41,600 nt of DNA, from assembly GCA_025363605.1 (NCBI GenBank), contig JANYDO010000238.1, positions 1-41,600 of the forward strand, written 5' to 3'. This document shows positions 1-41,600 of this stretch, piece after piece. Within the stretch, counting starts at the first letter, position 1. The number at the start of each line of letters is the position of its first letter. Both the position numbers and the translations under genes were made by a program. The notes beneath the pieces are model-generated. The model was not told the origin of the DNA, did no database searches, and saw nothing but the letters and a program-made list of their open reading frames with translations. This stretch comes from Candidatus Kapaibacterium sp. (GTDB taxonomy: Bacteria > Bacteroidota > Ignavibacteria > Kapaibacteriales > UBA4661).

Positions 1-892
1 TACTGTCAAGGACATTGACTGGCGTAATGCGTCCTGTCGCGCCGTCAATCGTGAAAACGTGCCACCAATCAAGGAGCCTGTCACCAACATCGGGAACAAC
101 AAACCGCCGAACAAGTCCGCTGTCGCTATACACTTCTACCGTTGCTCCGCAACCACCCAGTGGAAGTATAGTTGAATTAGTCTTTGCACCTACATTAAGG
201 ACAGAATATTTATAAGTACCTGGAAAGAAGCGTCGAATAGTGATAGTTTCCGGACCAAACCCCTGTCTTGCATCTCTGTCGAGAGTAGCAAAAGGCGATT
301 GTGTCGAATAACCCCTTCTATAATACGTAAGTATCCACGTTGTATCATTTATTGGCGGTGTTAATAAATATGTATCAAGGTCGTATGGTCTTTGCTGCCA
401 CGTTAAGACTATCCTATACCCACCAATATTAGTCGAAGGAGTTTGCGGATTCAGCGTAATATTGAGTTCCGTGCGTTCTTGAGGATTGATAGAGATTTGA
501 TTGTAACTATAAGTAGCATAATTCGCTGCTGTTGTCGTCAGAATTTCTGTCATCCCTTCCTGCATCATAAGAGGAAAGTCGGAATACAGTGGTAAGCGCC
601 CGAAGCGCTTCAAGGCATAAAAGTCTGCTTTGAGCGTAGTAGGAAGATCACGCAGTACATAATATCCCGTGCTGTCGCTTTGGGTGGTGCGTCCGGCGAG
701 ACTAATGGTTGCATTTGTTATCGGTCTTCCTGTAACGGCATCACGCACAGTGCCGTAGAGTGTTCCAATGCGGGCAAACGTGGGATCGAATGCTTGAGCG
801 AGTGCGCTGTGATGTGCTATTAAAACACAAAAAATAACCGTACAAAACAAAAATTTCAAGTACAAGCACAGAATGTTTTTGACTGGACTCAT
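1..892 (-). CDS. Secreted carboxypeptidase-regulatory-like / YfaP-type beta protein (C-terminus cut by the window edge)
   Basis: The minus-strand frame is open from the ATG at 890-892 to the window edge, giving 297 codons with no stop. The first 32 or so residues form a signal peptide (basic start, hydrophobic core, ending near AHHSALAQA). Residues about 43-95 look like a carboxypeptidase-regulatory beta-sandwich (GTVRDAVTGRPITNATISL, then STGYY). From about residue 155 the pattern LTW...PYDLDTYL, GPETITI, GTYKYSV, GATVEVY and WWHVF matches the YfaP/DUF2135-type domain of secreted proteins. The exact role is unknown; an envelope or extracellular location is inferred from the signal peptide and domain types. 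A Bacteroidota-type promoter lies just upstream at 942-972. The frame is easy to miss because its stop lies outside the window. Confidence 0.8.
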   Translation of the reverse strand, partial: MSPVKNILCLYLKFLFCTVIFCVLIAHHSALAQAFDPTFARIGTLYGTVRDAVTGRPITNATISLAGRTTQSDSTGYYVLRDLPTTLKADFYALKRFGRLPLYSDFPLMMQEGMTEILTTTAANYATYSYNQISINPQERTELNITLNPQTPSTNIGGYRIVLTWQQRPYDLDTYLLTPPINDTTWILTYYRRGYSTQSPFATLDRDARQGFGPETITIRRFFPGTYKYSVLNVGAKTNSTILPLGGCGATVEVYSDSGLVRRFVVPDVGDRLLDWWHVFTIDGATGRITPVNVLDS

Positions 893-941
893 GATTTCAA
901 ATATTCGTTGGGAAGACACCAATCAAAAAGTTTGATAGCTT

Positions 942-972
942 CAAAGCTACATAATTTGTCCGTTTTAAGCAA
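942..972 (-). promoter_or_regulatory. Bacteroidota-type sigma-A promoter for the gene starting at 892
   Basis: On the minus strand TAGCTTTG (942-949) matches TAnnTTTG. A TTG at 970-972 lies 20 bp upstream of it, the usual -33 spacing. Transcription would start near 935, giving a leader of about 43 nt before the ATG at 892. Confidence 0.5.
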
Positions 973-1007
973 TCAGAAGACAGAAAACGAATCTATATTT
1001 TTTATCG

Positions 1008-1023
1008 TAGAACATTTGTTCTA
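1008..1023. promoter_or_regulatory. Operator copy 1, palindrome TAGAACATTTGTTCTA
   Basis: This is a perfect 16-bp palindrome with 7-bp arms and a 2-bp centre. It covers the -33 element (TTTG, 1015-1018) of the promoter for the 1096 gene. Its core, GAAC-N4-GTTC, has the form of the Gram-positive LexA (DinR) box, but TetR-, MarR- and HxlR-type regulators also bind such palindromes, so the regulator cannot be named. Confidence 0.7.
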
Positions 1024-1046
1024 ATTCAAAAAATTCGCTAGATTTG
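1015..1046 (+). promoter_or_regulatory. Bacteroidota-type promoter for the oxidoreductase gene at 1096
   Basis: TTTG (1015-1018), 20 bp, then TAGATTTG (1039-1046) is a full match to TTTG-N19-21-TAnnTTTG. The predicted start of transcription is near 1053, inside operator copy 2. A protein bound at either operator would therefore block polymerase. Confidence 0.65.
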
Positions 1047-1051
1047 AGTAA

Positions 1052-1067
1052 TAGAACATTTGTTCTA
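1052..1067. promoter_or_regulatory. Operator copy 2, palindrome TAGAACATTTGTTCTA
   Basis: This copy is identical to 1008-1023, and the identity runs 3 bp further (ATT after each). The copies are 44 bp apart, about four helical turns, so bound dimers would sit on the same face of the DNA. It lies at the predicted transcription start and about 30 bp before the start codon. Confidence 0.7.
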
Positions 1068-1095
1068 ATTTTTCCATCACCAAAAAACTACAACC

Positions 1096-1956
1096 ATGAA
1101 CAAGCAGAACATACTCATAGCAGGAGCGGGCGGAGCAGTCGGCAAGCATCTTGTGGAGCATCTTTCGGGCGAACACTCCTTGTCCTTGCTGACGCGCTCG
1201 CGGACAACGTTTTCTTCAGATTCACAAGCCAGTTCAAACCGCATCGTCGAAGCCAATGTGCTTAATACCTCCACACTGCGAGGTGCGTGCGAGGGTGTGC
1301 ATACGGTCATTTCCACGGTCGGAGCATCCTTAGACTTGAGAGCGATGAGCGATAAACGCTCGTTTATGGAGGTGGACTTGCAAGGAAATCTGAACCTTTT
1401 GGAAGAAGCCAAGCGCTCAGGAGTGCAGCGCTTTGTGTATTTATCAGCCTTCGGTGCTGAGTCCATGCCGACTGCCTACACCAACGCGCACGAAGCATTT
1501 GTGCGGCATCTGAAGGCATCAGGCTTGGAATATGGCATTGTGCGCCCGACGGGGTTTTTCTATGTAAATCTGGAATTTCTGGGGATGGCGAAAAGCGGTA
1601 TTGCCTCAGTCATCGGCAATGGGAAAGCGCGGACGAATCCCATTCACGAAGCAGACGTTGCCAAAGCCTGCGCGGAAGCGGCTCTGAAGCAGGGCAATCT
1701 GGAAATGAATATCGGTGGACCGGAGACATTCACACGGCAGGAAATTGCGGAACTCGCCTTTGCTGCGCTTGGTAAAAAACCACGCGTGATGAACATTCCT
1801 GCGTTCATACCCACCCTGATGAAGCCGCTCGTTTCGCCGTTCAACCGCCGAATCGGTGATTTGGTCGAGTTCTTGGCGTATGTTGCCACGCATGAGTGTG
1901 TCGCGCCCGTATATGGCGAGAAGCGGCTTGGAGACTACTTTCGGGTGCATTGTTAA
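1096..1956 (+). CDS. SDR-superfamily NAD(P)-binding oxidoreductase (NmrA / atypical SDR type)
   Basis: The 286-residue protein starts with a Rossmann beta-strand and the glycine motif GAGGAVGKH at residues 10-18, typical of NAD(P) binding. Segments resembling atypical SDR/NmrA-like proteins follow: TVISTVGASLD, a helix with VQRFVYLSAFGAES, and YGIVRPTGFF. The C-terminal half has a substrate-side pattern (GNGKARTNPIHEADVAKACAEA, then NIGGPETFTRQEIAELAF). A catalytic YxxxK is not obvious, which is usual for this subgroup. It is probably a cytoplasmic reductase or an NADPH-sensing protein; the substrate is unknown. It is a single gene with its own promoter flanked by two identical operators, so it is probably tightly repressed. 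No regulator gene is adjacent in the window. Confidence 0.85.
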   Translation: MNKQNILIAGAGGAVGKHLVEHLSGEHSLSLLTRSRTTFSSDSQASSNRIVEANVLNTSTLRGACEGVHTVISTVGASLDLRAMSDKRSFMEVDLQGNLNLLEEAKRSGVQRFVYLSAFGAESMPTAYTNAHEAFVRHLKASGLEYGIVRPTGFFYVNLEFLGMAKSGIASVIGNGKARTNPIHEADVAKACAEAALKQGNLEMNIGGPETFTRQEIAELAFAALGKKPRVMNIPAFIPTLMKPLVSPFNRRIGDLVEFLAYVATHECVAPVYGEKRLGDYFRVHC

Positions 1957-1996
1957 AATGCTATAACCTATTTTTACCCTTGCTTTGCGGAACCCA

Positions 1997-2004
1997 TAAA
2001 TTTG
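1997..2004 (+). promoter_or_regulatory. -7 element TAAATTTG before the DUF6883 gene
   Basis: TAAATTTG matches TAnnTTTG and lies 59 bp before the ATG at 2063. There is no good TTTG at the expected -33 spacing, only a T-run at 1971-1975. The promoter is therefore weak or activator-dependent, if real. Confidence 0.35.
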
Positions 2005-2031
2005 TGTAGTTTTATGAAGTTCAAAGCAATG

Positions 2032-2043
2032 CTTGAATTCAAG
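2032..2043. repeat. 12-bp palindrome CTTGAATTCAAG, copy 1
   Basis: This perfect palindrome lies 20 bp before the ATG of the DUF6883 gene. The same 12-mer recurs at 41392-41403, and a 13-bp variant with one extra T is at 38313-38325. Both of those are also intergenic and just upstream of start codons. It could be an operator or a dispersed repeat. Confidence 0.5.
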
Positions 2044-2062
2044 CTGTACATTGTGTACTGCC

Positions 2063-2380
2063 ATGAACATTTACTTGCCGCCCGAAACAATTATTGCGCC
2101 AGAGAAGGTGCGGGATTATTTGTTGCTTCCCAAAGAGGAAGACGATAAATCTATATTTTTATCTCTCGGCGGTTTTGAACGCAATAATTGGCAGGTACTG
2201 GAAAAAGCATTGCGGGAGCAAATACTGACGCTATCGGCTGAATGGATTGCCGATACTCCCTACGGAAAAAAATACAGTATTCGTGGTGCACTGAATAGTC
2301 CAAACGGCAAGCGATTGTTTATTGTCAGTATTTGGATTTTGGATAGCGCTACACAAGAATATCGTTTTGTTACCCTTTGA
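2063..2380 (+). CDS. DUF6883-like small protein
   Basis: The 105-residue protein starts at ATG 2063 (MNIYLPPETI). An in-frame TTG at 2033 would add ten unconvincing residues. The pattern (EKVRDYLLLP near the N-terminus, then FLSLGGF....W, a helix LEKALREQIL, TPYGKKYSIRGALNSPNGKR, and WILD.......VTL at the end) matches DUF6883 as I remember it. DUF6883 is an uncharacterised domain found alone and as a module in polymorphic-toxin-type proteins. It is followed after 20 bp by a DUF4926 gene, and the two are probably co-transcribed. No signal peptide is visible. The function is unknown; a role in a small toxin/immunity or antitoxin-type unit is a guess only. Confidence 0.7.
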   Translation: MNIYLPPETIIAPEKVRDYLLLPKEEDDKSIFLSLGGFERNNWQVLEKALREQILTLSAEWIADTPYGKKYSIRGALNSPNGKRLFIVSIWILDSATQEYRFVTL

Positions 2381-2386
2381 CCCGAC

Positions 2387-2392
2387 AAGGAG
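2387..2392 (+). promoter_or_regulatory. Shine-Dalgarno site AAGGAG for the DUF4926 gene
   Basis: AAGGAG lies 8 nt before ATG 2401. It picks that start over the in-frame TTG at 2377, which would overlap the end of the upstream gene. A good Shine-Dalgarno is unusual in this window, where most genes have none. Confidence 0.6.
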
Positions 2393-2400
2393 CGATTGCA

Positions 2401-2655
2401 ATGAAGTACAGATTATTTTCGAGAGTTGCACTCACGGAAGACCTTATAGAACATGGTCTTGTTAGAGGTGATATTGGTACCGTGGTAGAGTATTACGAAC
2501 CGCTTTCAGGCGCTCAAGAACGTGAACCCGGCTATGAGCTTGAAATTTTTGATGCTCTCGGCAATACTCTTGATGTCGTAACGGTGCGCGAATCACAGTT
2601 GCAAGCGTTGCAACCGAATTCTGTGTTGTCCATGCGTGAGATGAGCGTTGTGTAG
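2401..2655 (+). CDS. DUF4926 domain protein
   Basis: This 84-residue protein is essentially one DUF4926 domain. It shows LTEDLIEHGLVRGDIGTVVE near residues 9-28, then a Tyr/Glu-rich strand YELEIFDALG and the closing VTVRESQLQAL. The fold is probably a small SH3-like beta barrel, inferred from the glycine spacing. DUF4926 is uncharacterised and often occurs next to other small proteins of unknown function, here DUF6883. The stop is 18 bp from the stop of the convergent purB. Confidence 0.75.
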   Translation: MKYRLFSRVALTEDLIEHGLVRGDIGTVVEYYEPLSGAQEREPGYELEIFDALGNTLDVVTVRESQLQALQPNSVLSMREMSVV

Positions 2656-2673
2656 CCGTCTTCTACGAACATC

Positions 2674-3966
2674 TCACAGCCCGCACCGCGCAAAGATTGC
2701 ATCCACGTTGCGCGTTGATTTTTCGAGGTTGCAAATTTCGTCCAATTCTGCATGAGAAAGATAGCTGGCAATGTCTGCGTCGGCTTTGAGGTAATCCAAA
2801 AACGGCTTGCGCTCCTGCCATGTCTGCATTGCGTTGCGCTGTACCATTGCATACGCATCCTCGCGGGATGCGCCGCGCCGGGCGAGTTCCAAAAGCACGG
2901 TTTGCGAGAACGTCAGACCACAGGTAATATCAAGGTTGCGGCGCATTACATCGGGATAGACAAGCAAATTGTCCAGCAAATTGTTCATCAAGTGCAGCAT
3001 ATAGTCAAGTGCAATCGTGGAATCAGGGCAAATGACGCGCTCCACGCTGCTGTGCGAGATGTCGCGCTCGTGCCAGAGAGCCACATTTTCCAGTGCCGCT
3101 ATTGCGTTTCCGCGTAGAAGCCTCGCCAAGCCGCAAATGCGCTCCGAGACAATCGGATTGCGCTTATGTGGCATAGCAGAACTGCCTTTTTGCCCTTTGG
3201 AAAAATACTCTTCCGCTTCCAAAACCTCCGTGCGCTGCAAGTGGCGAATTTCCACCGCAATTTTTTCCAACGACGCGCCAATAATTGCCAAGACGGACAA
3301 AAACTCCGCGTGGCGGTCGCGCTGGATGACTTGCGTTGTCACGGTGTCCGCCTGCAAGCCTAGCTTTTGAGCGACGTGTTCTTCCACCTTCGGAGAAATG
3401 TGTTCGTATGTGCCGACCGCCCCACTAATCATCGCCACTGCAATCGTTTCAATGGCGTGTTGGAGGCGTGTGATATTGCGTTTGCACTCTTCGTGCCAGA
3501 GCAAAAATTTCAAACCGAACGTCGTTGGTTCGGCGTGTATTCCGTGCGAGCGCCCGATGCAAAGCGTGTATTTGAATTCTTCCGCCCGCCGCGCGGTAAT
3601 GTCACGGAGGCGCTCCAATGCTTGCAAGAGAAGTTCGCCTGCTTGCTTGAGTTGCACCGATAAACACGTGTCCAGAACGTCGCTGGAAGTCATGCCGAGG
3701 TGAATGTACCGCGCCGGTTCGCCGACGTATTCTGCTACGTTGGTCAGAAAAGCGATAACGTCGTGCTTGGTGGTTTCCTCTATTTCGAGAATACGCTTCA
3801 CGTCGAAATTTGCTTTTGCTTTGATGGTTTCAAGCGCTTCGCGGGGAACAACACCGAGTTCGGTTTGCCCCTCGGTGGCAGCGATTTCAATGTCGAGCCA
3901 AATGCGATATTTGTTGGTATCGCTCCAGATTGCGCCCATTTGCGGGCGTGTATAGCGGTCTATCAT
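2674..3966 (-). CDS. purB: Adenylosuccinate lyase
   Basis: The 430-residue enzyme makes fumarate plus AICAR from SAICAR, and fumarate plus AMP from adenylosuccinate, two steps of purine synthesis in the cytoplasm. The ATG at 3966 gives the family start [16 protein letters not shown]; an in-frame codon upstream would add 23 unlikely residues. Seen in order: [10 protein letters not shown], the [13 protein letters not shown] region with the catalytic His, and the fumarase/aspartase superfamily signature [11 protein letters not shown] with the mobile-loop serine. The length is normal for the bacterial family. It stands alone, converging on the DUF6883/DUF4926 pair, with 173 bp of repeat-rich spacer upstream. 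Confidence 0.96.
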
Positions 3967-3999
3967 TGGGAAAAGATAAAGTATGATTCGGTTGTTTTT

Positions 4000-4127
4000 G
4001 GGACACGGGTGGAACAGATGAAGATAGATCTTCACGGATGCTAAGTGACATCACATTGAAATATACCAAATGGTGAATAAGGAAAAATCCGTGTTTATCC
4101 GCTCACATCCAGTTTTATCCGTGTCCC
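4000..4127. repeat. Nested inverted repeats between purB and the DUF3299 gene
   Basis: GGGACACGG (4000-4008) pairs with CCGTGTCCC (4119-4127). CACGGAT (4033-4039) pairs with ATCCGTG (4087-4093), and GAAGAT/ATCTTC makes a small hairpin at 4020-4033. The right side also repeats TTATCCG-type units. The set looks like a dispersed intergenic repeat that can fold into RNA, lying in the leader of purB. Confidence 0.45.
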
Positions 4128-4139
4128 GTCCGGCAAGAA

Positions 4140-4631
4140 TTATTGCACTTCGTCACATTCAATCGTGTACATGATGTCGGCAAATTCATCACCAACGTTA
4201 GTATTCACGACAAGTTTGCCGCGTACTTTCACGACACCGCCTTTGTACTGGGTGGTTTTGCCCTTTTTCATCTGTACAAAAACAACTTCATTTACGCGAA
4301 GCGGCGGATGGCAAAAGCAGTTCATTGGCGGCGAAGAAGCGAGCACGAATTCGTCAATATCGTCGAGTTGCGTGAGTGCTGCCATAAAGCCCATCACTTC
4401 AACGCTTTTGCCGTTGAATTCCATCACGTCTTGTGGTGGTTTCTTGCCCGGAATATAGAGGCGCAGTGTACGAAAGGAAAGAGTTTGATAGGTGTTCAGC
4501 ACTGGAGCAATGCTGGCAGTGAGCGGGTGCATCGGTGCGCTGTATGCGTCGTGTACGCTCATGAAGCAAAGGCTGCTTATTGAGAAAAGTGCTGTACAAA
4601 CAGCTTTGCGAAGAAAAAGTGTGGTTTTCAT
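4140..4631 (-). CDS. DUF3299 family periplasmic protein
   Basis: The 163-residue protein has a signal peptide (KTTLFLRKAVCTALFSISSLCFMSVHDAYSA, cleavage near residue 32). The mature part carries DUF3299 hallmarks: the NGKSVEVMGFMAALTQLDDIDEFVLASS segment, a short cysteine cluster NCFCHPP, then NEVVFVQMKKG. The CxCH arrangement in an exported protein suggests metal binding or a disulfide, which is inference. It is 16 bp downstream of the PhnD-like binding-protein gene, so the two are almost surely one transcript and may act together in the periplasm. DUF3299 proteins elsewhere often accompany ABC-type exporters; no permease or ATPase accompanies them here. Confidence 0.75.
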   Translation of the reverse strand: MKTTLFLRKAVCTALFSISSLCFMSVHDAYSAPMHPLTASIAPVLNTYQTLSFRTLRLYIPGKKPPQDVMEFNGKSVEVMGFMAALTQLDDIDEFVLASSPPMNCFCHPPLRVNEVVFVQMKKGKTTQYKGGVVKVRGKLVVNTNVGDEFADIMYTIECDEVQ

Positions 4632-4647
4632 AGTCCTCGTGAAAAAG

Positions 4648-5583
4648 TTATTTTTTTGATTTACGAATAAGCTCTTCTACGTCCATTCCTTGTGCTTTGA
4701 GCATTTGGCGGAGCGGCTCGTAGTCTGCGTTGCGGCAGGGAAGCAAGCCTTCGATGCCGTACATACCGGACATTGTTTTTCTGCCATCGGGCGAATTAGC
4801 ATACATTACTAAAGCAGAGACGATTTTGTCGCGCATTTCGCGTGGAAAATCTTTGCGAAACATCACGGGGTCGTTGGCAATGCGTTCGGTAAAACCAATG
4901 CTTTTTAGTTTCTCTTTTGCATCAGGGTATTGCTTCAGTACAAGCGCGATAGCATCTTGAATCTCACCTGTTTTTCTGTCGGGGTCGGAATAATACGCAG
5001 CACCTGCATCTACCTGGCGCTGGTAAATCATCATCACAACGTTGTCGTGGCGCTGTGCGAAGACTTCTTGTGCGGGCGTAATGCCGGCTTGCTGGAGCTT
5101 TGCTTTGGGCAAAATATATCCCGAAGCTGATGCAGGGTCAACGTAGGCAACGCGCTTGCCTTGTAATTGCTGAATCGAATCAATACCGCTATCAACGTGC
5201 GCAATAAACTGCCCGCCGTACGTAGTGTCGCCGTTCCGACGAACGATTTTGAGCACCGCCTCTGCACCATATTTACTATTTGCGAGAATGTAACTGAAGG
5301 AGTTCAGAAAGCCGATGTCTGCTTTGTTGGAGCCAAATGCTTCGACCGCGACAATGTAGTTCGAGGGCGTGTAGGTAACGAAAGAATAGCCTGTTTGAGC
5401 CTTGAGAATTTCAATAAGTTTGTTCGTGCTGGTTATCACTTTGCCCGCTTCCTGCGAGGGAACAAGCGCTATGCGAATGGGATTCTCCGGCGAACCAAAA
5501 CTGCCTTTTGTACCAAACTGTGAAAACGAAAGTTTAGCGAGAATGAGAAGGAGAATTGGGATATAAATTTTTGCGTATTTCAT
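4648..5583 (-). CDS. PhnD-like phosphate/phosphite/phosphonate-type substrate-binding protein
   Basis: The 311-residue exported protein starts at ATG 5583 (MKYAKIYIPILLLILAKLSFS, a signal peptide); the in-frame codon 13 residues upstream would spoil it. The family pattern is clear: NPIRIALVPSQEAGKV, LKAQTGYSF, EAFGSNKADIGFLNSFSY, GKRVAYVDPASASGY and VDAGAAYYSDPD, followed by FPREMRDKIVSAL. This is the PhnD/periplasmic-binding type II fold. No phnC or phnE is present nearby, so it is an orphan binding protein. It may serve a distant transporter or act as a sensor or receptor. It sits in an operon with the DUF3299 gene and has a -7-like element at 5620-5627. Confidence 0.88.
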   Translation of the reverse strand: MKYAKIYIPILLLILAKLSFSQFGTKGSFGSPENPIRIALVPSQEAGKVITSTNKLIEILKAQTGYSFVTYTPSNYIVAVEAFGSNKADIGFLNSFSYILANSKYGAEAVLKIVRRNGDTTYGGQFIAHVDSGIDSIQQLQGKRVAYVDPASASGYILPKAKLQQAGITPAQEVFAQRHDNVVMMIYQRQVDAGAAYYSDPDRKTGEIQDAIALVLKQYPDAKEKLKSIGFTERIANDPVMFRKDFPREMRDKIVSALVMYANSPDGRKTMSGMYGIEGLLPCRNADYEPLRQMLKAQGMDVEELIRKSKK

Positions 5584-5619
5584 GGTGATTGTCTGAGCAG
5601 AAAAATCAACTGTAATCTT

Positions 5620-5627
5620 CAAAATTA
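5620..5627 (-). promoter_or_regulatory. -7 element TAATTTTG before the PhnD-like gene
   Basis: On the minus strand, TAATTTTG matches TAnnTTTG, 36 bp before the ATG at 5583. The -33 region is weak, so confidence is modest. It would allow the PhnD-like/DUF3299 pair to be transcribed apart from the genes upstream. Confidence 0.35.
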
Positions 5628-5640
5628 CACAATTGTTTTG

Positions 5641-6441
5641 TCAATACGCATAAAAACCCTTTTCTGCCCTCAGCCCTGTCCAGCCCGCGGAGGCATACTG
5701 CCGGAGCAGTCTGCACGCCCGATAACGCTCTTGCTTGTATTCACCAAAGAGTGCATCCAGAATGGTCACAACGGTATCCAAGCCGATTTCGTCCGCCCAT
5801 TCGAGCGGTCCTTTCGGGTAATTCGTGCCAAGCCGCATGGCTTCGTCTATTTCCGCCGCGCTGGATACGCCTTCCATCACGGCAAACGCGGCTTCGTTTG
5901 CCAGCATCGCCACGATACGGGGGGTGATAAATCCCACAATGTCGTCAATTTTCTCCAACTGCAAACCCAAACCGCCCAGAAATTTCTCGGTCTGAAGCAG
6001 TGTTTCTCTGCTCATTGTAAGCGAATGTGTAAATTCCAGCACCTCGGCAGCCGGAAAGAAGCCGGACACAAGATTGACGCGGGCAACGTTCGGAACGTCC
6101 AGCATTGCGGAGAGTTGTGTTGCTGTGAAGTTCGGCGTGGCGGAAAGCAAAGTAAGATTCGGATACGCTGCCAGTGCATCCATCAAAAATGGATTGGGTG
6201 TGGGAATCGGAAGAATGGTGCAGTCTATCACCAAGTGCGGCGGTGAGGGCGATGCAGCAATATCGTCCAGAATGTAGGCTGAATATGGCAGCAAGTCCTC
6301 GTCGTATTCGTCAGCAAAGATATGAAACGGAACTTTTTTTTCTGCTAAAAGCCCGGCAAGCGCAGCTGCACTACGCTCGTCGTTGTCGTCGGGTAGCAGA
6401 AATACAACAGGTTGAGAATCGGTCAAGCGGAAAATTGCCAC
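5641..6441 (-). CDS. 3-hydroxyacyl-CoA dehydrogenase-like protein with a degenerate NAD domain
   Basis: The 266-residue protein has a convincing C-terminal 3HCDH domain at about residues 158-264 (VGFITPRIVAMLANEAAFAV, the GTNYPKGPLEWADEIGLD block, LLRQYASAGWTGL and GFYAY). The N-terminal part aligns in outline with the Rossmann domain but lacks the GxGxxG motif: it begins PVVFLLPDDNDERSAAAL. The catalytic region that is normally GxHFFNP reads RVNLVSGFFPAAEVLEF, so the catalytic His is gone. It is therefore probably not an ordinary dehydrogenase. It may bind CoA or an acyl-CoA as a pseudo-enzyme, or do other chemistry. It lies 26 bp downstream of the large ABC gene and may be co-transcribed with it. 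Confidence 0.75.
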   Translation of the reverse strand: MAIFRLTDSQPVVFLLPDDNDERSAAALAGLLAEKKVPFHIFADEYDEDLLPYSAYILDDIAASPSPPHLVIDCTILPIPTPNPFLMDALAAYPNLTLLSATPNFTATQLSAMLDVPNVARVNLVSGFFPAAEVLEFTHSLTMSRETLLQTEKFLGGLGLQLEKIDDIVGFITPRIVAMLANEAAFAVMEGVSSAAEIDEAMRLGTNYPKGPLEWADEIGLDTVVTILDALFGEYKQERYRACRLLRQYASAGWTGLRAEKGFYAY

Positions 6442-6467
6442 GGTATAATCCTTTGTTAGGCGTGTTT

Positions 6468-9400
6468 TTAACTCTTTCGTTGGAAAATTTTTGTCATGCG
6501 CTGCACTGCATCAAGTAATCTTTCGCGCAATGCTAATAATCCCAAAGCAGCAATAACGGCTAGAATTGAAATCAACACCAGTACAACAGCGTTGTAGAAA
6601 ACAGTCGGTATGCTTGTTGTTGTCAAAGGAATGCGCTTTTCAGCAATCAGCATTGGATAGTTAAATAGCCCGATGCTTGATTTATCCATAAGCGGTTTAC
6701 CGGTTGTGCTGTCGGTGCGGGCGATTATTGCGCCCAGTTTATCTTGCGCTTCCATGATTTGGCGGTGAATTTCTTGATTGCCGTATTTGTCTTGGTACAG
6801 CAAACGGTGTTGCTCGACCGTCGAGTCCAGCGAGGCTTTATTTTGTTCGTATTCGTTGATGGTGCGTTGTGCATTTTCGATAGTGCGCGTGACTTCGGCA
6901 AGTTTGCTTTGGAGCGCGGGAACGGTTGCGGCGGTCGAATCAGCTGCTATGATCGCCTCGCGTTCTTTCACCGCCTCGTCGCGCACGTCATAGACGCTGA
7001 GAATATTTTTTGCAACCGCTTGCAAGGCATCGTCTTTGCTTTGGAAGCGGTTGTAGGCATCCTGCATTGTCATCAATCCTTCGTATGCCCAGCGAGCCGG
7101 AATGATTTGGCAAATCTCCGGTATCTCTCGTCCCGGCTTGAACTTGAGGTGATCCATTTTGCTATACGTGATAAGCGCTCCGCCAAAAATAATTTGCGGA
7201 ATAAGAATAAGCGGAACGATATTGAACGCTGCTTTGGAAGACAAATTGGGAAGCGCCGAGACGAGCAAACCAATGGCAGTGCCGGCTATCGAGACCAGTG
7301 TGAGGAAAAGCAAATACGGCAAATAGAGTTCGCCAAGCTGCAACACCGGAAAGGCAAAGCCGATAAAGAGTGCGTTTTGCAGAACCGAAAAAGCGACCAA
7401 CGTAATAAATTTCGAGGCGTAATAGCTCACATTTCCAATGTTCAGCATCCGTTCCCGCAGCAGAATAGCAGCATCTTTGATGATTTCGTCAATGCTATTA
7501 GTGATTGCCAAAAAGGTGGAAATTATCACCGACAAAAAGATAAAAACAAGAACGTTATCATTTTGGAAAAAGCTGTATTCTACGCCCAATCCTGCCGCAT
7601 GGCGCAAAATAAAACTGACCGCCAATGCCAGCACGGGCGCTTCAAGGAAGGTAATGATGAGATTCGAGCGGTCGCGGAATTTGTTCGTGAAGTTGCGTTT
7701 CAAAAGCGAAGTGAACTGTGCCCATTTTTCCGACGGGCTGAGTGCGCGTGGCGGTGGCAGCGATACTCGCTCGCTGTCTTCAATCGTCAAACGGTGGACG
7801 GACGAGCGGTAATCCAGAAACTTCTCTTTCCAATACATCGGCGCGTATTTGCGCTGCGAAAGCGGTACGCCGTCAATGTCACGAAGCGGTTCTTCGAGGG
7901 TTTCCAAGAGCAAGTCCGGCTCAACATTTTTGCAAACCGGACACTCGACCATTTCTGCGGCTGTCTCTGGATTGACGGGCGATGAGGTGACGTGCGATTC
8001 CATAGAATGCGTCTTGAAATACGCCAGCGCTGCCATGTTGTCGCCAAAGAACGCCGTTTTACCGCCTTTGTCAAGGAACAAAATTTTGCTGAACATTTTG
8101 TAAATTTTCGAGCTGGGCTGGTGAATGACCACAAAGACGATTTTGCCTTTGAGCGTGAGACGTTGCAAAAGCTCAATGATTTTTTCGGAATCCTTCGACG
8201 ACAAGCCAGAAGTGGGTTCGTCCAGAAAATACACATCAGCATCGGCAAGCAGTTCCAGTCCGATATTGACTCGCTTGCGCTGCCCGCCTGACAAGGTGCG
8301 CTGCGTGGGGCTTCCTGCCTTAATATCCCGCTTTTCAACAAGGTCAATGTCAATAATTGTCTGTTCGACAAGCGCCGTGATTTCTTCGTCGGATACGTCA
8401 GGGTGGCGCAATTTGGCGTTGTAGAAAAGATTTTCATAGACCGTCAAATTCTCAAAGAGCAAATCGTCTTGCGGCACGTAGCCAAGATAGTCTTTGAGCG
8501 CTTGATAATCATGGTGAAGGTCGTAGGCATTGATTTCGATATTGCCGTCGTTGGGTTTGTTATAGCCGTTAATGATGTTCAGGAGCGTGGATTTACCGCA
8601 GCCCGACGGACCCATGACGGCTACGAGGTCGCCGTAATCAATCTCGAAGGAAATATCGTCAAGCGCCAGCGTGTTGTCTTGGAAACAAAAGCGGACACTG
8701 CGAGCAATAAAATCTCGAAAGCGGAACGGCTCGGAGCGCACAACTCCGCCCAAAAATGAACAATGAAAGACTTGCTTGGCAATAAAAATATGGCACTCGG
8801 CGGCGACAGGCTCTAGCTTTTTAAGTGTTCTGCCGTTGTAGCCCACTCGGTGCGGGCATCCCGTGGGGTCGAGGTTGTACTCGCTTGCACCAGCAGCATT
8901 TTGACTGCGGAAGACCTTGATTTGCCAGTGTTTGCTTATGCCGTCGTGGAAGACAACGTCGCAGCCTTCATAATTTCCAATCGTGCACGTTTCATTTTTG
9001 GGATTGAACGTAAAGACTTCGCTCTCTAGACCGTATTGGAAGGCGAGTTTGCGTAGGTTTATTGGGCAGTTGCCGATAAGAACGCTGTCGTTCAGGTTGA
9101 CGTAGATTTGCGTTTCGACCGGGCGACCATTCACAACCAATTCATTGGCAAGTTTGCCGAGGTCAGAATCGGTCATGCCGAGCGGTGTCAGGATGATGAA
9201 GAGTTTGGTAAACTCAATCAAAAGAACATCATCCATGCTCGGCATCTGGGAAAGCACGAACTCTGTGGTCTTGCGTTCTTCAATAATACGCCGCGAAACG
9301 AAGAGCGCAAAGCCAAGCAGCGTCTTGGTCTTGAGGTGGAAATAATAGCTTAAATCCTCAAAATTGATGCTGTAATTATTGACCGAAATAGGTTGGTTGT

Positions 9401-10070
9401 GCTGAATTTTCGTGGCGTTGAGCAGATTGCGTGAGGTCTTGCCTGCAATCGGCACACCGCCTACCTTCACTTGATGCTTGTCGTTTTTCTGAAGAATGAT
9501 GTAGATGCTACGAATCTTGAATACTTCCACGTCCAAGAGTGGAATGGGCAGCACAACGTCGTATAAATGCGGGTCGTCGCCGATGTGAATAGAAATAATT
9601 TCGGACTGCTTTGCGATTTCCAGTGTTTCCGAAGAAGGTAAATCGTAAATGCTCTCCACCTTGCAAATGTCAGGGTCGGTTAGTCCAATCATTCGTCCTA
9701 TGCGCCGTGCGGTGTCGCGCTCTACGTCGTCCATGCTGTCCGAAGCGGCAAGTTCATAGACTTTCATCAAAATAAAGACTCGGTTCTCGTATGAAAACCC
9801 TGTGCGAATCTGTGCCGCAGCTTGCTCTGCGTCTATATTCTCCGAAAGAAAATGCTCAAACTGTTCGTAGAGATATTCCGCTACGGGAGCATGATAAATG
9901 GAGTCCAGATAAAACCTCACATAGTCGCGCTCTGCCTGCGAAACATTACTGTCTGCTTTAGCCAGAAGACTAAAGAGTTTGACGGTATTGATAAGAAGCG
10001 AATTACCAAGGCTTTCTTTTAACGCCGCCGATTGTGCGGTGTCTTGAGCATACTGTGGAGCAGTGGACAT
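6468..10070 (-). CDS. TerB-like / FHA-like / ABCG-type ABC transporter fusion protein
   Basis: This 1200-residue protein joins several modules. Residues about 20-140 form a TerB-like helical domain (LFSLLAKADSNVSQAERDYV, then DSMDDVERDTARRIGRMIGL). Residues about 170-450 look like one or two FHA-type beta domains (TIGNYEGCDVVFHDGISKHW). The ABC ATPase follows, with Walker A GPSGCGKST near 485, signature LSGGQRKRVN near 592 and Walker B DVYFLDEPTSG. Then come a CPVCKN knuckle, five membrane helices (about 800-990), a periplasmic coiled-coil loop (about 1050-1130) and a final helix. The NBD-then-TM order is that of the ABCG/White exporters, which act as dimers at the inner membrane. TerB and FHA domains suggest control by stress or by phospho-threonine. 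The substrate is unknown. ATG 10070 is chosen over a TTG two codons upstream. Confidence 0.88.
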   Translation of the reverse strand: MSTAPQYAQDTAQSAALKESLGNSLLINTVKLFSLLAKADSNVSQAERDYVRFYLDSIYHAPVAEYLYEQFEHFLSENIDAEQAAAQIRTGFSYENRVFILMKVYELAASDSMDDVERDTARRIGRMIGLTDPDICKVESIYDLPSSETLEIAKQSEIISIHIGDDPHLYDVVLPIPLLDVEVFKIRSIYIILQKNDKHQVKVGGVPIAGKTSRNLLNATKIQHNQPISVNNYSINFEDLSYYFHLKTKTLLGFALFVSRRIIEERKTTEFVLSQMPSMDDVLLIEFTKLFIILTPLGMTDSDLGKLANELVVNGRPVETQIYVNLNDSVLIGNCPINLRKLAFQYGLESEVFTFNPKNETCTIGNYEGCDVVFHDGISKHWQIKVFRSQNAAGASEYNLDPTGCPHRVGYNGRTLKKLEPVAAECHIFIAKQVFHCSFLGGVVRSEPFRFRDFIARSVRFCFQDNTLALDDISFEIDYGDLVAVMGPSGCGKSTLLNIINGYNKPNDGNIEINAYDLHHDYQALKDYLGYVPQDDLLFENLTVYENLFYNAKLRHPDVSDEEITALVEQTIIDIDLVEKRDIKAGSPTQRTLSGGQRKRVNIGLELLADADVYFLDEPTSGLSSKDSEKIIELLQRLTLKGKIVFVVIHQPSSKIYKMFSKILFLDKGGKTAFFGDNMAALAYFKTHSMESHVTSSPVNPETAAEMVECPVCKNVEPDLLLETLEEPLRDIDGVPLSQRKYAPMYWKEKFLDYRSSVHRLTIEDSERVSLPPPRALSPSEKWAQFTSLLKRNFTNKFRDRSNLIITFLEAPVLALAVSFILRHAAGLGVEYSFFQNDNVLVFIFLSVIISTFLAITNSIDEIIKDAAILLRERMLNIGNVSYYASKFITLVAFSVLQNALFIGFAFPVLQLGELYLPYLLFLTLVSIAGTAIGLLVSALPNLSSKAAFNIVPLILIPQIIFGGALITYSKMDHLKFKPGREIPEICQIIPARWAYEGLMTMQDAYNRFQSKDDALQAVAKNILSVYDVRDEAVKEREAIIAADSTAATVPALQSKLAEVTRTIENAQRTINEYEQNKASLDSTVEQHRLLYQDKYGNQEIHRQIMEAQDKLGAIIARTDSTTGKPLMDKSSIGLFNYPMLIAEKRIPLTTTSIPTVFYNAVVLVLISILAVIAALGLLALRERLLDAVQRMTKIFQRKS

Positions 10071-10275
10071 AGACAATGAGGTAACAAGTCGTGAAAGGAA
10101 GCGCTGTACCTAAGTTGTACCTAAAGTGCCGCGAGGTTACGAACTTTCAAGTATAAGGCACAACAGGCAGAGAAACAAATTTCTTTTTCGCAATGCTGAT
10201 AAAAGGCTTTCGGTGTGCGTGGTGAAGTACCAATGGTAAGTGCATCAATGGTGGAAGCATCAATAGTGAAGCACA

Positions 10276-10309
10276 AAGCGCACACGTGTTCTGGAACAGG
10301 TGTGCGCTT
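10276..10309. terminator. Strong hairpin after the esterase gene
   Basis: AAGCGCACAC (10276-10285) pairs perfectly with GTGTGCGCTT (10300-10309). After one G/G mismatch, TGTTC pairs with GAACA around a 2-nt centre. It lies 30 bp past the esterase stop in its direction of transcription. Neither side has a long T-run, so it may be a weak terminator or an RNA-stabilising stem. The rest of the gap 10071-10338 shows only short GCATCAAT repeats near 10231-10264. Confidence 0.5.
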
Positions 10310-10338
10310 GCAAAATGTATAATACCGAAGGACAGAAG

Positions 10339-11067
10339 TCAGAAGTGTGTTTCCATGTAATACGGCAACATTGCTCGCCATGTAGGCCAGTCGTGGCGCA
10401 TATCATAGCCCCAGACATCCAATTCGTGAGGAATGGCTTTTGCATTGAGAACGTTCGAGAGCGCTCTCGAAGCGTCGGGTGCTTCGTATGCTCCTTGTCC
10501 GCTCATAATCGTGATACGCGAATGACGCATCTGCTCCAACGTGTTGTGGTCGCTCAAGTTGGGGAGATAGTGCATCGGCGAATTGAAATAGCAATCCTCG
10601 TTGAAAAAGCCGTCAGAGTATTGCGTCAGGTCATAGACACCACTCATGGCGACAGTGCCGGAGAAAAGATCAGGGCGACGGAAAAACACGTTTGCGCCGT
10701 GAAGTGCACCCAGCGAAACGCCTGTGGTAATGATGGGTGTGTGTCCTTGGCAGTGCATTTGAATAAACGGCACTACTTCATCGAAAATGTAGTAATTATA
10801 CGACTGGTGGCGGATTGCTTTGTGATGCGGCTGCATCTTGCGGTTGAGCCAGCTTTCGGCATTGATGCTGTTTATCGAAAAGACTTTTATTTTTCCTGCT
10901 TCGATATAGGGCGCAATCGAATCAATCATGTAAAAGCGTTCATATTCCAGATAATCCGCAGCCGCGCTGGGAAACATGAGCAATGCCGGTCCGAAATGAC
11001 CATACACAGCAATTTCCATGTTTTTATCGAGGCGTGGACTCCACCAGGAGTGAATCTCTCTATTCAT
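10339..11067 (-). CDS. Putative esterase (alpha/beta hydrolase)
   Basis: The 242-residue protein belongs to the putative-esterase/esterase D-like alpha/beta hydrolases. The nucleophile elbow GVSLGA puts the serine at residue 118. The segment RITIMSGQGAYEAPDASRAL supplies candidate acids, and H228 or H229 lies in the region of the catalytic His (GYDMRHDWPTWR). The N-terminal part HSWWSPRLDKNMEIAVYGHFGPALLMFPS is typical of cytoplasmic members; there is no signal peptide. The substrate is unknown; S-formylglutathione- or acyl-ester-like compounds are the family guess. It is a separate gene between the ABC fusion and the SPOR protein, with stem-forming sequences on both sides. Confidence 0.85.
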   Translation of the reverse strand: MNREIHSWWSPRLDKNMEIAVYGHFGPALLMFPSAAADYLEYERFYMIDSIAPYIEAGKIKVFSINSINAESWLNRKMQPHHKAIRHQSYNYYIFDEVVPFIQMHCQGHTPIITTGVSLGALHGANVFFRRPDLFSGTVAMSGVYDLTQYSDGFFNEDCYFNSPMHYLPNLSDHNTLEQMRHSRITIMSGQGAYEAPDASRALSNVLNAKAIPHELDVWGYDMRHDWPTWRAMLPYYMETHF

Positions 11068-11118
11068 AGCACAAACCTTCCGTGAAAAGTATGAAACAAG
11101 TAAAAGTTATCGCAGACT

Positions 11119-11148
11119 GAACAATGGGTGGAAATTATTACATTGTTC
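11119..11148. repeat. Inverted repeat upstream of the esterase gene
   Basis: GAACAATG (11119-11126) and CATTGTTC (11141-11148) form 8-bp arms around a 14-nt loop, 52 bp before the esterase start codon. It could be an operator for that gene, or a weak stem at the end of the SPOR-gene transcript. Confidence 0.35.
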
Positions 11149-11219
11149 GCTTTTGTCCAACCATAATTCCTCAAGAAACATTTTTTTCGGACGTTTGAAC
11201 GATGACGCGCCGAAGAGAT

Positions 11220-12119
11220 TTACTTGGCAACGACAAACGGCACACACGTACAGGCTTTTTGCACCACCGATTTGGCTCTTTCGGCTGCCTCGCGTGACGT
11301 GTAATTCCCGACCGTAACGGCAAAACGCCCTGCTCCGTCCGTACTTTTTTCGACAACATCCGACCGCAACCGGGCTTTCAAGAGTTTTTGGACATCCGCA
11401 ATTGCGCTTTCTCGTGAGCTGTACAAGCCCACTTGAAGCGTATAGTGTTCCTCAATAGGTGTTTCGGATGTCGCTGTTGCGGTTTTTATTCCTTCGGGCT
11501 TGCGTGATTCGGGCTTCGGAGTTTCCGCTTTCGCTGGCTCTGTCTTGGGTGTTTCTGTTTTTGGCTCTGCTTTGGGTATGGCGGTTTCTGTTTTTGGTTT
11601 AGTGAGCGCAGAAGTTGTCAAGGTGCGTGCTGTGGAGGCGACAATGACGGGATTACGATAGGTCGTAAAGGTCGGCGGCAAGCCAACGGTAGATTTCACA
11701 ATCTCTGCGGCAAAGAGCAAAAATTCTGATGTCGGATAGTTTCTGCGAAAATTTTGCAATTCAGACCGCGCATTTGCTGTATCTTTGCGCAAAGCATACA
11801 CCTGCACAACACGCCATTGAGCGTCGTCTGCCCAGATGCTCTGCGGATTCTCACGAATAATACGAACAAAAAGCGGCAATGCCTTCGCACCGTCGGCAAG
11901 AAGTGTGGCATTGAGAAACTGAATTCCTGCATCGTTGGGATAGGTTCTCAGAAGTTCCGGCAGTTCAGCCCGAACATCGCTTGTATTGCCAAGTGCGACT
12001 TGGCGAAGTTTAGAGCGCACAATATTATCGGTCGTCTGACCGGGCAAAATGCCGACAGACAGGATACATACTGCCGACAGAGCGACAAGGCGCATGAAAA
12101 ATTGGATAAATGTCATCAT
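11220..12119 (-). CDS. SPOR-domain envelope protein with a TPR-like N-terminus
   Basis: The 299-residue exported protein has a signal peptide (FIQFFMRLVALSAVCILSVGILPGQ). Residues about 30-140 are helical and resemble TPR/YbgF-type repeats (LPELLRTYPNDAGIQFLNATLL, DAQWRVVQVYALRKD, ARSELQNFRRNYP). A linker rich in Lys, Pro, Glu and Thr (about 170-220) leads to a C-terminal SPOR domain (YTLQVGLYSSRESAIADVQKL, then FAVTVGNYTSREAAERA). SPOR domains bind denuded peptidoglycan glycans, so a periplasmic cell-wall or division-site role is likely. It is divergent from murG, another peptidoglycan gene, across a short gap holding the murG promoter; shared control is possible. Confidence 0.85.
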   Translation of the reverse strand: MMTFIQFFMRLVALSAVCILSVGILPGQTTDNIVRSKLRQVALGNTSDVRAELPELLRTYPNDAGIQFLNATLLADGAKALPLFVRIIRENPQSIWADDAQWRVVQVYALRKDTANARSELQNFRRNYPTSEFLLFAAEIVKSTVGLPPTFTTYRNPVIVASTARTLTTSALTKPKTETAIPKAEPKTETPKTEPAKAETPKPESRKPEGIKTATATSETPIEEHYTLQVGLYSSRESAIADVQKLLKARLRSDVVEKSTDGAGRFAVTVGNYTSREAAERAKSVVQKACTCVPFVVAK

Positions 12120-12156
12120 AATCTATTGGAAAAAATGGCAATTTGAAACATACAGA

Positions 12157-12188
12157 TTGGAAACGTGCGCAAATGTAGCGTATTTTTG
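12157..12188 (+). promoter_or_regulatory. Promoter for murG
   Basis: TTG (12157-12159), 21 bp, then TATTTTTG (12181-12188) fits the Bacteroidota sigma-A consensus and would start transcription about 27 nt before the ATG at 12222. A one-mismatch element on the other strand (TATGTTTC, 12145-12152) could serve the divergent SPOR gene. Confidence 0.55.
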
Positions 12189-12221
12189 GGCAACAGCAAG
12201 TAGAATTTCTTCTAAAGTAGA

Positions 12222-13358
12222 ATGAACACAACATCAACGAAATCAACACCTTTCAAAGCACTTATCGCTGCCGGCGGTACGGGTGGACATTTGTTTCCCG
12301 CTATTGCCGTTGCGGAAGAATTTGCCCGATTGACGGATAATCACTGCCGGATAGAGTTCATCGGTACGTCAGACCGTATTGAAGCAACAATCGTGCCAAA
12401 GCACGGTTATTCGTTCTATACGATTCCGATAACGGGACTGCAAAAACTTGTTTCTCTCAATACCCTCAAACTGCCCTTCCGCATCCTGCAATCAGTCTTG
12501 CGAGCACGTCACATTCTCCGCGAAACGCAGCCGCATTGCGTGATTTGTGCCGGAGCATACCTGAGTTATCCCGTCGGTCTGGCAGCTTCCCAGCTCGGTA
12601 TTCCGCTTTTCCTTATGGAATCGAATGCGTTGCCGGGTAAAACAATTAAACGTCTTGCCCCCAGAGCAACAAGGATTTATGCTGCCTTCGAGGAATCTCG
12701 TCAGCATTTTTCACCTTCGATTGCTTCTCGTGTGGAAGTGCTGGGTAATCCTGTGCGTTCCAATCTCAGCGTATTGCCGGATAAAGCCAGCGCTCGTGCA
12801 ATGTTTGGTCTTCAGGCAGACAAACCAACCGTTTTTATTTTTGGGGGAAGTCTGGGTGCGCGGTCTATCAATTCGGCGGTTTTGTCGTCATTAGAGCAGT
12901 TTCGCGCTTTCGGTATTCAGGTTCTCTGGCAGACAGGCAAAAGTTATACACCAAGCACCAACGTCAATACGGATGGCACTCATGTAATGCAATTTGTCGA
13001 AGACATGGCTTCCGCCTACGCTGCTGCTGATGTGGTGGTGTGCCGAGCCGGAGCCACAACGATTGCAGAATTGGCAATTATTCGCAAACCCGCTATTCTT
13101 GTGCCTTTTCCTCAAGCTGCGAATGATCATCAGACAGCCAATGCGCTTGCTCTTCAGACCGAAGGTGCTGCTATCCTTTTGCACGATGCTGAGGTAAAAG
13201 AACGACTGTTTGCTTCGGTGCAAGGATTACTCGGCAATACTCTTGCCCAAGAAGCAATGATGCGCTCGCTGACACCATTTGCCAAGCCCGATGCAGCGCG
13301 AGATATAGCACAAGCAATTGTAGAGATGGCATACCACAATGGTCGCCAAACCCCGTAA
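12222..13358 (+). CDS. murG: UDP-GlcNAc:undecaprenyl-PP-MurNAc-pentapeptide GlcNAc transferase
   Basis: MurG makes lipid II from lipid I on the inner face of the inner membrane, the last cytoplasmic step of peptidoglycan synthesis. The 378-residue protein shows the N-terminal glycine loop AAGGTGGHLFPA (residues about 16-27), IEFIGTSDRIE and then AGAYLSYPVGLAA. The C-terminal donor domain has FIFGGSLGARSIN (GGSxGA loop), VLWQTGK, VCRAGATTIAEL and PFPQAANDHQTANA. All are MurG hallmarks. It is the first gene of a plus-strand run, with the PgpH-type gene following after 30 bp. Confidence 0.97.
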   Translation: MNTTSTKSTPFKALIAAGGTGGHLFPAIAVAEEFARLTDNHCRIEFIGTSDRIEATIVPKHGYSFYTIPITGLQKLVSLNTLKLPFRILQSVLRARHILRETQPHCVICAGAYLSYPVGLAASQLGIPLFLMESNALPGKTIKRLAPRATRIYAAFEESRQHFSPSIASRVEVLGNPVRSNLSVLPDKASARAMFGLQADKPTVFIFGGSLGARSINSAVLSSLEQFRAFGIQVLWQTGKSYTPSTNVNTDGTHVMQFVEDMASAYAAADVVVCRAGATTIAELAIIRKPAILVPFPQAANDHQTANALALQTEGAAILLHDAEVKERLFASVQGLLGNTLAQEAMMRSLTPFAKPDAARDIAQAIVEMAYHNGRQTP

Positions 13359-13388
13359 ATTTCTCACTCGTCATTCATACTTCTACCG

Positions 13389-15674
13389 ATGGGCAAAAGT
13401 GAACAAACACTCTTCGAGAAACTGGAAACGGAACTCGAAAAAGAAACTGAAGAAGAACTCTCCACGAGCGGCGAGGGCTGGCGGTATATGCGGCGAGTGC
13501 GTTTCGGGATTGTTGCTGCCGCAACATTTTTAGTAACGCTGTTTTTTCCGCTCAATCGGAGTCTGTATCAGCAATTAAGCATTGGCGCAGAATGGCAGCA
13601 AGAATCACTTGTCGCTGAAACAAATTTTCCGATTTACAAACCTAAAGTGCAATATGAAAGTGAAGTCCGAGCGGCACGAGAGCAGGTTTCATCAGTCTTC
13701 GTGCCAAGCCAAGAGGGTGACATCGCACTCACGGCTTTGGAAAGCATCGAGCAGTCGCTCGCAAGTGGTGAAGCCGCCGACCCCGCGCAAATGCAGCGCG
13801 TAACGGGCTTTTCGGCGGAAAATCTAGCGCGGCTTTTTGCCCTGCCGGAAGCGCGTCGGCAGAAGAAGGTACGCCATATCGTGCAGCGCTGCTCCGTGCT
13901 ACAAGCTATTGTCTATAAGCAAGGTTTTATAGACGTGGCGCTCACATCACTCAAAACACAGGACATTATTATCAGGCGCTTGGCAACAGTGGAAGAGGTG
14001 GTGTCCGTAAGTCAGTTGTACGATTCGGCTTCGTATCGGGCTGCTTTCGACCAGATGCTTCGCCAAGACTTTGATGACCTTGAGCGAACGCTTGCTGCCG
14101 AGCTTTTGCCAAAATTAACGCATCACAATATTGCTTTTTCTCCCACATTCACCGAAGAAGCCCGGCGTTTAGCAGCGGAATCTGTTCCCAAAACGCTCGG
14201 TATGGTCAGACGCGGCGAGACGATAATTGCTAAAGGAGAGACCCTTTCAGCAATGGCACTGAACAAGCTCCGTTCGTCGGAATTTACACGGTTTCTCTAT
14301 TACAGCGAATATCAATCGCTGGGTTCGTTTGCGGCAAATTTGCTCCACGCGGCGCTTATTTACTCGCTGCTGCTGGTGTATTTGTACATCATTCGTAAAC
14401 GGCTTTTCTACGACAATGCCCAACTAGCCGGACTCAGTGCCGCTTTTGTAGTAGCAGGATTTCTTTCGTGGCTGGTAAGCATTATTCAATCGCCCTTGCC
14501 GCTCCAATACTTTGTGATGATTCCTGCACTTTCGATGCTCATTGCCATCGTGTATGATTCGCGCACGACCTCTATTGCGACGATAGCAATGGCGCTTCTC
14601 TCGGCAGCAATTCGCGGGCGCGACTATGAAATAGCGCTTGCTATGGTCGTTGCGGGGACGTTTGCAGGCTACACCGTGCGTGACCTTCGCAGTCGGACAC
14701 AGCTTTTCAAGTCCATTAGTTTTATCATTCTGGGTTACACTGCCGCCGCTTCGATGTTTGCGCTTAAATACAGCACTCCCATGGGGATACTGGGTTTGCA
14801 AATTGCTTTTGCCGCGCTGAGTGCCGTTCTTAGTCCGATTTTTACTTTTGGAGTTCTGTATTTGCTGGAGCGAATGTTTAACATCACCTCGGATTTGCGC
14901 CTGCTGGAATATGATAACGTCAACCATCCGCTTTTGACGGAACTCAACGAAAAAGCGCCCGGAACCTACCAGCACACGCTCATGGTGGCACGTCTGGCAG
15001 AAAGCGCAGCGCTGGCGATTGATGCAAACCCCATACTTGTTAAAGTAGGAGCGCTCTTTCACGATATTGGCAAAGTCCGTAAAGCGGAATACTTTGTGGA
15101 AAATCAAATCAATATTGCGAACAAACACGATAAAATAGCGCCACATAAAAGCGCCGCAATCATTCGTCAGCACGTACAGGAAGGGCTTCAGCTTGCTACA
15201 TTCTATAAATTGCCGCAACGCATTATTGATTTTATCCCGATGCACCACGGAACGATGCTGATTCGGTATTTCTACGTGAAAGCGCTCGACGAGGCTGCGG
15301 AAAAATCAACACCAGAGAAAGAAATTACAGTGGATGTGGATGATTTTCGCTACATCGGACCACGACCCAACAGCAAAGAAACCGGTATTCTTATGCTTGC
15401 TGACGCTGTGGAAGCCGTCTCGCACGTGATAGACACCAATGACCGCGACGAACTCGAAGATGCTATTGATAAAATTTTCGAGGAACGATTCGCTGATAAA
15501 CAGCTGGAAGAGTGCGATTTAACCTTGCGAGAAATGGCTGTTATCCGAGAGTCGTTTGTCAAAAATCTTCTCGGTACAGGGCACCAGCGCGTAAAGTATA
15601 AACCCATTCCCAAAGAAGAAAAAGAAAAGGAAGAAGAGCATCACCGCGACGAAGTTGGCGATGCCGCCGAGTAG
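13389..15674 (+). CDS. 7TM-HD phosphodiesterase (PgpH/YqfF type)
   Basis: The 761-residue membrane protein follows the 7TMR-HD plan. A cytoplasmic N-terminus is followed by one membrane helix at about 38-58. An extracytoplasmic 7TMR-HDED-type domain occupies about 60-305 (AREQVSSVFVPSQEGD; LGMVRRGETIIAKGETLS). A bundle of membrane helices (about 315-490) and a C-terminal HD domain come next. The HD motif HDIGK has H558 and D559, with upstream YQHTLMVARLAES and downstream HDKIAPHKSAAII and MHHGTMLI. The family hydrolyses cyclic di-AMP, by analogy with Listeria PgpH; the substrate here is inferred. Two paired HD residues and further His residues for a di-iron site are in place. It starts 30 bp after murG, so it is probably in the same operon. 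Confidence 0.92.
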   Translation: MGKSEQTLFEKLETELEKETEEELSTSGEGWRYMRRVRFGIVAAATFLVTLFFPLNRSLYQQLSIGAEWQQESLVAETNFPIYKPKVQYESEVRAAREQVSSVFVPSQEGDIALTALESIEQSLASGEAADPAQMQRVTGFSAENLARLFALPEARRQKKVRHIVQRCSVLQAIVYKQGFIDVALTSLKTQDIIIRRLATVEEVVSVSQLYDSASYRAAFDQMLRQDFDDLERTLAAELLPKLTHHNIAFSPTFTEEARRLAAESVPKTLGMVRRGETIIAKGETLSAMALNKLRSSEFTRFLYYSEYQSLGSFAANLLHAALIYSLLLVYLYIIRKRLFYDNAQLAGLSAAFVVAGFLSWLVSIIQSPLPLQYFVMIPALSMLIAIVYDSRTTSIATIAMALLSAAIRGRDYEIALAMVVAGTFAGYTVRDLRSRTQLFKSISFIILGYTAAASMFALKYSTPMGILGLQIAFAALSAVLSPIFTFGVLYLLERMFNITSDLRLLEYDNVNHPLLTELNEKAPGTYQHTLMVARLAESAALAIDANPILVKVGALFHDIGKVRKAEYFVENQINIANKHDKIAPHKSAAIIRQHVQEGLQLATFYKLPQRIIDFIPMHHGTMLIRYFYVKALDEAAEKSTPEKEITVDVDDFRYIGPRPNSKETGILMLADAVEAVSHVIDTNDRDELEDAIDKIFEERFADKQLEECDLTLREMAVIRESFVKNLLGTGHQRVKYKPIPKEEKEKEEEHHRDEVGDAAE

Positions 15675-15766
15675 TAATCAGGATAATGAATCAGAGTAAT
15701 AAATCAAAAAAACCAGAGAAAAAAGGCAATAATTTTTGCAATTAGTTATAGAATATACCAGACTGT

Positions 15767-16198
15767 ATGAATCTTTCGGAACAAACACAATCTGTTCTTG
15801 CTTATTTTGACGAATATACAGGCTTTAATTTACGCAAGAAAAATGATGTAGGGGAAATACTCGAAATTGCTGCTGCGAAGGGTGCAGCTGAAGAATTTAA
15901 TGCACTCATTTTCACAGGCAAAATGGTGTGGAGCTTGTATGCAGCGCTGCGCAAAATCACGTCTGCTCAAGACGGTTATCAGAATGTCGAACATGAGTTT
16001 TCATCAGCTGTCCAGAAATTACGAGAGCAACTGGCTTTTTTTGCCGTGGAGCCTGACGACGAAGCGTTCAAGAAGCGCTTTGAAGAAGTGTATTTGGGCG
16101 TAAGCCAAGGCACAATGCGCAATTTGGTAGATTTGGCGCATGATTTGGCGCGATTCAAAGATTTGCAAGGCGATGAACAGAGAAAAGTAGAATCGTGA
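15767..16198 (+). CDS. Small helical protein of unknown function
   Basis: The 143-residue protein is soluble, has no signal peptide and is predicted all-helical from its heptad-like, charged pattern (EQTQSVLAYFDEYTGFNLRKKNDVG; SSAVQKLREQLAFFA; VDLAHDLARFKDL). I do not recognise a family. It starts 92 bp after the PgpH-type gene on the same strand and has good codon structure, so it is probably a real gene read with it or from its own weak promoter. The stop is 21 bp from the stop of the convergent outer-membrane protein gene. Confidence 0.6.
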   Translation: MNLSEQTQSVLAYFDEYTGFNLRKKNDVGEILEIAAAKGAAEEFNALIFTGKMVWSLYAALRKITSAQDGYQNVEHEFSSAVQKLREQLAFFAVEPDDEAFKKRFEEVYLGVSQGTMRNLVDLAHDLARFKDLQGDEQRKVES

Positions 16199-16219
16199 TG
16201 CAGTGTGATTTTTTGTGCT

Positions 16220-18385
16220 TTAGCGTTCTACAACAACAAAGAGATACGACAACTGCTCGCTGCGGGGCGTTACATCACCTTCGAGCATTTTTTTTGCGTC
16301 AAAAGTCGTTATCTCGCCTTCGCAGAGTGCATCGTCGAAGCGCAGTTCGGCAAGAGGAATATGTTTGCGGATAATACTTGTGAGCCGTTCTATGTCCTTT
16401 TTGCGTTGAATGTCGCCACACACTTTTCCCGATGAAATAATACGGACGCGGCTTGCGGAGCTGATTGGTATCCCGTTATAGACTTCCGGCTGTGCCTCGT
16501 ACATTGCCCAGAGCGAGGGACTAAGTGCATAAATGCTAATAGTGCGTTTGACCGCTTGCGTTGGTGCTTTCTGACTGACATCTGCGCGAAGGCTTATAAA
16601 TCCTGAATCGGCAGGAATTTCGAGATTGTCGTCATCCAGAACGCTAAATCGGTAGATGAAGCGTTCTTCGGGACGGATAAATAGCTCCGGCATTTCGGTG
16701 GGTTTCCAGAGAAATGGCTTTGGTGCAAGTAGAGAAGTCGTATCTGTGAAAAGAGCAATACGTTCTTGTGCCGTTTGTTTGCTCACAAGACGGCTCCCTT
16801 CTTTGTCTCCAGAGCTAATAGTTCGCCAAAGGGAAAGACGCATACCGCGTAAATCTGCCTCACTCACCACACGCGGCATGAACGAAACGTGAGGTAAGCC
16901 TGATGCCAGCATCATGGTGTCGGCAAGAATCGTAGCTGCCGTACCGCTCTGCTGCTTGCGCAGATGCAGACCGTAGGAAGAAAAATAGCCCTGAAGTGCC
17001 TCAATATGTTTTTCAATATACTTTGCTTTTGATACACCGCCTGCTTCCGGGCTGAGAGAATCCGCGCTTGGGAAAAGTGGGATAACCGACACGGCAGTTC
17101 TTTCCGCTTCCACCGTCACGTTGCGTTTGCGCTGACCGCCGGGCAAGATAAATTCTGCATCTACGCTTGCACTCAAAAGCGGCTTTGGCTTGGGAACACG
17201 CCGTTCATAGCGCTCGCTGATGAATACTTTCGCCGGTTCATCATTCGGATAAGCACTCGGCTGTACCTCGCTTGTTTTGTGCAAAAGAAGTGTCCGGGCG
17301 GCTTCATTACTGGCAACAATGATAATGTTTGTATCTCGTGCAAACGTCGTGTCGGGCATCGGAAGAATTTTTTCGGTATTGAACAAAACGCTCAAGCCCG
17401 CACGAAGACTGAGGCGGTTTGACCATTCTGCGTTACTCGCCGGATTGCTGAGAGGAATGTTTAGCACGAATTCCGGACGCAAATGGAAAGCGCGGTCAAC
17501 GGCTATTGTATATCCTAAGCCCACGGTGAGCGAGGTTTGACCGATGCTCAGTCCCGTAATTTGATTGCCGGTGGGAGAATTACTCAAGAAGGTTTCTTGT
17601 CGCCGCCGTGCATCTGTTTGTGGCAAGAGCGCACCATTGGGTGAAACAACTGAATCTTCCACTGACCATCGGCTTGATAGGACGACTCCCATGCGTAAGC
17701 CGACCTGCAACGACAAGCCCGAAGCAAAGGCATATCGAAGGCTTGGTGTAAATGCGAGTGAAGAAAGCGAAAGAAACCCGCCGTGCTGCACGTCGGCTGA
17801 GGTTGCCTGTATTCCTGTGCTGGTCTGAATACGTGCCAGTGACGACGACGCAAGTAATCGAGCATCTGTTGCCTGAAATTCAATATTCATACCCCATCGA
17901 AAGCCCGTCGCTTGTGCTTTTTTGCGAGAGCGAAAGAGCGGGAATAGAATCGGTGTGTCGGTAGTCAGACCTATGCTGACGGTGCGTATGTCAGCGCTGG
18001 AGGGAGTAAGTGCGGGTAATTGCGTGTTGGGATACGTTCCCAGTATTGTGTTAAAGCCGCTAAGATTCCCGCCAAAAGTGAAGTGGGTATAGAAACCGGC
18101 ATATTCGGCGCGGTTCGTGTCGGCAAGTGCATTGGCAAACCTGTTCAGGAACAACGTATTATTCAACCGTGCAAGACTGTCGGGCGAGAAAATGGTTGCC
18201 GGAAATTGAAAAAATTTGGAGAGCGTCGCTTCAATCGTTGCTGTGCTTACCGTTGGCAAATGCAGCGTTCCCGTCGAGGTTTCTTCCAGTGTTTCAAGTT
18301 TTTGGGCAGAAAGTTGGGAAACACTTTGAAGCCATAGAAGAGCAAGTATCGGCAAAGCACGAAAAAACAGAGTCTTTATGCACAT
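16220..18385 (-). CDS. Large outer-membrane beta-barrel-type protein, unknown function
   Basis: The 721-residue protein has a signal peptide (FFRALPILALLWLQSVSQLSAQ). Residues about 85-340 alternate aromatic and glycine-rich strands, as in an outer-membrane barrel (FYTHFTFGGNLSG, FRWGMNIEFQA, FTPSLRYAFASGLSLQVGLRMGVVL, LTVGLGYTIAVDRAFHLRPEFVLNIPL). From about 345 onward it is a mixed alpha/beta periplasmic or surface part with repeated Ser/Ala-rich stretches and a last helix pair (RKKDIERLTSIIRKHIPLAEL) that faintly recalls OmpA-like C-termini. I cannot name a family. It is transcribed alone, with a TATCTTTG -7 element at 18483-18490, and is divergent from two other outer-membrane protein genes, which suggests an envelope cluster. 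Confidence 0.75.
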   Translation of the reverse strand: MCIKTLFFRALPILALLWLQSVSQLSAQKLETLEETSTGTLHLPTVSTATIEATLSKFFQFPATIFSPDSLARLNNTLFLNRFANALADTNRAEYAGFYTHFTFGGNLSGFNTILGTYPNTQLPALTPSSADIRTVSIGLTTDTPILFPLFRSRKKAQATGFRWGMNIEFQATDARLLASSSLARIQTSTGIQATSADVQHGGFLSLSSLAFTPSLRYAFASGLSLQVGLRMGVVLSSRWSVEDSVVSPNGALLPQTDARRRQETFLSNSPTGNQITGLSIGQTSLTVGLGYTIAVDRAFHLRPEFVLNIPLSNPASNAEWSNRLSLRAGLSVLFNTEKILPMPDTTFARDTNIIIVASNEAARTLLLHKTSEVQPSAYPNDEPAKVFISERYERRVPKPKPLLSASVDAEFILPGGQRKRNVTVEAERTAVSVIPLFPSADSLSPEAGGVSKAKYIEKHIEALQGYFSSYGLHLRKQQSGTAATILADTMMLASGLPHVSFMPRVVSEADLRGMRLSLWRTISSGDKEGSRLVSKQTAQERIALFTDTTSLLAPKPFLWKPTEMPELFIRPEERFIYRFSVLDDDNLEIPADSGFISLRADVSQKAPTQAVKRTISIYALSPSLWAMYEAQPEVYNGIPISSASRVRIISSGKVCGDIQRKKDIERLTSIIRKHIPLAELRFDDALCEGEITTFDAKKMLEGDVTPRSEQLSYLFVVVER

Positions 18386-18482
18386 AAGCGGATAGTGGAG
18401 TGCTGTGTGTCAGGCAAAGTCAGAATTGGTCTGTGCCGTAATGAAGAGTGGAATTGCCTCCGTAGAGACGCAAGAACAATTA

Positions 18483-18490
18483 CAAAGATA
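18483..18490 (-). promoter_or_regulatory. -7 element TATCTTTG before the large outer-membrane protein gene
   Basis: TATCTTTG on the minus strand matches TAnnTTTG. It would give a leader of about 90 nt before the ATG at 18385. The -33 region is poor. No other signal was found in the 272-bp gap 18386-18657. Confidence 0.3.
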
Positions 18491-18657
18491 CAAAAAATCA
18501 ATCGTGCTGACGTGCCGTAAAAAAACAGCGAATGATTTGTAACCAAGTTTTCGGTCACGGCTTTTTGATAGAGAGCGCATCATTACCAATTCTTCTGCGC
18601 AGAGAATGGATAATCAAATGCAATAACAAATTCCTCACGACCGTAGCAATAATAACC

Positions 18658-19329
18658 ATGACACAAAATATCATTAAATCCTTCGGGCTGCTGGCGCTTT
18701 TTCTGACAGCTATTACCCTCGCAACCTTTACCGCTTTTGCACAAACACCTTCGCAAACACCGCCCCCAGCATCGCCTACAACGGCAGCTCCCGCTAACGA
18801 CGAAGAAACTGCCGAAGCACTCTTTTCGGGACCGCTCCGCAGTTCGGGCTATGGCGCGGTGAGTATGAAATTTACTCCTATCCAAGGACAGTTTGGTACG
18901 ATGGTGGGCGGCTATGGCGGCTGGTTCATCAATAAAACGCTGCTTATTGGTGGTGGTGGCTATGGTCTGACAACCAACATTACAGCCCCTTCGCGTCCCG
19001 GCGAAAATATCTCGTTTGGTTACGGCGGTATTGTGCTGGAATATGTCGGCGCATCCGATAAAGTTTTTCACTATTCCATACAAACCCTTGTTGGTTGGGG
19101 TGGTGTAGGGTTTTATCGTCCACGTGATTTTGCAGCTTCTTCGCGGAGTGTTTCGCCGATGTTTGTCATTGAACCAAGCCTGATGGCAGAACTGAATGTG
19201 ACGAACTTTCTTCGTTTGGCTGTAGGGGGCGGATACCGCATTGCTACCGGTGTGCAACTTGATGGCTTAACCAATGCCGATGTAAGCAGCTATTCGTTAT
19301 CACTCAATCTAAAATTCGGCAGTTTCTAA
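18658..19329 (+). CDS. Outer-membrane beta-barrel protein, paralog 1
   Basis: The 223-residue protein starts at ATG 18658 (MTQNIIKSFGLLALFLTAITL, a signal peptide ending near FTAFA). Frame-open codons upstream add no plausible residues. A Pro/Thr/Ala-rich spacer (QTPSQTPPPASPTTAAPAND) follows. The mature domain is a glycine- and aromatic-rich small barrel: FGTMVGGYGGWFINKTLLIGG, FGYGGIVLEYVG, FVIEPSLMAELNVTNFLRLAVGGGYR, and a final strand YSLSLNLKFGSF ending in Phe as outer-membrane proteins do. It clearly shares its layout with the next gene: GTM(V/L)G..GG.(F/L)INK, then (V/L)EP, then YR..TG. The function is unknown. Confidence 0.8.
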   Translation: MTQNIIKSFGLLALFLTAITLATFTAFAQTPSQTPPPASPTTAAPANDEETAEALFSGPLRSSGYGAVSMKFTPIQGQFGTMVGGYGGWFINKTLLIGGGGYGLTTNITAPSRPGENISFGYGGIVLEYVGASDKVFHYSIQTLVGWGGVGFYRPRDFAASSRSVSPMFVIEPSLMAELNVTNFLRLAVGGGYRIATGVQLDGLTNADVSSYSLSLNLKFGSF

Positions 19330-19383
19330 TTTTCTCTGCACAGCTTTTTCTTGAATTTTTTTTACTTCATTCTTTCAACGACT

Positions 19384-20112
19384 ATGAAAACGCATCTTCA
19401 AACCCCTGCTTCAATGCGCTCTACATTTGTACGAGGCTTTTTTCTAAGCACTCTACTTCTGAGCGTCACACTTCTCTCCCCTGCTTTTGCTCAAGACCCA
19501 GCGCAGCAGCCCGCACAATCACAACCTATGCAAACCCAATCAACGTCTCAAACCTTCGCCGATGGTGGCATGGAAACACTTTTTGGCGAAAAAGCACCGT
19601 TTGTTTTTGTGCCGACCTTGAAGGCAACATCGTTAGGCGACAGGTGGGGAACAATGTTAGGCGTACACGGTGGAGCGCTTATCAATAAAAGCATCTTGGT
19701 CGGGCTTGGCACCTATTGGTCATTCAGCAATACGAGCATCAATATGGGCTACACGGGCTTGATGGTCGAATATCGCTATATGCCGCATCGCTTGATTCAC
19801 GTCGGGGGTTCGCTGCTGGCTGGGTATGGAGGTGCGTCAAGCGTGGCACAAAATAGAGGGGGTGTTATTAACATCAATCCGTTGGGTGTTATCGAAAATA
19901 TTGGGCGACTTTTCTCACCACAATTTTTTGTGTTGGAGCCGTCGGCATTTGGTGAGGTTAATTTGAATACGAATCTTTCCGCATCGCTTGGCGCAAGCTA
20001 CCGTTTTGTGACGGGCTTGCCGGAGACGCTTAGTTCAAGCGCAACCGGATTGACGAATCAGGGACTCAGCGGGGTTGCTGTTAATGTCGGGATGCGATTC
20101 CGCATAGAATAA
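19384..20112 (+). CDS. Outer-membrane beta-barrel protein, paralog 2
   Basis: The 242-residue protein starts at ATG 19384 (MKTHLQTPASMRSTF, then a hydrophobic stretch ending SPAFAQ). An in-frame start 11 codons upstream would precede the charged N-terminus and is less likely. A Gln/Pro/Thr-rich linker leads to a barrel domain parallel to paralog 1: WGTMLGVHGGALINKSILVG, MGYTGLMVEYRYM, FFVLEPSAFGEVNLNTNLSASLGASYRFVTGLPE and a closing VGMRFRIE. Both are probably products of a tandem duplication and are co-transcribed (54-bp gap). The unit is closed by the strong hairpin at 20142-20189. Confidence 0.8.
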   Translation: MKTHLQTPASMRSTFVRGFFLSTLLLSVTLLSPAFAQDPAQQPAQSQPMQTQSTSQTFADGGMETLFGEKAPFVFVPTLKATSLGDRWGTMLGVHGGALINKSILVGLGTYWSFSNTSINMGYTGLMVEYRYMPHRLIHVGGSLLAGYGGASSVAQNRGGVININPLGVIENIGRLFSPQFFVLEPSAFGEVNLNTNLSASLGASYRFVTGLPETLSSSATGLTNQGLSGVAVNVGMRFRIE

Positions 20113-20141
20113 ATCTGTACGAGAAATCTTCTTGCCAAAAC

Positions 20142-20189
20142 AAAAGCCGCCTGAAAATGCCGTAATGACGGCATTTTCAGGCGGCTTTT
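20142..20189. terminator. Bidirectional intrinsic terminator
   Basis: Arms of 22 bp (20142-20163 and 20168-20189) pair perfectly around a 4-nt loop. The outer ends are AAAA/TTTT, giving A/T tails on both strands. It separates the convergent outer-membrane protein and AMP nucleosidase genes and should stop transcription from both. Confidence 0.9.
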
Positions 20190-20213
20190 ATAGTTGTACT
20201 AATTTCGTATTTT

Positions 20214-20987
20214 TTAGTATCGGAGGTGTTTGATGTGTTCACCTTTTTCGCCAATTTCGGTCATAGCTTCAATGCCGATTTTGAGGTGCAAATCCACGAA
20301 GTTCGCTGTTACTTTTTTGTCTGATTCTTCCGTTTTTACGCCTTCCGGCAGCATGGGCATATCGGAAACGAGGAGTAATGCGCCTCGTGCGATTTCGTTA
20401 GCATGACCGACGATAAAGACGGTTGCCGTTTCCATATCAATACCAATAGTGGAAAGGCGGCGCAAGCGGGCTTTGAAGTCTTCATCCCATTCCCACAGAC
20501 GACGGTTTGTGGTGTAGATAACGCCCGTGCGGTATTCCTGACCGTATTGAAGGATTTTGTCAGAAATAAATTTGTGGAGTTTGAACGAAGGGAGTGCGGG
20601 AACTTCAGGCGGAAGGTAGTCGTTGCTCGTGCCTTCGCCACGAATGGCAGCAATGGGCAATATAAAATGACCGATTTCCGTAGAGTCTTTCAAGCCTCCG
20701 CATTTACCAAGAAATAACACACCCTTGGGCTGCCGTGCTACGAGCAAGTCCATAATTGTTGCCGCATTAGCCGAGCCGATACCAAAATTGATAATGGAAA
20801 GCCCCGCAGAATTTGTTGCCGATTGCATCGGGCGACCAACCCCATTGACATCACAGCCAAATTGGTTGGAGAATCGGGTAACATAATCATGGAAATTCGT
20901 CAGCAGAATGTAATCGCCAAAGTCGTCAATGTTCGAGCCGGTATAGCGTGGAAGCCAGTTGCGGGCAATTTCCAGTTTGGTTTTCAT
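20214..20987 (-). CDS. amn: AMP nucleosidase
   Basis: The 257-residue protein is a short AMP nucleosidase of the nucleoside-phosphorylase/MTAN fold. It splits AMP into adenine and ribose 5-phosphate to control adenylate pools. Seen: IINFGIGSANAATIMDLL, VLFLGKCGGLKD (phosphate/sugar site region), the GTSNDYLPPEVPALPSF loop, STIGIDMETATVF (conserved Met-Glu of the family), and SDMPMLPEGVKT. The start is ATG 20987 (MKTKLEIARNWLPRYTG); further upstream in-frame codons are unlikely. The length fits the short forms of Bacteroidota. It is a single gene facing the outer-membrane protein gene across the strong terminator. Confidence 0.93.
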   Translation of the reverse strand: MKTKLEIARNWLPRYTGSNIDDFGDYILLTNFHDYVTRFSNQFGCDVNGVGRPMQSATNSAGLSIINFGIGSANAATIMDLLVARQPKGVLFLGKCGGLKDSTEIGHFILPIAAIRGEGTSNDYLPPEVPALPSFKLHKFISDKILQYGQEYRTGVIYTTNRRLWEWDEDFKARLRRLSTIGIDMETATVFIVGHANEIARGALLLVSDMPMLPEGVKTEESDKKVTANFVDLHLKIGIEAMTEIGEKGEHIKHLRY

Positions 20988-21226
20988 GGCAGATTCTTTC
21001 AAAAGACGTGAAATAAAGCAGTCCGGGCAGGGCGGAACCATGCGGGCTAACCGGGTGCGCTAAAATTCGGTTAAATTAGAGCTTTTCAGGCAGAATACCA
21101 ACCGCAAAAAGTTTTCATGATAAAGTGCGAAAGAGAAACGTTTCCCGCGAAAAAATCTTATATTGAAAACAGGTGATTTGCTTTACGTAACGACACGGCT
21201 TCAGCCATAAATGGAGGCACAAGCGC

Positions 21227-22147
21227 ATGAAAGTTGTTTTGACCGGTGGCACAGGTCTTATCGGCGACCGCGTCTCCCAATATCTGGCACGACAAGAATA
21301 CGAAATCGCAGCACTGACGCGCCGTGCAGGTCAAAAAAGTCTGCATGGTGTGAACTTGCGGTTTGTTGAGTGGGATGCGCAAACACTCGGCGCATGGGCA
21401 AAAGAAATAGATGGAGCAGATGCCGTCGTGCATCTGGCGGGCGAAGGCATTTTTGATTCGCGCTGGACTGACGACATAAAAAAGCGCATCGTGGAAAGTC
21501 GCGTCCATTCCACTCGTCTTTTGGTGGAAGCGATTGCTCAGGTACAAAACGCTCCCCCGCTTTTCGTATCCGCTTCAGCAGTCGGTTTTTATGGCGATAG
21601 AAAAGATGAATTGACGAGCGACGATGCAAGTGCGGGCAAAGGTTTTCTCGCAGATGTGTGTGTGCAGTGGGAAGCCGAGGCACAGAAAGCTGCGCAATAT
21701 GGCTGCCGTGTTGCAAATCCTCGTATCGGTGTTGTTCTGGATTCTCATGGCGGCGCACTGGCAAGCATGGTGCCAATTTTTCGAGCATTTCTGGGAATGC
21801 CGCTTGGCTCAGGGCATCAATGGTTACCGTGGATTCATCTGGATGATGTTGTACGCGGTCTTGTCTATCCTTTGGAAAATGCTCGACTGGAAGGTTCTTA
21901 CAACCTTGCTTCTCCCAATCCTCTCCGCATGGGTGAATTTTGTGCAGCGCTGGGGCAAGCCTTACATCGTCCGTCGTGGTCGTGGCTAGGTGTACCCGGT
22001 TTTGCTTTGCGCATTGGTTTAGGTGAAGCCGCCGAATCGCTCCTTGGCGGGCAAAATATTATTCCTCAAAAACTGCTGGATGCCGGATTTTCCTTCTCCT
22101 TTCCGACCATTGCTCCAGCGCTCCATGATATTTTTTCTCAACGATAA
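21227..22147 (+). CDS. TIGR01777-family NAD-dependent epimerase
   Basis: The 306-residue protein belongs to the YfcH/SulA-like TIGR01777 family of extended SDR proteins. It has the TGGTGLIG glycine motif at residues 6-13, VVHLAGEGIFD....W, FVSASAVGFYGD (catalytic-type Ser/Tyr region) and GKGFLADVCVQWEAEA. The family signatures PWIHLDDVVRGL and YNLASPNPLRMGEFC follow, with a DUF1731-like tail PGFALRIGLGEAAESLLGGQNIIPQKLLDAGF. The reaction is not known for this family. It is followed after 35 bp by phoH on the same strand. Confidence 0.92.
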   Translation: MKVVLTGGTGLIGDRVSQYLARQEYEIAALTRRAGQKSLHGVNLRFVEWDAQTLGAWAKEIDGADAVVHLAGEGIFDSRWTDDIKKRIVESRVHSTRLLVEAIAQVQNAPPLFVSASAVGFYGDRKDELTSDDASAGKGFLADVCVQWEAEAQKAAQYGCRVANPRIGVVLDSHGGALASMVPIFRAFLGMPLGSGHQWLPWIHLDDVVRGLVYPLENARLEGSYNLASPNPLRMGEFCAALGQALHRPSWSWLGVPGFALRIGLGEAAESLLGGQNIIPQKLLDAGFSFSFPTIAPALHDIFSQR

Positions 22148-22182
22148 AGAACCATCTTTACCCTTTACGAAGGACATAGTCT

Positions 22183-23328
22183 ATGGATTTCATCGAAAAA
22201 AAACTCCGCATTGAAAATACCGATACCCTGACACTTTTTGGTTACAACGACAGTAATTTACGTCTGATGGAAAACCATTTTGACGCAACCATCACCGTTC
22301 GTGGTAATAACGTGCTTGTTCGCGGTGATGCTGCCGAAGTGCGTACCATTGAAAAAGTGCTGAACGAGTTGCAATTCATCATTCGCCGCTCCGGAGCATT
22401 GACAACGAATGATGTGCTAACAGTGATGGATTTGGTCGGTTCAAAAAAGACGATTACGAAGGAAGCATTCAAAGAAGCTGATAATGCAGCGACGATTGCA
22501 AGCATCATTCCCGGCGGTACGCCTCGTATGCAAGAAGCTGATGAAAATATCCTGTATCTCGCGCAGGGCGAAACCATCAAAGCCCGTACCCCGACGCAAA
22601 AGCTCTACTTCGAGAAAGTACGCACGAACGATATTGTCTTTGGCATTGGTCCTGCTGGAACAGGTAAAACGTACCTTGCTGTGGCAATGGCATTGGCGCT
22701 CTTGCGCAACCGCGAAGTGAGCCGCATGATTCTCTCACGTCCGGCGGTAGATGCGGGTGAGTCGCTAGGTTTTCTGCCGGGCGATTACATGGAGAAAGTT
22801 GACCCGTATTTGCGTCCTCTCACCGATGCTCTTGCGGAGATGGTAACAAGTGATAAACTCAAAAGCATGATGGAAAAGCGCATTGTAGAAATCACCCCGC
22901 TTGCGTATATGCGTGGTCGGACGTTCAATAATTCGGTGATTATTCTCGACGAGGCGCAAAATGCGACAGCAACGCAAATGAAAATGTTTCTGACCCGCAT
23001 GGGGCGTAATTCCAAACTGATTGTTACGGGTGATATTACGCAGATAGACCTTCCCCGCCGCACTGATTCAGGCTTGGTACAGATTCAAGAGGTGCTGAAG
23101 GGAATTCAAGGGATTGCGTTTGTCTATTTCGACAAAGGCGATGTGGTGCGGCACAGATTGGTCGCAGAAATTATTGACGCATATGAACGCTTTGGGCAAA
23201 GACAAGAGGCACGTAACGAAGCACGGTATGAGGCAAGGAGAGAATCTGTCGCTAACGGTAGTCAGCAAGAAAAAGAAACCGCACACGAAAACCCATCAGC
23301 ACTTCCTGACCCTGCGATAGTAAATTAA
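22183..23328 (+). CDS. phoH: PhoH-family ATPase
   Basis: The 381-residue protein has an N-terminal KH-like region (residues about 1-100, FDATITVRGNNVLVRGDA), then a PhoH P-loop ATPase. Walker A GPAGTGKTYLAVAMALALL lies at about 158-176, with SRPAVDAGESLGFLPGD, the AYMRGRTFNNSVIILDEAQN Walker B region, KLIVTGDITQIDL and GIAFVYFDKGDVVRH. PhoH proteins are cytoplasmic, nucleic-acid-linked ATPases of uncertain function. The tail (about 340-381) is rich in Glu, Arg and Gln and low in complexity. It lies 35 bp downstream of the epimerase, probably co-transcribed. The stop codon overlaps the target-site duplication of the MITE at 23331, so the insertion is right at the end of the gene. Confidence 0.93.
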   Translation: MDFIEKKLRIENTDTLTLFGYNDSNLRLMENHFDATITVRGNNVLVRGDAAEVRTIEKVLNELQFIIRRSGALTTNDVLTVMDLVGSKKTITKEAFKEADNAATIASIIPGGTPRMQEADENILYLAQGETIKARTPTQKLYFEKVRTNDIVFGIGPAGTGKTYLAVAMALALLRNREVSRMILSRPAVDAGESLGFLPGDYMEKVDPYLRPLTDALAEMVTSDKLKSMMEKRIVEITPLAYMRGRTFNNSVIILDEAQNATATQMKMFLTRMGRNSKLIVTGDITQIDLPRRTDSGLVQIQEVLKGIQGIAFVYFDKGDVVRHRLVAEIIDAYERFGQRQEARNEARYEARRESVANGSQQEKETAHENPSALPDPAIVN

Positions 23329-23330
23329 AA

Positions 23331-23532
23331 GTAACTGTTTAGGTAGGCAAATTAACGTTTTTTGTTAAATTTCGGCATATTTTCTATTGCCATTATTCCA
23401 ATAATCCCAAAAACCAGATGATTTTGTAAAAACGGCAATAGGAATCGTAAAAAAACAGACGCTTTATGACACAAATTGCTATTTGTGAGTCAAATTTTAG
23501 TAAAAAAGCAAAATGCCTACCTAAACAGTTAC
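23331..23532. mobile_element. 202-bp IS66-like MITE with 19-bp terminal repeats and 8-bp target duplication
   Basis: GTAACTGTTTAGGTAGGCA (23331-23349) is repeated as its exact reverse complement at 23514-23532. Directly outside both ends is AATTAAAA (23323-23330 and 23533-23540), an 8-bp target duplication. Terminal repeats starting GTAA plus an 8-bp duplication are the marks of the IS66 family. The 202-bp body has no ORF, is AT-rich and carries a shorter internal inverted pair, CTATTGCC/GGCAATAG. It is therefore a non-autonomous element that needs an IS66-type transposase elsewhere. Confidence 0.85.
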
Positions 23533-23562
23533 AATTAAAAATTACGTAAGCCGCGAACCTGC

Positions 23563-24264
23563 TCATGAAGCGAGCAGTGTCGGGGTTCTTGGAGCGCAGT
23601 AGGTTTCATACACGCCGTCAAGCAGAAGATTGATGGCATCGGCAGCTTCGCGGGCGGCATCAAGAGCAACGCGCTGCGACTCCGGCGTGGGACACATCCG
23701 CACAAGTGCTTCGCGCGTGACGCGGCTGTGAATCACGTCTGCTTCTTCGTGGACAGTGAAAAACATCAAGCCGTCTTCGGAAGTAATATCGTAGAATTTT
23801 TGCAAGCCTGCTATTTTGGTGCGAGCTACATCGGGAATTTGGGATTCGTAGGCGTAGAGCGCTGCTAGTCCTTCGGCGGCATTTGGTCTTCCGGCAAGTT
23901 CGCGGAGAATCCGCACGGAATCTTTTGTGGTCGGGAGGTATTTTCCGTTTTGGACATCTTCACGCTTCACACCAAGTGCTTCGGCAAAGCGTAGCCAGAG
24001 TTCGGGGTGGTTATTGGGTCCGTGTTCTTCTTCAATGAGATTTTCGAGGAGCATTTGTCTGACAGTCATATCATCACAATTTGCGTGTGTAGCGCTGACA
24101 AACGTGGGGAAATAATAGACTTGCCAGTAGTATTCCTTCGCATACTGGCGAAGCATATCCAGCGTGAGCGCTCCTTCGTTCCACATGATGTAGAACGGAT
24201 GCTCAAGCATTTTACGCTCGGAAATAACGGTATCAAGTGATTCAAGGAATAATGCGCTTTTCAT
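23563..24264 (-). CDS. CADD-like TenA/PqqC-fold protein, putative pABA-synthesis enzyme
   Basis: The 233-residue protein has the all-helical haem-oxygenase/PqqC fold of the CADD family. In Chlamydia CADD makes the p-aminobenzoate part of folate by a self-sacrificing reaction on a di-metal centre. The residues I remember for Chlamydia CADD (metal ligands E81, H88, E142, H174, D178, H181; sacrificed Y27; amine donor K152) all appear here at a constant shift of two: E79, H86, E140, H172, D176, H179, Y25 and K150. Motifs seen include NLIEEEHGPNNHPELW, YAYESQIP and FFTVHEEADVIHS. The gene is alone and convergent with phoH across the MITE. The assignment is by residue conservation; no assay is implied. 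Confidence 0.88.
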   Translation of the reverse strand: MKSALFLESLDTVISERKMLEHPFYIMWNEGALTLDMLRQYAKEYYWQVYYFPTFVSATHANCDDMTVRQMLLENLIEEEHGPNNHPELWLRFAEALGVKREDVQNGKYLPTTKDSVRILRELAGRPNAAEGLAALYAYESQIPDVARTKIAGLQKFYDITSEDGLMFFTVHEEADVIHSRVTREALVRMCPTPESQRVALDAAREAADAINLLLDGVYETYCAPRTPTLLAS

Positions 24265-24386
24265 GGCGTTGAGGACAAGAAAATTTCTAGAGTAAGACAG
24301 AGTAGATATAATACAGCAAGCAGAAATATACGAAAATTGTAGTACCTACGAAAAAGATAGTTCCGATAAAGATTTCCTTCTCTCCC

Positions 24387-25640
24387 CTAATTCTCTAAAA
24401 ATGTTGCTACCGATAATGCTCTATAATCCGTTGCTACGGGCGCAAGACGTGTGTATATGCCACCTCGACAACCACCAAGCAAATACACGCCGTAATTGGG
24501 GATATAACCATCCTCCGTCGGTGCTGCCTCGAAGAAGCGTTGTAGTATCCAGCGCGTAGGAATTGCTTCTTCCAGCGATTGCTGCCAAACCTCATCCGTT
24601 ACCGCCCTTCCGATAATAACTTCGTCGCCTTCGCAGCCGTAATCTGATTTCAAAACCCAATCGTTTTTCTCAAGTGCCGTGGTATCCTTTGCGTCGCATA
24701 AGCGCAATGTTTCCGGCACGTAGCGCTGTATTGTTTCTTGTGCTTCGGTTGAAAAACTGCTTCGCATTTGCCAGAAGAGCGCCATCGTGAGTTTGTTTTG
24801 TGTGAGCGCCGCACCAAAAGGATTCACTACTTGTAGATGTCCGTTCGCAACGGCTTCCAAGATAAGAGCTAACTCGCGCGCAAGTGGTTCTTCGTCCGGG
24901 AAATGGAGTCCGTCTTTCCAGACAGATTCGCGCTCTGCCCACCAATCTGTTTTGTAGTGCCTGAGGGCAATGTGAATGCGCTTTCCAAACATTCCTACTG
25001 TGCCGCCCGGCATGGGATGGAGATTAAAAGGCGCTCCAAAGACTATTTCAAAACCCGCATCCTGAAGCCATTCCTCATAACACAAAATCATGGAAAGGTC
25101 TTCAGGAATTTCGGTCGGAAAAATGATACCAATGCGTTTTGCCTCCGTAGGCTGTGATGCGGAATTGATAGGCACTGGAAATGAGCGTAGCATCTCGACG
25201 AAGCGCTTGGGAAAATCACGATTGGGGTCTTGTGTAGGAGGGAACGTTGGAGCGAAAATGCTATTGAGCAAGACTGCTTCTGCTTCTCCGCTTGGGGTAT
25301 CGGAGTTCATTTCGCACATTTGCACTCGTCCGTCAGGGAGCAGAAACAAGTCCAGACGGGCTATACCGTGCCATATACCATCGGAAGCAAGCCACATGAG
25401 GCGTTGATACGGCGTAAGGTCAAAAAAATCCAGCAATGAAGGTTGCTTCAGGACTAACGCGCACAGCTCGTCGTACAAAGCTCCAATGCGTTCCGCCGCT
25501 TCGCTCAAATCTGCATAGACGGCATTGGTAAGAAGAATCGGTTCCAGCCGAAAGCGCGGTTCTCCCTCTATCCACGGGTCACTAATGCGGCACGTGGCTT
25601 GAAGCGCTTCAGCAAAGGCGTTGTAGTTGGAAAAGTGCAT
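24387..25640 (-). CDS. Glutathionylspermidine synthase-like ATP-grasp protein (YjfC type)
   Basis: The 417-residue protein matches the C-terminal, ATP-grasp half of glutathionylspermidine synthase, without the N-terminal amidase. Seen: GIARLDLFLLPDGRVQMCEMNSDTPSGEAEA (family acidic motif), IGIIFPTEIPEDLSMILC, VVNPFGAALTQNKLTMALFW, WVLKSDYGCEGDEVIIGRAV (ATP-binding), and PTRWILQRFFEA. Whether it joins glutathione and spermidine is unknown; stand-alone forms probably ligate other amines or peptides. It is 35 bp downstream of a DUF350 gene, the same pairing as E. coli yjfC/yjfL, which is linked to membrane or stress functions. Confidence 0.88.
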   Translation of the reverse strand: MHFSNYNAFAEALQATCRISDPWIEGEPRFRLEPILLTNAVYADLSEAAERIGALYDELCALVLKQPSLLDFFDLTPYQRLMWLASDGIWHGIARLDLFLLPDGRVQMCEMNSDTPSGEAEAVLLNSIFAPTFPPTQDPNRDFPKRFVEMLRSFPVPINSASQPTEAKRIGIIFPTEIPEDLSMILCYEEWLQDAGFEIVFGAPFNLHPMPGGTVGMFGKRIHIALRHYKTDWWAERESVWKDGLHFPDEEPLARELALILEAVANGHLQVVNPFGAALTQNKLTMALFWQMRSSFSTEAQETIQRYVPETLRLCDAKDTTALEKNDWVLKSDYGCEGDEVIIGRAVTDEVWQQSLEEAIPTRWILQRFFEAAPTEDGYIPNYGVYLLGGCRGGIYTRLAPVATDYRALSVATFLEN

Positions 25641-25675
25641 AATATCAAGCTCTGCATTCTCTATCCATGCGTTTC

Positions 25676-26536
25676 TTAGCTTACGGTTGCAATGAGCAAT
25701 GCTGCCCCGATATAACTCACAGCTTCGATAATACCGGCATTGATATTCCTATCGCGGCTGATTTCCGCATCCAGACCGCCACCGTAAAGACTAAAGCCGC
25801 TTCCCAGAAGAAGCCCTTGCACGAGAAATTGTCGAATGGGGTAAAGCGCCACAACCGCCAATAATGTTTTGCCAAAGCCTACAAAACTTGAGGCATAATC
25901 TACGAAATCGCCTTTAGCGGCATGACCGACAATGATACCGATAGCAACCATCAAGCCCGCATAACTCATTGCCGCCGGGATATTGCCGCCCAAAATTTCT
26001 TGCACGTCATCGTAAGCCGTAAGTTGCCGAAAAAGATAGGTTATCGCGAGTAACGCAATGAAACCTGCAAGCATAAACACTAATGCCGTGACGAAATTTC
26101 CACCTCGTGCTTCGCCCGATACGCAAGCCGCAATGACCGATGCAGTTGCTATGTAACTTCCTGCCGCAGTAATGCCCACGGCAATGTTCCCTTGGCGAAC
26201 AGATTCATGCGCCTCTACGTGCAGAAATACTCTCAAAAGCAAGGTAGAACTCACTGCCAGAATCACAATTCCCGTAATACCATACAGCGCTACATCTCGT
26301 GCGTCGGTGAGAAGTGAACCGCTTCCACTGCCTGCCAGCACTGATGCGACAATAAGCATCATGCCCAGTACATAGCCTGCAATCTGAATACCCATAGCCG
26401 GATTATCCTTGTGCACGAGCGATTCAGTGAGGTGGACGTTCATCACAAATTGATTGATAAAGCGAGCTGCGATAAGCAGCAAGATAGTTGCGCCGCCGAT
26501 GAAGAGCACTCCTTGGAGTGTAGCTTGCCAGTTCAT
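25676..26536 (-). CDS. Two-repeat DUF350 membrane protein (YjfL type)
   Basis: The 286-residue inner-membrane protein contains about eight hydrophobic helices arranged as two DUF350 repeats, each with the N-x-A-x-G motif in the first half of a membrane pair: HKDNPAMGIQIAGYVLGM and VRQGNIAVGITAAGSYIATASV, then LGGNIPAAMSYAGLMVAIGIIV and DRNINAGIIEAVSYIGAALL. DUF350 proteins are uncharacterised and usually occur beside glutathionylspermidine-synthase-like genes, as here, so they probably form a functional unit at the membrane. The gene starts at ATG 26536 and leads the two-gene operon. No clear promoter was found upstream. Confidence 0.9.
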   Translation of the reverse strand: MNWQATLQGVLFIGGATILLLIAARFINQFVMNVHLTESLVHKDNPAMGIQIAGYVLGMMLIVASVLAGSGSGSLLTDARDVALYGITGIVILAVSSTLLLRVFLHVEAHESVRQGNIAVGITAAGSYIATASVIAACVSGEARGGNFVTALVFMLAGFIALLAITYLFRQLTAYDDVQEILGGNIPAAMSYAGLMVAIGIIVGHAAKGDFVDYASSFVGFGKTLLAVVALYPIRQFLVQGLLLGSGFSLYGGGLDAEISRDRNINAGIIEAVSYIGAALLIATVS

Positions 26537-26626
26537 AACATTGGTTCCCGAAAAAAGTGAGAATATGGCTTGTTACCCTGTTTATAATCGGTCATAATCT
26601 ACTGTTTTTTCCTACTTTACGCAACG

Positions 26627-28003
26627 TCAAACTATACTGGCGGGTCTTTTGTTTCCGTCAATGCTGTCGTCATTGAGTATAACTCGTGCAATCTTCTCAC
26701 TCCAACCTAATTCCGCGTGAATATATTGATGAGCTATTGAACCTTGTTTTTCACGGGTTTCCGGTGATTGAAGCATTGTGGAAAGCCATTGGTAAGCATC
26801 ATCGGGCGTGCGTATTAGCGTTAATGCGTCCTTGCTTTGGAGAGCAATGGCATCGCGTGCCCGTCCGATATTGGTGCCTGAGGCGAGTGGTATGCCATAT
26901 CCGGCAGGCTCGGCAACACTGTGTACGCCTTGCCCAAAGCCACCACCGATATATGCCGCATCTGCCAGCGCGTACAAGCGAAGGAGTTTACCAACACTAT
27001 CGACGATAATGTGCTGAGAAGGGACAAGTAATGTGTCATTTCCTTGTAAAGCGCTTAAACATTCGCTATTCGGAAGAAGTTTGCGAAGCCTTGCTATTGC
27101 TGCTTCTGTTGGTTCGTGTGGAACGATGATGAATCGTAAACGCTGTTGGAGAGAGGTTTCCAAGCGATGCGCTGCTTCTATAATGCAGTCTTCATCGGGC
27201 TTCCACGAACTTCCCAGAACCAGTACAACATCATCTTCTGCAAAAAAAGACTCGCTCAAGCCAAGTGATTGCATACCTTCTCCATGCGCCAGCGCTTCTT
27301 GCGCCAGCGCTACTTGCGTCAGCGCTACCTGTGCTGCAATGCGGTCAAAACGGGTGTCGGCACTTGTAATAATCGGTGTCGTGATGCCTAGGCGTTCAAA
27401 TTTAACGGTTTCACTTGCTCCTGCAGTGTAAATACTTGTGAGCAATTTGTACACACCGCGTAAGTACGTGCGTCCGGCACGGAAGCGTAATAAAAGACTT
27501 TGTTCATTAAGTGTGGCAGCGACGAGAATCGTAGGAATGGAGCGGGCTTTCAGCGCAAGTAGCATATTTTGCCAAAGGTCATAACGGGCAAAAACTGCAT
27601 ATGACGGCTGCACATAATCCAGAAACCGCTTTGCAGCTCGTTTACTATCCAATGGCAAATAGACAACAACGTCCGCCAGTTCATAATTCTTCTGGTGTTC
27701 GTAGCCCGATGGTGAGAAGAAAGATACGATAATCTGTATGGTGGGCGAATGGAATTTTATGCGTTCAATAATAGGTTTGACCTGTTCAAATTCTCCCATC
27801 GAAGCGGCGTGAAACCAGATACGTTTCTCGCCTTCGACAAGAGTCGGTATTTTGCTCCCGTCTGCCAGAATGCGCCATGTTTGCTGTACGCCGCGCCGCC
27901 TAAGTCGGGCTTTCTTGTTCACGAGCGCGGCAATAAAAAATGCGATGTGCAGTATGGGAACTGCCATCGCATTATAGAGTACGTCTGTAAGAAAATGTTT
28001 CAC
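26627..28003 (-). CDS. waaA: 3-deoxy-D-manno-octulosonic acid (Kdo) transferase
   Basis: WaaA adds Kdo to lipid IVA in LPS core synthesis at the inner membrane. The 458-residue GT30 protein has an N-terminal membrane anchor (PILHIAFFIAALV). The acceptor domain contains WFHAASMGEFEQVKPII, with the catalytic Glu after the glycine, and IVSFFSPSGYE. Next come LPLDSKRAAKRFLDYVQPSYAVFARYDLWQN and later DTRFDRI. The C-terminal CMP-Kdo-binding domain has VLVLGSSWKPDED, FIIVPHEPTEAAIARL and AYIGGGFGQGVHSVAEPAGYGIPLASG. Between the two domains is an insert coded by a 15-bp tandem repeat (27295-27339). It is the last gene of the rhodanese/enoyl-CoA hydratase/waaA run and begins 27 bp after the hydratase stop. 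Confidence 0.94.
   Translation of the reverse strand: MKHFLTDVLYNAMAVPILHIAFFIAALVNKKARLRRRGVQQTWRILADGSKIPTLVEGEKRIWFHAASMGEFEQVKPIIERIKFHSPTIQIIVSFFSPSGYEHQKNYELADVVVYLPLDSKRAAKRFLDYVQPSYAVFARYDLWQNMLLALKARSIPTILVAATLNEQSLLLRFRAGRTYLRGVYKLLTSIYTAGASETVKFERLGITTPIITSADTRFDRIAAQVALTQVALAQEALAHGEGMQSLGLSESFFAEDDVVLVLGSSWKPDEDCIIEAAHRLETSLQQRLRFIIVPHEPTEAAIARLRKLLPNSECLSALQGNDTLLVPSQHIIVDSVGKLLRLYALADAAYIGGGFGQGVHSVAEPAGYGIPLASGTNIGRARDAIALQSKDALTLIRTPDDAYQWLSTMLQSPETREKQGSIAHQYIHAELGWSEKIARVILNDDSIDGNKRPASIV
27295..27339. repeat. 15-bp tandem repeat inside waaA
   Basis: Three units, CTTCTTGCGCCAGCG, CTACTTGCGTCAGCG and CTACCTGTGCTGCAA, follow in phase, with a partial unit just before. They code for a pentapeptide of the form Ala-Leu-x-Gln-x (residues about 222-236) in the linker between the two GT-B domains. 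Copy number could vary without a frameshift. Confidence 0.6.
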
Positions 28004-28030
28004 ACTTGCGCCATCGGTCTAATGAAATTA

Positions 28031-28819
28031 TCACAATGATTGATGCTGAAATTTTGCTGCACGTTTCTCCAGAAATGCGCCCGTACCTTCCTTAAAGTCA
28101 GGCGTATCGCAGAGTTCGGCCAAGCGTTCTGCCTCGAAGCGCATTCCTTCAACGTGTCCGAGTTCGTCGGCAGCAAGAATAGCGGAGAGAGCAGCGCGGA
28201 CGGCTGTTTGGCTGCGGGTAAGGATGCTTTGAGCAAGTTTCTCTGCCCGCGCAAGAAGTTCTTCTTGCGGAACGACCTCGTTTACCAGACCGATTTTATG
28301 CGCTTCTTCAGCCGTGATGCGGTCGCCGGAAAGAATAAGTTCGGTTGCTTTGGCGCGTCCCAGAAGGCGCGTCATACGCTGCGTCCCGCCGTAGCCCGGA
28401 AGTGTACCCAAGGATACTTCCGGTAAGCCCAGTTGAGCATTTGTTGAGGCATAGCGCACGTGACAGGCAAGAGCAATTTCGCATCCACCACCCAAGGCAA
28501 AACCATTCACCGCAGCGATGACGGGCTTTCCACAATGTTCAATAAGATTCGCCACAGCCTGACCGCGCTCCGAAAATGGCAATCCTGACTGTGCATCCAG
28601 AGGCTGAAGTTCGGCAATATCTGCGCCTGCTGCAAACGCTTTTACGCCACTTCCTGTGATAATGACAGCATGAACAGCGTCGTCCTGTTGGGCTTGCGTA
28701 ACGGCGTGGTGCAAATCAGCGAGAAGTTGCCCATTGAGAGCATTCAGTTTGCCGGGGCGATTCAGCGTGATGATGCTGTAGCCTTGTTTTTTTTCAACCA
28801 GAAGGGTCAAGTAGCTCAT
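28031..28819 (-). CDS. Enoyl-CoA hydratase/isomerase family protein
   Basis: The 262-residue crotonase-fold enzyme starts at ATG 28819 (MSYLTLLVEKKQGYSIITLNRP); the in-frame upstream stretch of 19 residues does not look like the family. Motifs: NALNGQL, GSGVKAFAAGADIAELQ (oxyanion hole 1 and the first catalytic-type acid), AVNGFALGGGCEIALACHVRYAS, AQLGLPEVSLGTLPGYGGTQRM with the second catalytic Glu (PEVSLG), and IGLVNEVV. It most likely hydrates 2-enoyl-CoA in fatty-acid degradation, cytoplasmic. The start is 35 bp after the rhodanese stop and its stop is 27 bp before waaA, so it is an operon member with no clear functional link to its neighbours. Confidence 0.92.
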   Translation of the reverse strand: MSYLTLLVEKKQGYSIITLNRPGKLNALNGQLLADLHHAVTQAQQDDAVHAVIITGSGVKAFAAGADIAELQPLDAQSGLPFSERGQAVANLIEHCGKPVIAAVNGFALGGGCEIALACHVRYASTNAQLGLPEVSLGTLPGYGGTQRMTRLLGRAKATELILSGDRITAEEAHKIGLVNEVVPQEELLARAEKLAQSILTRSQTAVRAALSAILAADELGHVEGMRFEAERLAELCDTPDFKEGTGAFLEKRAAKFQHQSL

Positions 28820-28854
28820 AGAATCAAGGAAAATTTGAGGGGATTGGGTGAAAA

Positions 28855-29577
28855 TTATGGTTTTTTCTGCTTCCATTCGTTCCAGCCGCCGACATAGACA
28901 AATACTCGTGTAAAGCCCATTTTAACGAGATTTTCCGCCAGTTCATGGCTCAGTTCGCAAGCGCCGCCGCCGCAGTACGCAATAATCGGCTTTTCACGAG
29001 GAATCCCAATAATCCGTCCGATATTCTGCTCAAATTCTGGAGTGTAGATATTGATTGCGTTCCCGATATGTCCTTGCTCAAACTCCCGTGCCGGACGTGC
29101 ATCTATCAGCATAATATCAGGGTTGGTGAGCAGTTTTTCTACTTGGTCGAAGCGGATTTCCAGTGCTTTTGCGGGTGCTGCTGCCTTGGGTGCTTGTTCT
29201 TGAGCAGGCACGTCCTTACGGGATTGTGGCGAAGAATCTTTCGGATTGTGTTGCGAAGCGGTTTTGAGAGGCTCTTTGGAAAGAGTTGCTGGCTTTGCAG
29301 CCGTCGTTTTTTCTTGTGTTTGGGGGGTAAGTGCGAGGCTTTGTACGTGCTGAGGCGCTTGTTGCTGAGGCGTTTGTTCCGCAGTCTGCGTACTATTTGG
29401 AGGAGCAGATGTTGTTGTCGCCAGAGCGGTAATCAAAGAATCGGAGGCAACGATAGTCGTTTCTGTGCGGATAAGTGGCAGTGGCTTAGGCGAAAAAGCG
29501 TTGTAACTTAATCCCAAGATGAGCGCTGTACCGAGAATAATGCCTGTTTCGCGGGCAAGAACGAGATTCTTTTTCAT
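28855..29577 (-). CDS. Membrane-anchored rhodanese-like protein
   Basis: The 240-residue protein starts with a basic stretch and one membrane helix (TGIILGTALILGLSYNAF). A long Thr/Pro/Ala/Gln/Lys-rich linker (about 40-135) follows, then a C-terminal rhodanese domain (about 140-240): DIMLIDARPAREFEQGHIGNA and the active-site loop YCGGGACEL with Cys202. Rhodanese domains carry sulfur as a persulfide on this Cys; the acceptor is unknown. The domain would face the periplasm on a flexible tether. It is the first gene of the run leading to waaA, with no match to the promoter consensus found. Confidence 0.88.
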   Translation of the reverse strand: MKKNLVLARETGIILGTALILGLSYNAFSPKPLPLIRTETTIVASDSLITALATTTSAPPNSTQTAEQTPQQQAPQHVQSLALTPQTQEKTTAAKPATLSKEPLKTASQHNPKDSSPQSRKDVPAQEQAPKAAAPAKALEIRFDQVEKLLTNPDIMLIDARPAREFEQGHIGNAINIYTPEFEQNIGRIIGIPREKPIIAYCGGGACELSHELAENLVKMGFTRVFVYVGGWNEWKQKKP

Positions 29578-29639
29578 ACGATGAAAGCGAGAGGTGTTTT
29601 TGAACGTAGTTTGTATGGATTAGACGAATTGGTTGAGAC

Positions 29640-30125
29640 TTATGATGCAAATGCTTTTTTGAGCAATGCAATTTGTCCGGCGTGATAAATGCTGTGCTGA
29701 ATGATGCCGTGAAGTAAGACATAGACTGACACGCCTGCGCCTGTCTCACGTTCTCGGTTTGTGCCGAGGATTTCAGAGAGCTTGTCGTCAGTGCAGCGCA
29801 TCATTTCTTGTTCCAGCTCAGTATGAACTTTATCAAAACGTGCTAGAGTATTGTGCCACGCTTCTTCGGAGCCGAGTTGAATGTCGTTCCAATCACCATC
29901 TTCAGGCATACCCATAATGCCAGTCTGCAAACGCCGTAGAACCTCACCTTCCCACGCTGTAATGTGCAAAAGAAGTTCCCAAATGCTATGCGCCTCCGGA
30001 ATCACGTGCTGTGCGGCTTGTTTGGCGGAAATACCACGTAGAATTTCGCGGAGAGGCGTTCCATGCCATGCATCGCCATTGTATGCACGGCGGAATTGGT
30101 CGAGAATACGAGAAATTTCGGTCAT
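29640..30125 (-). CDS. DinB-like metal-binding four-helix protein
   Basis: The 161-residue protein starts at ATG 30125 (MTEISRILDQFRRAYNG); the in-frame codons above it lie in the promoter and give no plausible residues. It has the DinB/YfiT fold: AHSIWELLLHITAWEGEVLRRL, then SVYVLLHGIIQHSIYHAGQIALL. The likely metal triad is H54, H144 and H148. Members include bacillithiol- and glutathione-type transferases and small damage-inducible proteins; the actual reaction is unknown. A full promoter match lies at 30207-30236, giving a leader of about 75 nt. Confidence 0.85.
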   Translation of the reverse strand: MTEISRILDQFRRAYNGDAWHGTPLREILRGISAKQAAQHVIPEAHSIWELLLHITAWEGEVLRRLQTGIMGMPEDGDWNDIQLGSEEAWHNTLARFDKVHTELEQEMMRCTDDKLSEILGTNRERETGAGVSVYVLLHGIIQHSIYHAGQIALLKKAFAS

Positions 30126-30206
30126 AGCATTTAAAGTAAAAGGCTTACAGAGGTAATATTTGAGAGCAGATAGATGAATTTTAGATGACTTTAAGCAAAC
30201 GTGGGT

Positions 30207-30236
30207 CAAATTTACGGATTTTCTCACGCCGCGCAA
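30207..30236 (-). promoter_or_regulatory. Promoter for the DinB-like gene
   Basis: On the minus strand TTG (30234-30236), 19 bp, then TAAATTTG (30207-30214) fits the consensus closely. Transcription would begin near 30200. Confidence 0.55.
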
Positions 30237-30286
30237 TCCGAAAAATCATTGCCCTGTCTTTGCTGTCGTCGGTACGATGAAATGCG

Positions 30287-31645
30287 TTATTTTCCAATAC
30301 AGAATTTCCCAAAGACTGCATTCAAAATATCGTCATTCCAGACTGCGCCCGTTATTTCGCCGATGCGCTTCAGGGCATCGCGTAAATCAATCGCCGTAAA
30401 TTCGTTTGATTCTCCTGCAAGTGCCGCCTCTCGTGCTTTTGCAAGTGACTCTGCTGCTTGGCGGAGCAATAAGGCTTGACGGGCATTGATAAGTGCGTCG
30501 CTTACGGTCTCGGTGGCAGTATTCGCTTTGCTTGCCAGAAAGCGCTTCAATTCTGCCATTCCGGCACCGGAAGTTGTCGAAATACCAAGCACATTCTTCG
30601 GAGCAAAAGTGGCATTGCCGATAATATCAAGTTTCGTGTTCACCGGCACACATTCCGCATCGGGGAATTGTGCGTGAAGGCTCGTCATAAGCCCGATAGA
30701 ATGGTCTTCGCCTTCGGTAATGTCGTTCAGCACAAGAATTAAATGGCACTGTTCCAAAAGCTCCACCGCCAGACGGATGCCTTCCACTTCGACCATATCG
30801 CCGCTTTCGCGGAAGCCCGCCGTATCTACCAATCGCACAGCAGCACCTTCCAAATGAATCATTTCTTCGATGTAATCCCGCGTTGTGCCGGGCGTGGCGC
30901 TCACTATTGCTCGCTTACGTTCCAAGAGGGCATTCAAAAGCGAGGATTTGCCGGCATTCGGGTAGCCTACAATTCCCACACTGTACCCCGACCGCGCTAT
31001 CTCTGCCGACCGATATGAATTTGCTAGTTCAAGACAGAAACCTCGTGTTTCCTCAATTCTTTCGGCAAGGAGGCGCTTGTCAATGAGTTCGATGTCTTCT
31101 TGGCTGAAGTCGAGTTCGAGTTCCAGTAAGCCACACAGCTCCATAAGTTTCTCGCGGAGTGCCGCCAAGCGGCGCGTGAAGCCGCCCATGAGCTGACGTG
31201 CCGCCGCATGGCTGCCTTGCGTGGAGACTGCATGAATAATATCGCCGACGGCTTCGGCTTGCGTCAAATCCATTTTTTGATTGAGAAATGCTCGCTTGGT
31301 GAACTCGCCCGGTTCTGCGTGCCGCGCTCCTGCTGCGATGAGCGCTTCCACGATTTCTTCCGACACAATCCGCCCGCCATGGCAGCCGAACTCCACTACG
31401 TCCTCGCCCGTGTAGGAGTGCGGGGCGCGATAGACAAACGCTGTTACTTGGTCGAGTGCCTGTGCGCTCGTGCTGTGGAACGTGCCATAGTGAATTGTGT
31501 GGCTCTTGGCGGATGCAATAGTCGTTTTGCCGCGAAAGAGGTTGTCGGCTATGGCGAAGCAGTCTGTACCGGAAAGCCTAATAATTGCAAGACCAGCCAC
31601 GCCTGGTGGTGTAGCCAGAGCGCATATCGGATCGAAAAGGAGCAT
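30287..31645 (-). CDS. mnmE: tRNA modification GTPase MnmE
   Basis: MnmE, with MnmG, puts the aminomethyl group on wobble uridine of certain tRNAs. The 452-residue protein has the N-terminal tetrahydrofolate-binding domain ([36 protein letters not shown]), a helical domain, and a GTPase inserted at about 215-380. The GTPase motifs are G1 [10 protein letters not shown]2 GTTRD, G3 DTAG and NTKLD at the G4 position. The C-terminus is CIGK, the conserved Cys-x-Gly-Lys end whose Cys is needed for modification. It is divergent from the Lrp-type regulator gene. No promoter match was found for it in the 111-bp gap. Confidence 0.96.
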
Positions 31646-31660
31646 ATTTTTATGGAAAAA

Positions 31661-31692
31661 TTTGGATTTTGAACTTAAAAGTTTTATGTTTG
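31661..31692 (+). promoter_or_regulatory. Promoter for the Lrp/AsnC gene
   Basis: TTTG (31661-31664), 20 bp, then TATGTTTG (31685-31692) is a full match to the Bacteroidota consensus, with transcription expected near 31699 and the ATG at 31757. Confidence 0.65.
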
Positions 31693-31756
31693 TAGTGTGT
31701 TTTTCCTAAACTAATTCCGAATTACTTTTCTTTTCACAATACCTCTATAAGGATTT

Positions 31757-32263
31757 ATGGCTGCACCTATTTTGAACGACGTTGACCGCGTTATATGCGA
31801 TGTTCTCCAAAAAAATGGACGCGCTCACTTTAACGAACTCGCTGAAATAGTGCATTTATCTGTACCAGCTGTGAGCGAGCGCGTTCGCAAGCTGGAAGAA
31901 CGCGGCATTATCAAGGGGTATTTTGCAAAACTCCAACCCGATGCTTTTGGACTGAATATCGCTGCCTTTATCTTGGTAACGGTCGAGGGTAGCCATAATT
32001 ACAAAAAATTTCTGGATAATTGTACCAAAGAGCCGGAAATTATGGAATGTCACGCCGTGACGGGCGACGCTTCGCATCTGGTCAAAATCCGCACCACAAG
32101 CCCCGGTTCGCTGGAGAATCTTCTCTCGCGGATGCAGGAATGGAGCGGGGTGAAGAAGACACTGACCAATATCATTCTTTCGACGCATCACGAATCGTTG
32201 TCCATAGATACTGGTATGAAGCCTTCGGCGCTTGCTGCACCCAATGGAAAATCAAAACATTAA
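31757..32263 (+). CDS. Lrp/AsnC family transcriptional regulator
   Basis: The 168-residue protein has an N-terminal winged helix (RVICDVLQKNGRAHFNELAEIVHLSVPAVSERVRKLEERGIIKGY; residues about 10-55). A RAM-type ligand-binding domain follows (AAFILVTVEGSHNY, MECHAVTGDASHLVKIRTTSPGSLENLLSRMQ), with a short disordered tail. These regulators form octamers and sense amino acids. It is 75 bp upstream of type III glutamine synthetase on the same strand and is the obvious candidate to control nitrogen assimilation in response to an amino acid. That is inference from position. Confidence 0.93.
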   Translation: MAAPILNDVDRVICDVLQKNGRAHFNELAEIVHLSVPAVSERVRKLEERGIIKGYFAKLQPDAFGLNIAAFILVTVEGSHNYKKFLDNCTKEPEIMECHAVTGDASHLVKIRTTSPGSLENLLSRMQEWSGVKKTLTNIILSTHHESLSIDTGMKPSALAAPNGKSKH

Positions 32264-32338
32264 GCGAAATTTTTTACGAAACTTTTGACGAGTAATTCTT
32301 CACATTTTTCTCACCTTTTCACACATTCAGAGAGAACT

Positions 32339-34528
32339 ATGGCACATACAGCAACCCGCCGTTACGATGTCGTAGCGGCAGTCCGCAAATTTACGACAAA
32401 CGGGCACACGAACGGCTCAGAAAAGCGCCCGTCGTCTGATGAAATCTTTGGCGAGGATACGTTCAATATAGATATTATGCGGCAGAAATTGCCAAAAGAT
32501 GTGTTCAATGGGCTTATAGCAACGATTGAACTTGGCAAACCCGTTGACCCGAAAATCGCCGACATCGTTGCCGTTGCGATGAAAGATTGGGCAATGGAGC
32601 GTGGAGCAACGCACTTTACGCACTGGTTCCAGCCGCTCACCGGTTCCACGGCAGAGAAACACGACAGCTTTATCACCCCCAATTCCGGCGGTGGCGCGAT
32701 TGCTCGTTTTTCCGGTAAAGAACTCATTCAAGGCGAACCCGATGCGTCATCCTTTCCTTCCGGCGGCATTCGTGCTACTTTCGAGGCGCGTGGTTATACG
32801 GCGTGGGATGTGACTTCGCCAGCGTTTATTATGAAAAACCCCAAAGGCGCTACTCTTTGTATTCCGACTGCCTTTGCATCATGGACTGGTGAGGCGCTTG
32901 ACCACAAAATTCCGCTTCTGCGCTCCATGGAAGCCGTGAATAAATCAGCGATTCGCGCACTGAAACTCTTTGACGTGAAAGCCACGAAAGTCTATTCCAC
33001 CGTTGGTGCAGAGCAAGAATATTTCCTTATTGACGAAGATTTTGCCTATAACCGCCCAGACCTCCTGCTTTCCGGTCGCACACTCTTCGGCGCAAAGCCT
33101 CCGCGCGGACAAGAACTTGAAGACCACTATTTTGGTTCGATTCCAGACCGCATTTTGTCGTACATGACCGACGTGGAAGAAGAGTTGTACAAACTCGGCG
33201 TTCCGGTGAAAACGCGCCACAATGAGGTTGCTCCGGGACAATTTGAAATCGCGCCGATTTTTGAGAACACCAACGTTGCTGCCGACCACCAGCAGCTCAC
33301 AATGCAAGTTCTTCGCACGGTTGCCCGCAAGTACGGTCTTTTCTGCATTCTGCACGAGAAACCCTTTGCCGGTGTGAACGGCAGCGGCAAGCACACGAAC
33401 TGGTCGCTTTCCACCGATACCGGCATGAACCTTTTGGAGCCGGGCGACACGCCGCACGACAATATGCAATTCTTGTTCTTCTGCGCTGCTGTTATCAAAG
33501 CCGTAGATAAGCATCAGGACTTGCTCCGCGTGAGTATTGCCACCGCCGCAAACGACCATCGCTTGGGCGCGAACGAAGCCCCTCCGGCAATCGTTTCTAT
33601 CTTCTTGGGCGACCAATTAGAAAAAATCTTTGCACAATTAGAAAAAGGAAAAGCGAAAAAATCGGAAACCAAAGACTTGCTTGGCTTGGGAACGCCCGTA
33701 CTTCCGCCGCTTCCGCTTCACACCGGCGACCGTAACCGTACGTCGCCCTTTGCCTTCACGGGGAATAAATTTGAATTCCGCGCCGTTGGCTCCAGTCAGT
33801 CTATTTCGTTTCCGCTTGTGATATTGAACACGATTGCGGCTGAGGCAATAGACGAATTAGCGGACGAAGTAGAAAAGCATTTGAAAGCGAAAAAAACGCT
33901 GGAAGCCGCTCTGCAAGAGGTTCTGCAAGGTGTGGCAAAAGCGCACAAACGCATTATCTTCGGCGGCGACGGCTACAGCGACGAGTGGAAAGCGGAGGCG
34001 AAAAAGCGCGGTCTGTACATCAAAAACACCTCACTAGAAGCCTTTGAAGCATTTCACGCTAAGAAAAATGCAGCACTCTTTAGCAAATATGCCGTTTTGA
34101 ATGAGCGCGAATGGTTCGCCCGCGAGGAAATTCTGCTCGACCAATACTTCAAGACCATCAATATCGAAGGCGAAACAACAGCATCTCTCGCGCAGCGCAG
34201 TATTCTTCCTGCCGCTTCGCGGTATGTGCGTAGCCTTGCCGAAACCTTACAAGCCTTGAAAAGCGTCGGTTCAAGTTCCAAAGGGCTTGAGAAATCGCTC
34301 AAAGAAGCCACCGCACTTTTGGATGGCTTCAAAGATGCTTTGGAAAAACTCGTAGCCGTCAACGCCGACGAAGGCGGCGAGACCCTGAACAGCAAAGCAA
34401 AACATATGCAATCGAAGGTCATTCCGGCAATGGCGAAAGTCCGTGAGTATGCGGACAAACTGGAGAAAATCGTTCCCGACGATCTCTGGCCCCTACCGAC
34501 GTACCAAGAGATGCTCTTTGTGAAATAA
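32339..34528 (+). CDS. glnN: Glutamine synthetase type III
   Basis: The 729-residue enzyme makes glutamine from glutamate, ammonia and ATP. The start is ATG 32339 ([18 protein letters not shown]); a non-ATG codon 18 residues earlier is less likely. The length and sequence match the GSIII (GlnN) class common in Bacteroidota. The N-terminal GSIII domain shows [19 protein letters not shown]. The catalytic barrel has [53 protein letters not shown], and [16 protein letters not shown]. The C-terminal helical part ([20 protein letters not shown]) follows. It is probably co-transcribed with the Lrp-type regulator and ends at the hairpin terminator at 34565-34608. Confidence 0.95.
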
Positions 34529-34564
34529 TCACCTTTCACCTGAAGCACACCACAACCAAATCAT

Positions 34565-34608
34565 ACCCCGCACCAAATCTTATTTTGTGCGGGGTTTGCT
34601 GTTTTTTT
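34565..34608 (+). terminator. Intrinsic terminator after glutamine synthetase
   Basis: ACCCCGCAC (34565-34573) pairs with GTGCGGGGT (34587-34595). The stem is followed by TTTGCTG and a run of seven T. It ends the Lrp/glutamine synthetase transcript. Confidence 0.85.
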
Positions 34609-34679
34609 GAGGCTTTGGTGCAAAAAGTGTATTTTACAGCGATAGGCAGTCTCTTTTTTCATTTTTTGATGTGATACGT

Positions 34680-36059
34680 ATGAGGTTCCTCCTCTTCTTG
34701 TTTGCTTTGGTTCTCATCGTTGCACCTCTTGAAGCACAAATGCTGGTGGATGTGAGTTTTACTCCACAACTAAGCGTTCAGCGCTTTGTGGCGTACAAAA
34801 AAAGTATGTTTGTGGTGGCAAGCGAGGGCGTTTTTCGTACTGATAATCGTGGTGCAAGCTGGCAGCGTCTCATGGTCAATGGTACGAGCGCGACGGCAAT
34901 CAATACCTACCAATCTGCGTTGTATGCAAAAACTGATAACGCCTTATTTCATTCTGTAAACGATGGCGCGACGTGGAGCAGTACCACAGCCGATTTGACG
35001 GGTGAGTTTGTTGAGGTAGGGAAAACATTATTTTCTCTACGGAGCAGTGTCTATCCAAGAGGATCAAGCTATGCAAAAATTATTAATAATGGTAAACTTT
35101 TTCGCTCTACGACAGCGGGCATAACTTGGGAAGAATTAAATTTTGGTGGCTCATCAATTGCGGCAGTTACGAGCTATAAGGATAATATTTTCGTAGCCGC
35201 AAGTACGATATTTTTTTTACGAGGTCACATTCTTCGTTCACAAGACGGTTATTCATGGAACAGTATAGATAGTGGCTTCGGGTGGAGTTATTCCAATGAT
35301 ATGTCAGTTGGAGCATTTGCAGTTGCTAACAATTCACTTTTTGCAACTGTGGTGAGCAATAGAAGACTGCAAAGTGTCGATGCGTTATCTTCGGTTGGTG
35401 AAAATGTGTTTGTCCTTGACTCGCTAATGCAAACTTGGCAGGTAGTTTCTCCTAGGCTCAGAGTTAATACTTTAGCTGGGTGTGGGCAAGGATTGATTGC
35501 TGGAGATCATTTGAGTTTTACGTCAGGCTTTAATTTTTTTTTCTATAGCGGCGCTCTCTTTAGTATCAATCCAGTCAATCGTACTTGGCGTGAAATTACA
35601 TCCACTGCGGGTAAGCCTTGCGCGGGAGATTTTACTCCTGGAGAAATCAAGACAACCTGCTTAAATGTTGAGTATCCTACGTTTGATTCTGAGGGCTATT
35701 TGTATTTGTACAATGTTCTTTTTCCAAATACCTACCAGATTCTCCGTAGCGCTGAGCCTCTCTGTAATGCAAGTGTAGCCGTAAAAATATTGCCAGCGCA
35801 ACCAGAAGAAGTACTGGTATTTCCCAATCCCACGAGAGACCAAGCCTCCATAAGCTATACGCTTACTCGCTCCAGTTATGTTCGGATAGAAATTGCCACT
35901 TCATTGGGGCAAATTATTCGCTCTGCTTTTGAAGGAGTGCAAACTGCCGGAAAACAGACTTTGACGGTTGATGCTACGGGTTTAGCTACGGGCGTGTATT
36001 GCTGCCGGATACAGACTGAAAGCGGTGTACAAACAAGTTTATTTACTGTTAGAAGATAA
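34680..36059 (+). CDS. T9SS type A sorting-domain protein with BNR-like repeats
   Basis: The 459-residue exported protein starts at ATG 34680; a GTG three codons upstream is possible. The signal peptide is MRFLLFLFALVLIVAPLEAQ. Residues about 20-340 contain repeated sialidase/photosystem-assembly-like propeller blades (GVFRTDNRGASWQRL, ALFHSVNDGATWSS, KLFRSTTAGITWEEL, HILRSQDGYSWNS), each with the S/T-x-D-x-G-x-T/S-W box. The last 80 residues are a type IX secretion sorting domain (VLVFPNPTRDQASISYTL, then LATGVYCCRIQTESG and an arginine end). The protein should be secreted through the T9SS to the cell surface or medium. The ligand is unknown. No promoter match was found in its 5' gap. Confidence 0.88.
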   Translation: MRFLLFLFALVLIVAPLEAQMLVDVSFTPQLSVQRFVAYKKSMFVVASEGVFRTDNRGASWQRLMVNGTSATAINTYQSALYAKTDNALFHSVNDGATWSSTTADLTGEFVEVGKTLFSLRSSVYPRGSSYAKIINNGKLFRSTTAGITWEELNFGGSSIAAVTSYKDNIFVAASTIFFLRGHILRSQDGYSWNSIDSGFGWSYSNDMSVGAFAVANNSLFATVVSNRRLQSVDALSSVGENVFVLDSLMQTWQVVSPRLRVNTLAGCGQGLIAGDHLSFTSGFNFFFYSGALFSINPVNRTWREITSTAGKPCAGDFTPGEIKTTCLNVEYPTFDSEGYLYLYNVLFPNTYQILRSAEPLCNASVAVKILPAQPEEVLVFPNPTRDQASISYTLTRSSYVRIEIATSLGQIIRSAFEGVQTAGKQTLTVDATGLATGVYCCRIQTESGVQTSLFTVRR

Positions 36060-36156
36060 CGCCATTTTTGTAGCGGCATTCCGTCAAAATGCGTATTTTG
36101 CTTTGAAGCAGCAGTCAAGGGCTGCTATTTTATGGAATATTTTGTGAGATAGACCA

Positions 36157-37641
36157 ATGACGTTCAACGAAGACCACACGCACGAGCAGTCCACCGAAAA
36201 CAGCAACCACTATCCAAGTTGGTGGACGACTATGCTCACACGCCGCCAGATGAACACGAGTCTGGCTAGCCTTGCCGCCGCCGCAGGAATCACGGGTTTT
36301 CTCACGTCCTGCGACGATGACGACATTGATTCCGAAAGCGATACCTTGGAACTCCAGCGTAAAGAAGGTTGGAATGTCGGTTCGCAAGATAAAACGCTTA
36401 CCTTCCCCAGCAAACAATCAGCCGATAGTACCGGCTCGACGGCATGGAAAGATTATACCAAGCCGGATGCCCTTCTCAAGGCTTGGCAGCCTAGTTCCAA
36501 CAATGCCAAGTGGCAGCCTTACTACGTTCCCACGCTTATTCAGGCACTATCGCAAGAGTCGTTGCGCAATGTCATCACACCAATTTGCACCCCTGCCATG
36601 CGCGAAGCGTATTCACGAGGCTTAGGGATGCGAGAGGTACTGAAAACGTGCGAAAATCCCGCCGCGACGATGATTATTTCCGATATTCCCGGTCCTGAAT
36701 CGGTTGCCTTCGCCGCCGCCTTAGCCGACCTTGCCGAACCCGTCATCAGTTTTGATAATTTCCCGCATCCACTTGGCGTGGTTCCATCGCATGAGACGCT
36801 TGCTGCACTGATGTACTATGCAAAAGAAGTGAGTGAGAAAGCTGCGAAGCGCCCACAAAATCCGGCGGCAATTATGGTCGTGGATGCAAACCGTCTTGCG
36901 AAATATGTGGATGCCGATAGCCAGTTTGATAACCGCTATATGGCAAAAATGCCGACGGCGGATAATCTCAAGTCGCTAGGCATTACGGCGGTCGTGTATG
37001 GAATGCCGAATGAAAACCAAAAGACAGAACTTGACGACCTCAACGACGATTTTGTCGCTTATCAAGAAAAAGGTATGAGCGTTGAGATGCTGCCACTTAC
37101 CCGCTTCCAGCCTAGCACAGCTAATGCTGCAAATGGCAGTACGACTGCCACGGCAAGCCTCCAAGCATTACCCAATAATGGACAGCAAAACCTTCAACAG
37201 CAAAATCTTCAGCCGCAAAATCAGCAAATGCAGAACCCGCAGCAAATGAATGCTCAACAAATGAACGCTCAACAAATGAACGCTCAGGGTGGGTATGCGG
37301 GATATGCAGCAGCGCCGGTTTATTATTATGGTGGAGGTCCGATGTACTCGCCGTGGTTTTTCTATCATTATCCTTCGTACACGTACTATCGCACTATGCC
37401 CGCAATGACGCGCCTTCCGGCAACATCCTATACGCGGACAAGTTATGCTCCTGTGAGCCGCCCGACAATGTTCTCCGGAACTTCTATTGGTGGTAATCGT
37501 TCCGGTATCGGTAAGCAGCGTCCAAGCGGTTTTGGGCGTGTGAGCGTTCGCACGAACGCTTCCACAGGGCGTGTGAGTGGTGTGCGTAGTGGGCGCTCCG
37601 GCTCTTTTGGGCGGAGTAGTTTTGGCGGACGGTCATCATGA
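36157..37641 (+). CDS. Tat/lipobox-signal protein of unknown function with Q/N- and R/G/S-rich tail
   Basis: The 494-residue protein has a twin-arginine signal (LTRRQMNTSLASLAAAAGITGFLTSC; RR at residues 29-30) ending in the lipobox LTSC, so it is probably a Tat-exported lipoprotein with Asp after the Cys. A folded domain follows (about 90-320) that I do not recognise. It has Rossmann-like strands (ATMIISDIPGPESVAFAAALADL, PAAIMVVDANRLAKYV, GITAVVYGMP) and conserved-looking FDNRYM and DLNDDF boxes. The tail has a Gln/Asn-rich stretch with three QQMNA repeats, a Tyr/Pro-rich part (PVYYYGGGPMYSPWFFYHYP) and an Arg/Gly/Ser-rich end. Low-complexity tails of this sort suggest wall anchoring or assembly. 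The next gene follows after 13 bp. Confidence 0.72.
   Translation: MTFNEDHTHEQSTENSNHYPSWWTTMLTRRQMNTSLASLAAAAGITGFLTSCDDDDIDSESDTLELQRKEGWNVGSQDKTLTFPSKQSADSTGSTAWKDYTKPDALLKAWQPSSNNAKWQPYYVPTLIQALSQESLRNVITPICTPAMREAYSRGLGMREVLKTCENPAATMIISDIPGPESVAFAAALADLAEPVISFDNFPHPLGVVPSHETLAALMYYAKEVSEKAAKRPQNPAAIMVVDANRLAKYVDADSQFDNRYMAKMPTADNLKSLGITAVVYGMPNENQKTELDDLNDDFVAYQEKGMSVEMLPLTRFQPSTANAANGSTTATASLQALPNNGQQNLQQQNLQPQNQQMQNPQQMNAQQMNAQQMNAQGGYAGYAAAPVYYYGGGPMYSPWFFYHYPSYTYYRTMPAMTRLPATSYTRTSYAPVSRPTMFSGTSIGGNRSGIGKQRPSGFGRVSVRTNASTGRVSGVRSGRSGSFGRSSFGGRSS
37240..37284. repeat. 15-bp x3 in-frame tandem repeat coding QQMNA
   Basis: CAGCAAATGAATGCT (37240-37254) and two copies of CAACAAATGAACGCT (37255-37269, 37270-37284) stand head to tail. 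The last two are identical, which suggests recent slippage. It adds to a Gln/Asn-rich linker of the Tat/lipobox protein. Confidence 0.8.
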
Positions 37642-37654
37642 GCAAGGGGCAGTA

Positions 37655-38299
37655 ATGAACAGACGCGGATTTTTTGCTTCGCTTTTGGGAAGCGAACCGG
37701 AAACATTTTTTTTCGGTGTACAATTTGTTATTGCTACTCTCGCTAGTGACGACACCGGCAACCGTTTACGCAAGCTCATTGCCGATGCCGCACGTCGGGA
37801 CAATCAAGCTGAAAAGCCCCAGGAAAAGCGAGCGCTGTACAAGCAGATTATCGCTGTTGTACTGGAAAATAAGCCCTATTGGGAATATGGTTATTGGGAT
37901 TATCTCATCGAGGAGAGCGACACCAATACAGAAGAAGAATTTGATTCTTGGGTGAGTGAAATTTCTGCAAGTATGGCTACCGAAGGCGAAGAATTGGGCG
38001 CGGATGTGGACGAAGTCCATCGCCTCAGTGCTGATAAAGGTTATATCGTTGTTTCAATGGCTTTTGTGCTGGAATATGCTCCCCATGAATCGGTTCGCCG
38101 CCTTATTGAGGATATGCCCGAAGACGAATACTGGACAATGGCAGGTTTCGCAGAACTTTGCGAAGCCCTAAGGCGCATTGATTTTGAGTACGCTTTGCGT
38201 GATGCCATTTTTATCATGCCCGGCAATGAGGATGATGGTTTTTCGTGGGAAGATCTTCATAGTGCCGGATGGGATTATTTGAAGCCTTTGTCGCTTTGA
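37655..38299 (+). CDS. Acidic protein of unknown function, partner of the Tat/lipobox protein
   Basis: The 214-residue protein starts at ATG 37655 (MNRRGFFASLLG), chosen because an in-frame GTG at 37577 lies inside the upstream gene. It is soluble, acidic and helical: FFFGVQFVIATLASDDTGNRLRKLIADAA, YKQIIAVVLENKPYWEYGYWDYLIEE, FVLEYAPHESVRRLIEDMPEDEYWTMAGFAELCEAL. I do not recognise the family with confidence; there is only a faint likeness to DUF1517 proteins in the helical pattern. It starts 13 bp after the Tat/lipobox gene, so both belong to one operon and may act together. Confidence 0.7.
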   Translation: MNRRGFFASLLGSEPETFFFGVQFVIATLASDDTGNRLRKLIADAARRDNQAEKPQEKRALYKQIIAVVLENKPYWEYGYWDYLIEESDTNTEEEFDSWVSEISASMATEGEELGADVDEVHRLSADKGYIVVSMAFVLEYAPHESVRRLIEDMPEDEYWTMAGFAELCEALRRIDFEYALRDAIFIMPGNEDDGFSWEDLHSAGWDYLKPLSL

Positions 38300-38312
38300 T
38301 TCCGTAAGTCCG

Positions 38313-38325
38313 CTTGAATTTCAAG
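38313..38325. repeat. 13-bp palindrome CTTGAATTTCAAG, variant copy
   Basis: It differs from the 12-mer at 2032 and 41392 by one extra T at the centre and shares the following AGCTGT with the 2032 copy. It is intergenic, 35 bp before the TTG start of the flippase gene. Confidence 0.45.
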
Positions 38326-38360
38326 CTGTTATTCCATGTTCACCGCTTTTCTTTGTTGGT

Positions 38361-39863
38361 TTGCCACAACTCCCACTTTCCCCTTCCCACCACAGCATTC
38401 GCCGTCTTGCCGGTGCCAGTGTTATCCTTGCTTTGAGCCAGATTGTCGGCATGATGCTGAATTTTCTATCCCTAAGTACGCTTCAACATTCGTTTTCTAA
38501 GGCAGACAATGGCACGTTCTTTTGGGTGCAGCAATTAAGTGGTTTTGCGTTTATCATTATTACCGAAATGGGGATGCACTCCGCGGTCATGCGTCTCTAT
38601 GTAGAAGCATCTGCGGACAGAGAAGCACAAGACCGTATTCTCACAGCATTTTTCCAACTTCGTTTTTTGCTTTGGCTTGCTACGACGGTTGTTCTTCTTA
38701 GTATTTGCTTTGTGCTTGAGCCGCAGATTATTGTGGTGATGACGTTGTACGCTTTGTATAGTCTTATTGCCGCGCGGAGTATATTGCTTCGTACAGTCTT
38801 GGAAACGCCGTATCGCGCTCAGAATCGTCAGCTCGTTCCGGCACTGACAGGGCTTTTGGATATGGTTTTGATGAGCATTTTTATTCTTGCCGACAGGGAG
38901 AATTTGACCCCTTTGCGGGCTGTGATTTGGTTTTGCTTGGCTGCACTTCCGGGTTTTTTTATTCTTCTTGGTATCAATGGACAATGGAAATTACTACTAA
39001 CAAAACGTTATGACACCAGTGTCATAAAACGCCTCTTACACGAGACACTGCCAATTTTTGTGAGCCTGTGTCTTATGCAGATTCAAGACAAAAGTGATAC
39101 CTTTGCGCTGAATTTGCTGTACGGGCGAGAAGTTCTTGGCGTTTATAGTGCGGTCATGCGGGTTACACTACCGTTTGTAGGCTTGTTAATGATAATTTCT
39201 ACCGTTATGGCTCCTTCTATCACGCAACTCCGCATGACCGATAATGAGCGCTGTAAGGTGTATGTATTGGAAGGGCTAAAATTGACACTTGTAGCGGCAA
39301 CAGCTTGTGCCGTGGGTATCGGCAGTCTGTCGGAAGGTGCAATCTGGGCGACTGCGGGAAATCAATATCTTCCTTTTTCGCTGGAATTTATTGTTGGGGC
39401 GTGGTCGTTGGTGCCGAGTATGTGCGTTGCATATCTCTTTGCTATTCTTGTAGCTTTGGGGCTTAACCGCACCGTTTTGCCAATGATGTTGGTTCTGAGC
39501 GTAGGAGCAGTTATAGGAAATATGGTATTTACGCCGAATTATGGTGTTCTAGGTGCTATCACGGCTCGTATAACGGCATCAGTGCTTGCTGCCAGTATGG
39601 GGCTCATCATTCTGCAAAGGTTTATGCGCAATAGTATCCTGCGCACCTTACTTCTCCGATTTGTCCTCTTCGTCTGTTTTATCGCCATATCATTATGGGG
39701 GGCGCTTGCCGCCACGCCATACCTACCGTTCTCTTTACCAACCGTGATTGTTCTGCGGACAATAAGTCTTGTTGTGGTGTTTGTACTGGCGATTTTAGCT
39801 ACTGGTCTGGTTCGGAAGGAAGATGTAGCACTGGTTTTGAATGTCGTCAAAAATCGGTTTTGA
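38361..39863 (+). CDS. Polysaccharide/lipid-linked oligosaccharide flippase (MOP superfamily)
   Basis: The 500-residue membrane protein has 12-14 hydrophobic helices and the polysaccharide-biosynthesis (Wzx/MurJ-like) plan: IRRLAGASVILALSQIVGMMLNFLSLSTL near the N-terminus, then DNGTFFWVQQLSGFAFIIITEMGM, an ETPYRAQNRQL loop, VSLCLMQIQDKSDTFALNLLYGREVLGVYSAVMRVTLP, and VLGAITARITASVLAASMGL. It should move lipid-linked sugars across the inner membrane. The start is TTG 38361: the nearby ATG at 38336 is out of frame, and the next in-frame ATG would cut into the first membrane helix. No transferase genes are adjacent, so the sugar is unknown. The palindrome at 38313 lies before it. Confidence 0.85.
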   Translation: MPQLPLSPSHHSIRRLAGASVILALSQIVGMMLNFLSLSTLQHSFSKADNGTFFWVQQLSGFAFIIITEMGMHSAVMRLYVEASADREAQDRILTAFFQLRFLLWLATTVVLLSICFVLEPQIIVVMTLYALYSLIAARSILLRTVLETPYRAQNRQLVPALTGLLDMVLMSIFILADRENLTPLRAVIWFCLAALPGFFILLGINGQWKLLLTKRYDTSVIKRLLHETLPIFVSLCLMQIQDKSDTFALNLLYGREVLGVYSAVMRVTLPFVGLLMIISTVMAPSITQLRMTDNERCKVYVLEGLKLTLVAATACAVGIGSLSEGAIWATAGNQYLPFSLEFIVGAWSLVPSMCVAYLFAILVALGLNRTVLPMMLVLSVGAVIGNMVFTPNYGVLGAITARITASVLAASMGLIILQRFMRNSILRTLLLRFVLFVCFIAISLWGALAATPYLPFSLPTVIVLRTISLVVVFVLAILATGLVRKEDVALVLNVVKNRF

Positions 39864-39879
39864 TAAGCGGAATGTGTAT

Positions 39880-40521
39880 TTAGCGGAAAAGGCGCATATC
39901 GCGGAGGCAAGCGTAAAGCATAATGAAAAGCACAGCGTATGTAGCAGTGGTGGCAAGCAACGACGATGAATAAAATTTTAACGCCGTGCCGAAGGATTTT
40001 TTGGGAGAAATGCGTACGCCTTCAAAATTAACAAAGGAAAACATTTCGTCAATGACCAAATGCGTGATAAAGCCCACTAGGGCACTTGCCGCCGCCGCAT
40101 TTTTGATAAGTTGCGGCGACAATCGAAATGCTTCATAGACCAGCGCTCCCCAAATAATTGCTGCCGGAATACTATGGAACATTCCCCTGTGCACCGAAAA
40201 TTGCTGCATCAGATTTCGCAAGCCGTACTTGACTAAAACGTAGATTCCAAGCGCTATGAGAATAATCTGCGACGACGAAAACTTACCAATTCCCAACCCC
40301 TGCAACACAAAAACGGGCGCAAGAACACTTGTCAAGCCAAATGCCATATCGTTGGGGCGACTATTCGGACTGTCTATGTCAGGCAAAAGGCTTCCGGCGC
40401 AAGCAATAATCGCACACGCGGCAGCATCGGTTGCCGGTACGTGAAGTTGATAGTACGTCACGGCACCGCTCACCGCCGCAATCGCAATACCACCGCTCAG
40501 ATGATGAACAAAATTGCCCAT
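39880..40521 (-). CDS. YdjM/DUF457-like membrane metal-dependent hydrolase
   Basis: The 213-residue inner-membrane protein has four or five helices and the family motifs: an N-terminal HHLSGGIAIA, LLPDIDSPNSRP (acidic metal site), QFSVHRGMFHSIPAAIIWG (His pair), and GFITHLVIDEMF (HxxxDE). E. coli YdjM is LexA-regulated; the enzymatic role of the family is unclear. It lies 23 bp downstream of the inositol monophosphatase gene in one transcript and converges on the flippase with a gap of only 16 bp. Confidence 0.86.
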   Translation of the reverse strand: MGNFVHHLSGGIAIAAVSGAVTYYQLHVPATDAAACAIIACAGSLLPDIDSPNSRPNDMAFGLTSVLAPVFVLQGLGIGKFSSSQIILIALGIYVLVKYGLRNLMQQFSVHRGMFHSIPAAIIWGALVYEAFRLSPQLIKNAAAASALVGFITHLVIDEMFSFVNFEGVRISPKKSFGTALKFYSSSLLATTATYAVLFIMLYACLRDMRLFR

Positions 40522-40544
40522 TATGTGCTTCTTTTCTTGTGTTG

Positions 40545-41342
40545 TTAGCTTTTTCCTGACAGCACGTCCGACATTTCTTTATGGATGCGTCCGTTGGTGG
40601 CAAGCATCGTGCCGGTGTGGAGATTGTGCGGTGCGCCGTCGTATTGTGTCATTGTGCCGCCTGCTTCTTGCAAAAGCAATTTTCCTGCCGCCACATCCCA
40701 TGAATTAAGGCTCACTTCCCAATAGCCATCGAAGCGCCCCGCCGCCAGATACGCCAAATCTATCGCCGCCGACCCCAAGCGCCGAACGGGAAGACCCATC
40801 CGCACAAAGCGCGAAAAATGGTCTATGCAGTTATTGGGGTTTTCCCATGCGTTGTAGGGAAAGCCCGTCACCAAGATAGAATCGTCGAGTTTGTCGGTTT
40901 TGGAAACGTGGATTTGCTGCCCGTTCAGGAACGCTCCGCCACCTTTTGTTCCCGTAAAAAGTTCACCTGTCATCGGTGCATAAATCACCCCGCAGAGCAG
41001 TTCTCCCGCGCTTTCGGCACCGATACTCACGCAGAAAATTGGTATGGAATGGGCAAAATTGACCGTACCGTCCAGTGGGTCAATAATCCAGCGCACGGTT
41101 TCGGCGGGAACGCCCGTAGCGCCGCTTTCTTCTGCCAAAAAAATGTGGTCGGGAAACTCAGATTTAATGCAGTCGATAATGTGTTTTTCTGCTTTATGGT
41201 CGTACTCGGTAACGAGATTGTGCCTGCCTTCTTTGTTGTCAATACGAAACGTTGTACCAAAGCCGTCTTTGAGCATTTCTCCGGCTTCTAAAGCGGCTTT
41301 TTGGGCAATAGCGAGAAGGGCAGTGCTGTGAGTGTTGGGCAT
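40545..41342 (-). CDS. suhB: Inositol-1-monophosphatase (SuhB type)
   Basis: The 265-residue Mg-dependent phosphatase starts at ATG 41342 (MPNTHSTALLAIAQKAALEAG); an upstream in-frame start would precede it by 20 hydrophobic, unlikely residues. Motifs: FLAEESGATG (first Glu metal ligand), WIIDPLDGTVNFAHSIPIF (IMPase signature 1) and SWDVAAGKLLLQEAGG (signature 2). It probably removes phosphate from myo-inositol 1-phosphate or related compounds; in some bacteria SuhB also assists rRNA transcription, which cannot be judged here. It heads the two-gene unit with the YdjM-like gene. Confidence 0.94.
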   Translation of the reverse strand: MPNTHSTALLAIAQKAALEAGEMLKDGFGTTFRIDNKEGRHNLVTEYDHKAEKHIIDCIKSEFPDHIFLAEESGATGVPAETVRWIIDPLDGTVNFAHSIPIFCVSIGAESAGELLCGVIYAPMTGELFTGTKGGGAFLNGQQIHVSKTDKLDDSILVTGFPYNAWENPNNCIDHFSRFVRMGLPVRRLGSAAIDLAYLAAGRFDGYWEVSLNSWDVAAGKLLLQEAGGTMTQYDGAPHNLHTGTMLATNGRIHKEMSDVLSGKS

Positions 41343-41391
41343 GACTGGGAGAGAATGAAAGATAAAGAATGAAAAATATAAAGGGTGACAC

Positions 41392-41403
41392 CTTGAATTC
41401 AAG
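41392..41403. repeat. 12-bp palindrome CTTGAATTCAAG, copy 2
   Basis: This is an exact copy of the 12-mer at 2032-2043, placed 50 bp upstream of the inositol monophosphatase start codon. A nearby CTTGAAAGT (41407-41415) resembles a half-site. Confidence 0.5.
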
Positions 41404-41478
41404 TACCTTGAAAGTAAATGAATTTTTCAGTACCGTACACATTTAGATAGCTCATCAGCACGAAAGTTCTTTGAAAGT

Positions 41479-41600
41479 TCAAGAATCCAATACGAAGCAG
41501 ACCTCAAGGCGTTCGATGTCCGTTCTTTGCCACTCGCGGAGGAGTTCAAGCCCAAAGCGGAAACAACTCCAATCACAGCGGTCAGGACGATGTAAGCGTG
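41479..41600 (-). CDS. Possible 3' end of a gene entering from the right edge
   Basis: The minus-strand frame from the window edge runs 39 codons (including CDWSCFRFGLELLREW) to a TGA at 41479-41481. Its mix of residues looks coding, but another minus frame is also open for 57 codons, and a plus-strand frame is open without an ATG. Nothing is recognised. The stretch 41343-41478 contains no gene. Confidence 0.25.
   Translation of the reverse strand, partial: RLHRPDRCDWSCFRFGLELLREWQRTDIERLEVCFVLDS

Follow-up and report, generated by a model that had tools for sequence, protein, structure and literature searches.

Paired 16-bp palindromes at an oxidoreductase promoter of a Kapaibacterium are candidate operators of a TetR-family repressor

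Introduction

Excerpts of the report on KstR (Rv3574), a mycobacterial TetR-family repressor of lipid and cholesterol functions, describe a binding site, TAGAAC-N2-GTTCTA, that overlaps the repressor's own promoter (PMC1995591). As far as those excerpts go, the locus described here shares the half-site, TAGAAC...GTTCTA, and the placement of the operator over core promoter elements. A TetR-family dimer and autoregulation, both of which are predicted here, would be further likenesses. In contrast, the half-sites are 2 bp apart in KstR (14 bp in all) and 4 bp apart here (16 bp), and KstR controls 74-83 genes, whereas here one promoter and, in some species, tetR itself would be controlled. Membership of the KstR regulon was considered and rejected, as the 14-bp TAGAAC-N2-GTTCTA site is not present, the spacer being 4 rather than 2. 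The identical half-site therefore supports TAGAAC as a half-site of the TetR family and not membership of the KstR regulon. In a literature search that covered subscription journals thinly, no such operator was described for PF13972 proteins, and KstR alone was relevant.

Three further features are relevant to this locus. Sigma-A promoters of Bacteroidota have TTTG as their -33 element, the Gram-positive LexA box has the core GAAC-N4-GTTC, and classical short-chain dehydrogenases/reductases (SDRs) carry a YxxxK motif. In the portion of the Flavobacterium work available, the -7 box, TAnnTTTG, occupies positions -12 to -5 (PMC9723704). Likewise, the available part of a study of the SOS response gives CTAA-N5-TTAG and GGA-N5-TCC as Bacteroidetes motifs (PMC8565304).

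Results

Two identical palindromes at one promoter

The window, which is the whole 41.6 kb stretch of DNA that was analysed, has the following features at the locus.

1008 to 1023, forward strand: candidate operator 1, TAGAACATTTGTTCTA, with 7-bp palindromic arms and a central TT, overlapping the -33 element
1015 to 1018, forward strand: candidate -33 element, TTTG, inside operator 1
1039 to 1046, forward strand: candidate -7 box, TAGATTTG, of the Bacteroidota sigma-A type TAnnTTTG, 20 bp after TTTG
1051, forward strand: predicted transcription start, placed from the -12 to -5 position of the box in the available part of PMC9723704
1052 to 1067, forward strand: candidate operator 2, the same TAGAACATTTGTTCTA, covering the first transcribed bases as predicted
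1096 to 1956, forward strand: 286-aa atypical SDR or NmrA-like NAD(P)-binding oxidoreductase (PF13460, E 4.7e-24; PF01370, E 4.6e-18)

The original prediction of two identical palindromic copies before an NAD(P)-binding oxidoreductase gene was confirmed, as both copies are exact and the product matches PF13460. The copies were said to be 44 bp apart, which is right as the start-to-start distance; the gap between them is 28 bp. A search for TAGAACATTTGTTCTA that tolerated up to 3 mismatches found two places only in the window, giving 4 strand hits compared to 0.39 expected, and none of 100 shuffles of the window reached 4 strand hits. These two sites are also the only ones in the window with TAGnnn-N4-nnnCTA and at least 5/6 complementary pairs. 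The inverted repeat is of a length that suits a TetR dimer, and the sites overlap a promoter.

When the scan was extended to the 5.3 Mb genome, AGAACANNTGTTCT occurred in these two places only, and the reversed control pattern occurred in none. A genome-wide regulon was considered and rejected. One-mismatch matches were found in 2-6 places per genome, similar to the reversed control pattern (4-11), and at 3 mismatches the control pattern had more matches (265) than the real one (190). Beyond the oxidoreductase promoter and, in the sister genome G006, a tetR gene, no one-mismatch match stands out. Three of the four other one-mismatch matches in the window's own genome (contigs C49, C164 and C495) are in or beside unrelated genes; the fourth is on C291.

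The oxidoreductase also matches PF01073 (E 4.3e-13) and PF05368 (E 2.3e-12). All eight aligned orthologues have Y-x3-H-E (Y128, H132 and E133) at the position of the classical YxxxK. Since this replaces YxxxK, the protein is an atypical SDR and its activity cannot be assumed. Nearby, at 2033-2655 in the window, small DUF6883 and DUF4926 family genes lie side by side.

Promoter geometry

The -33 element had been placed within the first copy, where TTTG is indeed found. The transcription start had been placed inside the second copy, which is right to within 1-2 bp, as the predicted +1 at about 1051 is one base before it. A scan for sigma-70-type promoters found none at the site, which is expected for a promoter of the Bacteroidota type. 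The seven orthologous promoters resemble Bacteroidota sigma-A promoters in having TTTG, a spacing of 19-21 bp and a TAnnTTTG-like box; they differ in that the -33 element sits within an operator and in that two species, G004 and G005, have TATATTGC as the box. The full TAnnTTTG is present in 3/7, TAnnTTTA in 2/7 and TATATTGC in 2/7. The TATATTGC box of the G005 (L052) and G004 (L053) promoters fits the TAnnTTGY box (SM5), which is described for Flavobacterium psychrophilum in the part of PMC9723704 available. From this box, it is possible that the oxidoreductase gene may switch sigma factor between species.

Conservation of the pair

Oxidoreductase orthologues were found in six of the seven other genomes of the genus, with 53-80% identity. 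It had been proposed that a lack of conservation of the upstream copies would count against a regulatory role. Instead, both sites precede the gene in all seven genus genomes that have it, the window's included. The eighth, G002, has neither the oxidoreductase gene nor the site pair nor TetR1, the regulator described below. Across the order, the pair pattern matches 6 of 123 genomes, every time at this promoter; the G007 pair escapes the pattern because one of its copies has a single differing base. Operator 1 has the same sequence in 7/7 promoters, down to the non-palindromic centre from which the -33 element takes its TTTG. In operator 2 the centre differs among them (ATTT, AAAT or AAAC), which would be expected if the arms alone mattered there. 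Outside the genus, the loci of oxidoreductase homologues (L114-L125) gave no TetR1 match, and no copy of the site was found upstream of these genes.

A TetR gene linked to the sites

In G004, G005 and G007, a divergent TetR-family gene (TetR1; PF00440 and PF13972) shares the intergenic region with the oxidoreductase gene, and these linked regulators exceed the cut-offs of both Pfam models. The original prediction had named a TetR gene with the same site as one outcome that would identify a regulator other than LexA, and relatives do have one. The tetR gene of G006 is on another contig and its product is about 61% identical to that of G007. There, TAGAACAAACGTTCTA ends 15 bp before the probable ATG of the unlinked tetR. 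At zero mismatches, the site has only three places in G006, two at the oxidoreductase gene and one at tetR. Of the evidence that ties the site to the protein, this unlinked gene with its site is the strongest single item.

In the AlphaFold model of TetR1, confidence is high for the DNA-binding domain alone (pLDDT about 85-89 for residues 11-60; mean 63.4). The nearest solved structures by sequence, 3rh2 and 3nnr, are titled only TetR-like or TetR-family regulators.

In the window's genome (G000), no related regulator gene is on the contig that carries the pair, in line with what had been noted; the TetR search matched only other contigs. The best match was a paralogue with different sites. In the assemblies of G000, G002 and G003 (86% complete), the search did not find TetR1. 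G001 has a TetR1 gene (C74) with no such site within about 1.5 kb. The G000 equivalent of the G006 tetR position falls where contigs stop: C103 starts 2.6 kb past it, and on the opposite side C332 comes to its end, in a match that may be paralogous. At the G000 equivalent of the G001 tetR place, on contig C487, there was no TetR match. Presence of TetR1 in this species is probable, and the repressor of the window's genome is probably an orthologue of the tetR of its sister species, without a copy in the fragmented assembly.

The paralogue, TetR2 (G000:C540 and G006:C27), is 41% identical to TetR1. Between TetR2 and an FAD monooxygenase-like gene are three tandem repeats of the TAGGACAAA...CTA type, about 21-22 bp apart.

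L068, 1758 to 1841 (G000:C540): TAGGACAAA...CTA tandem repeats
L072, 1344 to 1453 (G006:C27): TAGGACAAA...CTA tandem repeats

The TetR/FAD-monooxygenase neighbourhood was also seen in L156 and L172. FAD monooxygenases, named by eye from their N-terminal sequence, adjoin the same TetR branch in G000 and G006 (TetR2), G388 and G578. These neighbours fit a role of the branch in inducing oxidoreductases directed at small organic compounds.

A shared frame among related TetRs

The same frame was sought at more distant TetR genes in two draws. For the first, 395 genomes of the phylum were searched with a TetR1 alignment and 13 genomes matched. Far relatives with own sites in the same frame were L153 (TAGAACAAATGTACTA and TAGATCATTTGTTCTA), L157 (TAGAACAATTGTTCTA), L155 (TAGTACAAAAGTACTA) and L156 (TAGGTCAAATGTACTA).

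The second draw consisted of 395 genomes of the neighbouring class (that of G355) and included all 81 TetR matches with E of at most 1e-20, from 52 genomes. A 250-bp window was taken for each TetR gene, with 230 bp upstream and 20 bp inside it. A perfect TAGnnn-N4-nnnCTA palindrome was found in 22/81 of these, and one with at least 5/6 pairs in 35/81. The 63 other half-site trinucleotides gave a mean of 0.27 (maximum 2) for perfect palindromes and 1.51 (maximum 13, for TTT) at 5/6 pairs or better. Shuffles, which kept base composition alone, gave means of 0.14 and 0.94, respectively. When the TetRs were clustered at 50% identity, a perfect site was present in 16/62 clusters, compared to a mean of 0.27 and a maximum of 2 for other half-sites. 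Inside the 250-bp windows there were 23 perfect sites in 20,250 bases, and outside there were 7 in 164,536. Six of these 7 are palindromes of the TAGAAAA type, a long way downstream from where the gene starts. TetR loci that match TetR1 weakly had a 5-of-6 site in one case of 13. All seven TetRs scanned from the wider set have PF13972. The remaining 46 of the 81 related TetRs have no TAGnnn-N4-nnnCTA site at 5/6 pairs.

Four TetRs of the search alignment had been selected once the first draw was complete; of these, L153, L155 and L157 were known to have sites and L154 was without one. L153, L157 and L154 recur among the 81 as L166, L167 and L168, and leaving these out gives 21/78 perfect sites and 33/78 at 5/6 pairs. 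Among the second-draw sites, L167 has TAGAACAATTGTTCTA, and L166 and L172 have TAGAACAAATGTACTA. L180 carries the exact TAGAACATTTGTTCTA, starting 29 bp before the match start. Upstream of related TetRs in G205 and G410 (L158, L159 and L211), TAGGCATTTATACCTA and TAGGCTAAAAAGCCTA are 45-46 bp apart; this two-site spacing is close to that in the window and the inner bases differ.

A frame can be proposed for these sites in which the outer TAG/CTA would stay unchanged, with AA, TA, TC, GG, GT, CT or GC at positions 4-5. The AA version would be accompanied by a His in the second helix of the HTH (T-x-R-H-I-A). The AAC version was present in 8/10 TetRs with the helix-2 His and a site, compared to 1/43 without the His (Fisher p 4e-7, with descent ignored). 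For this count, the four TetR1 orthologues were entered separately and sites down to 4/6 pairs were accepted; it leaves out L173, L190, L218, L225, site-less rows and the G001 TetR1, which is site-less. On balance, the data slightly favour a common 16-bp frame, TAG-nn-C-N4-G-nn-CTA, for PF13972 TetRs of Bacteroidota and their Kapaibacterium relatives, in which positions 4-5 would set the repressor and His would go with AA.

Discussion

A tetR gene adjoins the sites or itself carries one in relatives, and 22 of 81 related TetR genes have the palindrome. The 16-mers are therefore read as TetR operators. They are very likely the operators of a PF13972-type TetR repressor that would act by double occlusion and be released by a ligand, after which the enzyme would be made. 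Operator 1 lies over the -33 element and operator 2 abuts the predicted start, suggesting double-occlusion repression. In the absence of inducer, TetR1 dimers would sit on both operators, the one at operator 1 masking the -33 element and the one at operator 2 the start site. With both sites filled, RNA polymerase could not bind, nor could it leave. Release of the repressor by a small ligand would then allow the oxidoreductase to be made. This ligand is probably a substrate of the oxidoreductase, which is the usual case, or a toxic relative of a substrate.

Other explanations for the pair were weighed. The original prediction raised an SOS link, in which the sites would be LexA boxes and the oxidoreductase DNA-damage inducible. 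The core of the site, GAAC-ATTT-GTTC, does fit the Gram-positive LexA core, and both a LexA_DNA_bind domain (PF01726) and RecA are present in 8/8 genus genomes. However, GAAC-N4-GTTC was found at none of 16 loci (8 lexA and 8 recA, with about 1.5 kb on each side where the contig allowed), so the SOS link was not upheld. Moreover, the core 14-mer is at one promoter only in the genome, five recA loci carry an ACTTGT-type direct repeat instead, and the TAGAACATTTGTTCTA-type site travels with tetR genes. Beyond the shared GAAC-N4-GTTC core, the sites differ from the Gram-positive LexA/DinR box in their constant outer TAG/CTA, their link to tetR and the absence of a copy at lexA or recA. LexA control is very unlikely, and by sequence the pair is almost certainly where a TetR-type repressor docks and not a switch that responds to DNA damage. 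A loop, in which two dimers would touch across the DNA, had been proposed from the spacing of 44 bp, which is about four helical turns in this species. The start-to-start distances in the seven species are 41, 43, 43, 44, 46, 47 and 47 bp, a range of more than half a helical turn. This breaks the helical phase, so a tightly phased loop is not supported. A 28-bp gap is also too short for an ordinary loop. Operator 2 is kept 3-7 bp from the end of the -7 box across the seven promoters, which favours occlusion of two promoter parts over a loop, and looped repression is extremely unlikely.

Palindromes are common in AT-rich intergenic DNA, and the pair could in principle be a chance or non-regulatory inverted repeat, such as a terminator or a mobile-element end. 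The probability of this is negligible, as the sites are kept even at orthologues with as little as about 53% protein identity, the exact pair is unique in the order, and a search for a T-run terminator at the site found none. It is also conceivable, if rather doubtful, that the sites are TetR-type operators bound by another TetR paralogue, such as TetR2 on C540, or by a horizontally replaced repressor. The assembly does contain TetR2, whose recognition stretch, ISHGNLCYHFPRKE, is shared with the TetR1 orthologues. On the other hand, TetR2 is preceded by its own, different repeats (TAGGACAAA...CTA), which are conserved in G006, a genome that also has TetR1.

The direct repeat at recA is an observation in its own right. 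The recA loci L135, L136, L137, L140 and L141 share ACTTGTCGGAAAC...ACTT(G/A)T, and L134 has a variant seen by eye. The published Bacteroidetes SOS motifs, as given in the part of PMC8565304 available, differ from this repeat and from GAAC-N4-GTTC. The repeat is a candidate LexA box of Kapaibacterium-like bacteria.

With TetR1 or its orthologue as the preferred regulator, the locus itself would be an ordinary TetR-controlled oxidoreductase, in a lineage that, among the loci named, is known only from metagenome assemblies. This reading removes the false SOS annotation that the GAAC-N4-GTTC core invites. A shared frame for a poorly studied branch of TetRs would give a testable rule, with regulator-target links that may be read from the genomes of uncultured bacteria. 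If the frame is true, the operators of hundreds of uncharacterised repressors would be predictable from sequence, and the pair in the window would be one instance.
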